Below are positions 1 to 55,858 of a stretch of 55,858 nt of DNA, in pieces. Source of the stretch: Candidatus Kaiserbacteria bacterium (GTDB lineage Bacteria; Patescibacteriota; Minisyncoccia; Phycocordibacterales; UBA2100); assembly GCA_023267655.1 (NCBI GenBank), contig JAHFMV010000007.1:1-55858 (forward strand), in the 5' to 3' direction. A program made the position numbers and the translations under genes. Each line of letters opens with the position of its first letter. Position 1 is the first letter of the stretch. The notes under the pieces were generated by a model. It did no database searches, was not told the origin of the DNA, and saw only the letters and a list, made by a program, of their open reading frames with translations.

Positions 1-194
1 ATCGAATCCTGCATGTGCGTCGTATCGATCTCGATCTGGTCCAGCATCGGCAAAACCATTGTCTCTTCTTGCATGAGAAGCGCCGCAACCAGATGTGCGG
101 TCGAAACTTGGTTGTGACCTCTCTCCACGGCGAGCTGATGTGCGCGATGGATCGCTTCTTTGGCCTTGGTTGTGAAATTATTGAATGGTGTCAT
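1..194 (-). CDS. Clp ATPase N-terminal domain protein (ClpB/ClpC-like), 5' part only, truncated by window edge
   Basis: Reverse complement from ATG at 194 reads MTPFNNFTTKAKEAIHRAHQLAVERGHNQVSTAHLVAALLMQEETMVLPMLDQIEIDTTHMQDS, a Clp N-domain pattern; absent from the ORF track because it runs off the edge. Confidence 0.8.
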   Translation of the reverse strand, partial: MTPFNNFTTKAKEAIHRAHQLAVERGHNQVSTAHLVAALLMQEETMVLPMLDQIEIDTTHMQDS

Positions 195-246
195 AGATGT
201 GCGATTACCTCGTAAGTCTGGTAATTTCGGCGAGACGCCCGCACCG

Positions 247-1113
247 CTATGGTTTGGTCGCGGTGCTCTCGCTGGGCTTATTATACGACAACACTACTGG
301 AGAGGCAAGAAACCCTCCGGATACCGCCACCCGACTTGCTGCCGTGGCTATGCCCAAGACCTCGCCATTTGCCGTGATAAGCGGGCTACCGACCATAAAG
401 CCGTCGGCCGCGATGTTGGTTTCGACGATGGATCCTTGATCACCTGAGACTGCCGTCACGATTCCAGCCGCGATCTTGAGCGACGTGCGGCCGGTAAAGG
501 TAATGACAGATTCACCGAGATTTGCTGACGACTTTACAAACGTCGCTGAAGTCCATACGAGCGGCACGGTGGATGTGGTGCCGTCTTTTATCAGGTCGGT
601 TGTCGTTGCAGCTTGCAAACGGACGATACCGGCATCTTTGTCGCGTCCGACGACTTTGGCCTCGACTTTAATGCCGTCGGAGCGCACGACGGTCACCGCT
701 GCATCATCAGACATCATAGTGGCATCGGCGAAAATGAGGCCGTCATTGGTCGCGACGACGCCGAGCCCGAGGAATACATCAATAGTGTACCCCTGCTCGT
801 CTTTTGTTTGCCCGAAGAGACGCACGGCGATTGGCGTCGTTTTTGCGACAGCGTCGGTGAGCTGGTCGGATTGATGCACGACCACCGTCTTTTCCGTGAC
901 CGGCGGCGCGACGGCGGCGGCCGCAGCGGTCTGGACAGACGGGACGACTTTCTCGATAGTGCGCTCGACAATGCGATTCACGGTCTGCGTAATCGCAGGT
1001 GGTGCTTGTTGCATGAGCGTGACCGCGACGATACCGGTCGCGATCGACGTGACGAAACTCACAAGGAGTGTCAGTAGCACGATTTGGGATTTATTGAGAT
1101 GTTCCAAATCCAT
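247..1113 (-). CDS. Membrane-anchored trypsin/HtrA-like protein, probably catalytically inactive
   Basis: N-terminal TM segment; GLGVVATNDGLIFADATMM and GFMVGSPLITANGEVLGIA resemble HtrA strands but lack the expected His and GNSGG serine. Confidence 0.6.
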   Translation of the reverse strand: MDLEHLNKSQIVLLTLLVSFVTSIATGIVAVTLMQQAPPAITQTVNRIVERTIEKVVPSVQTAAAAAVAPPVTEKTVVVHQSDQLTDAVAKTTPIAVRLFGQTKDEQGYTIDVFLGLGVVATNDGLIFADATMMSDDAAVTVVRSDGIKVEAKVVGRDKDAGIVRLQAATTTDLIKDGTTSTVPLVWTSATFVKSSANLGESVITFTGRTSLKIAAGIVTAVSGDQGSIVETNIAADGFMVGSPLITANGEVLGIATAASRVAVSGGFLASPVVLSYNKPSESTATKP

Positions 1114-1128
1114 GACCCTATAGTATCA

Positions 1129-2295
1129 TCATTTTGTTTTGGCGAGAATGTTTACAAGTTCCGCGACTGTTTTTTGTAAGTCGCGAGCGCTTGTGTCGCG
1201 GCCAAATGAAAATCGGAGTGTGTTTGCCGCACGGAAATCTCTCCCTCCGAGTGCATCGACAACATGCGAGCGACGTTCTTCGCCTTCTTTGCAGGCGCTT
1301 TTCGTAGAAATGGCGATTCCTGCGCGATCAAGAGCGAGAGTAACGTATTCACTTTGAATATTAGGGATTGAAATATTAAGTATGTGCGGAAGCGAGCGTT
1401 TAATGTCTGCGTTGATGACGGCGTCTGGAATGTGCGCGAGAATTTCGCTCGCGAAATTCTCGCGCATCTTCTCCAATCTCCGCGTTTCCCCATTACGTTC
1501 TTTAGAAACCTGAACGAACGCCGCTGCAAACCCCGCGGCAAGCGCGACATTCTCCGTGCCTGCACGCAATCCGCGTTCTTGTCCGCCGCCAAGCAGTATC
1601 GGCGCGAGTTCTGCGCGATTGCTGACATACAGCGCACCAATCCCACGCGGTCCGTATAATTTTCCAGAATCAAGCGAGAGTAAATCAACATCAAGCGTAT
1701 GCACTTGCGGAGAAAGATAGAGTGGTGCTTGCCCGGCATCAACATGCACGACGATATTCGGATTCTTTTCGCGCACCGCACGCACGATGTCGCGGATCGG
1801 TTGCACGACGCCGATTTCGTGGTTCGCCAACCCGATCGAAATAAAGACGGTGTTCTCTTTTATTTTCTGCACCACGGCCTCGGGCGTAATCACCCCGCGC
1901 GAATCCGGATCAACATGCGACACCTGGCCGCCAAGCCGCTCGATCTCGCCAAAGCACTCCAAAACCGACGGATGCTCGATCGAACTCACGATCCAATGCG
2001 TCGATGTCAAGGCGACGCCTTGACATGCGAGTTTGCGGGCGAAGCCGAGAGTCGCAAGATTATTCGCTTCCGTCCCGCCGGATACAAACACGATCTCTCG
2101 CGCCTTCGCGCTCAATTCAAACGCGATTTTCTCGCGCGATTCTTGCAGCGATTTTTCCGCCTCGACTCCTTCTAAATGTATCGCGCCCGGATTTCCGAAT
2201 TTCTCGCTCGCCTCGCTCATCGCATCCAAAGCCTCCGACAAAACCGGCGTCGCACTCGCATAGTCCAAATAGATTCGTTTGGTTCCCCACCACAT
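1129..2295 (-). CDS. Cysteine desulfurase (NifS/IscS-like, class V aminotransferase)
   Basis: IYLDYASATPV, SGGTEANNLA, SSIEHPSVLE, LLSLDSGKLYGPRGIGALYV. Confidence 0.93.
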   Translation of the reverse strand: MWWGTKRIYLDYASATPVLSEALDAMSEASEKFGNPGAIHLEGVEAEKSLQESREKIAFELSAKAREIVFVSGGTEANNLATLGFARKLACQGVALTSTHWIVSSIEHPSVLECFGEIERLGGQVSHVDPDSRGVITPEAVVQKIKENTVFISIGLANHEIGVVQPIRDIVRAVREKNPNIVVHVDAGQAPLYLSPQVHTLDVDLLSLDSGKLYGPRGIGALYVSNRAELAPILLGGGQERGLRAGTENVALAAGFAAAFVQVSKERNGETRRLEKMRENFASEILAHIPDAVINADIKRSLPHILNISIPNIQSEYVTLALDRAGIAISTKSACKEGEERRSHVVDALGGRDFRAANTLRFSFGRDTSARDLQKTVAELVNILAKTK

Positions 2296-2363
2296 GCGCG
2301 CATCCTAACAAAAACGGCTCATGGTTGCACCATGAGCCGAACGAGTACTCGCCGTGCGCATAT

Positions 2364-2648
2364 TCACTCGAGATTGAGCAAATGATTTACGAACTTATCG
2401 AGCACAACCACGTCATCTTTCGAGAGACTGTTCATGAGCCAAATTTTAAAGCCCATTTCCGAGTCCGCATGCTCAAAGAGAAACGCTGCGTAACCAATAT
2501 CCTTTTCTGTCACGTCGCCGAAGCGCATCGCGAGTAGCTTCTCACGCGCAGGCTTGGCCTTCAATTGATAGTACGTCGGATCGTGCGCGGTTGTCGTACG
2601 TTCAAGGAATGCTTTGAGGCTTGCTGCGTCGAGCATTACGGTCTCCAT
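2364..2648 (-). CDS. Hypothetical protein
   Basis: 94-aa ORF between cysteine desulfurase and infB. Confidence 0.5.
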   Translation of the reverse strand: METVMLDAASLKAFLERTTTAHDPTYYQLKAKPAREKLLAMRFGDVTEKDIGYAAFLFEHADSEMGFKIWLMNSLSKDDVVVLDKFVNHLLNLE

Positions 2649-2769
2649 CGGCTGCTATTGCGGGCTGAAATCTCATCTACGAGGATTATTCATCTTTCTT
2701 CGTCTCTTGGCAAGGGTCGGAAAAAATGTATACTTCCCCAATCCAGCCCTATGGCCTCCCACTACTCCT

Positions 2770-4299
2770 ATGAAAACTCCTTCCTCGCCAATCGCACGTC
2801 CGCCTATCGTTGCCGTACTTGGTCACGTTGACCATGGGAAATCGACGTTGCTTGATTACATTCGCAAAGCCAACACCGTCGCGAAAGAAGCGGGCGGGAT
2901 TACGCAGCATGTTGCGGCGTATGAAGTCGTGCACCCCATTAGAGAGGCTTCGCCCTCTAACGGGGCAGGTACGCGTGAAGGCAAAGAAAAGAAAATCACC
3001 TTCATCGACACTCCCGGCCACGCCGCATTTCAAGCGATTCGCGCGCGCGGCGCTAGGATTGCCGATATCGCTATTCTCGTCGTTGCAGCTGATGATGGCG
3101 TGAAGGCGCAAACACTCGAAGCGCTTGAGAGCATCAAAGCGAGCGGCACGTCGTTTGTCGTTGCCATCAATAAAATAGATAAGCCGAATGCGGATTTGAG
3201 TCGCACACAGGCATCCCTTCTTGAACATCATATTTATTTAGAAAAACTCGGCGGCGACATTCCGTGGACAGCCATTTCTGCAAAAACTGGCGAAGGCGTA
3301 GATACGCTCCTTGATCTCGTACTCCTTGTCGCCGAACTTGCCGATCTGAAAGCCAACACCGAAGCGCGCGCCGAAGGCTACGTCGTCGAAGCGCACCGCG
3401 ACGAAAAGCGCGGCATCGCGGCGACGCTCATCATAAAAAATGGCACACTAAAAAATGGCATGGCGATACTCGCGGGGCGCGCGATCGCGCCGGTACGCAT
3501 CATGGAGAGTCATCTGGGCAAAACGATTAAAGAGGCGACATTTTCAACACCAGTTACACTGTACGGCTTTGACGAATTACCGGAAGTCGGCGCAGAATTC
3601 GTTTCGTATAAAAACAAACACGACGCGGAACTCGACCGACCGGCACACGCGCGCAATCTCGTGAATTCAGTTGAAGAAGATATTTCCGGTAAATTCCACT
3701 TGCCCGTCATTGTCCGCGCCGATGTATCAGGATCGCTCGAAGGCATTTCACACGAGCTCGCGAAACTTGGCGATGCGTACATGGACGCACATATTGTGCT
3801 CTCGGGCATCGGTGCAATTTCTGAAAACGACGTGAAAGCGGCGGTTGCGTCGAAGACGCCCGCGGTCATCCTCGGCTTCGATGTCCCGGTTGATTCCCTT
3901 GCACGCGAATCCGCACGGCAACACGGCATCACGATTGAGACTTTCAATATTATTTACAAACTCGCCGAGCGCGTTGACGAGTTGATGCATGAAAAAGCGC
4001 CACGGCGGGTCGTGGAAGAAAAAATTGGTCGCGCAAAAATCCTCGCGCACTTCTCTTCGAAGCGCGAAGCGCATCTTGTCGGCGGCACTGTGCTTGAGGG
4101 TCGTATGGAAAAAGGCGCACAGGTGCGCATCATGCGCAAGCAGGAGCCACAGGGAGTGGGAAAGATTACCGGCTTGCAGACGAACAAACAAAACGTCGAT
4201 CGTGCCGACGAAGGCCGCGAATTCGGCGCGCAGATTACGAGCGAGGTTGCGGTTCTTCAAGGCGACGTATTAGAATGTTTCCGCACACAAACAATATGA
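2770..4299 (+). CDS. infB: Translation initiation factor IF-2 (short N-terminus)
   Basis: PIVAVLGHVDHGKSTLLDYIR, GGITQH, ITFIDTPGHAAFQAIRARGA, INKIDK; start placed at MKTPSSPIARPP within the longer ORF. Confidence 0.96.
   Translation: MKTPSSPIARPPIVAVLGHVDHGKSTLLDYIRKANTVAKEAGGITQHVAAYEVVHPIREASPSNGAGTREGKEKKITFIDTPGHAAFQAIRARGARIADIAILVVAADDGVKAQTLEALESIKASGTSFVVAINKIDKPNADLSRTQASLLEHHIYLEKLGGDIPWTAISAKTGEGVDTLLDLVLLVAELADLKANTEARAEGYVVEAHRDEKRGIAATLIIKNGTLKNGMAILAGRAIAPVRIMESHLGKTIKEATFSTPVTLYGFDELPEVGAEFVSYKNKHDAELDRPAHARNLVNSVEEDISGKFHLPVIVRADVSGSLEGISHELAKLGDAYMDAHIVLSGIGAISENDVKAAVASKTPAVILGFDVPVDSLARESARQHGITIETFNIIYKLAERVDELMHEKAPRRVVEEKIGRAKILAHFSSKREAHLVGGTVLEGRMEKGAQVRIMRKQEPQGVGKITGLQTNKQNVDRADEGREFGAQITSEVAVLQGDVLECFRTQTI
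2934..2969 (+). repeat. In-frame palindromic element in infB
   Basis: CCCCATTAGAGAGGCTTCGCCCTCTAACGGGGCAGG; 32/36 identical to 32288-32323. Confidence 0.8.
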
Positions 4300-4637
4300 G
4301 CAACTATAAAGCCCCGTCACGTCGCCAACATAAAGTCGCCGAAGAAATCGCGCATCAAGCGGGGGAATTCCTCGCGCGCACGATCAAAGCCGGCGGCGCG
4401 CTCGTCACCGTCACGCGTGCTGATATTGCGCCCGCTTTAAAAAACGTGACCGTCTTCGTATCGGTTTTGCCAAAATCGCACGAAGAAGCATCGCTCAAAT
4501 CGCTCAAACGTCTGCGCACAGATTTCCACGATTATTTGAAAGCAAAGACCGTCTTGCGCGATGTCCCGACGGTTGATTTCGAAATCGACTTTGGTGAGCT
4601 GAACCGACAGCGCATTGATGACCTGACGCGGAAATAG
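4296..4637 (+). CDS. rbfA: Ribosome-binding factor A
   Basis: ATGA overlap with infB; RRQHKVAEEIAHQAGEFLAR...DVPTVDFEIDFGE. Confidence 0.88.
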   Translation: MSNYKAPSRRQHKVAEEIAHQAGEFLARTIKAGGALVTVTRADIAPALKNVTVFVSVLPKSHEEASLKSLKRLRTDFHDYLKAKTVLRDVPTVDFEIDFGELNRQRIDDLTRK

Positions 4638-4693
4638 CATCGTATCAACAGGATGGTTTTGCAATATTGCATATTACCCGCCATGCTATTGGT

Positions 4694-5422
4694 ATGGGTC
4701 TCAAATATTACTGTGACGAGTCTTTCTTTGATACTTGGTCTGTTGAAATGGCCTACGTATTGGGGTATTTATATGCAGACGGCAGCATAGATGATGTATC
4801 GTACAATCGTGGAAAATATATGCGAGTTACGAGTACGGATGTGGATCGAATTGATCTCATACGAAAATTACTCTCTTCCAAGCATACGATACTAAAAGAG
4901 GTTCGAGGCGGAAACCGTAAGCCAAAATATGTATTACAGATCGGAAGCCATCGGTTATATGAAGCGCTTACGAGGCTTGGTGTTACGCCGCACAAATCTC
5001 TCACAATGAAATTACCGGTTGTGCCTCATAAGTTTTTTGGTTCGTTTGTGTGTGGCTATTTTGATGGTGATGGATGTGCATATATTGAAAGAAGGAAGCT
5101 CGCCTCGGGACGAATCGGGTACGGACGCTTAACTATCATTTTTACGAGCGGCAGCAAGGATTTTTTGGCTTCCTTGCACGACACTTTTCGGGAACATGAG
5201 GTCGTACGAGGCAACGGGTTGTACAAACACAGTAATGGATCCGCCCATCAGTTGCGTTACCTAACGCAGGATAGTCTGAGATTGTTCTCAATGATGTATG
5301 GAGGCCGAGAAATGAAAGACTTATATTTAAAGCGAAAATACGCTATATTTACGCAGTACTTTGATGCTAAGCCAAATGTGGTTAATCAGAGTGCTCTTAC
5401 GTTCGGCCTAATGGCGAAGTAG
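4694..5422 (+). CDS. LAGLIDADG homing endonuclease (free-standing, two motifs)
   Basis: Motifs YVLGYLYADGSI and FVCGYFDGDGCAY; stop codon lies inside tRNA-Cys. Confidence 0.88.
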   Translation: MGLKYYCDESFFDTWSVEMAYVLGYLYADGSIDDVSYNRGKYMRVTSTDVDRIDLIRKLLSSKHTILKEVRGGNRKPKYVLQIGSHRLYEALTRLGVTPHKSLTMKLPVVPHKFFGSFVCGYFDGDGCAYIERRKLASGRIGYGRLTIIFTSGSKDFLASLHDTFREHEVVRGNGLYKHSNGSAHQLRYLTQDSLRLFSMMYGGREMKDLYLKRKYAIFTQYFDAKPNVVNQSALTFGLMAK

Positions 5423-5477
5423 CAACGCGGCGGTCTGCAAAACCGCTATTGGGTGGGTGCAACTCCCACTTAGGCCT
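5405..5477 (+). tRNA. tRNA-Cys (GCA)
   Basis: Acceptor GGCCTAA/TTAGGCC, anticodon arm GCGGT-CTGCAAA-ACCGC, T arm GTGGG-TGCAACT-CCCAC; T loop and D loop atypical. Confidence 0.88.
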
Positions 5478-5521
5478 CCGGCTAATTGACAAAACCTCGC
5501 AATCGTAGCATGATGCCCACT

Positions 5522-6397
5522 ATGCAAAAGATAACTAAATGTGTAATACCGGTCGCGGGTATGGGAACTCGGTTCCTTCCGGCAACGAAAGCCATGCCGA
5601 AAGAGATGCTTCCGATCGTCGACAAGCCAATCATTCAATACATTGTCGAAGAAGCTGTCGCTTCCGGGATCAAGGACATTATTATGGTGACCGGTTGGCA
5701 CAAGCGTTCGATCGAAGATCACTTCGACTATCCCTATGAATTGGAAAAACGTCTTCTCGAAGCTGGTAAGGAAAAGCAAGCCGAAGAAGTGCGCAAAATT
5801 GCGAACCTCGCGAACTTCGTGTATATCCGTCAAAAAGGTCCGTACGGTAATGGAACGCCAGTTTTGAACGCGCGACATATCATCGGCGACGAGCCATTTG
5901 CAATAATGTGGGGCGATGAGTTTATTCATTCCGATCCTCCGCGATTGAAACAGATCATTGATGCGTATGAAAAATTCGGCAAACCGACTGTCTCGGCAGT
6001 TCGCATTCCGGAGAAAAATCTGGGGAAATACGGGATTGCTGATGTGACCGATATCGAACCAGGTATTTTCAAGATTAATAAAATCGTTGAGAAACCAAAG
6101 CCCGGGGAGGCGCCTTCAAAACTAGCGGCTCACGGTGCATGGGTGATGCCGCCCCGCTTGTTTGAGATACTCGCGCAAACACCGGTCGGCCAAGGCAACG
6201 AACTCTGGCTCCAAGATGCCATAACAACGCTCGCCAAAGAACAGGATATTTATGCTGTCGAGATTAAAGGCGGGAAATATTATGATACCGGCAACAAACT
6301 GGAATATCTAAAGACGGTCGTCGAATTCGCACTCAAACATCCGGAAGTAAATGGTGAGTTTAAGGAATATTTAAAGACTGTCGCGAAGAAACTCTAA
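5522..6397 (+). CDS. galU: UTP--glucose-1-phosphate uridylyltransferase
   Basis: CVIPVAGMGTRFLPATKAMPKEMLPIVDKPIIQYIVEEA. Confidence 0.95.
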   Translation: MQKITKCVIPVAGMGTRFLPATKAMPKEMLPIVDKPIIQYIVEEAVASGIKDIIMVTGWHKRSIEDHFDYPYELEKRLLEAGKEKQAEEVRKIANLANFVYIRQKGPYGNGTPVLNARHIIGDEPFAIMWGDEFIHSDPPRLKQIIDAYEKFGKPTVSAVRIPEKNLGKYGIADVTDIEPGIFKINKIVEKPKPGEAPSKLAAHGAWVMPPRLFEILAQTPVGQGNELWLQDAITTLAKEQDIYAVEIKGGKYYDTGNKLEYLKTVVEFALKHPEVNGEFKEYLKTVAKKL

Positions 6398-6419
6398 AGC
6401 GTGCTATAAATTCAGAGTC

Positions 6420-6502
6420 GCCGGGGTGGCGGAATGGTTTACGCGTTCGACTTAAGATCGAATGTCCGCAAGGACGTGAGAGTTCGAGTCTCTCTCCCGG
6501 CA
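6420..6502 (+). tRNA. tRNA-Leu (TAA)
   Basis: GCCGGGG acceptor, loop with TAA anticodon, long variable arm, T loop TTCGAGT. Confidence 0.93.
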
Positions 6503-6521
6503 ATAAATAATCTGTTTCGAT

Positions 6522-6594
6522 TCCGCCCACCAGGGATCGAACCTGGGACCTTATCCTTAAGAGGGATCTGCTCTACCAGCTGAGCTATAGGCGG
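6522..6594 (-). tRNA. tRNA-Lys (CTT)
   Basis: Reverse complement CCGCCTATAGCTCAGCTGGTAGAGC...CTCTTAA...TTCGATC...TGGGCGG. Confidence 0.92.
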
Positions 6595-6667
6595 TATTCG
6601 TTGCCGCACTGTTGCGGATTCGAAAAATATAGCATGAAATGCGCGATTGTCATGGTATATTCCCGTT

Positions 6668-7165
6668 ATGGAACTAGCTCAAACCGACAAATCCCTCACC
6701 CATCGCCTCTTCGAGATCGGCGTTGTTGTTAAGGGCATCCACGGCCTTCTCGACCTTGCAAGTGCTCTCGCGCTCTACATTGTGAGCGGTGCCATGATTT
6801 ATCATGCGTTTACGAATCTCATTTTTGACGAGCTCTCAGAAGATCCCAATGATTTTCTCGCCAACTTCCTCCTGATACACACGCACGTGACAACGCAGGG
6901 CAAAGATTTTGCAGTGCTCTACTTGTTTGTAAGCGGCGTAATCAACATCATCATTGCGGTCGGGCTCTTCTTGCACCGCAAGCGCATGTTCCCCATTGCG
7001 AAGGCGACGCTTGCTGTGTTTATCGTGTACCAAATCCATTTGTTCCTGAAAACGCATTCACCATGGCTCATCCTATTTATCATCTACGACACGTGCGTCC
7101 TTGCTCTCATTTATTTCGAATACCGCCGCCGGTGGCCAAAGGAATCGCCGACGGCCATGCCGTAG
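6668..7165 (+). CDS. DUF2127-like membrane protein
   Basis: Multi-TM; HRLFEIGVVVKGIHGLLDL... Confidence 0.65.
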   Translation: MELAQTDKSLTHRLFEIGVVVKGIHGLLDLASALALYIVSGAMIYHAFTNLIFDELSEDPNDFLANFLLIHTHVTTQGKDFAVLYLFVSGVINIIIAVGLFLHRKRMFPIAKATLAVFIVYQIHLFLKTHSPWLILFIIYDTCVLALIYFEYRRRWPKESPTAMP

Positions 7166-7182
7166 GGTATACTCGCACTGTT

Positions 7183-7263
7183 GGGCAGGTGGTGAAATGG
7201 TAGACACACTAGGTTTAGGACCTAGCGCCGAAAGGCATGAGAGTTCAAGTCTCTCCCTGCCCA
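7183..7263 (+). tRNA. tRNA-Leu (TAG)
   Basis: GGGCAGG/CCTGCCC acceptor, CTAGG-TTTAGGA-CCTAG anticodon arm, TTCAAGT T loop. Confidence 0.93.
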
Positions 7264-7430
7264 CAGGAGCGAAGCGAATGGGGCAGGAGCTATTCGCCTT
7301 CGCGCATAGCGCGGGAGACTTGAAAGGCGGAGCGATGTTGCGCGAGTACGCGCAACCGCGAGCCGGGGTCGAGAAAAAATTCACGCATCGGCGTGAATTT
7401 TATTCGTGACCAAGTCACTCCCTGCCCACA
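7246..7430. repeat. Direct repeat of tRNA-Leu 3' end (7246-7265 and 7411-7430) flanking ~145 bp
   Basis: CAAGTCTCTCCCTGCCCACA versus CAAGTCACTCCCTGCCCACA, 19/20 identical. Confidence 0.85.
7379..7403 (+). terminator. Rho-independent terminator-like hairpin
   Basis: TTCACGC-ATCG-GCGTGAA followed by TTTTAT. Confidence 0.7.
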
Positions 7431-7457
7431 AACATACCGAGCGTTCGATGATGCAAT

Positions 7458-7775
7458 CTAATTTCCAAAGAAATTGACGCCTGGGTTCACGCTTTGAATG
7501 CGGCTCACGTCGGTCGCGGTCCCAAAATCAATGCCGAGCGTATTCATAATCAAGGCGATGATGCCGTAGACGGATACCATGATGAGCATGCCGATGAGAC
7601 CATAGAGCATGTGTTGCCGGCCGTCGCCATCGGCCTTGCCGTCTTTCAATTCCCACAAATATTCGACGAGTCCCCAAAAAAAGAGAAAAAGGCCAAGCGT
7701 GAAAATAACTTTAACCGTCGGATCAATGACGTAGGTGACGATACGATCGAGGAGCGGAGAGGTTCCGGGTGACAT
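7458..7775 (-). CDS. Small T4SS-pilin/TrbC-like membrane protein (paralog 1)
   Basis: FTLGLFLFFWGLVEYLWELKDGKADGDGRQHMLYGLIGMLIMVSVYGIIALI; similar to the next four ORFs. Confidence 0.65.
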   Translation of the reverse strand: MSPGTSPLLDRIVTYVIDPTVKVIFTLGLFLFFWGLVEYLWELKDGKADGDGRQHMLYGLIGMLIMVSVYGIIALIMNTLGIDFGTATDVSRIQSVNPGVNFFGN

Positions 7776-7958
7776 ATCAACGAATTATACTGCATACCAA
7801 CCCGCATATGGAGACAAATCCCCAGGCGCTATCGTCCGTGTTATTTCGGATGCAGTACGAGGCGCTCAAGAGATTCAAACGAGCCGTACACCTGTACGGT
7901 GAGTGCCGAATCTTGCGGCGCAACGATGTAATGCGCCGAAATTACACGAACGATTAAT

Positions 7959-8336
7959 TTATTGGACGAAGCGAGTGTCGAGCTGAATGGTTTTAGGAAT
8001 CACTGGTTCAGTCGACGTCACGCGGAAGGTTGATTGCAAGAGGCGGATGATGCCCCAGATCGAAACCATGACGAAAATAGTCACCACACCCATGAGCATG
8101 ATCTGCAACCCTTTTGCTTTACCTTCCTGACCATCGCCAAAAAGGTATCTGATGAGACCCCAGAAGAACACGACAATCGCGAGCGTAATGAAGAGATACA
8201 CAAGCGAGTTGAGGAACGTCGAGACGAGCGCGAGCGTGTTGAGCAATGTCTGCGCAGATGCAAGAATCGGCAAAAATGCCACGCCGCCTGCAAGTGCTGT
8301 CACGATTGATAGTCTACGCATACAAATAAAAATCAA
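7959..8336 (-). CDS. Small T4SS-pilin/TrbC-like membrane protein (paralog 2)
   Basis: Signal peptide; ITLAIVVFFWGLIRYLFGDGQEGKAKGLQIMLMGVVTIFVMVSIWGIIRLL. Confidence 0.7.
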   Translation of the reverse strand: MIFICMRRLSIVTALAGGVAFLPILASAQTLLNTLALVSTFLNSLVYLFITLAIVVFFWGLIRYLFGDGQEGKAKGLQIMLMGVVTIFVMVSIWGIIRLLQSTFRVTSTEPVIPKTIQLDTRFVQ

Positions 8337-8423
8337 TTACGCCCGTAAGTAAGTACCGTAATCGTACCGCGCCATTCATGCGACGCAATGGCTGGAAACT
8401 GCAGATGTGGATATCCCAAACGC

Positions 8424-8663
8424 TCAAATACCAAACCATCTGCCAATGAGTCGCATGACGCCGATCAAGATGACCGACGTGATCACAAGCCGTACGCCCC
8501 ACTGCATGATGTGAATGCCTTCTTCGCGACGAACGGTACCGAGACGGAAGATGTACACGAGAAATCCCCACACCATGACAATGATCGAGAGCGCACCCGA
8601 GATGCCGATGAGTCCGTACAATACTGTCATAAATGTGTAGCCGACGGTCATATAGTTATTCAA
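8424..8663 (-). CDS. Small T4SS-pilin/TrbC-like membrane protein (paralog 3)
   Basis: IVMVWGFLVYIFRLGTVRREEGIHIMQWGVRLVITSVILIGVMRLI. Confidence 0.6.
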   Translation of the reverse strand: MNNYMTVGYTFMTVLYGLIGISGALSIIVMVWGFLVYIFRLGTVRREEGIHIMQWGVRLVITSVILIGVMRLIGRWFGI

Positions 8664-9078
8664 TCACACAATCCGTCACGGATGTGCAGAGTACTTGGTT
8701 GGATGTGCCGCTATCGAACGACGCGTCACCGCCAAAGAGCGTGTTGCGCAGGAGTGCAAGGATGCCCCAGACGGAAAACATCACAAAAAGAGCGATGATC
8801 CCCCAGAGGATCTGCTGGCGAAATTTATCCGACATGCTCTCTTTCGACTCCGCAAAATTCGAGACGGTACCGTAGAAAAAGACGACGATGCCGAGCGTGA
8901 GCGAAACACCGATACCACCATTGATGAGATTGGTCGCCAAATCCGCAAGCTCCGAATACGTCCGCGGTGCAGCAAAGACCGCCGCAGGCACTGCGAGGAC
9001 AAAGAGTGCAAGGAAAAATGGATTCATGAGCCCAAGATTTGGCGCACCGTCGCACCGATGAGCGTCGAGAGCACCCAT
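8656..9078 (-). CDS. Small T4SS-pilin/TrbC-like membrane protein (paralog 4; start uncertain)
   Basis: SLTLGIVVFFYGTVSNFAESKESMSDKFRQQILWGIIALFVMFSVWGILALL. Confidence 0.65.
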   Translation of the reverse strand: MGALDAHRCDGAPNLGLMNPFFLALFVLAVPAAVFAAPRTYSELADLATNLINGGIGVSLTLGIVVFFYGTVSNFAESKESMSDKFRQQILWGIIALFVMFSVWGILALLRNTLFGGDASFDSGTSNQVLCTSVTDCVIE

Positions 9079-9371
9079 GCGCCAAGGATGAGAATCGTGC
9101 CGACGATCACGTACGTGAAATTTTCATGCGCTTTTTTGATTTCAGCGGAATTACCGCGCGCCATGATGTATTTGAATCCGGCGTAGACCATAAACGCGAC
9201 AATGATTGGCAGCGCGATCATAATAATCGTCTGCAAAAAGCCTTCGATGAACTGTTCGATCGAGGAAAATTTGAGCGGGTTTTCGAGCGTCGCGCCGGTT
9301 TGGGCAAACACCGGCGCAGCCGCCGCCCACACAAGTACCGCCGCACTAATTTTTGGGAAAAGTCTTTTCAT
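9024..9371 (-). CDS. T4SS-pilin/TrbC (VirB2-like) membrane protein (paralog 5)
   Basis: Signal peptide then FLQTIIMIALPIIVAFMVYAGFKYIMARGNSAEIKKAHENFTYVIVGTILILGAWVLSTLI. Confidence 0.75.
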   Translation of the reverse strand: MKRLFPKISAAVLVWAAAAPVFAQTGATLENPLKFSSIEQFIEGFLQTIIMIALPIIVAFMVYAGFKYIMARGNSAEIKKAHENFTYVIVGTILILGAWVLSTLIGATVRQILGS

Positions 9372-9373
9372 AC

Positions 9374-10708
9374 TTATTGTGCTGTTATTTGTCGCATAGC
9401 TTGTTCGGCCCGTTGCAGAGCCTCGGTGATTTTCGCAGCACCCGAGGTTATAGACTCAATCATATCGCGAAAAATGACATCGGTCGCCTGTGGATTCGGA
9501 TCTTCCCATGTCGCCGCAATGATCGCTTGCTTGTTAATAAGCGCATCATTCCCTTGCGCTGGCTGTGCAAGTACATCGCGTCGCGCTGACGCTTGCCCGA
9601 GCACCGTCGCGATTGCCGCGGAACCCGCGGGAGATGCGAGCAGGTACGCGGCGGTCAGCGCTCCCGGCGCATTTTTAGACGTCTTCGGCACGGCGAAACC
9701 ATATGCAACTGCCATGTCGGTCGATTTGTCCAGATTGCGCAGCTGCGGGATCGGCGCAATCGCAAAATTTAAATTCGGATTTAGCTGGCGAATGAGTGCG
9801 TTTTCGCTCGCGCGTCCGACATACAATGCAAGGTCACCCGCGCCGAAATCGGTGCGCGACGACGGTAGCGACCGATTCCAACTGTACGAATCTTTCGATG
9901 GGTCGGCGAACGTCGTATAGAAATTGAGCGCGCTTTCCGCCGGCTGCGCGACGCTGCTGGAGCGCGTGAGAAGCGACGGCGTGAGAGTGCCGGTGTTATC
10001 ACGTGCGGTGATCGAAGCGCCAGCCTGCAACATAAGGAGCGAGATGATGTCTTTCGCATGATCGATATTGCGATATTCGCCGAGCGCGACCGTAGCTTTT
10101 TTAATCGTGCGTGTTTCGTCACAGCCGACGACTGTCATTTTTGTCGCATTTATGTGCTGACAGTCGGTAATGGTGCGCGCCATGTCAAAAATTTCGTCCC
10201 AATACTGCGGCGGCTTTGAAAATCCTGCGGAGGACAAGAGGTCGCGGTTCCAGTACAAGACATACGGATCAACGGTAAGCGGCACGGCAAGTACGCCTTC
10301 CTGTCCCATAAACGGATTCGCGGCTTCGAGGAAAAGTGTCCGGAATTGATCCTGCGAAAATTGCGCGTACGGTACGGCGGCGATTTTCGGCGCATCGATG
10401 ACGGCGTTGTCCTGTCGCAGTATGTACAAATCGGGCCCCGTGCCGGATGCGAGCGCATTGGTGAGGTCGGTCTCAAACGTCTCCGCGTTTTTTCGCACGT
10501 ACGTCACTTGGCGGAGGCGGCCGTCATCTTCGGACAATTGTCGGATAATCGTCTGCATCGCAACATCATCAAAGGGTCCCCAGATAACGACAGGTCCGAT
10601 CGTGCTCCCGGAATTACTGCCGACAAGAAAGGCGAAAATGAGGATGCCGGCCACCGCAAACGACCCGAAGATCGCGAGGAGGATGATCTGGAATGCGGAC
10701 ATCTTCAT
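9374..10708 (-). CDS. ABC transporter extracellular solute-binding protein (sugar-type)
   Basis: IWGPFDDVAMQTIIRQLSEDDGR...GPDLYILRQDN...VLYWNRDLLSSAGFSKPPQYWDEI. Confidence 0.85.
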   Translation of the reverse strand: MKMSAFQIILLAIFGSFAVAGILIFAFLVGSNSGSTIGPVVIWGPFDDVAMQTIIRQLSEDDGRLRQVTYVRKNAETFETDLTNALASGTGPDLYILRQDNAVIDAPKIAAVPYAQFSQDQFRTLFLEAANPFMGQEGVLAVPLTVDPYVLYWNRDLLSSAGFSKPPQYWDEIFDMARTITDCQHINATKMTVVGCDETRTIKKATVALGEYRNIDHAKDIISLLMLQAGASITARDNTGTLTPSLLTRSSSVAQPAESALNFYTTFADPSKDSYSWNRSLPSSRTDFGAGDLALYVGRASENALIRQLNPNLNFAIAPIPQLRNLDKSTDMAVAYGFAVPKTSKNAPGALTAAYLLASPAGSAAIATVLGQASARRDVLAQPAQGNDALINKQAIIAATWEDPNPQATDVIFRDMIESITSGAAKITEALQRAEQAMRQITAQ

Positions 10709-10989
10709 ACCGTTAGAGATAGGAAGCGCTTCAAGCGACTTTTGAGATATCGTTTACCCATACCTGTTTTAAGAAATATCTCCCGAGTACGCGCGTCAAT
10801 CTCATTCTTGCACATTTCGTAATATATTAACTCAAGCGGCCGCCTGCCTTTGGTTGAACGCGTCTCCCCCTCGGCATGTTGCTTGAAGCGCTTCCGTAAA
10901 TCACCTGTCGATCCAGTGTATGTCTCACCATCCTTAAGACTTCGCAGTACGTAAGTATACCAACTTCTATCATCTCTAACGGTATTCAT
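10705..10989 (-). CDS. GIY-YIG nuclease domain protein
   Basis: WYTYVLRSLKDGETYTGSTGDLRKRFKQHAEG, a GIY-YIG superfamily pattern. Confidence 0.9.
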   Translation of the reverse strand: MNTVRDDRSWYTYVLRSLKDGETYTGSTGDLRKRFKQHAEGETRSTKGRRPLELIYYEMCKNEIDARTREIFLKTGMGKRYLKSRLKRFLSLTV

Positions 10990-11570
10990 ACCTTTGTCTT
11001 CCTGAATAGTAACCCATAGTGGTGCGCACCGGCGGTAAATTCTTTTACAAACGTCATTTCAACCGCACGGGCAAGCGTGAGCACGTCTTCTTTTCTCACA
11101 ACGTCGTCTTTGTGCGGACCCATGCCGTCAAAAGAATCCGACCAATCGATGATCGCGAGTCGGCCACTCGGGCGTAGAATCCGTTTTGCTTCGGCTATCA
11201 CGGCACGCTTATCATCGACTTGAAAAAGAAGATTTGAAATAAGGACAAGTTCAAGCGCGTTATCCGCTATTTTCGATCCGCCCGGCTCTTCGAGGTCGGC
11301 CCATAATATTTCAACGGTATCGAATCCTTTCTTTTTTGCTTCGTTCAGGGTGCGGCGCAGGAGATCCTTTTGGATGTCAATCGCATAGACATGGCCGGTT
11401 CCCTGGAGTTCTTTCGCGATCGCGAGCACGTACGCGCCTGAGCCCGAGCCGAAATCAGCAACTTTCATTCCCGGTTGTATCCCGAGCGCCGCGACATTCC
11501 GTACAGGATGCGCAAAATTCTTGTGCGCATGCGAAAAAACTCCCGCGTCTCCCATTCGCGCGTGTGACAT
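10986..11570 (-). CDS. Class I SAM-dependent methyltransferase
   Basis: GMKVADFGSGSGAYVLAIAKEL...AIDIQKDLLRRTLNEA; start placed at MSHARMGDAG. Confidence 0.85.
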   Translation of the reverse strand: MSHARMGDAGVFSHAHKNFAHPVRNVAALGIQPGMKVADFGSGSGAYVLAIAKELQGTGHVYAIDIQKDLLRRTLNEAKKKGFDTVEILWADLEEPGGSKIADNALELVLISNLLFQVDDKRAVIAEAKRILRPSGRLAIIDWSDSFDGMGPHKDDVVRKEDVLTLARAVEMTFVKEFTAGAHHYGLLFRKTKV

Positions 11571-11635
11571 GTCTCTATTATATATCCAAAAAAGGCTATC
11601 ACTTCGGCCGCAGCGGAAAGCGTGGATAGAAAAGT

Positions 11636-11668
11636 TAAACGGCCCAATTACACCATATGGGCCGTTTA
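11636..11668. repeat. Palindromic repeat PR-1, copy 1
   Basis: TAAACGGCCCAATTACACCATATGGGCCGTTTA; near-identical inverted copy at 16394-16425. Confidence 0.8.
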
Positions 11669-11755
11669 CTCCCACTAAGCGTATTCACCGCTGCGGCTTG
11701 CCGAGAGCGTTTGCTGTGCTTTACTTGTGGTATACAAGACAACTAACGCTGACCT

Positions 11756-12370
11756 ATGGCATTTGAATTCAAATCAGAAAAAAAAGACACGGTGGTGCGG
11801 AACGAAGAGAAAGCGTACGACATGGCGGAAGCAGAGATGGAGGCGCGAGAACTCAAGGTGGAGTACAAGCGATATCTGGACGATCCGGCGGCATTCGTGC
11901 GCGAGGAGGCGGCGCATGTTGAAGCAAAAAAGCAAGAAGGTATCACCGCCCAATCATTAGCGCAAGATTTTGTCGTCCTCGCGCAAGAGAGCGTGCACTT
12001 GGATGATTTTGATGCATGGGCAAACGCCGTGAGCCACCGCGAGGGCAAGCGTTTCGACTACCTCCAGTCGCTTACATCAAAAAGCAACATGCAGTTGCAT
12101 GCAGACATCGTTCAGTTTCGCATCAGCGAAATGATATACCGTCGCACACTCGCGTGGTATGACGGAAAGAAAAAAGGAACAGCGCTCGAAACATCAATCG
12201 CGAGTGACAAATTTTATGCCAACTATATTCTGCGCATGACGAATCCTTCCGCAGATGGAGTGATAGACGCGTTCGTGGGTCTCGAAGAAGGATTGGAAGA
12301 TATGGCGGAACAGCGTGAAGCCGCCACGGCGGAACTGCAGCGACGAAAAGAACTCAAGCAAGCAGCCTGA
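11756..12370 (+). CDS. Hypothetical protein (charged, helical)
   Basis: 204-aa ORF with no competing ORF. Confidence 0.6.
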   Translation: MAFEFKSEKKDTVVRNEEKAYDMAEAEMEARELKVEYKRYLDDPAAFVREEAAHVEAKKQEGITAQSLAQDFVVLAQESVHLDDFDAWANAVSHREGKRFDYLQSLTSKSNMQLHADIVQFRISEMIYRRTLAWYDGKKKGTALETSIASDKFYANYILRMTNPSADGVIDAFVGLEEGLEDMAEQREAATAELQRRKELKQAA

Positions 12371-13255
12371 TTAAGCGGAAATCAGCGGCATGGCGGCGAT
12401 GCGCCCTCTTTCAATACCGCGACGATACACTCGTTCTAGTTTCCCTTTATCCGTACAAAAGCTGGAATAACGGAGATCGTTTCGTATAAAGACGACGTTT
12501 TTGTGTGCTGCGAGTTGCGCGGTGTAATCAGTAAAGAGTCTTTGGATGTACTTCTTGCCGAGGTGTTTTCCGTACAAAATAGAGATGGCGTGGCCGGCGA
12601 GAAGGTAGAGCGGGTACAGAAGCATTTTCGACAATTGGTTGTCTTTTTGTGATTGGACGAAAATAAAGAGCTTGTCGGGATTGCGCGTCACCAATTCGAG
12701 GTCAAGCTCGCTCGGCACCGTGCCACCGTCGATATAGCGCTTTCCCCCGACTTCGACCGCGCTCGTCGATAACGGTCCGCATTGCGACGTTGCCATCAAT
12801 TTTTCAAACACGTTCGTTTTTGCGGGAAGGTATAGCGGTCCGCCTGTTTCGATATCAATGACTTTTACATGGAATTCGATCTCCGATTTCTCAAATGCAC
12901 CCACATCTAATGCACAATCGGAATTTCTCGCAACATCGGCGACATATCCGACGTTTATGTAATCCGGAATCTTCACATGCCGATTGTTCCTGAAGAAAAA
13001 TATCTTGAGCAGATACCGGAGGAAATTCTTCCTGATGAAATCAGGTTTCGTGAGGTATTCGGTGAAAAAACGTAACGGCACGTCGGTCTGACCCGATACG
13101 AAATACACTCCGACATCCGCGCCTGATGAAGTGCCATAGACGGCGCGAACGCGACCCCGCGATCTCTTGTTTATCTCACTCAAAACTCCCGCCACAAAAA
13201 TCCCCATCATTCCCCCATCGCCGAGGATGAATATGATGTCTTTTTTAGAATCCAT
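12371..13255 (-). CDS. Patatin-like phospholipase
   Basis: IFILGDGGMMGIFVAGVLSEI, VYGTSSGADVGVYF, DGGTVPSELD. Confidence 0.82.
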   Translation of the reverse strand: MDSKKDIIFILGDGGMMGIFVAGVLSEINKRSRGRVRAVYGTSSGADVGVYFVSGQTDVPLRFFTEYLTKPDFIRKNFLRYLLKIFFFRNNRHVKIPDYINVGYVADVARNSDCALDVGAFEKSEIEFHVKVIDIETGGPLYLPAKTNVFEKLMATSQCGPLSTSAVEVGGKRYIDGGTVPSELDLELVTRNPDKLFIFVQSQKDNQLSKMLLYPLYLLAGHAISILYGKHLGKKYIQRLFTDYTAQLAAHKNVVFIRNDLRYSSFCTDKGKLERVYRRGIERGRIAAMPLISA

Positions 13256-13257
13256 AG

Positions 13258-15081
13258 CTACTCGGATGACAGTGAAGAAGGCAAGAAACCCCCTGCCTGC
13301 ATGTGCCAGAGTTTTGCGTATTTACCGTCTGCTTTTAGTAATTCGTCGTGCGTCCCATCTTCCACGATTTTCCCGTTTTCTAGGAAAATGATGCGGTCCA
13401 TGTGAGAGAGCGTCGAGAGGCGGTGCGCAATTGCGATCACCGTCTTCCCTTCCATCAAGCTCGCGAGGCCTTTCTGGATTTTCTGTTCGCTGTCGCTATC
13501 CAGCGCGCTCGTGGCTTCGTCAAGCAGAAAGAGTGGCCGGTCAGCAAGGATGGCTCGCGCGACCGCGATGCGTTGGCGTTGGCCGCCGGAGAGTTTGATG
13601 CCGCGTTCGCCGACGATGCTTTCGTAGCCGTGCGGAAGCGTCTCAATGAATTCACTCGCGTAGGCGAGTTGTGCGGCGCGTTCGATATCGCTTCGCGATG
13701 CAGCGGCTGATCCATACGCGATATTTTCCGCGATCGACGCGTGAAAAAGCGACGTATCCTGCGAAATGTACGAAATATGCGAGCGCACGAATTCTTGCGT
13801 GAAATTACGGATGTCGGCCCCATTTAACAGGATCGCGCCCTTTTGCGGATCGAAAAAGCGCAGTAAGAGATTCGCAAAGGTCGTCTTCCCTGCGCCGGAG
13901 AGACCCACGATGCCGACTTTCCCTCCCGATTCGACAGTGATCGAAAAACGATTCAACACTGGCTCGTGCGTGTAGCCAAACGTGACATTGCGATATTCGA
14001 CCTGCACCCGTTCATGCTTTTTCTCCGGCACATGGTCGCCGTCAAGAATCGCCGGCGCGACGATGAGATCGGAGAGATTCTGTTGGGCTTCGCCGCGATA
14101 GCGGATAAAATCGGCGAGCCGCGGTCCCATTTCCCACACGACGCCGTAGAGACGGAAACCGACGCCCGCAACGAACACAACTTCGCCGATCGTGATCAGT
14201 GCGTTCCTGTAGAGAAGTGTACTGATGCCGATGAGCCCTGCGCAGAGCAGAAAAATCGAGAGTCCCTGAAAATGATAGAGGAGAACGTCCCAGAACCCCA
14301 GCCACTTGTACGCTTGCGTTTCCGCGTCTATCTGCTCGTATACTTTCGTGAGACTCTCACGCTTCCCGTACACTTTGACTGCACCGATATTCCCATACAC
14401 GTCGACAAGAGTACCAGTCGTTCGCGCTTCTTGGAGAGCCCACTCCTCCGCTCGCGAATTCATTTTCTTTGCAAGGAAGAAATAACCGCAGAGAAGATAC
14501 AGCACCCACACCGCAAGAAAAATCCCGTAGTCGTAATACACAGATCCCAACACCACTATCGTCATCACGGCGAGCGCGGAATTTTCGATGATGTCGTTCG
14601 TGGTGATGAGAACAAGCCTTTCGAGCGCGTCTGCCGTCGCCGCTATTTTGTGCGCGATCTCTCCCGCAAAACGATCGGCGAAATAACCGAACGACAGCGA
14701 GGATGTGTGGTTGAACAGGGCTTTTTTCGTGTTCGTGCGTACCTGCGCCCGCACGAAAATCTCACAAATGTGGCCGATGCGATAACATATCTCGTAGCAA
14801 AGAACGATCGTGAGAAGCGAAATGAGCAACCATTTAATGTTCGCGCCGGTATGCAACGTGAGCGTGTCGATGACTTTGCCGAGGATGTACGAAACCAAGA
14901 GGAGTGCGATCGAGCCTCCGGCGTAAAATACGATATTGGGCACGAGCCATTTCCAAACGGGCTTGTTGACGGCGAGGAAGAACGACAAAGGGGTGGTGTG
15001 TCGGTCGGGATGCAAGGTCGGCATTGCAGGCAGCATAGCATCAGCATGTACCGCGTGGCGAAGGTGGTATAGTTGGGGCAT
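13258..15081 (-). CDS. ABC transporter ATP-binding protein/permease (exporter type; start uncertain)
   Basis: VGIVGLSGAGKTTFANLLLRFF, LSGGQRQRIAVARAILADRPLFLLDEATSALD. Confidence 0.93.
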   Translation of the reverse strand: MPQLYHLRHAVHADAMLPAMPTLHPDRHTTPLSFFLAVNKPVWKWLVPNIVFYAGGSIALLLVSYILGKVIDTLTLHTGANIKWLLISLLTIVLCYEICYRIGHICEIFVRAQVRTNTKKALFNHTSSLSFGYFADRFAGEIAHKIAATADALERLVLITTNDIIENSALAVMTIVVLGSVYYDYGIFLAVWVLYLLCGYFFLAKKMNSRAEEWALQEARTTGTLVDVYGNIGAVKVYGKRESLTKVYEQIDAETQAYKWLGFWDVLLYHFQGLSIFLLCAGLIGISTLLYRNALITIGEVVFVAGVGFRLYGVVWEMGPRLADFIRYRGEAQQNLSDLIVAPAILDGDHVPEKKHERVQVEYRNVTFGYTHEPVLNRFSITVESGGKVGIVGLSGAGKTTFANLLLRFFDPQKGAILLNGADIRNFTQEFVRSHISYISQDTSLFHASIAENIAYGSAAASRSDIERAAQLAYASEFIETLPHGYESIVGERGIKLSGGQRQRIAVARAILADRPLFLLDEATSALDSDSEQKIQKGLASLMEGKTVIAIAHRLSTLSHMDRIIFLENGKIVEDGTHDELLKADGKYAKLWHMQAGGFLPSSLSSE

Positions 15082-15424
15082 GATTGAAGAAATGACGCCA
15101 AAGCTGCCGGACCCGATCGAACAAGCTCCCGAACATATTCCTGCGGATGAGGAGGTACGCGCTATTTTCGAACGACTGCTCGGCGGAAAAGAATATAATC
15201 ATGTGCGTAGGTTCGAAGATGCGCGAGGTTTGTATTTATGGGACATCGCCGTCACCGAAACAGACGGTCATACCGAATATGATTATTTGAGAAAAGGACG
15301 TTACGCGCAGGGTGAATGTTCGGTAACCCGGATCGACGTTACGTATTACGACGACAAAGATGTTCCCATTAGCGGACACTCGATAGCGATGTACGAGAAT
15401 GGAGCGTGGAAATTGACTCCGTAA
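15080..15424 (+). CDS. Hypothetical protein
   Basis: ATG at 15080 within the longer ORF; 114 aa. Confidence 0.6.
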   Translation: MIEEMTPKLPDPIEQAPEHIPADEEVRAIFERLLGGKEYNHVRRFEDARGLYLWDIAVTETDGHTEYDYLRKGRYAQGECSVTRIDVTYYDDKDVPISGHSIAMYENGAWKLTP

Positions 15425-15472
15425 TCCGCTTCCGGCATACTCATGATTTTCAAAAAGCTGTAAAATATCAAC

Positions 15473-15979
15473 ATGGCTGATGATGACGCGGCACAAACTC
15501 TCCCGCCTGAAGAGGCGGTTGCACAAGAAATTCCCGTGGCACCGGTAAAAGAAAACCCTGCGCAAGAAACACCGGCCACAGAGACGTTGTCTGAAGCTGC
15601 GCCAGCTGAGACTTCTCCAATTGAATCGGCTTCTGAAGCGCCCACAACTACGACAGAAGCGGAAGCTCCTGACGAGCCCGAGACTTCAGCTCTACAACCG
15701 ACGACACGGCTACAATCATCTGCACCGAATCCGCCAGCATCAATCGTGAACGACCTTCTTATTAAAGCCCGCGCTGCGATCCAGATAAAAAAGCAGAAGA
15801 AACTCGACCGCATCATGGAAATAGTCGCTGCGGAAGGTTCGATCGCGAATGATCGGGTCGAAAAAAATCTTCACGTCGGCGACACGATCGCTACACGTTA
15901 TCTCGACCAGCTCGTGAAAGAAGGCAGATTAGAGCGCGTCGGAGAGACCGGAAAAGCCGTCAGATACGAAAAACTCTAA
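15473..15979 (+). CDS. Hypothetical protein with Pro/Glu/Thr-rich N-terminus and winged-helix-like C-terminus
   Basis: MEIVAAEGSIANDRVEKNLHVGDTIATRYLDQLVKEGRLERVGETGKAVRYEKL. Confidence 0.65.
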   Translation: MADDDAAQTLPPEEAVAQEIPVAPVKENPAQETPATETLSEAAPAETSPIESASEAPTTTTEAEAPDEPETSALQPTTRLQSSAPNPPASIVNDLLIKARAAIQIKKQKKLDRIMEIVAAEGSIANDRVEKNLHVGDTIATRYLDQLVKEGRLERVGETGKAVRYEKL

Positions 15980-16034
15980 CGACCCAGCACCATAGTGCGT
16001 TTAATGTCGAAAATCATTTCATTGATATACATAT

Positions 16035-16367
16035 ATGGACTGGCGTTTGATCGGACTTCTCGGGCTTAACTTTATCTTCTCGACTACGGGAGACAGCGTT
16101 TCCAAAATATGGGCAATGCATCCGCATTTGAAGTGGGCGTTCATTACGATTGGCTTCAGTATCTGCGCGGCCATCAGCTGGATGCTCGTCGTCCGACGAG
16201 CTGGTCTTGCCGTGGGAAGTTCGATTATGCTGCTTTTGACGATGCTTTCTACGGTGCTCATAGGATTATTGCTTTTTAAAGAGCAGGTCACGCGAGGACA
16301 AAGCGCCGGCCTTGTGCTCGGTTTTCTGGCCGCGCTTTTCTTGTTGAATATAATCCGAATTCCTTAA
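16035..16367 (+). CDS. Small multidrug resistance/EamA-like membrane protein
   Basis: 4-TM 110-aa ORF; SIMLLLTMLSTVLIGLLLFKEQVTRGQSAGLVLGFLAALFLL. Confidence 0.65.
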   Translation: MDWRLIGLLGLNFIFSTTGDSVSKIWAMHPHLKWAFITIGFSICAAISWMLVVRRAGLAVGSSIMLLLTMLSTVLIGLLLFKEQVTRGQSAGLVLGFLAALFLLNIIRIP

Positions 16368-16393
16368 AAGAACGCAAACGCATGGGAAAGCTC

Positions 16394-16425
16394 TAACGGC
16401 CCATATGGTGTATTTGGGCCGTTTA
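16394..16425. repeat. Palindromic repeat PR-1, copy 2 (inverted relative to copy 1)
   Basis: TAACGGCCCATATGGTGTATTTGGGCCGTTTA. Confidence 0.8.
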
Positions 16426-16436
16426 GGCCTGACCTT

Positions 16437-16584
16437 TAGCGAGACGGTACCCGCGGGAGCAACTTCCAGAGAACATCGCGCAGCAAATACAAATACGTGA
16501 TGACATACAGTAGTAGATGTGACGTCATAAAATCCAGACAGGTTCGCGTTCGGGTGGAAGTTGCTCCCGCGGGTACCGCGAGCG
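16437..16584 (+). ncRNA. Candidate structured RNA element, copy A
   Basis: Perfect 22-bp terminal stem (16446-16467/16556-16577) enclosing an 88-nt core shared with 30488-30634. Confidence 0.6.
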
Positions 16585-16586
16585 CC

Positions 16587-19073
16587 CTATTCCTCCTTCC
16601 CTTCCAAAACAACGCACGCGGCGATTTTGTCGCCGGAACGGAGCGTCATGACGCGGACGCCTTGCGTTTGGCGGCCGCTGGAGCGGATTTCCTTGAGATC
16701 GGTGCGGATGACCTGGCTCTTTTGCGACATCGCGATGAGCTCGCCATGTTCGCCGACGATGAGTCCGGCAATCACCGGTCCCGTTTTTGCCGTCACAGCC
16801 GACGTCTTAATGCCCGAGCCGCCGCGTCCCTGCACTTTATATTCTTTAATCGGTGTCTTCTTGCCGTACCCGAGCTGCGAAAGCACCAAGAGCTCTTCCG
16901 CACCGCCCTTCGGCGCAACGCCAGCGCCCACGATAGCGTCCCCGCTTCCCAATTTAATTCCCCGCACGCCGCCGGCCTGCCGTCCCATCTCGCGCACTTC
17001 TTTCTCATCAAAACGAATTGATTGGCCTTTGGATGTCACCAAAAATACGGTGTCGCCTTTGCGTGCAAAGTTTGCAGAAATCAACGAGTCGCCTTTGTCG
17101 AGACCGATTGCGATCAAGCCCGAACGACGGACTTCCTTGAATGCCGCAGCAGCCGTCTTTTTCACCGTGCCGTTTTTCGTCGTCAGCACAAGCGAAAGTC
17201 CGTCAGCGGCTTTTGTCTCTTTTGGCATCGGCAAAATCGACGTGATCTGCTCGCCTGCTTCGAGCGAAATGAAATTCATGATCGATTTTCCTTTGGTGGC
17301 ACGCTTGCCTTCCGGTAGTTCGTACATCTTGATCTGATACGCCTTGCCGCGATCCGAGAAGAACAAAATGTCAGAATGTGCGCTGGTCGTAAGGAGATGC
17401 GTCACAAAATCTTCCTCTTTCGTATCCAAATCGACGACGCCCACGCCGCCGCGCCGCTGGCGACGATACTCTGCCGGGTTCGTACGTTTGATGTACCCGC
17501 CTTGGGTGAGGACGAGCGCGTAATCTTCGTCCGCGACCAAATCTTCCGCCGAAAGGATCGTCGCGCCGCGCTTTACGATTTTCGTGCGGCGGTCGTCGCC
17601 GTATTTCTCGCTTACTTCCTTCAATTCTTTCTTGATCAAATCATTCATCTTCTTCTGACTCTTGAGAAGTGCTTCCAATTCTTCGATAAGCGCCTGCACT
17701 GCCTTCAATTCGTCTTCGATTTTCTTGCGTTCGAGACCGGAGAGGCGCTGGAGGCGCATTTCAAGGATCGCGTTCGCTTGGATTTCAGAGAATTTGAATC
17801 GCGCGATCAATTTGGCACGCGCATCGTCGGTGTCTTTTGATTTCTTAATGAGCGCGATGATCTCATCGATATGATCGAGTGCTTTTGAGAGTCCGAGAAG
17901 GATGTGTTCACGTGCTTTTGCGACGCCAAGGTCGTATTTTGTGCGCCGCGTCACCACTTCTTTGCGATGTTTGATAAACGATTCGATAATCGCTTTCAGA
18001 GAAAGCGTCTGTGGGACGCCATCGACGAGCGCAACGACATTGTAGTGGAACGTCTCTTCGATCTGTGTGTGTTTATACAAATAGTTCAACACCGTCTGCG
18101 GATTCGCGTTGGATTTGAGGTCTATCACGATACGAATATCACGTGTCGATTCATCGCGAATGTCGCGAATGCCTTCGAGCTTCTTTTCGTGCACCAAATC
18201 GGCGATTTTTTGCAAAAGGTCAGATTTATTCACGCGAAACGGGATCGAGGTGACGATGATTTGGTAATCGCCTTTCTTGTTTTCAGTGATTTCCGCGTCG
18301 CCGCGCACGACGACGCCGCCGCGACCGGTTGAATACGCATGTTGGATGTCTTTGTGGTTGAACGCGATACATCCTGTCGGGAAATCGGGGCCCTGGACGA
18401 ATTGCAACAGATCGTCCGTCGTTGCGTCCTCGTTTTCTATCAAATGGATCGTCGCGTCGACGACTTCTCGCAGGTTGTGCGGTGGAATATTCGTCGCCAT
18501 ACCGACGGCGATGCCGAGTGTGCCGTTTAAAAGGAGATTCGGGACGGCAGCCGGCAAGACGACAGGCTCTGTTTTTGTGCTATCGTAGTTCGCGACGTAG
18601 TTCACCGTCTCTTTTTCAATATCGCGGAGCATTTCTCCGGCAAGTCGCGACATTTTTGCTTCGGTATAACGATAGGCGGCCGCGCCGTCACCATCGATCG
18701 ATCCAAAATTTCCTTGACCGATGATAAGTGGATAGCGCATCGTGAAATCCTGCGCCATTTTTACCATCGCGTCGTAGACCGATACATCGCCGTGCGGATG
18801 ATATTTACCCAAGACATCGCCAACGACGGTGGCTGATTTACGCGTCTTTGCATTCGCAGTGAGCCCTGCTTCATGCATGGCATACAAAATGCGGCGGTGT
18901 ACGGGCTTCAAGCCATCGCGCACATCAGGAAGTGCGCGCGAGGTAATAACTGACATCGCGTAGTCGAGATACGACTCGCGCATTTCAGTCGAAATTGATC
19001 GCGGGACGATACGCTGCGGCGACGGAATGCCTGCCGCTGGTGCATCAGATTTACCCTTTTCGCCACGCGCCAT
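16587..19073 (-). CDS. gyrA: DNA gyrase subunit A
   Basis: [54 protein letters not shown]. Confidence 0.97.
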
Positions 19074-19135
19074 AGTCCAAGAAGTATATCAGAAATTACA
19101 CGAAATCGCTAGTAATAAGTACCTGAAAAATGGCT

Positions 19136-19498
19136 CTATTGAGACCCGAATTGGTCGCTCCCGCCATTTGCGTCCACACTCTGCGCATTCTGCCCCGTTG
19201 CCCCTACTTGGTTCTGCGCGGATGAGTCACGAATGTCTTTCAATTGATCTTGGGAATTCTGGTTGTACTGGTTTATTTGCTGCTGCGTTTGCTGGATGAA
19301 GGACGAATCAATCTGGTCTTGCGGTACGGCGCTCCCCTGCAAAGTCGGCATCGTGCCCTTCTGGATCTTGCGCAAGAACAAAAATCCCCATCCAATGAGG
19401 AGGATAATCACAACACCAATCGCAATCCCACTCGCGACGGCTTTCTTCTCGTCGTGCGGTTTGTCCTTTAAATTGTCTACAGCACTCTGAAGTACCAT
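19136..19498 (-). CDS. Hypothetical membrane protein
   Basis: One TM and a Gln/Asn-rich C-terminus. Confidence 0.5.
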   Translation of the reverse strand: MVLQSAVDNLKDKPHDEKKAVASGIAIGVVIILLIGWGFLFLRKIQKGTMPTLQGSAVPQDQIDSSFIQQTQQQINQYNQNSQDQLKDIRDSSAQNQVGATGQNAQSVDANGGSDQFGSQ

Positions 19499-19517
19499 CC
19501 CCCTATTCTACAACATC

Positions 19518-20138
19518 TTAAGCCTTGAGTACGACAACCTCATTTTCTTTCCCAACAACGTCTTTTTTCTTAATAGTCAGTTTCTCCTCCGCCTTCGTTC
19601 CTTCAGCACCTGCCTCTTTCAAGAATTGTTTAAGTGTTTTTTCATCATACCCGACCGGGATCACGATTTTCGCCTCCAAATTCACCGCCAATTTTTGCGC
19701 CTCTGATGGCGTGAGCGCTCCCGCGCCGCCGATAGGGACCATGAGCACATCCGGCGCATCCATTTCAGAAATGTCTTTGGGGAGTTCGGTTGTGCCGACC
19801 GCGCCCGCATACAAAACCGTGAGTCCGTCGAAAAGAACCGAATAGATAGTATTGATGCGCTTCGTCCCTCCATACATGGACGACGATTCGAATCCAAAAA
19901 CACCCATGTCTTTGATCTCGTATTCGCCGGGGCCCGTAATCGCAAAGGGTTGCTTCTCGCCGCGTCCTGCTTCAGCAACTCCATTCATATCAGGATCATT
20001 GAGGGAGACAAACGCGACGTCCGCGCCAAAATTCGCCGGCTTGAAATTCTTGCTCTGCTTCGACACCGGCCCGAATACAATAGTAGTATCTCCTGCGCTC
20101 GCCTTTACGCAAAAGCCTTCGTGGTACGTCAAAATCAT
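19518..20138 (-). CDS. MBL-fold metal-dependent hydrolase
   Basis: MILTYHEGFCVKASAGDTTIVFGP...ADVAFVSLNDPDMNGV...TGPGEYEIKDM; start placed internally. Confidence 0.75.
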   Translation of the reverse strand: MILTYHEGFCVKASAGDTTIVFGPVSKQSKNFKPANFGADVAFVSLNDPDMNGVAEAGRGEKQPFAITGPGEYEIKDMGVFGFESSSMYGGTKRINTIYSVLFDGLTVLYAGAVGTTELPKDISEMDAPDVLMVPIGGAGALTPSEAQKLAVNLEAKIVIPVGYDEKTLKQFLKEAGAEGTKAEEKLTIKKKDVVGKENEVVVLKA

Positions 20139-20182
20139 CGTCAAAATGTACCACCTCAACCCCCACTTGACAAGAAAATAAG

Positions 20183-20260
20183 GGTGGGTTAATATGCCTC
20201 CATTGAAAGGAGGTGCCGACCAACAACCCCGCTGCGAAGCAGGGCTGGTTCCAACCCACC
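20183..20260 (-). ncRNA. Candidate three-way-junction RNA upstream of the MBL-fold gene
   Basis: Closing helix GGTGGGTT/AACCCACC plus CCTCC/GGAGG hairpin and GC-rich second hairpin. Confidence 0.4.
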
Positions 20261-20270
20261 GATCAAAACC

Positions 20271-20302
20271 AACCCCCACGAATACATATCGTGGGGGTTT
20301 TG
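20271..20302 (+). terminator. Terminator-like hairpin (potentially bidirectional)
   Basis: CCCCCACG-AATACATAT-CGTGGGGG followed by TTTTGCTTTT. Confidence 0.6.
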
Positions 20303-20431
20303 CTTTTGACTTTTTGGCTCTGTGCCTGTATATTGGCTCCACGCATTACTAGTTCTCTGCGTACGGGCTAAACCTCCTGTCTTCCTCAAAGGAACGGCTG
20401 CATGAGACGGAGTCCCCAAACGTTTTGAAAA

Positions 20432-21553
20432 ATGCAAAAAAATGCAGACAAATCTGCCGAGGCAGATGTCGATGAGGTGACAGAGGTGAAGCATGAGGGC
20501 CCGATGGCGGCTCTTTTGGAGTCAGTCGCCAAGCGCCCTGCGAACGATGACGTTGTCGAAGGACCGGTTGTCGCGATCGGCCGCGCACGAGTTTTCGTCG
20601 ACCTCTTCCCTTTTGGTACCGGTATCATCTACGGCCGTGAATATCTCTCGGCGCGTGAATCCCTCAAGAACACGAACATCGGCGACATCATCACCGCGAA
20701 GGTCGTCGGCACCGAACGCAAAGAAGGCTACATCGAATTGTCGCTGCGCGAAGCTCGACAAGCTTTGATTTGGAACGAGGCGGAGCAAGCGATGCAGAAA
20801 AAGACGGTGTTCGAACTCCCGGTCTCCGATGCAAACAAAGGCGGTCTCATCATCAACTGGCAAGGCATTTCCGGCTTCTTGCCGGCATCGCAACTTGCTC
20901 CAGCACACTACCCGCGTGTTCCCGATGGCGATAAGGAGAAAATCTTTGGCGAGTTGAAGCGACTCGTTGGCACCAAGCTTGAACTCCTCGTCATCACCGC
21001 AAATCCAAAAGAACAGAAACTTATCTTCTCTGAAAAAGGCGCGGGCTCGTCGGAGCGCTCGTCGCTCGTCGAGAAATACCATGTCGGCGATGCTGCCGAA
21101 GGCGTTGTCACGGGTGCGACGGAATTCGGCGTCTTCGTGAAATTGGAAGAAGGCCTCGAAGGACTCGTGCACATTTCGGAAATGGATTGGGCGCTCGTCG
21201 AGAATCCTAAGAGCCGCTACAAAGTCGGCGATATGATCAAAGTCAAAGTCATCGATATCAAGGACGACAAGATCTCGCTCTCGATCAAGGCACTCACCGA
21301 AGATCCTTGGAAGGCAGCCGCTGCGAAATACAAGAAAGACCAGACAGTGAACGCGGTCGTCATCAAGTACAACAAACACGGCGCGCTCGCATCGATCGAA
21401 GAAGGCGTCGCCGGTCTCGTCCACATCTCGGAATTCGCCAACGAAGAAGGCCTCCGCGCGGCACTCGAACTCGGCAAGGTCTATCCGTTTACGATCAAGT
21501 TATTTGAACCGAAGGAACGAAGGATGACCCTCTCATTTGCAGGAACCAAATAA
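20432..21553 (+). CDS. rpsA: S1 RNA-binding domain protein (ribosomal protein S1-like)
   Basis: Repeated S1 motifs: GVVTGATEFGVFVKLEEGLEGLVHISEMDW; VKVIDIKDDKISLSIKAL. Confidence 0.85.
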   Translation: MQKNADKSAEADVDEVTEVKHEGPMAALLESVAKRPANDDVVEGPVVAIGRARVFVDLFPFGTGIIYGREYLSARESLKNTNIGDIITAKVVGTERKEGYIELSLREARQALIWNEAEQAMQKKTVFELPVSDANKGGLIINWQGISGFLPASQLAPAHYPRVPDGDKEKIFGELKRLVGTKLELLVITANPKEQKLIFSEKGAGSSERSSLVEKYHVGDAAEGVVTGATEFGVFVKLEEGLEGLVHISEMDWALVENPKSRYKVGDMIKVKVIDIKDDKISLSIKALTEDPWKAAAAKYKKDQTVNAVVIKYNKHGALASIEEGVAGLVHISEFANEEGLRAALELGKVYPFTIKLFEPKERRMTLSFAGTK

Positions 21554-21574
21554 ATGTGGTAGTACGTGCGGACT

Positions 21575-21961
21575 ATGTCCCGCGTACGCAAGCTCACCGC
21601 TCGCCCTCGAATCCTCACCAAGGATCTGCGGAGCATTGAGGGCATCTGGATTCGGGATAGTAAGATCGCCCGCGTACGTGCGTCTGCATATATGATGGAG
21701 AGCGGAACACCAATCAGCCACGATATCGTCCTTGCGGCCATCACGGTCGTTCCCTTTTCGATTTTGTGGGTTGTGTACAACAACTTCCTCGGCGGCCTCG
21801 CGGTCGCCACTCTTTCCTTCGCGGTCTATGAATACGGCATACCGATGCTCCGTGGAAAGAAATATGATCTGCAGCCAATCAAAGAAAGCGCACTCGTGCT
21901 CTTTCAGTCTCTCAAACAATTGTCTGATTTGATTCGCTCCCGCGTCGTACGACGTGCGTAG
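21575..21961 (+). CDS. Hypothetical membrane protein
   Basis: ORF with TM segment; MSRVRKLTARPRIL... Confidence 0.5.
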   Translation: MSRVRKLTARPRILTKDLRSIEGIWIRDSKIARVRASAYMMESGTPISHDIVLAAITVVPFSILWVVYNNFLGGLAVATLSFAVYEYGIPMLRGKKYDLQPIKESALVLFQSLKQLSDLIRSRVVRRA

Positions 21962-21969
21962 GCACCCAA

Positions 21970-22011
21970 GACGCACCAAAAAACTCTGCTTGAAGCGGAG
22001 TTTTTTGGTGC
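21970..22011 (+). terminator. Bidirectional terminator-like hairpin
   Basis: GCACCAAAAAACTC-loop-GAGTTTTTTGGTGC perfect stem between convergent genes. Confidence 0.8.
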
Positions 22012-22019
22012 AAGTAATT

Positions 22020-24401
22020 TTAGAGCCCCGGATTAGGAGACGCGTTATTGAACCAATCAGCTGCTGAATTGTTATCGACGGTTAAACTTGAACGAGCTGC
22101 CGAATGGCCGTCTCCAACCGCCGTCATTCCCGGATTAAAGCCGCTGATATTCGTTCCCCACGAAATCGCGTCAACGGTCGTCGTTGCACCGTTTGCATTG
22201 AGAAGCAAAAGCGCGTCGCTTGTATTCGCGAGCCCGTTACCGATCTGATTTTCCAAGCTCACCATAGGTGTATTGCTCCAGAATGCGGACGTTGTCGAGG
22301 CGGCGGTCACAACCAGGAAACTATGCGCCGGAATCGTCGTTCCGTTTGGCAATTTATCGAGCGTTGTACCATCTTTTACCCACCAATTTGTAAGATCAAC
22401 TGATGATACGGTTGGATTGTAGAGTTCGAACCATTCGTTGGCAGTTTCAGCGCCGTGCCCTGCGACACTTACGTCGTAATACACTTCGCTGATGAGGAGG
22501 TGGTCGACGCTCTGTGTTGGCGGATTGTCGTCGTTCGTGATCGTACACGTCTTCGTATCATTTGCAGCAAGCGAAACGTTGCCATTTGCATCGCAATCCC
22601 CGCTGAATGTTGCCGTGTAGCCAGCTTGATTTGTTTCGGAGATCACGTGCGCACCCACACTGGTCGTCGTTGCCTGGCCGGAAGTAATTGCGATGCCGTC
22701 AACGAAAAGCGGAAAGTCAGCGACCACCGCGTCGCCTCCATCGTTGTTGGTAACAACTTTCAAGACGGTGAGCGTTGCTGTTTGTGGCACCGGTGCTATG
22801 TCGTTATTAGTAATCGTGCACGTTGCAGTACCGCCGTTCGGAATAAATACATTTGAGCAATTGCCATAGGTCGTCGTGTAGCCCGCGACTGCCGGCTCGG
22901 TGACCGAATACGTACCTGCATTTACCGTGAGATCGTTTTGTCCATCGGCCTCAAACGAGGTCGCATTACCGCCATTTACTTGGAACGAGAAATCGGTGAA
23001 GACTTTCGTGCCGTTATTATCGTTCACCACCACTTTCTTCACAACGAGCGTGCCCGCTTGGTCATCATTCGTGATCGTACAGACGGCGGAATCACCATTA
23101 GCTAGCACGACCGTGTTGCCGACGACGTCTGGACCACCGTTCTTTTGGCAGGAATAAATTCCACTCGACGTGTAGCCGCTTGGTCCGCCGCTCTCCGTAA
23201 GATCATACGATCCTGGCGTGACCGATGCATTCGTAACCGATCCGCTTCCGGAGACTCCGGAGAGAGGCGTCGGACCACTTGCGGAAAGAGTCCACGCGCT
23301 CGGCGTCGTGGTTCCTCCATTGTCATTAATGACAGATTTGATGAGCGTGAGCGTCGCTGCCTGCGGTGCAACATCATTATTCGTGATCGTGCACGTCGCG
23401 ATGCCGCCGTTTGCAAGGACGACATCCGTACAATTATCGTATGAAGTCGTATAGCCGTCAGCCGCTGGCTCGGTGATTGTGTAGGTGCCGGCATTTACGA
23501 TGAGATCATTTTGACCATCGGCTTCAAACGCTATCGCGTTACCATCATTCACCTTGAATGAGAACGTCGACGTTGCTGCCGAACCGCCATTGTCGCGGAT
23601 TACGACTTTCTTAACGATAAGCGTCGCTGCTTGGTCGTCATTGGTGATGGTACACGTCTTATTGTCACCCGCAGCGAACGTGATGGTGCCGTTTGCGGCA
23701 CAATCGCCACCCCAACTGCCGGCGGTATAACCTGCGAGCGTAATTTCTGACGCCGTGTGACTTCCGACTGAAACCGTCTGTCCTGAATTCCATGCGACAT
23801 TACCGCCATCAATCTTCGCTTGGAAATCAGCGGCCGACTTCTGCCCGCCGTTATCATTCACGACTGTCTTTTGGAGCGTGAGCGTCGCTGTTTGCGGTGG
23901 TGTCACCGGCGTTACGGTGATGGTCGCGCTTTTCGTCACGTTTCCTCCGGCTCCCGAACACATCAGGGTATATGTCGTATTTACTGTCGGTGACACATTC
24001 GTATTCCCCGAGGTATTTTTCGCGCCGCTCCATCCGTTGCTTGCCGTGCACGATGTCGCGTTAGTACTATTCCACGCCAAATTAGACATATCGCCCGATT
24101 GGATTGTTGATGGCGTTGCCGTGAAAGTCAGCGTCGGTTGTTGCGGTGGTGGTTGAGTCCCACATAATTCTGGAGAAATAAAGGGGACTCCGATACGGTG
24201 CCCAATTGCTGCCTGCCGTTCGCAAAGCCTCTCAACAAGTTTTTGTAAAATATCATCACGAGTCGGCCCACGACCTGAATCGGCATACACCACAGTGTAT
24301 GCGGCCAACAATAGTACGGATAATACGATCGCTATCCCCTTCCGAGCCAACATGCGGTTTCCCATAGAGCGCAAAAAATCTACGCGATCCCCCGCTCGCA
24401 T
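22020..24401 (-). CDS. Secreted surface protein: five prealbumin-like repeats plus C-terminal lamin-tail-like domain
   Basis: Signal/TM N-terminus; five ~85-100-aa units ending CTITN(D/N)D; C-terminus LLISEVYYDV...ANEWFELYNPT...LTNWWVKDG. Confidence 0.82.
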   Translation of the reverse strand: MRAGDRVDFLRSMGNRMLARKGIAIVLSVLLLAAYTVVYADSGRGPTRDDILQKLVERLCERQAAIGHRIGVPFISPELCGTQPPPQQPTLTFTATPSTIQSGDMSNLAWNSTNATSCTASNGWSGAKNTSGNTNVSPTVNTTYTLMCSGAGGNVTKSATITVTPVTPPQTATLTLQKTVVNDNGGQKSAADFQAKIDGGNVAWNSGQTVSVGSHTASEITLAGYTAGSWGGDCAANGTITFAAGDNKTCTITNDDQAATLIVKKVVIRDNGGSAATSTFSFKVNDGNAIAFEADGQNDLIVNAGTYTITEPAADGYTTSYDNCTDVVLANGGIATCTITNNDVAPQAATLTLIKSVINDNGGTTTPSAWTLSASGPTPLSGVSGSGSVTNASVTPGSYDLTESGGPSGYTSSGIYSCQKNGGPDVVGNTVVLANGDSAVCTITNDDQAGTLVVKKVVVNDNNGTKVFTDFSFQVNGGNATSFEADGQNDLTVNAGTYSVTEPAVAGYTTTYGNCSNVFIPNGGTATCTITNNDIAPVPQTATLTVLKVVTNNDGGDAVVADFPLFVDGIAITSGQATTTSVGAHVISETNQAGYTATFSGDCDANGNVSLAANDTKTCTITNDDNPPTQSVDHLLISEVYYDVSVAGHGAETANEWFELYNPTVSSVDLTNWWVKDGTTLDKLPNGTTIPAHSFLVVTAASTTSAFWSNTPMVSLENQIGNGLANTSDALLLLNANGATTTVDAISWGTNISGFNPGMTAVGDGHSAARSSLTVDNNSAADWFNNASPNPGL

Positions 24402-24474
24402 TTATAATACGCGCAGTATAGATCTCTTTTATGAAGACGCGGTTAACAAACGCCAAACCTGTGCATAACCCAGT

Positions 24475-24586
24475 ACCGGACTTTGGCCTTGTTGAGAGAA
24501 ACATATATGTTTTTTGAATGCCAAATAGAATTTCGAATACAACTTCTATTGAGCAGGCGCGTCTCAACAAGAAGGCCAAAGTCGGT
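24475..24586. repeat. Long inverted repeat enclosing ~64 bp
   Basis: ACCGGACTTTGGCCTTGTTGAGA (24475-24497) and TCTCAACAAGAAGGCCAAAGTCGGT (24562-24586). Confidence 0.75.
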
Positions 24587-24602
24587 CCACGGGCATGCTC
24601 AC

Positions 24603-25265
24603 TCAATTGAACACGTTCATCGCGCGTTCGCGTGATTCGAGAATGATCGCCTCGATTGCCTCGCCGGTTTTCTTAAAAAGGTCTTTCAGTTGTGAAAATT
24701 CATTGGAAGAAAATTCACCGAGGATAAATTTCTCGACATCTTTCTCTCCTTGCGGCTTTTGTGCCTCGCCTTTGCCGTTCACGCGGGATATGCCGATGCG
24801 AATACGGGTGAAGCGCCGCGTTTTTACCGCGCGCATGATGGAATCAATGCCTTTATGTCCTCCCGATCCGCGATCAAACGAAATTTTAAGCGTCCCAAAC
24901 GGCAAATCGAGGTCATCGTACGCAACAATCAACTTTTCCGCGGCTTTCATGCTCCCGCCGCCGCTAGCGCTTTGGCGGGCAGGCTTTATAAAGTGCGCGA
25001 CAGCGTCACCAGATTTGTTCATATAGGTATTTGGAAGAACACATACGACCATTTCTCTTCCAATTGCACCGCGAGTCACAAACGCGAGCGATTTTTTGCC
25101 TGCCCCGTAACCAGCACGCTTGCGTGCTGTGGTACCGGGGTCTTCTTTCCACTCACCGAGCTTTTTTTGCTTTGCAAAGTACTCGACAGCCATGCGTCCA
25201 GCGTTATGCCGCGTGCGCACGTGCTCCTCATCAGGATTTCCGAGGCCAACGATTACCCAGGTCAT
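24603..25265 (-). CDS. pth: Peptidyl-tRNA hydrolase
   Basis: WVIVGLGNPDEEHVRTRHNAGRMAVEYFA, NTYMNKSGDAV, YDDLDLPFGTLKISFDRGSGGHKGIDSI. Confidence 0.93.
   Translation of the reverse strand: MTWVIVGLGNPDEEHVRTRHNAGRMAVEYFAKQKKLGEWKEDPGTTARKRAGYGAGKKSLAFVTRGAIGREMVVCVLPNTYMNKSGDAVAHFIKPARQSASGGGSMKAAEKLIVAYDDLDLPFGTLKISFDRGSGGHKGIDSIMRAVKTRRFTRIRIGISRVNGKGEAQKPQGEKDVEKFILGEFSSNEFSQLKDLFKKTGEAIEAIILESRERAMNVFN
24951..24984 (-). repeat. GC-rich imperfect palindrome in frame inside pth
   Basis: GCCTGCCCGCC-AAAGCGCTAGC-GGCGGCGGGAGC encodes PARQSASGGGS. Confidence 0.6.
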
Positions 25266-25413
25266 ATCGAAATAGCTTCGAGCGTCGAGCGTCGAGCTTC
25301 TAGAAGATACATGAGGACAAATAGTACACGAAAAATGAACAAAATGAATGTTGTGCACATGCAACACTTGCACTCCTTTGTGTCAATGAACGAACTAGAG
25401 TATACTTTCGTCG

Positions 25414-26079
25414 ATGCCAGATTCTCTGATCACAAATTCTGAATCAGTGAATCCAACTCCTCTTAGGAATGAGCAAAGCGCGAAAGGTTTTGCGTGGTAT
25501 GTGCTTCTCGCGCTCGGTCTTGCGCTCTTCATCCGCTTTTTTATCGCAGCACCGTACGTTGTTTCCGGTGCATCGATGGAATTTACCTTCGATAACTGGG
25601 ATTATTTGATCACCGATCGCTTTTCATACGATTTTGCATCGCCCGAGCGCGGCAATGTCATCGTGTTTTGTCTTCCGAACAGCGGTGACTGCTCACTCGT
25701 GAAGCGAATCGTGAACAAAGAGTGGATTGCACCGCGCACACTCATCAAACGCGTCATCGGACTCCCTGGCGAGACCGTTTCCATCGAAGGAACGAAAGTA
25801 AAAATCACCAATGCCGCGCATCCGGACGGTTTCTATCTCGACGAACCGTATCTGACGACAGAGAACCTCGGCGGTCCGAGTGGTATGACCGTCACGCTCG
25901 ATAAGGACGAATACTTTGTGCTCGGCGACAACCGCCGCGTCTCGTCGGATTCGCGCATCTGGGGCATTTTACCGAAAGGCGATATCATCGGACAAGTAGT
26001 GGTCCGTCTCTTCCCTCTTTCAAAAATCGGCGTTTTGCCGGGTACGGCGTCGTACCTGCAAGATAGCGCGAGTCAGTAG
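25414..26079 (+). CDS. lepB: Signal peptidase I
   Basis: PYVVSGASMEFTF, RGNVIVF, LIKRVIGLPGETV, YFVLGDNRRVSSDSRIWG. Confidence 0.93.
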   Translation: MPDSLITNSESVNPTPLRNEQSAKGFAWYVLLALGLALFIRFFIAAPYVVSGASMEFTFDNWDYLITDRFSYDFASPERGNVIVFCLPNSGDCSLVKRIVNKEWIAPRTLIKRVIGLPGETVSIEGTKVKITNAAHPDGFYLDEPYLTTENLGGPSGMTVTLDKDEYFVLGDNRRVSSDSRIWGILPKGDIIGQVVVRLFPLSKIGVLPGTASYLQDSASQ

Positions 26080-26123
26080 TTTTTTCGGCGTTCTTTCGGG
26101 ATTTTTCTTCGGGGAAATCAAGC

Positions 26124-27305
26124 ATGTTACAACTCAAAGACACGAAAGTGGAGAATACCGCGGCTTTGATCGCGAAAGCGATCCGTGCTGTCGAATACTA
26201 CGGGTTCATCCCCGTCGAAACGGCGCTTGCGCGCGGAAAAAAGCCGCTGCCACCGCAACAGAAAAAAGACGAGTTGCTATTTGCAAGGCGCGACGAGAAA
26301 TCGCTGATGCAAAGCGCGAAAATTTCGCTCTCGATCAACAAAGCCGAACGCGAAGTGCCGCTGGTGTGGCGCATCGTGCGCTATCCCGCTGGCGTGAGAA
26401 GCCAATATCCGTGCATCACTATTGAATTGCATGTTGTCGGAGCGCCAACGGCGATTGCGGAAGCGCTTCTCATCATCGTGGCGAACGCGATTGCCGAAGA
26501 AATCGGACTCGAGAAACGCGTCCTCTTTATTAATTCGATCGGTTCGATGGAATCTTCCAATCGGTTCGTCCGCGATGTTGGCGGATTCCTCCGCAAGCAC
26601 ATCGATTCGATCTCGCCGACCTTGCGTCCGCGCGCAGCAACGGATCCACTCGGCACGCTCATTCAATTATTTGAAAAAGGTCACCCCGCGATGCCGCGCG
26701 CGCCGCAGAGTGTGGATTATTTGACCGAAGACGAGCGTCGCCGTTTCTGGGATTTGCTCGAGTACCTTGAAATTTCCGGCATTTCATACGAATTGAATTC
26801 ATCGATCCTCGGTAGCCGCGACATCTGGTCGCACACGCTCTTCGAACTTGCGACGTTTGACGAAGAAACCGGCGCGCGTGTCACGTTTGCGAGCGGCGGC
26901 AGATACGATCCCTTGGCGACGCGACTTCTCGGAAGCCCGGCTTCGGCCGCAATCGCAACCGTTGTCACCGAAATCCGCGGCAAGAGTAAAGTACAACCGG
27001 CAAAAAGAATCACGCCGCTCCTCTACTTTGCACACCTCGGACAAGATGCGAGGCGCAAGGTTCTGCCGGTTCTTGAGACACTGCGACGCGCAGGCATTCC
27101 TGTCGAGCAATCGCTGATGCATGAGCGTCTGCACGAACAAATGGAGCGAGCAAAGAGTACGCACGTCCCGTACATGCTCATCATGGGACACAAAGAAGCG
27201 ATGGAGGGCACGGTTCTCGTGCGCGAAGTCGCAACGAATTCGCAGGAAGCGATTTTAATTGGAGATTTGACGGGATATTTGAGGAGGCAAAAAGTCTTGG
27301 CGTAA
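26124..27305 (+). CDS. Class II aaRS (HisRS)-like protein with degenerate motifs
   Basis: GGRYDPL and an anticodon-binding-like C-terminus, but HisRS motif 2 and RGLDYYTG are not conserved. Confidence 0.65.
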   Translation: MLQLKDTKVENTAALIAKAIRAVEYYGFIPVETALARGKKPLPPQQKKDELLFARRDEKSLMQSAKISLSINKAEREVPLVWRIVRYPAGVRSQYPCITIELHVVGAPTAIAEALLIIVANAIAEEIGLEKRVLFINSIGSMESSNRFVRDVGGFLRKHIDSISPTLRPRAATDPLGTLIQLFEKGHPAMPRAPQSVDYLTEDERRRFWDLLEYLEISGISYELNSSILGSRDIWSHTLFELATFDEETGARVTFASGGRYDPLATRLLGSPASAAIATVVTEIRGKSKVQPAKRITPLLYFAHLGQDARRKVLPVLETLRRAGIPVEQSLMHERLHEQMERAKSTHVPYMLIMGHKEAMEGTVLVREVATNSQEAILIGDLTGYLRRQKVLA

Positions 27306-27363
27306 TAACCAATATCCAAGAGACAATTACCAAACAAATTTCAATATCCAATATCAAAACAGG

Positions 27364-27388
27364 AGGAGCCGGAACAAGTCCGGCTCCT
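27364..27388 (+). terminator. Terminator-like hairpin
   Basis: AGGAGCCGGA-ACAAG-TCCGGCTCCT. Confidence 0.65.
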
Positions 27389-27401
27389 TATCGCGTACAT
27401 C

Positions 27402-27596
27402 TTACTTGTTGCAGGCCGCGATCGTTCCGTCGCGGTTATACTTGACGGTCGCACCCGACGCGAATTGAAGATACATCACCCCATCGACGCATTGTTGCGA
27501 CCACCCCGTGCTTGTGGCGACTACTCTCTCGAAGAGTCCGCACGCGGAGACGGCGATTGAAAGAACGACGACGGTTATCAACGCTCTGGCTTTCAC
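27402..27596 (-). CDS. Small putative lipoprotein
   Basis: 64 aa; signal peptide with VSACG lipobox-like motif. Confidence 0.55.
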   Translation of the reverse strand: MKARALITVVVLSIAVSACGLFERVVATSTGWSQQCVDGVMYLQFASGATVKYNRDGTIAACNK

Positions 27597-27720
27597 GATG
27601 ATCCTCCTTGTTTAAACGAGTTAGCATGATAACATTCAAATGTATCGTGTCAAGCCCGCATTTTGCATTCTATAGTGGCTATTGGCAAGTGGCTAGTCCC
27701 TGTGGTATGCTCACCCCCAC

Positions 27721-28086
27721 ATGATAAACGCAGAAGTACAGAAGAGCGGCACCGAGAGCGCACTTTCCGTCATTCGTAAATTCTCCCGCAAAGTCCAGGG
27801 AACTGGCCTCATTCAGACCGTCCGCAAACAGCGCTATTACGAGCGCTCGAAATCAAAGACCGTTTCCAAAAAGCGCGCCCTCAAGCGCATCGCTCGCACG
27901 GAAAATTACCGCGAACTCCTCAAAGAAGGCAAGATCGTCGAAGAAGTAAAGAAGGGTCGTGGTCACCGCCCGCAGCGTGATACGGGTACAGCAGCACAAG
28001 CATCGGCTGCAGCGGCACCGGCAACTTCAGGAGGCGCGTCAACTCGCTCGTCCGGCCTTGGGGACTCTACTCCGATCGCCCGTTAG
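27721..28086 (+). CDS. rpsU: 30S ribosomal protein S21 (bS21) with extended C-terminus
   Basis: ESALSVIRKFSRKVQGTGLIQTVRKQRYYERSKSKTVSKKRALKR. Confidence 0.82.
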   Translation: MINAEVQKSGTESALSVIRKFSRKVQGTGLIQTVRKQRYYERSKSKTVSKKRALKRIARTENYRELLKEGKIVEEVKKGRGHRPQRDTGTAAQASAAAAPATSGGASTRSSGLGDSTPIAR

Positions 28087-28105
28087 CTTAGGTTGGAGCG
28101 CAACA

Positions 28106-28153
28106 TTGTGCAGGCCAGGCTTGCACAAGCTTGTGCAAGCCTGGCCTGCACAA
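28106..28153. repeat. Perfect 48-bp palindrome (24-bp arms, no spacer)
   Basis: TTGTGCAGGCCAGGCTTGCACAAG|CTTGTGCAAGCCTGGCCTGCACAA. Confidence 0.95.
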
Positions 28154-28158
28154 CGCAC

Positions 28159-28545
28159 ATGCAAACCAAGAACGAGCTGGACATCAAATATACGATTAGT
28201 CATGAGTTGCGGCTGCCATTTGCGAAAATGGCAGCGGCAGCCCTGCCAAAGGACTATCAACTGTCGCTCGTGATTTGCGGAGACCGACTGGCGCAGCGAA
28301 TGAACAAGGAGTATCGCAAGAAAACATACCGACCGAACGTGCTTTCATTCCCCCTTTCGAAAAACGAGGGTGAGATTTTTCTCAATATCAGGAAGGCAGC
28401 GCGCGAAGCGCGCATGATGCAAATTTCGACACCCGCGCGCATCGCGCATCTTTTCGTCCACGGCTGCTTCCACCTCGCAGGGCACGATCACAGCGATCGT
28501 ATGGACGCGCTCGAATTGAAAGTCTTGAAGAAATTTGGATTTTAA
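28159..28545 (+). CDS. ybeY: Endoribonuclease YbeY (rRNA maturation)
   Basis: RMNKEYRKKTYRPNVLSFPL...ARIAHLFVHGCFHLAGHDHSDRMDALE. Confidence 0.92.
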   Translation: MQTKNELDIKYTISHELRLPFAKMAAAALPKDYQLSLVICGDRLAQRMNKEYRKKTYRPNVLSFPLSKNEGEIFLNIRKAAREARMMQISTPARIAHLFVHGCFHLAGHDHSDRMDALELKVLKKFGF

Positions 28546-28551
28546 AACAAT

Positions 28552-28580
28552 AACCTCGCGATATCTCGGTCGCGAGGTTT
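28552..28580 (+). terminator. Terminator-like hairpin
   Basis: AACCTCGCG-loop-CGCGAGGTTTT. Confidence 0.65.
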
Positions 28581-28585
28581 TGACA

Positions 28586-28795
28586 TCACCGTCGGATGGA
28601 GTTGATCAGACATATCACAAAAAGTGAAAACAAAAACCCCGAGATAGTGGCGCCCAGCGCTTTCCCCGTTGGATTTGTGATCCATTGAATGCTCGCACCA
28701 AGGGTAAACAGTGAAAGCGTGACGAACAACGCACTGACTGTAATATCGTCCCATTTGTCTTGCTTGAGCCGACGCTTCACTTCATCAGGGTGCAT
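28586..28795 (-). CDS. Small membrane protein
   Basis: 69 aa, two hydrophobic segments. Confidence 0.5.
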   Translation of the reverse strand: MHPDEVKRRLKQDKWDDITVSALFVTLSLFTLGASIQWITNPTGKALGATISGFLFSLFVICLINSIRR

Positions 28796-28921
28796 GACTG
28801 TCTCCTGTGGTGATTCTTTCCGTATCCTATATCAAAAGAGGATTATCCCCTAAGTAGCATAGATGAATACATCATTCATACGCTACAATGGCAAGAACCG
28901 CTCCGTCGGGTCTTTGTTGTC

Positions 28922-30094
28922 ATGGCACAAAATATCTACACCGGAATCGACATTGGTACTTCACAAGTAAAAGTTGTCATCGCCGCTGCACCAAGTTCGC
29001 CCGAGAGCCCAATGCAGATCCTCGCGACAGCATCGTCGTCGTCAAAAGGTATGCGGCACGGCTATATTGTCGATACGAAAGAAGTGGCGCGCGCGGTGCG
29101 TATGGCGGTGGATCGTGCGATGCACGCGGCGCGAGTGCAAGTGAAGGCCGCGCGTATCGGCATGGGCGGGGTATCGCTTGAAGAAGTGCGCTCCAGCGCA
29201 GAAATCACGCTGACGGCCTCCGGCGGCGTCGTAACAGGGAAAGACATCGAGCGCGTTATTGATGAAGCAGAGAAACGCGCCGCAGGACGGCTTGCCAATC
29301 GCGCGATCATTCATGTTATTCCGCTTGAATTCCGTCTCGACGGGCAATCCGTGCAGGGACGCCCGACCGGCATGCAAGGCAATCGCCTCGGCGTCGATGC
29401 GATGCTCCTCACGATGCTCGGGCAACATCATGATGATTTGATCGAAGCGGTCGAAATGGCGGGGATTGAAGTCGAGGGTGTGATGGCATCTCCCCTGGCA
29501 GCGAGTCTGGTGACATTAAGCAAGGCGCAAAAGACGGCTGGCGTGTGCCTGGCGAATATCGGCGCGGAAACGCTCTCAATCGTCGTTTTTGATAACGACA
29601 TTCCTATTTCGCTTAAAGTCTTCCCTATAGGTTCGAACGAAATTACGAATGCGCTCGCGCTCTCATTTCAGTTACCGCTCGCTGAAGCCGAACAACTAAA
29701 ACGCGGCGCGGTAATAGGCAGCACGGTGTCGTCAAAAAAAATGTCACAAGTCATTGCATCGCGCCTTAAAGACATGTTCATGCTCGTGAATGCGCATTTA
29801 AAATCGATCGGCCGGGACCGTCTGCTCCCCGCGGGCATTGTGATCACCGGCGGCGGCGCGGGTCTTGCTCCGGCCGCCGAAGTCGCCAAAGCAGCGCTCA
29901 AACTCCCCTCACAAATCGGCCTCCCCCTCATGCTCCCCCGCGTCTCGGCACTCGACGCCACCTGGGCCGTCGCCTTCGGCCTCTGTCGCTGGGGCTATGC
30001 TGAAGATATGATGGGCAACCACCGACCCCTCGGCGATATTGTGAGTCGGATGATTGATGCGGTTAAACAAATTTTCAAGTCGCTTTTGCCGTAG
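28922..30094 (+). CDS. ftsA: Cell division protein FtsA
   Basis: YTGIDIGTSQVKVVIA, IVITGGGAGLAPAAEVAKAAL; upstream of ftsZ. Confidence 0.93.
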   Translation: MAQNIYTGIDIGTSQVKVVIAAAPSSPESPMQILATASSSSKGMRHGYIVDTKEVARAVRMAVDRAMHAARVQVKAARIGMGGVSLEEVRSSAEITLTASGGVVTGKDIERVIDEAEKRAAGRLANRAIIHVIPLEFRLDGQSVQGRPTGMQGNRLGVDAMLLTMLGQHHDDLIEAVEMAGIEVEGVMASPLAASLVTLSKAQKTAGVCLANIGAETLSIVVFDNDIPISLKVFPIGSNEITNALALSFQLPLAEAEQLKRGAVIGSTVSSKKMSQVIASRLKDMFMLVNAHLKSIGRDRLLPAGIVITGGGAGLAPAAEVAKAALKLPSQIGLPLMLPRVSALDATWAVAFGLCRWGYAEDMMGNHRPLGDIVSRMIDAVKQIFKSLLP

Positions 30095-30198
30095 GCAAAA
30101 GAATTTTCAATTTTCAATTCTCAATTTTCAATCAAAGTTCAATGATTCAATTTTCAAAATGAAAGGCTCCGTCAGAAATCAACGGAGCTGTTCTGGAA

Positions 30199-30423
30199 TT
30201 AACCTGACTTTTTCGGATCCTCTTGAAGTCCAATCATATCGTCGCGGTATCGAACCAACTCACGATGGATCTCGCGAGCCTTGCTGCCGAGCACTCTACC
30301 AGTAGGATTTTCTATTTCTTTTTCTAGTCTTTCAAAGAGATCACCTGCCAAATCCAATAATTCTTCGGCAATTCTTTCCTGTCGTGCTGGATCTCTCGAC
30401 ATCTTTGGATCTCCTTCTCCCAT
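30199..30423 (-). CDS. Hypothetical protein
   Basis: 74-aa charged ORF between ftsA and ftsZ. Confidence 0.5.
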   Translation of the reverse strand: MGEGDPKMSRDPARQERIAEELLDLAGDLFERLEKEIENPTGRVLGSKAREIHRELVRYRDDMIGLQEDPKKSG

Positions 30424-30487
30424 ACTATTGCATTTTAGAGCTTGCTAATGAAGACACTATAGCATGTCAAAACTATGTCAACATGAG

Positions 30488-30634
30488 TAGCGAGACGGCG
30501 ATAGGTGGTGTTCCTCCCAGAGAACATCGCGCAGCAAATAGCAACGCGTGGAGACATACAGAAGTAGATGTGACGTCAAAGCTTCCGCTCAGTTCGTGTT
30601 CGGGTGGGAGGAATACCGCCTAGCGCCGCGAGCG
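30488..30634 (+). ncRNA. Candidate structured RNA element, copy B (upstream of ftsZ)
   Basis: 22-nt arms 30497-30518/30606-30627 pair (19 WC, 2 G-U, 1 mismatch) around an 87-nt core nearly identical to copy A. Confidence 0.6.
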
Positions 30635-30719
30635 GGCGCTTGCAAAACAAACGCCCTAAAAACTACCTTCCGTCAAGAGCGCCACATCCCATTTGTGCTA
30701 TCATGCCCTCAACAAAAGT

Positions 30720-31916
30720 ATGGCCAAAGAAGTCCGATCTGACGTAGAAAGCTTTGCGCGAATTCGTGTCGTGGGCGTCGGGGGCTCGGGGGGAAATACG
30801 ATCAATCACATGGTCTCGACGCACGTTGTCGGCGTCGATTTCATTTCGGTAAATACTGACGCGCAGGACCTTCATAAATCAAAAGCGAAGAAAAAGATTC
30901 ACGTCGGTCGCAACCTTACGCGCGGCCTCGGCACAGGAATGAATCCCGATTTAGGGAAACAGGCCGCTGAAGAAACGCGCGAAGAAATCCAAGAAGCACT
31001 CAAGGGCTCCGACATGGTGTTCGTCACCTGCGGCATGGGCGGCGGTACGGGAACCGGCGCGGCACCGGCTGTCGCAAAAATGGCGCGCGAACTCGGTGCG
31101 CTCACGGTCGGCGTCGTCACGCGGCCGTTTGGTTTTGAAGGCGCGCAGCGTCTGCGCCTCGCGGAAACCGGCATCGCAGAATTGCGCAAAGCCGTCGATG
31201 CGATCATCATCATTCCGAACGACAAATTACTACAAATCGTCTCAAAAGAAACCGGTATCAGAAACGCTTTCGCGATGTGTGACGACATTCTGAAGCAGGC
31301 AGTTGAAGGCATTTCCGATTTGATCACGACAACCGGCATCATCAACGTTGACTTCGCCGACGTGCGCACCGTCATGCAAAATGCCGGCTCCGCGCTCATG
31401 GGCATCGGCTATGCAATCGGCGAAAAGCGCGCGGAGACAGCGGCACGTCTCGCAATCAACTCCCCACTTCTTGAAGTCTCGATCAACGGCGCAAAAGGCG
31501 TCCTCTTCTCGATCGCGGGCGGCGAGGATCTTGGAATGCTCGAAGTGCAAGAAGCGGCAAATGTCATCACCGAGGCAATCGATCCCGACGCAAAAGTCAT
31601 CTTTGGTGCCGTCACCGACGACACGCTCAAGAAAGGCCAGGTCAAAGTTACGGTCATCGCGACCGGTTTCCCCGAAGGTGGTATCCGCCATGGCGCGCTT
31701 GGCACCGTTACCCCTCTCCCGACTCGCCTCTCCAAGCGCGAGCCTGAAATGCAACCGATCAAAGTCGAAAAGAAACCGACGCTTTCCGAGTCAATACCGA
31801 TGGATAAGGAAAAGCCAACTGCGCAGCAGCCGCGCCCTGAAGCCAAGCAGCCTGAACCACCGATGGAGGATGACGACTCGTGGAATTCATTTCCGTCGTT
31901 CCTACGGCGGAAATAG
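30720..31916 (+). CDS. ftsZ: Cell division protein FtsZ
   Basis: RIRVVGVGGSGGNTINHM, TCGMGGGTGTGAAPAVA, FGFEGAQR. Confidence 0.97.
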   Translation: MAKEVRSDVESFARIRVVGVGGSGGNTINHMVSTHVVGVDFISVNTDAQDLHKSKAKKKIHVGRNLTRGLGTGMNPDLGKQAAEETREEIQEALKGSDMVFVTCGMGGGTGTGAAPAVAKMARELGALTVGVVTRPFGFEGAQRLRLAETGIAELRKAVDAIIIIPNDKLLQIVSKETGIRNAFAMCDDILKQAVEGISDLITTTGIINVDFADVRTVMQNAGSALMGIGYAIGEKRAETAARLAINSPLLEVSINGAKGVLFSIAGGEDLGMLEVQEAANVITEAIDPDAKVIFGAVTDDTLKKGQVKVTVIATGFPEGGIRHGALGTVTPLPTRLSKREPEMQPIKVEKKPTLSESIPMDKEKPTAQQPRPEAKQPEPPMEDDDSWNSFPSFLRRK

Positions 31917-32015
31917 CTTCGAGCGACGTGCTTCACGCTTCGAGGTATAATGCATGGTCTATGAGGATTATTTTGAGTCGTCTTGAAGCTCACAGCTCGA
32001 CGCTCGCGCCTATTT

Positions 32016-32972
32016 ATGCATGACGTATTGATCGTTGGTGGTGGCCCTGCCGGTGTCGCAGCAGCCGTGTACGCAGCACGCAAACGGCTTAAAACGGTCC
32101 TCGTAACGGATGATTGGGGCGGACAAAGCACGGTGTCGCCTGAAATCCAAAATTGGATCGGCGACCCAAGCATCAGCGGCGCTGATTTGGCAAAGAAATT
32201 GAAAACCCACGTCGAAGAATACAAAGGCGAGTGGCTCGAGATCATGGCACCGCACCGCGCAAAATCCATCAAAGACATCAAAGATGGCCCCATTAGAGAG
32301 CCTGCGGCCTCAAACGGGGCAGGCCTCGAGGTGACCTGCAGCGACGGTTCGACACATCAGGCGCGCACGCTGCTCATCGCGACCGGCTCCAACCGCCGCA
32401 AACTTGAAGTCCCCGGCGCCGCAGAATTTGACCAGAAAGGCCTCACCTATTGCGCCTCGTGCGACGGCCCTCTCTTTGCGGATATGGATGTTGCCGTGAT
32501 CGGCGGCGGCAACGCCGCATTTGAAACCGCGATGCAGCTCCTCGCGTACTGCAAGACAGTGACGATGATCATCCGCGGCGACTCATTTCGCGCAGACGAG
32601 CTCACGGTAGAAAAAGTTCTCAAGAATCCGAAAATGAAAGTTATAAAGAATGCGGAGCTCCTCGAAATAAAAGGTGAGAAATTTGTGAATGGCATTCGCT
32701 ACAAAGTCGCCGAGGCCGAATCCACGCTTCCGGTTTCCGGCATCTTCGTCGAGATCGGCCTCGTCCCGAATACCGAATGGCTCGGCACGAGCGTTAAGAA
32801 AACCAAATTCAACCAAATCGTCGTTGATCCGCTCACACAAAAGACCTCCCATCCGCGCATCTGGGCTGCCGGCGACTGCACCGATGGCAAATACCACCAA
32901 AACAACATCGCCGCGGGTGATGCCGTCAAGGCACTCGAGGATTTGTATCTGTTTGTCCATCACGAAAAATAG
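32016..32972 (+). CDS. trxB: Thioredoxin reductase (FAD/NAD(P)-binding)
   Basis: HDVLIVGGGPAGVAAAVYAARK, YCASCDGPLFADMDVAVIGGGNAAFE, IWAAGDCTDGKYHQNNIAAGDAVKA. Confidence 0.9.
   Translation: MHDVLIVGGGPAGVAAAVYAARKRLKTVLVTDDWGGQSTVSPEIQNWIGDPSISGADLAKKLKTHVEEYKGEWLEIMAPHRAKSIKDIKDGPIREPAASNGAGLEVTCSDGSTHQARTLLIATGSNRRKLEVPGAAEFDQKGLTYCASCDGPLFADMDVAVIGGGNAAFETAMQLLAYCKTVTMIIRGDSFRADELTVEKVLKNPKMKVIKNAELLEIKGEKFVNGIRYKVAEAESTLPVSGIFVEIGLVPNTEWLGTSVKKTKFNQIVVDPLTQKTSHPRIWAAGDCTDGKYHQNNIAAGDAVKALEDLYLFVHHEK
32288..32323 (+). repeat. In-frame palindromic element in trxB
   Basis: CCCCATTAGAGAGCCTGCGGCCTCAAACGGGGCAGG. Confidence 0.8.
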
Positions 32973-32992
32973 CGTGACACGACAGATGTCGT

Positions 32993-33055
32993 CTGTGCCT
33001 CATTTCGGCCTGAAATGAGGCACAGGCTGCGGGTCTTTTCGGCTGAAAAGACCGC
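32993..33055 (+). terminator. Two tandem perfect hairpins downstream of trxB
   Basis: CTGTGCCTCATTTC-GGCCT-GAAATGAGGCACAG and GGTCTTTTC-GGCT-GAAAAGACC. Confidence 0.6.
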
Positions 33056-33059
33056 AAGG

Positions 33060-33242
33060 CTACTCGCCGACCGTCCCATCCTCCATCACCGCACCGGGCG
33101 GAATTCTTGTATTGAGATGAGCTTGGAGCGCGGCCTCTGTTTGTTGTTTTACTATTTCGTGGCTTTGTTGGACCGAAATGTAGTAGTACGCGACACCGAC
33201 AGCCCCTACGATTATTGCGAGGACAATGACAAATCTGATCAT
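33060..33242 (-). CDS. Small membrane-anchored hypothetical protein
   Basis: 60 aa, N-terminal TM. Confidence 0.5.
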   Translation of the reverse strand: MIRFVIVLAIIVGAVGVAYYYISVQQSHEIVKQQTEAALQAHLNTRIPPGAVMEDGTVGE

Positions 33243-33337
33243 CGTCTGATCATATCATGCTTGAATTTTTACCTGCGCGCATATGACGTTTCTCGCCGCG
33301 CAAGGTGACCTTGCGTCAGCGCGGCCTTTTCGTTTTC

Positions 33338-34261
33338 TTATTGCATCCGAATACTCGAAGCGATCCGATCGACAAGTCCGTCAATGTCATAGCTCGCTTG
33401 TTCTGTCTTGCAGGCGCTCTGCCGCGGCTCATTATAATTCATACACTGTGGGAATCGGAGGGTGAAGACCACATGAGCCACAAAATCCCCTTGCGTCGTC
33501 GTGTATTCATACGTGATGTACGTGCTCCTTGCCGCGCCCTTCGTCTCTTTTGTGACACAGTAAACACGATCACCCACGGTGTGTTGTTCGTATTTCGCGA
33601 GTAGTCCGTCAGTATTCTTGCGCTCGCCGTCTGTGCACGAAAATGTCTCGGAGACAAGCGTCACCTTCGGCGGCCAATCCTGCGCAGAAATAAACGCGGT
33701 TGGCAGTGTTTTTAGGTATAGAAATTGAATGCCGTGCGAGTCGGGTTCGGAATACATCCATTCACCGTCGCCCGGATACGAACCCAAGGTGAGCGCTGTA
33801 ATACGCCATGCATCGCCGCTTCTCTCCAACCTCATGGCAACCGCACGACGTGCAGCCTCCGTGGGCATCTCGCCGATTCCGCCACCTTCGTTGTCAACGT
33901 CAACAATCTCGCCTTGCACGTCATATTTCGTCTCACCCACTTTTGTCACACTCTTGATATCGATGTGATCGGGCCACGGCGACGACGTACGTCGCCCGGG
34001 AGCATGCAGGGGGTCATTGAGCCACTCGGTAAGGAGCTGTGGCGCGATATACGAACCATACGCAGACTGCATGGCAGCCGCTACGTGTTCTTTCGGACCA
34101 AGTAGAGAGACAATCTGTAGTCTCTTTCCAAAAGCCGCAACGGTGGCGCGTACTTGTGGTTCGTCACTGAATGCGGTCGGTGTCTGTTTGATGAGATACA
34201 CGCCAATTCCGGCGCCTATAAGAACGATTACGACCAAGATGGTGAGTGTACGGCCAGTCAT
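33338..34261 (-). CDS. Hypothetical membrane-anchored protein
   Basis: MTGRTLTILVVIVLIGAGIGVYLI N-terminal TM. Confidence 0.65.
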   Translation of the reverse strand: MTGRTLTILVVIVLIGAGIGVYLIKQTPTAFSDEPQVRATVAAFGKRLQIVSLLGPKEHVAAAMQSAYGSYIAPQLLTEWLNDPLHAPGRRTSSPWPDHIDIKSVTKVGETKYDVQGEIVDVDNEGGGIGEMPTEAARRAVAMRLERSGDAWRITALTLGSYPGDGEWMYSEPDSHGIQFLYLKTLPTAFISAQDWPPKVTLVSETFSCTDGERKNTDGLLAKYEQHTVGDRVYCVTKETKGAARSTYITYEYTTTQGDFVAHVVFTLRFPQCMNYNEPRQSACKTEQASYDIDGLVDRIASSIRMQ

Positions 34262-34282
34262 TGGGACAGTATAGCAACGCAA

Positions 34283-34305
34283 GGGCGCCGGCTTCGCCGG
34301 CGCCC
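34283..34305. terminator. Strong GC hairpin
   Basis: GGGCGCCGGC-TTC-GCCGGCGCCC. Confidence 0.55.
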
Positions 34306-34326
34306 AAGACTCTACCTGCATTTTGA

Positions 34327-34581
34327 TTACGAGAGGTGCTTCGAGACGAGCTTCGTCATCTCAAACATGCTCACGGTTCCCTTGCCACCGAAGACTTTCT
34401 TCAATTTGTCATCACCATTGATGTTGCGCTTGTTCTTCGGATCTTGAAGGTCATGCTTTTTGATATAGATCCACAAAGCCTTCACGACTTCGGAGCGTGG
34501 CATCGGGCCTTTGCCGATAACCGCCTCGAGATCAGCCGAGAGTGTCATCGGCTTCATAAATGCAGAATTCGATTTCGCCAT
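34327..34581 (-). CDS. SWIB/MDM2 domain protein
   Basis: PMPRSEVVKALWIYIKKHDLQDPKNKRNINGDDKLKKVFGGKGTVSMFEMTKLVSKHL. Confidence 0.88.
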   Translation of the reverse strand: MAKSNSAFMKPMTLSADLEAVIGKGPMPRSEVVKALWIYIKKHDLQDPKNKRNINGDDKLKKVFGGKGTVSMFEMTKLVSKHLS

Positions 34582-34728
34582 ATATGTACGTTATTAATTA
34601 ATAGTAAATCCCCATCGGAGAGTTCCCTCCCCTTAGCGAGCCGCACGCGACCCTCATAGGAGAATACTAGCACCCTATAGGGGAATTGTGCACCTCTGTC
34701 CACAGGGGACCTCAAATGCCAAAATCGC

Positions 34729-35316
34729 TCATTCACTTCCCAAGGTCCGCGATTTCATGAGTTTCGGCCGCAGTATCAAAAAAACCATTACAGAATTAAT
34801 GACCGAGATGTAGATTGGATATGCAACTTGTTGCGGCGTGAACGCGTTTACCGCACAGATCGTCAAAATTCCCGCAATCACGTCGAGCCCGAAGAACCAC
34901 GGGTTTTCCGTATGCGGCAAATGATATGTTTTTAAAATAGCGGGTACCATGCCGGTGAAATCTGCGAGAATGGAAAAATAGAGCCCAAGTACAGGTTCTG
35001 ATGTCACCTGCCACGCAATAATCCCGACAAGCGCGATGCCGAGACACATAAGATCAAGCTTCGCCCATCCGCCCATGCCATACTTGATACTAAGACCGAA
35101 AATAAGGATTGATTGGAGCGCAGAAACTCCTGCGAGCCACACGGCAACACGGTCACCCTGCGCAACGAGTGCGCTCGTCGAAAGTATCGTGATGAGGAGG
35201 AGTACCAAGCGCGTCGTCCGATGCGGCTTCGATTCACCACTCAAAATCGAACGTGCATAAATGACCGGGGAAACCAGTGCACAAATGCTGCTCATCGCTA
35301 TCAAAAGGGTTTGCAT
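34729..35316 (-). CDS. Multi-TM membrane protein
   Basis: Start placed at MQTLLIAMSS, just after tRNA-Ser. Confidence 0.65.
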   Translation of the reverse strand: MQTLLIAMSSICALVSPVIYARSILSGESKPHRTTRLVLLLITILSTSALVAQGDRVAVWLAGVSALQSILIFGLSIKYGMGGWAKLDLMCLGIALVGIIAWQVTSEPVLGLYFSILADFTGMVPAILKTYHLPHTENPWFFGLDVIAGILTICAVNAFTPQQVAYPIYISVINSVMVFLILRPKLMKSRTLGSE

Positions 35317-35326
35317 GTTTCGACTG

Positions 35327-35411
35327 CGGAGAGGGAGAGATTCGAACTCTCGATACCTTGCGGTATGGCGGTTTTCGAAACCGCTCGTTTCAACCACTCA
35401 CGCACCTCTCC
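35327..35411 (-). tRNA. tRNA-Ser (CGA)
   Basis: GGAGAGG/CCTCTCC acceptor, GCGGT-TTCGAAA-ACCGC anticodon arm, long variable arm. Confidence 0.92.
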
Positions 35412-35440
35412 GTGATGCGAGGATACTAGCAAAAAAATGC

Positions 35441-35647
35441 CTATTTCGCACGTTTACCGTCTTTCCCTTCGGCTTTTGAAATGACCACACGAAGCAACTC
35501 ATCTTGCAGCGCACGATTTATTGATTTTGGATGTTCCTCGTCATTTGCTTCGTGACGATCTGCTGCCTCTCTCGGTTTTTCCATAGCCAGAAAAGCATAC
35601 CATGTGTTTACACCATCAAATCTCCTGCCCTTCAAATTTGTGCACAA
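35441..35647 (-). CDS. Small hypothetical protein (start uncertain)
   Basis: 68-aa ORF. Confidence 0.35.
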   Translation of the reverse strand: MCTNLKGRRFDGVNTWYAFLAMEKPREAADRHEANDEEHPKSINRALQDELLRVVISKAEGKDGKRAK

Positions 35648-35670
35648 ATAGGGTATATTAGCCGCGTAGC

Positions 35671-35742
35671 GGCCTCATCGTCTAACGGTTAGGACACGGC
35701 CTTTTCAAGGCTGTAATCGGAGTTCGATTCTCCGTGAGGTCA
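35671..35742 (+). tRNA. tRNA-Glu (TTC)
   Basis: GGCCTCA/TGAGGTC acceptor, loop TTTTCAA, T loop TTCGATT. Confidence 0.93.
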
Positions 35743-35942
35743 TCGGATCGATTGCACTGTTTCTCTATTTTCACCCGGCGCCTAACATGAGTTTGCGATC
35801 TTCGCTCGTTTTCGTCTCGGATGTCGTGCGACTTCATTTTTTATGCTTGACACATGCTTCTACCATGGTGCTCGCGAGAAAAATATGATTTTTCACAAAA
35901 ACTTCATATGACATTCATGGTGAATGGGTATACTATTGAGTT

Positions 35943-36997
35943 GTGGACACGCCTCAAGGGGTTCGAGATCCCCTAGGCGACTCGAAGGATGGTCATATAC
36001 TCACGAAAGCGATTATAGATACCATTCGCGAGCCGCTTATAGTACTCGACGGAGATCTGCGCGTTATAGCGGCAAGTCGCTCGTTCTATGAATAATTCAA
36101 TATCAATCACGATTCAACGTACGATCGCCTTTTTTATGATCTCGGCAATGGCGAATGGAACGTACCGGCCCTTCGGAAACTTCTCGAGGAGGTAATCCCG
36201 AGCCATACGACGGTAAAGGATTACGAGGTGGTGCACGATTTTTGAGATTGGGAAACCGTACCATGCTCGTCAATGCGTGCGAGATACGCTACGAGAATGG
36301 AAAGAAGAAAATGCTCCTCACTATCACCGACATTACCAAGCAACGTCTTGTCGAGAGCGATCTGAAAAAACTAGTGGAGCAAAAGAATGTCCTCTTAAAA
36401 GAAATGCGCCATCGTATCGCGAACAGCTTGCAATTGATCGCCAGCATCCTCCTCTTAAAGGCAGGTTCCGTAGCTAATGACGAGGCACGATTTCATCTTG
36501 AGGATGCTCACGAGAGGATTATGTCAATCGCGACAGTGCAAGGCCAGCTCGACCCGGCAGGGATCGATGGACACGTAGAGGTCGGGCCCTATTTGACTGC
36601 ACTCTGCAAAAGCCTCGAAAAGTCTATGATCGGCGGGCGCAAACCAATAACGCTGAAGGTTGTCGCGGGAGCCGGCAGTGTGACTTCGGAAGAAGCGATC
36701 AGCTTCGGCCTTCTCACGACAGAATTAATCATTAATTGCCTCAAGTACGCATTCCCCCGTCGCGAGGGCGGCATTCTAGTGAGCTATTACGCCACAGGGG
36801 GGGGTAGTGAGTGGACACTCTCTGTCGCAGACAACGGTGTTGGATACGAAAAGGATGATGCATCGAGCCAACAAGGGCTTGGAACGAGCATTGTGGCATC
36901 GCTTGCACACCAGTTGAAAGCGGAGGTGAGGAGAGAAAGCACCCCGTCAGGAACTACCGTATCCTTACTATATCCGGACGCCCGACTTTTTGTGTAG
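35943..36997 (+). pseudogene. HWE/HisKA_2-type sensor histidine kinase with degraded N-terminal PAS domain; intact ORF only from 36155
   Basis: Frame from GTG 35943 reads ...TKAIIDTIREPLIVLDGDLRVIAASRSFYE*FNINHDSTYDRLFYDLGNGEWNVPALRKLLEEVIPSHTTVKDYEVVHDF then shifts frame to LGNRTMLVNACEIRY...EMRHRIANSLQLIASILLLKA. Confidence 0.8.
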
Positions 36998-37104
36998 GTG
37001 AACGCCTTCGATCGAGAGCGTATCCACCGTGGTAGAAATGTGATTCCTTGAGACATACTTACTCATTTTAGTGGCGGTCAGGTGTGTTCTGTTACAATCT
37101 CGGA

Positions 37105-37569
37105 ATGTCCAAAACGAAACATCACGCCAAAGAAAAATTCACCATGCGAGTTGCGGTCAATCTGATTCTGATTAAAGACGGGAAAGCATTATTACTTCGT
37201 CGACTCAATACCGGATGGAAAGACGGTGAATACGGCACAGTCGCCGGACATGTTGACGGTAATGAGACGATTGCAAACTCGGCAGTTCGCGAAGCAAAAG
37301 AAGAGGCGGGTATTGATATCGAGGAGCGGGATTTGCGAGTCGTGCATACGCAACATCGGATTTGTGACAGATATGAGTATATTGACTTTAGCGTTCAAGC
37401 GGGCAAATGGTCAGGCGAGCCAGCGAATTTGGAACCACATAAATGCGATGATTTAAGTTGGCATCCTCTTAATCCGTTGCCCGTTAATACGATTCCGTAT
37501 ATCCGACTCGTGTTCGAAAATATTGAAAAGGGAATTCCCTTTTCCGAGTATCGCGAGCCGGGAGTATAA
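37105..37569 (+). CDS. NUDIX hydrolase
   Basis: GEYGTVAGHVDGNETIANSAVREAKEEAGIDI. Confidence 0.92.
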   Translation: MSKTKHHAKEKFTMRVAVNLILIKDGKALLLRRLNTGWKDGEYGTVAGHVDGNETIANSAVREAKEEAGIDIEERDLRVVHTQHRICDRYEYIDFSVQAGKWSGEPANLEPHKCDDLSWHPLNPLPVNTIPYIRLVFENIEKGIPFSEYREPGV

Positions 37570-37576
37570 TCGAAAG

Positions 37577-37915
37577 ATGAACAGGGCATCATTAGGCGCA
37601 GCAGCAACAGGTACGGTCGTCGGACTGTTGAGCACCTTTCCGATTGCGCTCGGACCTGTTCCGAGTTTGCTTGTGTGGACTCTTGCGGGAATCGCACTGG
37701 GATATTTTACACAGGACGGAAAACAAATTCTTTGGTCCGGGGTTTTGTATGGTATATTCCTTTCGATTTTCTTTCTCTTTTCACGCTTTGGCGGAAGTGC
37801 CGATAAAATTCTCGCGTATTCCCTTTTCGTTGCGGCATTGAGCGTCGTCGGCGCGCTCGCGGGTATCGTTGTAGTGTTCGTCGGCTCAAAGATACCAAAG
37901 AAAAAGAACGTATAA
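37577..37915 (+). CDS. Small membrane protein
   Basis: Hydrophobic ORF; start at MNRASLGAAATG. Confidence 0.6.
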   Translation: MNRASLGAAATGTVVGLLSTFPIALGPVPSLLVWTLAGIALGYFTQDGKQILWSGVLYGIFLSIFFLFSRFGGSADKILAYSLFVAALSVVGALAGIVVVFVGSKIPKKKNV

Positions 37916-37922
37916 TAGCGCG

Positions 37923-38654
37923 ATGAAGGGCGTGTATGTTGCAAGCGCGTGTGTAATAGTCATCGGCATCTATCTGTACGCCGCGAATGCGTATTTCTAT
38001 CATCGCATCCATGTGGGCAATCTTGTTTTTCCTGACACGGAGCATTCGTATTTGATACCGGGTGCGGGCGGCGCTAAAACGTACGCGGCACTCGGCGATA
38101 GTCTGACTGCCGGTGTCGGTGCTGAAAAATATACCGAAGCGTATCCGTATCTGGTCGGGAAAAAACTTACGCAAAAGAACACGATCAATCTAAAAGTATT
38201 TGCCTACCCGGGTCTTACCTCAACCGGTCTTATTTCCGGCTACCTCGATGACGCGATCAAAGCAAAGCCCGACATCATTACGGTCCTTATCGGCACCAAC
38301 GACATTCACAATTGGGTCGCGGCGTTCGAATTTGAGAAAAACTATCGCACGATGCTTGATCGACTGACGAAAGAAACGCCCGGAAAAATTTACGCTATCG
38401 GTATTCCCTACCTCGGCTCTAATGCGGCGCTCCTCCCCCCATTTCAGGCCTATTTTGACTACAAGACCACGCAATTCAACGCGATCATCAAACGCCTCGC
38501 GACCGAATACCACGTGACGTACATCGACATCGCGACGCCGACACAATCACTTTTCAAAAAAGACGGTGCGGTGTATGCTGCCGATTCATTCCACCCATCC
38601 GCGCTAGGATATAAGTCGTGGGCAGACATCATCTATGCTGGTTTCAATCGCTGA
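37923..38654 (+). CDS. SGNH/GDSL hydrolase
   Basis: TYAALGDSLTAGVGAE, LIGTNDIHNW, DSFHPSALGYKSWA. Confidence 0.9.
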   Translation: MKGVYVASACVIVIGIYLYAANAYFYHRIHVGNLVFPDTEHSYLIPGAGGAKTYAALGDSLTAGVGAEKYTEAYPYLVGKKLTQKNTINLKVFAYPGLTSTGLISGYLDDAIKAKPDIITVLIGTNDIHNWVAAFEFEKNYRTMLDRLTKETPGKIYAIGIPYLGSNAALLPPFQAYFDYKTTQFNAIIKRLATEYHVTYIDIATPTQSLFKKDGAVYAADSFHPSALGYKSWADIIYAGFNR

Positions 38655-39699
38655 TCCAATCTTCCAAACACAAGTCTTCACCGTTCTTTTTCTCATCGCA
38701 CTCGCGATGACGATCCGTCGTCGAGCATCCGCCGGGTCATTCTCCGTCGAGACCACGCAGGAGCTCAAAGGCTTTGCGATCGTCGCAATCCTTTTTGCGC
38801 ACGTTGGCTATTATCTCGCCGCTGACACACGATTCCTCTTTCCGCTTTCGGTCCTCGCGGGCGTTGGCGTCGATCTCTTTCTTTTTATGTCGGGATTCGG
38901 CCTCACCGCAAGCGCGCTTGCTCGGCCGCTCTCGCCGCTCAACTTTTATCGCAAGCGTTTAAGCAAACTGTATATCCCGCTCTGGATAACACTCGCGCTC
39001 TTTTTCGCACTCGACTTTCTTATTCTGCACAAAACCTATGGCCTCCACTACATGCTTTTGTCGTTTGCAGGCCTGTTTTCCCACGCAAATCTCTACGCCG
39101 ATATCAATTCCCCGCTCTGGTATTTCACGCTCATTCTTTTGTATTACCTGATTTTTCCGTGGATCCTTTCCAGGAAAAAACCATATCTTTCCGCAATTGG
39201 CCTCTATGCCGCAAGTGTCGCCCTCACGTTATGGAACCCCTGGTGGCTCTGGAGCACACTCTCGCTCTACGAAGTGCACTTCATGGCATTTCCGCTCGGT
39301 ATGCTCGCCGCGTGGTATGCGCATGGTAGGCAGAAAATAATCGAGGTTCGCTCGACGCCAATGAATTACGCACTTCTCGCGTTCCTTGCATCAGCCACCG
39401 CGTATTTCGCAATCTATTCCGGAGTTGGCAAAAACCACTGGATCGCCGAAATGTATAGCGTCGGCACTGCGGCACTTATCGTTGCGTTTTTCATCATCAA
39501 ACGTTTCGAAATCCGTTTCTTCTATCTTTTCGGCCTTATCTCATTCGAAATCTACCTCCTCCACTGGCCGATCCTCTACCGCTACGATTTTCTCTTCAAA
39601 TTTCTACCGGCATCGCTGGCGCTTTCACTGTATCTCGGCCTTTTTGCAGGGCTTGGATGGATATTGCAACAATTAATCCGACGCCTTGATATACTTTAA
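38635..39699 (+). CDS. Acyltransferase family 3 membrane protein
   Basis: [32 protein letters not shown], multi-TM. Confidence 0.85.
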
Positions 39700-39701
39700 G
39701 T

Positions 39702-40139
39702 ATGCACTACCTCCACACGATGGTTCGTGTCAATAATCTCGACGAAGCACTCAAATTTTATTGCGCCAAACTCGGCCTCGAAGAATACAGTCGTCGCGAT
39801 GATGAGAAAGGAAAATATACCAATGTCTTTTTGAAAGCGCCGGGCGATTCAATCACGGATGCGCGCAAATCACCGCTTCTGGAGCTTACCTATAACTGGG
39901 AACCGGAAGATTACTCTGGTGGCCGCAATTTCGGGCACCTCGCATACGCCGTCGATAATATTTACGATTACTGTGCGCGATTACAGAAACTCGGAATCAC
40001 CATCAACCGCCCACCAAAAGACGGCCGCATGGCATTCATTAAATCTCCCGACGGCATCTCAATCGAACTCTTGCAGATAGGCGAGGCGCTTCCCCTCCAA
40101 GAACCATGGCAGTCAATGCCAAACACGGGTTCATGGTAG
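39702..40139 (+). CDS. gloA: Lactoylglutathione lyase/glyoxalase family protein
   Basis: [42 protein letters not shown]...[18 protein letters not shown]. Confidence 0.88.
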
Positions 40140-40148
40140 GATGCGTGC

Positions 40149-40751
40149 GTGGAAAAATCACTTAAGGCACTCAAAAAGCACACGCATTTCGGTCCGCTCA
40201 TCAAGAAACACGGACCGCCGGATTTTTCGCGATATCACGGGAAAGCGCGAATATTTACGGCAATTTTACGCTCTATCATTTCGCAACAGATTTCAACAAA
40301 GGCTGCCGCTGCGATTCGTGGTCGTTTCTTGAAATTATTTCCCGAAAGCGGACCAACACCAGAGACACTTTTGAAAATGTCGATTCCGAAATTGCGCGCG
40401 GCCGGACTTTCTGGGCAGAAAGTCGCATACATGCGTGATGCGGCGCAGAAATTTAAAGACGGCACGATCAATCCGAGAAAATTCCCGAAAATGTCCTCGC
40501 AAGAAATTACCGATCACCTCGTGCAGATCAAAGGCGTCGGCGTTTGGACAGCGCACATGCTGCTTATTTTTACGCTCATGCGCCCCGATATTCTCCCGAC
40601 TGGCGATCTTGGTATTCGCAAAGGATTCCAGAAAGTTTACGGGTTACGTTCGCTCCCCAATCACAAAAAGATGGAGAAATTAGCCAAAGATTGGCGCGAA
40701 CACGCATCGGTCGCGAGCTGGTATTTATGGAGGGTTGTTGATACTAACTAA
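40149..40751 (+). CDS. DNA-3-methyladenine glycosylase II-like (HhH-GPD)
   Basis: SIISQQISTKAA, LVQIKGVGVWTAHMLLIFTL...DLGIRKGF. Confidence 0.9.
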   Translation: MEKSLKALKKHTHFGPLIKKHGPPDFSRYHGKARIFTAILRSIISQQISTKAAAAIRGRFLKLFPESGPTPETLLKMSIPKLRAAGLSGQKVAYMRDAAQKFKDGTINPRKFPKMSSQEITDHLVQIKGVGVWTAHMLLIFTLMRPDILPTGDLGIRKGFQKVYGLRSLPNHKKMEKLAKDWREHASVASWYLWRVVDTN

Positions 40752-40756
40752 CTCGA

Positions 40757-41104
40757 TCAATTCCCGCTTTTCCTCTTCTTTTCAATACTATTGCCAACCG
40801 AGATGATATAGGCGATTTGCTCTTTCTTATCTTCAAGATTTTTTTCGAATTCAAGGAACCGCTTGTAACGCCCTGCAATCTCCTCCGCTTTAGACTCCGC
40901 ACCTTCGTCGTCGCGCAAGATTTCCGAGAGATTACCTTTGATGTCGCGTACGAGCTCATTCCAAATATCCCCGACTTCAAGATCACGGTTTGTCTGCTTT
41001 TCAAACTTTGCCACTAAAGCACGAATGGTCAAATTCCCTTCGGATTTCTCGAGTGCACTCTGTGGCGTCCCGTGTTTCATCTTCTCCCAAAGTCCCATAT
41101 GCAC
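40757..41104 (-). CDS. Hypothetical protein
   Basis: 115-aa charged ORF. Confidence 0.55.
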   Translation of the reverse strand: MHMGLWEKMKHGTPQSALEKSEGNLTIRALVAKFEKQTNRDLEVGDIWNELVRDIKGNLSEILRDDEGAESKAEEIAGRYKRFLEFEKNLEDKKEQIAYIISVGNSIEKKRKSGN

Positions 41105-41107
41105 TAA

Positions 41108-41743
41108 TTATGCCATACCCATGGATGCCAAAATATCGGCACTGGGGATTGCGCCCTGTCGCAATACCGACGGAAAGCCCGAGACAAGGTTGACGACAGT
41201 CGATGGTGCGCTTTCGGGCAAAACGCCGGCATCGACCCACAGGTCTATGCCGGCCGCGCTCGCCCCCAGTTGCTCCTCAATTGCGTCAATCGATCCTCCC
41301 GTCGCCTCCCCTGCAATATTTGCACTTGTCGTCGTAAATGGCTTTCCAAACGTCCGTGCAAGCTCAAGGCAAAATTCGTTGTTCGGGATGCGAATGCCGA
41401 TAGTGTCAATCGATCGGGCAATGCCGTTGAGAACCTCTTTATTCTTTTTTAAAATCATCGTTAGCGGCCCCGGCAAAAACTTCTCCGCCAATTTTCGTGC
41501 CACATCATTCACTTCGGCATATTGTGCAGCCATTTCCAGATCGGCAACAATACAATGAATCGGCTTTTGTGGATCACGCCCCTTGATGGCATACACCTTC
41601 GCGAGTGCATCATCAGAGAGCGCATCCGCGCCGAGCCCATAGAGCGTGTCAGTCGGATACACGATCACACCACCTTGTCGTAGAACCCCCGCCGCGCGTA
41701 TCGCGCATTTTCCGACCCCCGAATCAAGCGAAATGACATCCAT
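41108..41743 (-). CDS. tsaC: Threonylcarbamoyl-AMP synthase (Sua5/YrdC/YwlC)
   Basis: GGVIVYPTDTLYGLGADAL, IKGRDPQKPI, FTTTSANIAGEATGGSIDAI. Confidence 0.93.
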   Translation of the reverse strand: MDVISLDSGVGKCAIRAAGVLRQGGVIVYPTDTLYGLGADALSDDALAKVYAIKGRDPQKPIHCIVADLEMAAQYAEVNDVARKLAEKFLPGPLTMILKKNKEVLNGIARSIDTIGIRIPNNEFCLELARTFGKPFTTTSANIAGEATGGSIDAIEEQLGASAAGIDLWVDAGVLPESAPSTVVNLVSGFPSVLRQGAIPSADILASMGMA

Positions 41744-41744
41744 T

Positions 41745-41819
41745 TGGTGCGCGCTGAGGGGATTGAACCCCCGGCCCTCGTCACGTCAAGACGATGCTCT
41801 ACCACTGAGCTAAGCGCGC
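41745..41819 (-). tRNA. tRNA-Val (GAC), with encoded CCA
   Basis: GCGCGCT/AGCGCGC acceptor, TCGTC-TTGACGT-GACGA anticodon arm, 3' ACCA. Confidence 0.92.
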
Positions 41820-41868
41820 GTTTGTCCGCACAATATACCAGAAATACTGATTTTTTAAAGCCTTTCTA

Positions 41869-43677
41869 TTACTCATCCTGAATGAACCCGCCAGCCTGAT
41901 GGCGCCAGAGCTCGGAATACAGTCCGTTGGTTTTGAGCAGTTCTTGGTGCGTGCCCTGTTCCGCAACGGAGCCTTTATCAAGCGCGATGATGCGATCCAT
42001 TTTCATGATGGTCGAAAGTCGGTGCGCGATCACAATCACCGTCTTCCCGCTCATTAGATTTTGTAGCGCGCTCTGGATCAGGATTTCGGAGCCCGAATCG
42101 AGACTTGACGTCGCCTCATCGAGAATCAAAATCGGTGCGTTTTTCAGAATCGCTCGGGCGATTGCGACTCTCTGTCGCTCGCCGCCGGATAATTTGATCC
42201 CGCGCTCACCGACATAGGTGTCGTACCCATGTTGCAAGTGCGAAATAAATTCATGACAGTGCGCCTTTCTCGCCGCTTCTACCACCTCGGCGTCGCTTGC
42301 GTCGCGCCTACCATAGCGAATGTTCTCCATCAGTGTCCGGTGGAACAGAATCGGCTCTTGCGGGACGAATGAAATAGCATTACGTAGACTTTCCTGCGTC
42401 ACATCGGCAATATTCTGCCCATCAATTTCAATGGAACCATTTTTCACGTCAAAAAGCCGCAAAATGAGTTTCGTGATCGTCGATTTCCCCGCGCCCGAAG
42501 GACCCACCAGCGCCACTTTCTCGCCGCCATGTATCTTCAAATTAAAATTCTCGAAAATCCCCTGCTCTTCATGGAAATGAAAGGCGACGTTCGTGAATTC
42601 GATGATGCCGTTGGTCACCTCAAGCGGTTTAGCGTCGGCATTGTCGTGCACCTCGTGAAGCGTGTCGAGAATTTCCACCATTTCGTTCGCATCCGCGTGT
42701 GCGTCAAAGAATCGACGCAATTCACGATTAACGGAAACAAGTCGGTCGAACGCGGTAAGGAGGTACGCTTGGATCAAGACAAAATCTCCGATCGTCATAA
42801 GTCCTTGCTTCCAGTAATGAAGCGCCCCAAACATGAGTCCCCCTTCGATTGCGAGCATGAAAAGTCCGATACTGGCCCAGATCGTAGTGTCCGCGCGCCA
42901 CGACCGCATGAGCGCAAGTCGCCATACGTCAACAGTTGCTCTAAATCGACGATATTCGTACGACGCGCCGGAAAAAAGCATAACAGTCCCTTGATTTGAG
43001 ATCGCGTCTGCCAGATTCGCCGTCACGCGAGTATCTGCAGCAGCTCGCGCAATGCGTATTGGCCGCCTCAAATACGAGACGAGTACCTGAAATGCGATAA
43101 AGCATATCGCCCAGATGGCGAGCGCGATACCCAACGTGTGATTGCGAATGAATAAAATCGATGCTGCACCGACGACAAAAAGAAGTGTTGGTACGAATTG
43201 AAGGACGATACTATCGAACATCGTCTCATACGCACGTGAGAATTTACTCACTTTATGCGTCAGTGACCCCGCGAATTGTGATGCGAAGAAATTATGTGAA
43301 TGGCCGAGCAGATACTCGAACGCAGACGTGAGAATATCTGCCATTACCTTTGTCTGAATGAACATCGTGCCGAAATCCCGTAGTCGATGCGACAGCCATT
43401 CGAGAAACCATATGACGACGACAATGATCAGAATCTGTACCAAATGATTAACAACACCTGGTTTTGGTGTCCCAGAGGCGAGGATATTGAAAAATTGACG
43501 CAGATACAGCGGTGCCGCAAGACTCGATGCCTGAAGTGTAATACCGCCAATAACAACGCACGCAAAAAGAAGTGGGTGCCGCAACGTATAGCTCGTATAA
43601 ATGCCAAGTGCGCTTCTTTTACGTCGTACCGGAGACTTCATTTGACTAATCATACAACGTCTGGTTTGATTCGCCAA
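41869..43677 (-). CDS. ABC transporter ATP-binding protein/permease
   Basis: VALVGPSGAGKSTITKLILRLF, LSGGERQRVAIARAILKNAPILILDEATSSLD. Confidence 0.93.
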   Translation of the reverse strand: MANQTRRCMISQMKSPVRRKRSALGIYTSYTLRHPLLFACVVIGGITLQASSLAAPLYLRQFFNILASGTPKPGVVNHLVQILIIVVVIWFLEWLSHRLRDFGTMFIQTKVMADILTSAFEYLLGHSHNFFASQFAGSLTHKVSKFSRAYETMFDSIVLQFVPTLLFVVGAASILFIRNHTLGIALAIWAICFIAFQVLVSYLRRPIRIARAAADTRVTANLADAISNQGTVMLFSGASYEYRRFRATVDVWRLALMRSWRADTTIWASIGLFMLAIEGGLMFGALHYWKQGLMTIGDFVLIQAYLLTAFDRLVSVNRELRRFFDAHADANEMVEILDTLHEVHDNADAKPLEVTNGIIEFTNVAFHFHEEQGIFENFNLKIHGGEKVALVGPSGAGKSTITKLILRLFDVKNGSIEIDGQNIADVTQESLRNAISFVPQEPILFHRTLMENIRYGRRDASDAEVVEAARKAHCHEFISHLQHGYDTYVGERGIKLSGGERQRVAIARAILKNAPILILDEATSSLDSGSEILIQSALQNLMSGKTVIVIAHRLSTIMKMDRIIALDKGSVAEQGTHQELLKTNGLYSELWRHQAGGFIQDE

Positions 43678-44894
43678 TGCGAATACTGGGAATAGAGACG
43701 AGCTGCGATGAGACCGCTGTTTGCGTAATTGAGGCAGAGGGTGAGCTCGGCGATTTTCAATATAAAGTGCTCGGCAATGCCCTTATTTCACAGGCAAAAT
43801 TGCACGAGCAGTACGGCGGCGTGTTTCCCAATCTTGCGAAGCGTGAGCACGAAAAAAACCTCGTGCCACTGTTAACAAAAGCGCTCATGGACTCGGGACT
43901 CGCAAAGGATGGCAATTCACTCGCCGACATAACGCATATTTTGGAGCGCGAAAAAGAATTACAAGTCCTGCTCTCCGAATTTTTGAAAACGCACGGTAAG
44001 CCCGAGGTCGACGCGATCGCAGTCACACACGGGCCGGGGCTTGAACCAGCGCTCTGGGTCGGGATTAATTTCGCCAAAGCGCTCGCGCATGCGTGGCAAG
44101 TGCCGATCGTTCCAGTAAATCACATGGAAGGACACGTCATCCTCTCCGCACTGACAGGCGGAAAGGATGAAATTTTCAATTCGCAATTTGCAATTTGCAA
44201 TAAACCCAAATTCCCGATGCTGTCGCTACTAATTTCAGGTGGTCATACGGAATTGGTACTTTCAAAAGAGTTTATGCGGTACGAACTCATCGGACAGACG
44301 CGCGATGACGCCGTTGGTGAGGCGTTTGATAAAGTCGCTCGCCTTATGGGCTTACCGTACCCCGGCGGGCCGGAGATCGATAGATTAGCAACGGAAGCGC
44401 GCGGGGAAAGGTTTAACCTTTCTCATGGCTTAACCACGGCCCAGGAAAGGTTAAACCTTTTCCACGTTGTTTTGCCGCGGCCGATGATTGATTCGGATAA
44501 TTACGATTTCTCGTTTGCCGGGTTGAAGACGGCGGTGAGGAAAGTGGTGGAAGCGAATCAACCGCTAACGGACGAGAAAAAAATGGAAATCGCGCTTGAA
44601 TTTGAGAATGCTTGTGCGGAAGTGCTTGTTGCAAAGACAATGCGCGCGATCGAGGAATTCGGCGTCGAGACGCTGGTTGTCGGCGGCGGCGTTTCGGCCA
44701 ATATGTTTATCCGCGAATCACTGGTACAAGCGATCAAAGACTACGGCTACTCGACGAAACTCTTCATCCCACCGCGCGAACTCGCAACCGACAACGCGCT
44801 AATGATCGCGCTTGCTGGTTATTTTCGCGCTTGTAAAAAAGAATTCGCCGAACCTGATTCTATTCGTGCAAATGGAAATCTAAAATTGGCATAA
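43677..44894 (+). CDS. tsaD: tRNA N6-adenosine threonylcarbamoyltransferase
   Basis: ILGIETSCDETAVCVIE, LISGGHTELVL, DNALMIALAGY. Confidence 0.95.
   Translation: MRILGIETSCDETAVCVIEAEGELGDFQYKVLGNALISQAKLHEQYGGVFPNLAKREHEKNLVPLLTKALMDSGLAKDGNSLADITHILEREKELQVLLSEFLKTHGKPEVDAIAVTHGPGLEPALWVGINFAKALAHAWQVPIVPVNHMEGHVILSALTGGKDEIFNSQFAICNKPKFPMLSLLISGGHTELVLSKEFMRYELIGQTRDDAVGEAFDKVARLMGLPYPGGPEIDRLATEARGERFNLSHGLTTAQERLNLFHVVLPRPMIDSDNYDFSFAGLKTAVRKVVEANQPLTDEKKMEIALEFENACAEVLVAKTMRAIEEFGVETLVVGGGVSANMFIRESLVQAIKDYGYSTKLFIPPRELATDNALMIALAGYFRACKKEFAEPDSIRANGNLKLA
44406..44461. repeat. Inverted repeat within tsaD coding sequence
   Basis: GAAAGGTTTAACCTTTC (44406-44422) and GAAAGGTTAAACCTTTT (44445-44461), 16/17 complementary. 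Confidence 0.85.
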
Positions 44895-44899
44895 AAGTA

Positions 44900-44921
44900 G
44901 CCCCGCTGCGATAAGCGGGGC
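44900..44921 (+). terminator. Terminator-like hairpin after tsaD
   Basis: GCCCCGCT-GCGATA-AGCGGGGC. Confidence 0.55.
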
Positions 44922-44928
44922 CGATGGA

Positions 44929-45186
44929 CTATGCTGCCTTTTGAGACCCGAGGATCCGGGCAATAAGCGCCGTGGGAACCTGCACGTCTTCGCCAAACCT
45001 AGTTGGCGAACAGGAGCCGGGGAAAACGTGGGTTATCGATGCGCCTACGAGAATACGATACCCTTCACCATCCTGCCGGACGTCTGCGCGAGCAACCTGA
45101 CATCGCACACCCTCGCATTCGACCGTCATGTGGTGTTCAAATTTTGTGGTGATTTTTCCCCACACATATCCCGAAAGAACTCGCAT
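44929..45186 (-). CDS. Hypothetical protein
   Basis: ORF with start placed at MRVLSGYVWG. Confidence 0.5.
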   Translation of the reverse strand: MRVLSGYVWGKITTKFEHHMTVECEGVRCQVARADVRQDGEGYRILVGASITHVFPGSCSPTRFGEDVQVPTALIARILGSQKAA

Positions 45187-45636
45187 TTGCCTTCTCCTCG
45201 CTGATGAGAACATCCAAAAAGTACCACACAGGTGAGAGTCATACAATAGAAAAAGGGTCTCGCGAACGCCGTGCAAGCACGACACGCGCCTCACGCGTAT
45301 TTTTCTGCTGAAAAATCGTGCGAGCCCGCCTCGCTAGCAGGCTAGCTCCGGCCTTGCGAAAGCGCACTGCGCTTTCTCACCCCCAACGCCCTCGCTGGTT
45401 TCCTCCCAAGACATGGGCTTACGGTATTTGTAGCATTGTAAGGTGGAGGTGGGGTGAAATATAAAATAAAGAGGAGCGGAACCCGTAAGGATCCCGCTCT
45501 GTTCTCAATCTCGTTCACCGCGGTGAACGAGACTAAAGATAGCGACCGTCGCCGCCACCTCCTGCTCGGCACAATAGCATACTCTAATATCATGTCAAGT
45601 CCTCGAACTTCTCGTAAAGCGTGATAGGATACCCAA

Positions 45637-47772
45637 ATGTCAAAAGATGGCTCTAAATCAAGCCAAATCCGCAACGACGCTGGAATTCCGGATGAGTTTT
45701 TGAGGCCGTACCAGCCGCAAGAATCGGAAAGCGCAATGTATGCGCTCTGGGAAAAAAGTGGCTATTTCAATCCCGATAATTTGCCGGGTGATCGGACGGA
45801 ACCCTTCACCATCATCATGCCGCCACCGAATGCAAACGGTTCTCTGCACGCGGGACATGCGCTTTTCGTGACACTCGAGGACATTATGACGCGGTATCAG
45901 CGCATGCGCGGGAAAAAAGCGCTTTGGGTTCCGGGCGCAGATCATGCGGGATTCGAGACGCAGGTTGTGTACGAAAAGAAATTGGAAAAAGAGGGACGAT
46001 CGCGTTTTGAAATGAAGCCGGAAGATCTCTACAAAGAGATTTACGACTTTACGATCGAGAATAAGTCGTTCATGGAAAACCAGTTGCGTCAGCTCGGCGC
46101 TTCGTGCGACTGGTCACGCGAAGTTTTTACGCTCGATCAAAAAGTTATTGATACGGTTTACGACACGTTCCAGAAACTGTGGGACGATAAATTACTCTAC
46201 CGCGGTAGTCGCATCGTGAACTGGTGCCCGAAGCATCAAACGTCGCTTTCAAATCTTGAGACTGAACGTGAAACGCGTACCGAGAATTTCTATTATCTTA
46301 AATATGGGCCATTTGTGATCGCCACGGCGCGTCCGGAGACGAAATTCGGTGATAAATACGTCGTTATGCATCCGGATGATGCTCGTTATGCGAAATACAA
46401 AGATGGCGATACGTTTGAATGCGAATGGATCAACGGAAAAATCACCGCAACAGTGGTGAAAGATGAATCGATCGATATGTCGCTTGGTACTGGCGTCATG
46501 ACGATTACGCCTTGGCACGATGCGACTGACTTTGAGATCGCACAGAGGCACAACCTTCCCTTTGAACAAGTGATTGATTGGCGTGGCAAGCTTCTACCGA
46601 TTGCGGGAGAATTTACCGGCATGAATATCAAAGAAGCGCGGCCGAAAATCGTCGAGAAACTTCAGTCGAAAGAATTGGTGGAGAAAATTGATGACAAATA
46701 TTCACACGAAGTGCCTGTGTGTTACAAGTGCAATCGCGAAATCGAGCCGCAAGTGAAAGAACAGTGGTTCGTGAAGATGCAACCGCTCGCGCTTCGTGCT
46801 CTTGAAGCGCTAAACAATGGTGAAGTAAAGGTTCTGACCGAACAACACGACAAAATCCTCCGCCACTGGCTCTCTAACATCAATGATTGGAACATTTCGC
46901 GTCAGATTGTGTGGGGAATTCCGATTCCGGCGTGGCAAAAGGATGGTGAATGGAAAATTTCAGTTGAATCTCCTGGCGAAGGCTGGGAAAAAGATCCAGA
47001 TACGTTTGATACGTGGTTTTCTTCCGGACAATGGCCGTATATTACGCTCGGATTCCCCGATTCGGATGATTTCAAGCAGTTTTACCCAACGACAGTTATG
47101 GAAACTGGCGCAGACATTCTCTTTTTCTGGGTTGCTCGCATGCTGATGATGGGGTTGTACAGAACGGGTAAGGTGCCGTTCAAAAATGTGTACCTCCACG
47201 GCCTTGTACGCGATGCGAAGGGACAGAAAATGTCGAAATCGAAGGGTAATGTGATCTCGCCGCTTACGGTCTCTGATGAATACGGCACCGATGCACTCCG
47301 CATGGGACTTATTGTCGGGAATACGCCGGGAACTGATCTCAATCTCGACCCTCGCAAGACGGGAGCGTATAAAAAGTTTGCCAACAAGCTGTGGAATATC
47401 ACGCGGTTCGTGCTCGAGAGCGGTGTCGTGACAGAAAAACCAACCCTACGTGACGCAGATGTGAAAATATTGTCACGATTGAGTGAGGTGGCAGTGGATG
47501 TCACGAGTGACCTTGAATACTTCCGTTTCCATCTCGCAAGCGACAAGTTGTACCACTATCTATGGGACGAATTTGCTGCAGTTACGATTGAAGAGAGTAA
47601 GGAAGTTCTCAAAAGCACGGAGGCGAATTCACGGCGCTATACACTGTATTGTGTCCTTTCGACGTCTCTCAAACTCCTCCACCCCTTCATGCCGTTTGTG
47701 ACGGAAGCTATTTGGCAGAAGTTGCCGAAAAAGGACTCGGAGCTACTCATGGTCGCGAAATGGCCCCAGTAG
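45637..47772 (+). CDS. valS: Valyl-tRNA synthetase (short C-terminus)
   Basis: PPPNANGSLHAGHAL, GADHAGFETQ, VYLHGLVRDAKGQKMSKSKGNVI. Confidence 0.96.
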   Translation: MSKDGSKSSQIRNDAGIPDEFLRPYQPQESESAMYALWEKSGYFNPDNLPGDRTEPFTIIMPPPNANGSLHAGHALFVTLEDIMTRYQRMRGKKALWVPGADHAGFETQVVYEKKLEKEGRSRFEMKPEDLYKEIYDFTIENKSFMENQLRQLGASCDWSREVFTLDQKVIDTVYDTFQKLWDDKLLYRGSRIVNWCPKHQTSLSNLETERETRTENFYYLKYGPFVIATARPETKFGDKYVVMHPDDARYAKYKDGDTFECEWINGKITATVVKDESIDMSLGTGVMTITPWHDATDFEIAQRHNLPFEQVIDWRGKLLPIAGEFTGMNIKEARPKIVEKLQSKELVEKIDDKYSHEVPVCYKCNREIEPQVKEQWFVKMQPLALRALEALNNGEVKVLTEQHDKILRHWLSNINDWNISRQIVWGIPIPAWQKDGEWKISVESPGEGWEKDPDTFDTWFSSGQWPYITLGFPDSDDFKQFYPTTVMETGADILFFWVARMLMMGLYRTGKVPFKNVYLHGLVRDAKGQKMSKSKGNVISPLTVSDEYGTDALRMGLIVGNTPGTDLNLDPRKTGAYKKFANKLWNITRFVLESGVVTEKPTLRDADVKILSRLSEVAVDVTSDLEYFRFHLASDKLYHYLWDEFAAVTIEESKEVLKSTEANSRRYTLYCVLSTSLKLLHPFMPFVTEAIWQKLPKKDSELLMVAKWPQ

Positions 47773-47800
47773 ACTGCTAGAAAGCTGCTAGAATAGCGCG

Positions 47801-48502
47801 ATGGACTATACGCCCTACGCTGTTGCGATCGCCGGAGGGATTTTTCCGGCGCTTGCGTGGCTGTGGTTTTGGCTGAAAGAAGATTCGCGACATCCCGAGC
47901 CGCGGCGACTGATTGCGCTCGCATTTCTCGCGGGCATGTGCACCGTTGTCATCGTGATTCCGATCCAGAAATATGTCGCGACATTCCTCGTGTCACAAAC
48001 CGCCATCTTCACCGCGTGGTCGACGATCGAGGAGTTCATGAAATACATTGTGGCCTGGCTCGTCGTCTTGCACCGGCGCGACAATGACGAGCCGATCGAT
48101 AGTGTGATCTACATGGTCGCGGTCGCGCTTGGATTCGCAGGCCTCGAAAACGCGCTCTTTCTCCTCTCGCCGCTTTCGGGCGATACGGTCGTGCAAACCA
48201 TTCTCACCGGCAATTTGCGCTTTATTGGCGCGACGCTTTTACACGTCTTTTCATCGGCGGTTGTCGGAATCGCGCTTGCATATTCGTTTTACAAACCGAC
48301 GCTCGTGCGTGAGTGGTATGCCGCTGTCGGAGTTATCCTCGCGAGCCTCTTGCATGCGGGCTTTAATTTCCTTATCCTCAACACGGCGGACGATCATATT
48401 TTGCGAACGTTTGCCGGCGTGTGGATTGGCGTCATTGCGGTCCTGTTTGCGCTCGAGTTTGTCAAGCGCATCCGACCCAACTTTGTGCGGCGGTTTCGGT
48501 GA
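47801..48502 (+). CDS. PrsW-like intramembrane protease family protein
   Basis: Multi-TM with STIEEFMKY, GFAGLENALFL, HVFSSAVVGIAL. Confidence 0.82.
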   Translation: MDYTPYAVAIAGGIFPALAWLWFWLKEDSRHPEPRRLIALAFLAGMCTVVIVIPIQKYVATFLVSQTAIFTAWSTIEEFMKYIVAWLVVLHRRDNDEPIDSVIYMVAVALGFAGLENALFLLSPLSGDTVVQTILTGNLRFIGATLLHVFSSAVVGIALAYSFYKPTLVREWYAAVGVILASLLHAGFNFLILNTADDHILRTFAGVWIGVIAVLFALEFVKRIRPNFVRRFR

Positions 48503-48547
48503 TTACATGATTATACGTGTGTCTTTAGTGTGATAGTATAGGAAACC

Positions 48548-49057
48548 ATGGCGAAACCATCATTCTTCCAGAGGCTGACCGGCGCGGCAGATACGCGCGA
48601 TTATGAGGACTTTCTTGACGACCCACAGGCACAGCACGTGTCGTTTTCGTCATCGGGCGGCAGAGAACGTCATGCGATTATAAAGACGAAAGAGCCTGCA
48701 GCAGGGTGGCAAGAGGACACCGAAGGCTCGGGAGAGCTTGCCGTCGATGTATATCAGACACCTGATTCGATCGTCGTAAAGGCGCTTGTCGCCGGCGTGC
48801 AGCCACAGACCATTGATATTTCACTCACCCGCGAGATGTTGACCGTGAGTGGCATCCGAGCGGATGAAAAAGAGGTAGAGGAAGATCACTACTACCAGCG
48901 CGAGCTCTATTGGGGTTCGTTTTCGCGCACTATTTTGCTTCCCGAAGAGGTGGATGTGGATCGTGCCGAAGCGTCCGAAAAACACGGCATTTTGATGATC
49001 CGTTTGCCGAAGATTAATAAGAAGCGGGAGACGAAACTAAAAGTGCGAGCGAGGTAA
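48548..49057 (+). CDS. Hsp20/alpha-crystallin family small heat shock protein
   Basis: ELAVDVYQTPDSIVVKALVAGVQPQTIDISLTREMLTVSG...KHGILMIRLPK. Confidence 0.92.
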   Translation: MAKPSFFQRLTGAADTRDYEDFLDDPQAQHVSFSSSGGRERHAIIKTKEPAAGWQEDTEGSGELAVDVYQTPDSIVVKALVAGVQPQTIDISLTREMLTVSGIRADEKEVEEDHYYQRELYWGSFSRTILLPEEVDVDRAEASEKHGILMIRLPKINKKRETKLKVRAR

Positions 49058-49190
49058 ATCCGCAAAAATCGCGAGCTGCGTTGTTGCGGGTCCCGTGCGT
49101 GTTTGTCACTGTACAGTTGTACCGCTCCAAACCCGCCCATCCCGCGCCTAGCATCTCATCGATTTTTGCGGATTTACTCCAGATACCTTG

Positions 49191-49263
49191 TGCTTGGGAC
49201 CGGGGTCGAACCGGTGACCCTTCCCTCTTCAGGGGAATGCTCTACCAACTGAGCTACCCAAGC
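49191..49263 (-). tRNA. tRNA-Phe (GAA)
   Basis: GCTTGGG/CCCAAGC acceptor, TTCCC-CTGAAGA-GGGAA anticodon arm. Confidence 0.92.
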
Positions 49264-49295
49264 GCTCGCCCAGATTATCACATTTTGTAAATTTT

Positions 49296-49604
49296 TCACT
49301 GCGTCTTCCCCCCTCCGTACATCGATTGGAATTTTTGGAGAGCTTCTTGAAGTCCTTGGATTTGTGCGTGGGCTTGTGCGCTCGTGCCTTGGACTTGTTC
49401 GTAGGTCTTGAGCATTTGCTGCATGACGGGAGCAAGATATTGCACGTAGAGCCAAAACGGCACGATGATAAACGCTGTCCACACAATGAGCTTGAAAATA
49501 CCACCAAGCCACGCACTGCGACGCGCGGCATGGAGTATCCTGTTATTATCCTTCGTCAGCCGAAGGAGTTCGTCGAGCTTGTCCTGATCGTATTCAATGC
49601 CCAT
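49296..49604 (-). CDS. Hypothetical membrane protein
   Basis: TM segment plus C-terminal coiled coil. Confidence 0.6.
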   Translation of the reverse strand: MGIEYDQDKLDELLRLTKDNNRILHAARRSAWLGGIFKLIVWTAFIIVPFWLYVQYLAPVMQQMLKTYEQVQGTSAQAHAQIQGLQEALQKFQSMYGGGKTQ

Positions 49605-49738
49605 GGCTATTGGTTAACGTCCGCTCGTCATGCGCTTTAGCGCACTGACGAACGGACGTTCTTTCGAGTGCGTGCGGCCGGTGGGCCGCTCTTCTGCCAA
49701 AAAGAAACCCTGGTCCTGCGCCTTCGGCGCAGGGTTTC

Positions 49739-49996
49739 TTACATCATCGTGCCGCCGGACGAGTGCGAGTGGTCAGAATGACCCGAGACGTTGCAGGTGC
49801 CGCACTTTTGGCAGTCCAGCTTGATCGGAGTCGCGAGGACCCCGAGGACGAGTGCATTCCACAAGAGGAAGAGAGGATCAAATTGACCGATCGGCGCTTT
49901 GCGCATCACGGAAACCCACGCCAAAATAAACGAAAGCGCGGCTAGTATCCACATCGCCTTCCACAACCAGCATTTAATAAGGTGTTTGCTCATCAT
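49739..49996 (-). CDS. Small membrane protein
   Basis: Hydrophobic with CQKCGTC C-terminal motif. Confidence 0.55.
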   Translation of the reverse strand: MMSKHLIKCWLWKAMWILAALSFILAWVSVMRKAPIGQFDPLFLLWNALVLGVLATPIKLDCQKCGTCNVSGHSDHSHSSGGTMM

Positions 49997-50128
49997 ATGA
50001 GTACCATTGAATAGCTTATATCGCCCTATTGTACGCCCCCTTTGAAGGCAATTTTCATGCTATCCACACCCCTTGCGCGTCCGGTCGGTCTTTGGTTGAA
50101 TGCCTGAACACAGCTCTTGGAGGTTGCA

Positions 50129-50422
50129 ATGCTATCAATAGTCGCAAACACCGACGTTGTGGGGGTAGTTCTCCCCGAGTTCGAGCTAAAAGTGCTAACC
50201 GGCGGGAAGTCTGGGATTGTCGAACCTGTCGTCCGTGAAATCGGCGCAATGCTGCTCGCCAGCGATGTGAAGTTTTGCTTTAAGCCAGAACGCGATCGGG
50301 ACGTCGGTCAGTACCGAATGATCCGAATCAATATTCCGGATCGTCAGGATATCCGCGACAAGATCGCCAAAATGTCCTGGAGAATCAAGTCAATCGAGCG
50401 ACCGCCCCGATGGGAAATATGA
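50129..50422 (+). CDS. Hypothetical protein
   Basis: GGAGG-type ribosome-binding site upstream of ATG 50129; terminator-like GCCGCAG hairpin downstream. Confidence 0.55.
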   Translation: MLSIVANTDVVGVVLPEFELKVLTGGKSGIVEPVVREIGAMLLASDVKFCFKPERDRDVGQYRMIRINIPDRQDIRDKIAKMSWRIKSIERPPRWEI

Positions 50423-50463
50423 CGTGCAACGGCCGCAGCCTCGCGCTGCGGCTTTACTTTTTG

Positions 50464-50535
50464 TGCCCCCGCCAAGAGTCGAACTTGGATTCTCGCGTTA
50501 GGAGTGCGAAGTTCTGTCCGTTGAACTACGGGAGC
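50464..50535 (-). tRNA. tRNA-Arg (CCT)
   Basis: GCTCCCG/CGGGGGC acceptor, loop CTCCTAA, T arm CCAAG-TTCGACT-CTTGG. Confidence 0.9.
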
Positions 50536-51173
50536 GTTTGCGTGAGCATCTTATCAGCAATTCCCCGGAATAAACAGTGAACGAGTTTGAGCTGATAGGC
50601 GCCTCGCCGAAGCGTAATGCGACACATGCCAAATTGAGTATGGCTCTTATTGTGCCTGTCGTTGTGATTGACTCGAATTTGCGAAATTGGAACTTGGGCG
50701 ACTTTTGACCAGTGCTTTCTGCACTCAATGGGATTCATTGGCGTACAAGTGCGGATCATAAAGTCCAATTCCTCGTTCTTAATGCCGAGATTGGTTCGCA
50801 TTATTTTTAAAAACACTTGCACCATTTTCTGATCGGTGTTTGTAAACACAAAACTACTTTTTGTACCTTCGCTCCAATACAATGCAGCATATAAAATCGG
50901 CCACGCCTTACGAATATCGACATGCTCAAGAATTGAGTCCGATTCCTTCTGTGCTCGTTCCCATTCGCGGATCTTTTCCGCCTTACTACCACCACGGTAT
51001 GATCGAATCGCTTTTCTAACATCGTCAGACAAATCGATATCTTTTATGTGATGCCAGATACCGGTTTTCGACATTTGATATTTCCGCATCAGGTCGGACA
51101 TGGGCATACCGCTTGTACGATCGCGTTTTATGTCGCGTATGGTCGCCAATGGATAGCGCTGATATCGTTGCAT
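50526..51173 (-). CDS. Putative LAGLIDADG-like endonuclease with N-terminal HTH
   Basis: ILYAALYWSEGTKSSFVFTNTDQKMVQVFLKIMR resembles the one-motif LAGLIDADG pattern; stop lies inside tRNA-Arg. Confidence 0.6.
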   Translation of the reverse strand: MQRYQRYPLATIRDIKRDRTSGMPMSDLMRKYQMSKTGIWHHIKDIDLSDDVRKAIRSYRGGSKAEKIREWERAQKESDSILEHVDIRKAWPILYAALYWSEGTKSSFVFTNTDQKMVQVFLKIMRTNLGIKNEELDFMIRTCTPMNPIECRKHWSKVAQVPISQIRVNHNDRHNKSHTQFGMCRITLRRGAYQLKLVHCLFRGIADKMLTQTLP

Positions 51174-51287
51174 TCGCTAATCATAGGACACCAACGTCCA
51201 TGGGCAATATTAAAAGTCCTATATATGTGGACAGCGAACTCGACTACTTTCTTTCTTTCTTTACGAAAACCTGATCCGCCGCTTACT

Positions 51288-51533
51288 TTAGAGATTCAAA
51301 AGCTTACGCAACTCCTCTTCGTCAAAACCGACGACGAGGTTGTCGCCCACCGTGATGACGGGGACGCCCATTTGCCCTGACTTTTCGATCATCGCTTTGC
51401 GTTGGACAATATCAGCCGCCACGTCGTGCTCGGTATAGGCAATATTATGCGCTTTGAAAAACTCCTTCGCCGCGCCACAGAAATGGCACGTGGGGGTTGA
51501 ATAAATGGTGACGGTTTGTTGTGCTGTGGGCAT
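51288..51533 (-). CDS. Glutaredoxin family protein
   Basis: TIYSTPTCHFCGAAKEFFKAHNIAYTEHDV...GVPVITVGDNLVVGFDEEEL. Confidence 0.93.
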   Translation of the reverse strand: MPTAQQTVTIYSTPTCHFCGAAKEFFKAHNIAYTEHDVAADIVQRKAMIEKSGQMGVPVITVGDNLVVGFDEEELRKLLNL

Positions 51534-51614
51534 AGATTGCGCGCTTATCTATTAGAGAAAGCATTATAGCATGCCTTGTTTTTTCACCCTGTGGACACTA
51601 CCATGCTTGCTGTA

Positions 51615-51685
51615 GCGGGATTAGTTTAGTGGTAGAACGAATGCTTCCCAAGCATTAGATACGAGTTCGATTCTCGTATCCCGCA
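51615..51685 (+). tRNA. tRNA-Gly (CCC)
   Basis: GCGGGAT/ATCCCGC acceptor, AATGC-TTCCCAA-GCATT anticodon arm. Confidence 0.92.
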
Positions 51686-51686
51686 T

Positions 51687-51935
51687 TCATTGAGCATTCT
51701 TTGCAGCTTGTTTCGCAAAATAAACTCGTATGGTCCATGCGGGTATTATGCTCAGTCCCGGAATTGCCTCAACGAGCATGGTCGCCAATGTGCCACCGAT
51801 GTTGTCTGATGAAAATATATTTATTCCTTCTGCCTCTCCAATCATAAATAGTAACCCGGCAGCAATAATGTCGGTAACTATGTTAAGGACAGGCACAATA
51901 CTGAAAAGATCAGCGATAAAGGCAATGGCGTACAT
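51687..51935 (-). CDS. Small membrane protein
   Basis: 82-aa hydrophobic ORF. Confidence 0.5.
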   Translation of the reverse strand: MYAIAFIADLFSIVPVLNIVTDIIAAGLLFMIGEAEGINIFSSDNIGGTLATMLVEAIPGLSIIPAWTIRVYFAKQAAKNAQ

Positions 51936-51938
51936 AAG

Positions 51939-52307
51939 TTACCAAGAAAACATACTCTTAAACCGTTGCAGGGCAGAGGGCTTTGGCGGTGGTGGGGGCG
52001 CTGGAGGGTCGACGATAATGATGACACTCTCGCCCGCGGCGGCGAGGTTGTAGCGCTCGCGGAGTTCGGCTTCGACTCCCCTGTCACTCTTCAAATTCGA
52101 AATGTCGGTGCGGAGCTCTTGTTCGCGCGCTTGGAGATCGTCGAGCTTGGCCTGCGCCTCCGTTTTCAGTACGTGGGAATCCTGCGACTTTTGATACACG
52201 CCCCAGACACCGCGTGCGGCGATCGCCACGAGGACAAGGAGGATAAGTGCGAGGAGTCTTCTCCACATGAGACGCATCGGATCGCGGCGTTGATTGTACC
52301 CAGCCAT
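51939..52307 (-). CDS. Septum formation initiator family (FtsB/DivIC-like)
   Basis: TM then coiled coil: KLDDLQAREQELRTDISNLKSDRGVEAELRERYNLAAAGE. Confidence 0.78.
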   Translation of the reverse strand: MAGYNQRRDPMRLMWRRLLALILLVLVAIAARGVWGVYQKSQDSHVLKTEAQAKLDDLQAREQELRTDISNLKSDRGVEAELRERYNLAAAGESVIIIVDPPAPPPPPKPSALQRFKSMFSW

Positions 52308-52385
52308 GTGCTACAATTTTAGCACCTGAATTTGAGTCAAGTTTTAACCTAGCACCTGACACCTAAAACCTGTAACCTACTCTAT

Positions 52386-52520
52386 ATGTCGTTTCTTTTT
52401 CACCGCAAAACAAAAAAAGTCCTCAATTATGTGTGGATGGTCGTGGCCGTCCTCGTTATCCTCGGCATGGTGCTCTTCTTTGCACCGGGACTCACCGCTT
52501 TGCTTTTTGGGATTAACTAG
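52386..52520 (+). CDS. Small single-TM protein
   Basis: MSFLFHRKTKKVLNYVWMVVAVLVILGMVLFFAPGLTALLFGIN; below the ORF-track length cutoff. Confidence 0.6.
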   Translation: MSFLFHRKTKKVLNYVWMVVAVLVILGMVLFFAPGLTALLFGIN

Positions 52521-52580
52521 ACAAGCGATTTATATAGTAGTAACGTGCCGCTAGCGTGCTTCTAACTATGGAGATGCGCG

Positions 52581-52775
52581 ATGACACTATCGCAATTGAC
52601 CCTTGTAGCCCGGTTTGTGGCTATCTGGGCGTTGGGCGTACTGGGGCCACCCGCAGCAATAGTTTTGACTTACTACCAGTACAAATGGACGGCCGTCGTT
52701 TTTGCTTGGGCTGCAGGACTAGCTGGCTATCATACGTACGCTCTTTATAAGCGCTTTGGACTACTAGATCCATAA
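52581..52775 (+). CDS. Small membrane protein
   Basis: 64-aa hydrophobic ORF followed by a GCCGGCCAC/GTGGCCGGC hairpin and T-run. Confidence 0.5.
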   Translation: MTLSQLTLVARFVAIWALGVLGPPAAIVLTYYQYKWTAVVFAWAAGLAGYHTYALYKRFGLLDP

Positions 52776-52797
52776 CAGCACTGACGCGCTGTTGTTT

Positions 52798-52826
52798 GCC
52801 GGCCACCACGGAGTGGCCGGCTTTAT
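52798..52826 (+). terminator. Rho-independent terminator-like hairpin
   Basis: GCCGGCCAC-CACGGA-GTGGCCGGC-TTTATT. Confidence 0.75.
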
Positions 52827-52896
52827 TATTTCCCCTCCCCATCACATTCACAAACGTCTCTGTGGAAGCTCTGTTTTCCTACTCGATAGAGATCGT

Positions 52897-54690
52897 TCAC
52901 TCGTTGCCTCTGATTACCTTGAGGAATACATCGTGCGGGATGTCGACTTTGCCGCGGGCGAGCATTTTCTTCTTTCCTTTTTTCTGTTTTTCGAGCAGTT
53001 TCATTTTGCGGGTGATGTCGCCGCCGTAAAGGTAGCCGGTGACGTCTTTGCGCATTGCTGATTTGCGGCGGGAGGCGATGATCTTGCCGCCGGTTTTGGC
53101 TTGGATTTTAAGATCGAAAAGCTGACGCGGGAGGAGTTCTTCCAATTTCTCGACGAGCGATTCGGCTTCGGTGCCGACGCGACGTGCAGAAACAATGCGC
53201 GCGAACGCAGGCACGAGTTCTTCGGCGACGAGGACATCGAGTCTGACGACATCGGCGTCACGAAGGCCGAGGAGTTCGTAGGAGAGCGATGCAAAACCAC
53301 TCGAGACACTTTTTAATTTATCAAAAAATGTGCGCATCAATTCACGTAGCGGCATTTCGGATGCCAATTTTACTTTTCCATCGGGCAGCGTCTCGGTTTC
53401 CCCCACAACCGCTTCGTGATCAAAGAGGATTTGTGAAATACCGCCGAGGTACTGTGGTGGCGTGATGATAGAGAGCGCGACCCACGGCTCGCGGACTAAT
53501 TTTACCGTCCCATCGTCGGGAAATTTCGCGGGATTGTAAATTTCTTCAATTTTTCCGTTATTGAGCGTGAGTTCGTAGACGGTTGTCGGCATCGTGACAA
53601 CAAGCGGCAAATTAAATTCGCGCTTCAGGCGCTCGACGATGATTTCCAAATGGAGCATGCCAAGGAATCCGCAGCGGAAGCCCTTGCCCATGACACCAGA
53701 TGATTCCTCTTCGTAGGAAAGTGACGAGTCGGTGAGGCGCAGACGCTCGAGCGCTTGGCGTAGCTGGAGGAGGTCGTCTTGCGATTCGGGGTACACAGAT
53801 GCCCAAATGACCGGCGCGGGCTGTCGGTAGCCGCCGAGCGATTCCGCCGACATGCGCGCCGCGACGACGGTGTCACCCACCGACGCGATGCCCGGCTTTT
53901 TGATGCCGGTCACGATGTAGCCGATCTCGCCTTCGTTTAATGACTCGCGCGGCTGTTCTTCAGGTGTAAGAACGCCGACTTCGATCGCGTTGAATGTCGC
54001 GTTGGCTGCGGCAAGTTTGAGACTGTCGCCTTTTTCAACTTTCCCGCCAAAGAGCCGACAGTACACGATGACGCCGCGGTGGTCGGAATATGAAAAATCG
54101 TACACAAGCGCTTGCAGTTTATCGCCGCTGGATTGTGGTGGTGGAATTTTCGCGACGATCGTATCGAGAAGTTCTTTGACGCCCGCGCCCGTTTTGCCGG
54201 ACGTTGCCAAAATTTCGCTTTCATCGCATCCAAGCAGCATCGAGATTTCAGAACGCACATCATCGACCCGCGCATGTGGTGCGTCGATTTTATTAACGAC
54301 CGGAATTATGACGCGCTTTAGATCCCGCGCCGTCTGTAAGACGGAGAGCGTCTGCGCTTCAACACCCTGCGTCGCATCTACTAAGAGAACGACGCCTTCA
54401 ACGGCCGAGAGTGCACGCGAGACTTCGTAAGCGAAATCTATATGTCCAGGGGTATCAATTAAATTCAAAATATATGGCGTCCCGTCGACCGTATAATTCA
54501 TGCGAACAGGAGCCATTTTTATCGTTATTCCGCGCTCTCGTTCCAAATCCATCTTGTCGAGCACCTGCTCCCGCATGTGGCGTTTTTCGATTGTTCCTGT
54601 GATTTCAAGCATCCTATCAGCAAGGGTTGACTTCCCATGATCCACGTGGGCAATTATAGAAAAGTTGCGGATGTTATTTAATTGTCCCAT
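52897..54690 (-). CDS. lepA: Elongation factor 4 (LepA)
   Basis: IRNFSIIAHVDHGKSTLADRMLE, LIDTPGHIDFAYEVSRAL, GFRCGFLGMLHLEI. Confidence 0.97.
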   Translation of the reverse strand: MGQLNNIRNFSIIAHVDHGKSTLADRMLEITGTIEKRHMREQVLDKMDLERERGITIKMAPVRMNYTVDGTPYILNLIDTPGHIDFAYEVSRALSAVEGVVLLVDATQGVEAQTLSVLQTARDLKRVIIPVVNKIDAPHARVDDVRSEISMLLGCDESEILATSGKTGAGVKELLDTIVAKIPPPQSSGDKLQALVYDFSYSDHRGVIVYCRLFGGKVEKGDSLKLAAANATFNAIEVGVLTPEEQPRESLNEGEIGYIVTGIKKPGIASVGDTVVAARMSAESLGGYRQPAPVIWASVYPESQDDLLQLRQALERLRLTDSSLSYEEESSGVMGKGFRCGFLGMLHLEIIVERLKREFNLPLVVTMPTTVYELTLNNGKIEEIYNPAKFPDDGTVKLVREPWVALSIITPPQYLGGISQILFDHEAVVGETETLPDGKVKLASEMPLRELMRTFFDKLKSVSSGFASLSYELLGLRDADVVRLDVLVAEELVPAFARIVSARRVGTEAESLVEKLEELLPRQLFDLKIQAKTGGKIIASRRKSAMRKDVTGYLYGGDITRKMKLLEKQKKGKKKMLARGKVDIPHDVFLKVIRGNE

Positions 54691-55504
54691 GTAATCGTCG
54701 GTGCTTGATGTTGTTAAGCACTATTCTCGCGTCTTTGACCCGTTTTGAGTGAATGCAATAAGGCAAAATAGCATGGATAAGCTTTTCAAGCGACTGCGCT
54801 TCATTAACCTCGAGACGCCATAAATCCGCTCTCCATGGTTGACCCCATTTTGTAACACCTTTGCCTAAGATCATCCTAAACTTACTACGTATAGTATTTC
54901 GGATAAGGAACTCATGTATATCTTTTAAGATCGCGAGATCATACGCATCGATTTTAAACCGCCCTCTTACCTGATTGAGGCCAAAGGTTCCTTCCGCGTC
55001 AATATACCCGGCAATGAATGCAAGCATACGCACGTCGCTGACGGATAGCCAATTGCGCTCGCGTGAATTGTATTTCTCCAACAAAAAGGCAAACGATGAA
55101 TTGACGTAACAACTCATATGGGTACTCCGAGCATTTCGTGAAAATGTTATCTTCCCGTAACGACCAAATATCCGTTTAAAAACGATTTCCTGTGCAAGGT
55201 GTGTGCTATGACAGCGAACTACGAAAATCTCGGAGGTCACTTGTGGTCGGTATACATTTAGATCGCCATATCGGAACCCGAGCATATAAGCACGTTCCGC
55301 ATCAGAGCCAGTAAAATCTTTCTTGAAATAATGAGTCTGCGCTGCGCTTTTAGTCTTTAACGTAATTCCGGCTTCCTTAAGTCGGGTTCTGACCGTAATG
55401 GCATCACAATGAAAGCGCGCTCCGATTCTTTTCGGTGTCCATTTTTTATCAATGTACAAACTTCGTAATGTGTCCGTTGATATCAATATTTTAGCGCGAC
55501 CCAT
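54674..55504 (-). CDS. LAGLIDADG homing endonuclease (free-standing)
   Basis: Motifs YMLGFRYGDLNVY and FIAGYIDAEGTF; overlaps the lepA 5' end by 17 bp. Confidence 0.85.
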   Translation of the reverse strand: MGRAKILISTDTLRSLYIDKKWTPKRIGARFHCDAITVRTRLKEAGITLKTKSAAQTHYFKKDFTGSDAERAYMLGFRYGDLNVYRPQVTSEIFVVRCHSTHLAQEIVFKRIFGRYGKITFSRNARSTHMSCYVNSSFAFLLEKYNSRERNWLSVSDVRMLAFIAGYIDAEGTFGLNQVRGRFKIDAYDLAILKDIHEFLIRNTIRSKFRMILGKGVTKWGQPWRADLWRLEVNEAQSLEKLIHAILPYCIHSKRVKDARIVLNNIKHRRLHGTIK

Positions 55505-55730
55505 TTCATAAAGATATCACGGTATACATGAGCCATTTGTGCAATCATAAAGAAATAGTGGATAAGTGAATGGCCTCGCCGATGTGCAGCGAGGCCAAAG
55601 AGGCCGGTTAGGTAACCCGGAACCATGAGGTTAGGTGACCAGCCTTTGGACAGCTGGTCTGGCGCGGTTGAATGCTGGGCTTTTGGACGGCACAGCTCTA
55701 AAGGCAATATAACACCCTTTGCCGCAGGGT

Positions 55731-55858
55731 TCAAGCTTTTGTACGAGACGACCACATCGGTGACACTCTGGCAGCAGATTGATAATACGCCCATGGCGTG
55801 AGGTAGCCAAGTGATTGATGCGGACGAACGAAGGTGTACTCGATGAGCCAGTCGGTCA
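55731..55858 (-). mobile_element. C-terminal end of an IS481/IS3-like integrase-core transposase, truncated by window edge
   Basis: Reverse complement reads TDWLIEYTFVRPHQSLGYLTPWAYYQSAARVSPMWSSRTKA*; absent from the ORF track. Confidence 0.82.

Follow-up and report, generated by a model that had tools for sequence, protein, structure and literature searches.

Behind the gyrA gene of a Candidatus Kaiserbacteria bacterium lies a long inverted repeat enclosing a stretch that recurs elsewhere in the same DNA, which raises the question of whether it is a single structured RNA, a functional site of its host, or one copy of a dispersed element. The window analysed here is the whole stretch of 55,858 nucleotides. 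The earlier note on this DNA had described a perfect stem of 22 bp around an 88-nt core; the stem is indeed perfect, while both sizes were slightly off, as the arms measure 24 nt (100% complementary) with 86 nt between them. By our own arithmetic, a perfect 22-bp inverted repeat with a loop of <=200 nt is expected by chance ~6e-7 times per 56 kb. The element had also been placed 2 nt from the gyrA stop codon on the opposite strand, and a second copy with nearly the same core, the same outer flanks and a different stem had been reported. Both statements hold: the flank of the first element (copy A) ends at 16584, 2 nt before the stop codon at 16587-16589 of a gene assigned to gyrA (TIGR01063), and alignment confirms a copy B (30488-30634), located between ftsA and ftsZ, with a closely similar core and the flanks TAGCGAGACGG.../...CCGCGAGCG of copy A. 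The two copies share 88% identity over 65 nt spanning the arm end and the core, and the 24-bp stem of copy B, with a few wobble pairs, differs from that of copy A (Table 1). Relative to dinucleotide shuffles, the fold energies correspond to z = -9.0 (copy A) and -6.3 (copy B). Just upstream of copy A sits one of two 31-nt inverted copies of the hairpin-forming sequence AACGGCCCATATGGTGTATTTGGGCCGTTTA (16395-16425 and 11636-11666; 97% complementary).

Table 1. Positions in the window of the two H1 copies, the adjoining gyrA gene and an H2 member.
Feature	Position	Strand	Remarks
Left flank ('foot') TAGCGAGA, copy A	16437..16444	+	Common to copy B, most other H1 copies of the genome and hairpins with another core
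5' arm of variable stem P1, copy A	16445..16468	+	Perfect 24-nt inverted repeat
Conserved core H1, copy A: GAGAACATCGCGCAGCAAA ... ACATACAGTAGTAGATGTGA ... GTTCGGG	16469..16554	+	17 genome copies; 85 genus matches (22/52 genomes)
3' arm of variable stem P1, copy A	16555..16578	+	Perfect 24-nt inverted repeat
Right flank GAGCG, copy A	16579..16584	+	Common to copy B and other copies
gyrA	16587..19073	-	NCBIfam TIGR01063; stop codon 2 nt from copy A, which is antisense
Left flank, copy B	30488..30495	+	As in copy A
5' arm of stem, copy B	30496..30519	+	Stem type of about half of the genome's copies
Conserved core H1, copy B	30520..30604	+	Core alignment with genome copies
3' arm of stem, copy B	30605..30628	+	Pairs with 30496..30519
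Right flank, copy B	30629..30634	+	As in copy A
H2 member: perfect 18-bp stem, unrelated conserved core	49054..49177	-	Stop codon of the neighbouring Hsp20-type gene inside the stem base

Copies A and B belong to a family, here termed H1, of which the host genome (1.09 Mb, 27 contigs) contains 17 full copies, all 17 with a distance of 72 or 73 nt from GAGAAC to GTTCG. A covariance model built from these host-genome copies retrieved further ones in 16 other genomes of the genus, and a second model, built from 53 copies, gave 85 matches in 22 of 52 genus genomes, with copy numbers from 0 to 17 per genome; a shorter covariance model, R2, was used for H1 searching. The named records among the matches are metagenome assemblies of Candidatus Kaiserbacteria and Nomurabacteria, and an assembly artefact is unlikely because the copies are present in many independent metagenome assemblies. 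Outside the genus, the second model found no H1 in 197 genomes sampled across the order, and none was found in phage records and viral contigs. Pattern matches in Burkholderiales (GAACMTCGCGCARCRNA..GYAGTRG at fixed 54- or 63-nt spacing; L204-L276) were set aside, as they probably represent a conserved coding region. H1 is a dispersed multi-copy element rather than a single non-coding RNA gene, which goes beyond the first reading of the locus.

That reading had taken the conserved core within a non-conserved but paired stem as the mark of a selected RNA or single-stranded DNA fold, belonging to no recognised family, and had proposed a covariance-model search as a check; the many homologues recovered from the genus, with their strongly covarying stems, support it. 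In a structural alignment of 61 H1 copies, 94-95.2% of the cells of stem P1 hold standard pairs, and 22 of the 23 pairs (P1 and a short inner helix, GAAC/GTTC) have changed on both sides. The covariation score amounts to 0.888, as against a mean of 0.177 for shuffled and at most 0.148 for slid controls (a ~5-fold and a ~6-fold difference, respectively), so that base-pair covariation exceeds the controls, as is required of a structured RNA. The inner helix, P2, also occurs in the rare compensatory forms GTAC/GTAC and GAGC/GCTC. Other helices inside the H1 core were predicted by RNAalifold and were not retained, having no covariation support beyond P1 and the short P2. The conserved parts of the core are, in order, [GA]GAAC[AC]TCGCGCAGCAAA, about 20 variable nucleotides, (ACATAC)NGCAGTRGTGAT or the GTAGATGTGA form, a variable stretch, and GTTCG. 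A search of the window against Rfam at gathering thresholds (4227 families, release 15) returned only tRNAs, and a permissive search with copies of H1 and of the two families introduced below (H2, H5) gave sub-threshold matches or none. Likewise, no description of such elements was found in the open-access literature, although one may have been published.

Stem and core behave as separate modules. For example, one pair of copies in the host genome has cores that are 96% identical and stems that are 25% identical, i.e. no better than chance, and, conversely, near-identical stems occur there with cores that are only 70-80% identical. Near-identical copies with shared flanks also exist, and some copies are enclosed by longer inverted repeats. 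Whether stems change by block swap or by very fast rewriting cannot be told from the present data. The stem as a guide to some other genomic site was considered and rejected: apart from the common stem type and partial derivatives of it, no stem has another full-length match in 847 kb of the genome.

Another hairpin of this design, with an unrelated core, is present in the window (49054-49177); its family, H2, has copies across the host genome and is present in 24 of 52 genus genomes. A survey of these 847 kb (~78% of the host genome) yielded 58 long-loop hairpins, including some with a third core, H5, whose flanks GAGCGAGACGG...CCGCGAGCG are in common with H1; it occurs in 23 of 52 genus genomes and reaches 17 copies in one of them. 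The stems of both are as variable as those of H1, and hairpins are found nested in each other's loops. H1 is one of at least three families of the same architecture, again more than the first reading had seen, and their common design is a core of ~55-90 nt closed by a stem of 18-37 bp in which only the pairing is kept.

Several other repeats were noted in passing. Two near-identical H1 copies of one genome (L074 and L092 in G017) carry a 31-nt hairpin insertion in the core; other copies of the same genome are framed by an outer inverted repeat, AGTATGTTTGAAA...TTTCAAACATACT, which in G064 (L345) encloses an H5 element. Downstream of gyrA in G032 (L163), as for copy A, a perfect 26-bp hairpin encloses a core of 63 nt (on the other strand, TGACCTCGGAGCGGG...) and may represent a further family. 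Palindromes with a conserved stem, CCCCGTTAGAG, and a variable loop, the reverse of H1, occur in the window (2934-2969, 32288-32323) and elsewhere in G000 (C13:13920, C14:34047, C3:148185, C6:12733). Finally, another variable-arm family consists of repeats 120-125 bp long whose ends (TAGKACAATT) are conserved and whose inner arms vary (G000 C14:1558, C24:2220, C3:19313, C3:60057).

Mispairs within the stems bear on the question of which strand folds. Read on the core strand, G.T mispairs outnumber A.C mispairs by 56 to 20 over the three families (p = 4e-5), each family showing the same direction, although the copies are not independent; the scoring treats all mispairs alike. A fold tolerates G.T but not A.C, which is what G.T becomes on the complementary strand, so it is the core strand that matters. 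This bias does not separate RNA from single-stranded DNA, and the best reading is that the fold acts on the core strand in one form or the other; transcription is unshown, as there are no transcript data.

The placement of the elements is likewise oriented. Stop codons within 25 nt lie on the 3' side of the element in 37 cases and on the 5' side in 9 (p = 4e-5), with the same direction in the three families. These counts, and the genes near related copies, rest on simple mechanical ORF calls, and since the H1, H2 and H5 copies are related and not phylogenetically independent, the p-values are indicative only. The neighbouring genes have no common function; core genes among them include gyrA, ftsZ, secA and rpoD. 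Copies are found at orthologous sites (secA-gatB, rpmH-dnaA and others), and their stems are unlike there (at secA-gatB in three species, at rpmH-dnaA in several, and at others). Copy A is absent from the gyrA loci of the nearest relatives, and presence is polymorphic at orthologous sites (gyrA; rpmH-dnaA), as expected of a mobile element. Among closely identical sequences, no clean empty site was recovered, and there is no excess of direct repeats >=9 nt that would indicate target-site duplication, shorter repeats not being excluded. Similarly, neither a transposase nor an excised form was found. A general association with DnaA boxes was rejected, as only 11 of 61 copies lie within 150 nt of one, partly driven by the rpmH-dnaA site. 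Two neighbourhoods may be mentioned here: the start of an IS1595-type transposase gene lies 120 nt from one H1 copy (L113, G000:C14), and in L069 (G022:C32, ~6377-6630) the last rpoD codons (HDRAKQLRSY-stop) occur again beyond the end of rpoD, immediately ahead of an H1 element.

Of 30 inspected species, 15 have an unambiguous long-stem hairpin in the interval from the rpmH promoter to the TATCCACA boxes; other species have none. The cores are of H1 or H5 type, apart from those of G035 and G063, which are unassigned; in G015 a pair of inverted H1 copies takes the place of such a hairpin, and the divergent H1 of G070 was found by the second covariance model. In G003 (H5) and G018 (H1), nearly the same flanks surround hairpins with different cores. 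With the exception of the G015 double copy, all inspected H1 and H5 cores stand in the dnaA sense and adjoin the boxes. Two readings of the site are possible: a hot spot, or a function in the origin for which either core will do.

We give an even chance to the explanation that H1, H2 and H5 are dispersed non-autonomous elements recognised via their single-strand fold, with stems selected for pairing only, and the best reading is that they are mobile, at least in the past. The core strand would fold as RNA or single-stranded DNA; copies would spread within genomes and then be inherited at their sites, most of them settling between genes, where the 3' side would typically abut the stop codon of an opposite-strand gene, and the space between rpmH and dnaA would be one recurrent settling site. 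Mobilisation in trans by a structure-recognising enzyme, which is unidentified, and rapid rewriting or exchange of stems are inferred. The structure, its covariation, the multi-copy dispersal, the orthologous sites, the orientation and the folding-strand bias are observed; mobility, the enzyme, the choice between RNA and single-stranded DNA and the way in which stems change are not shown by the present evidence. More speculatively, and on balance doubtfully, the elements could constitute a new class, recognised by structure, in which folded heads with at least three unrelated cores can be exchanged on a common design, the long stem is rewritten as a unit (both arms together), and the orientation is fixed, both behind stop codons and at the chromosomal origin. 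This would imply that some enzyme or replication step, as yet unknown, reads the structure of the single strand and copies one arm anew from the other. In either case, pairing is almost fully separated from sequence, as the same core, and even the same locus, occurs with unrelated paired stems, and the elements offer a natural test of palindrome-arm co-evolution by fold selection, hairpin-templated repair or module exchange. The genus in which they abound consists of ultra-small and mostly uncultured bacteria whose genomes are compact; the elements adjoin core genes and DnaA boxes there, and apparently remain unannotated by existing RNA-family libraries.

The recurrent occupation of rpmH-dnaA could reflect host function rather than insertion, which counts against dispersal as non-autonomous elements. 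Indeed, the oriented abutment on stop codons, the presence kept at secA-gatB and rpmH-dnaA in several species, and the common sense of the H1 and H5 cores beside the TATCCACA boxes (G015 excepted) would suit host cis elements, i.e. structured RNA or DNA located at the origin and at the 3' ends of genes (transcription insulators, mRNA-end stabilisers, origin structures) whose copies were recruited at many loci. We regard this as unlikely, though not to be set aside, as the neighbours lack a common function, many species are without an element at the same loci, and the wrong strand carries the G.T signature if the element is part of the abutting gene's mRNA; moreover, no T-tract follows the stems and no promoter-like site was found at copy A.

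Stem turnover can be followed most closely at rpmH-dnaA in G003 and G061, where the H5 cores are identical at 55 of 55 positions and the right flanks at 86%, while 14 of 28 stem pairs have changed on both sides with pairing kept at 27/28 and 26/28. Quasipalindrome correction is an established process for bacterial inverted repeats, and stems that outpace core and flanks yet stay paired could arise by mutation alone, intramolecular template switching keeping the arms complementary and raising the rate without any selection for pairing. The excess of G.T over A.C mispairs on one strand, seen in each of the three families, however, suggests selection on that strand, and neither dispersal nor core is explained, so that this alternative seems to us improbable. 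We hold still less with independent small RNA genes (a trans-acting sRNA or a ribozyme) closed by a variable stem: covarying structure, the core-strand G.T bias and a conserved, mostly unpaired core are what such genes would show, but the promoter-like site at copy A and the Rfam match are wanting, copy number varies as described above, and the H1 core has no further covarying helix.

Dispersed elements with a selected fold may be compared with several known systems. H1 elements resemble MITEs in being short dispersed repeats that are non-autonomous and have inverted arms, and some of their copies lie in longer inverted repeats; in contrast to MITEs, their arms vary completely between copies yet remain complementary, and different cores have the same flanks. 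The conserved terminal inverted repeats of (DDE-type) MITEs are not met with, as H1 arms are unrelated between copies. NEMIS/Correia, ERIC, BOX and RUP are further bacterial small mobile sequences. Bacterial MITEs and small mobile sequences have been reviewed (PMC2229807). Riboswitches and self-cleaving ribozymes with a variable P1 similarly combine a conserved core with a covarying closing stem, whereas H1 has no Rfam match, a much longer and nearly perfect stem, a dispersed, mobile-like occurrence and no shared regulon. Integron attC sites and IS200-IS605 ends are recognised by fold on a single DNA strand, a proposed likeness to H1; however, the conserved part of H1 is the interior and not stem boxes, and the IS200-type genes of the host genome are located away from H1 elements.

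REP/REPIN sequences with their RAYT (TnpA-REP) partners are also intergenic, multi-copy, palindromic and probably mobilised in trans (PMC2817692, PMC3116915, PMC8266576). REPs, however, are 20-40 bp long (PMC3733652) and consist of a short conserved palindrome with a conserved tetranucleotide tag, a criterion that H1, with ~150 nt, a conserved core and a variable stem, does not meet. RAYT-like genes are present in the host genome; no RAYT gene flanked by H1 palindromes was found, the hairpins at the examined host genes being unrelated. That H1 elements are ordinary REP/REPIN palindromes moved by RAYT (Y1) transposases is barely tenable: HUH (Y1) transposases are common (45 of 52 genus genomes, six in the host genome), but no link between them and H1 was found, the hairpins beside the examined RAYT-like genes of the host belong to other palindromes, which have short loops and conserved stems, and H1 is much longer with a stem that is not conserved. 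Short-loop palindromes in the window (28106-28153 and 44404-44463) share their families with palindromes that flank RAYT-like (Y1_Tnp) genes elsewhere in the host genome (G000:C5:10865, C7:23850).
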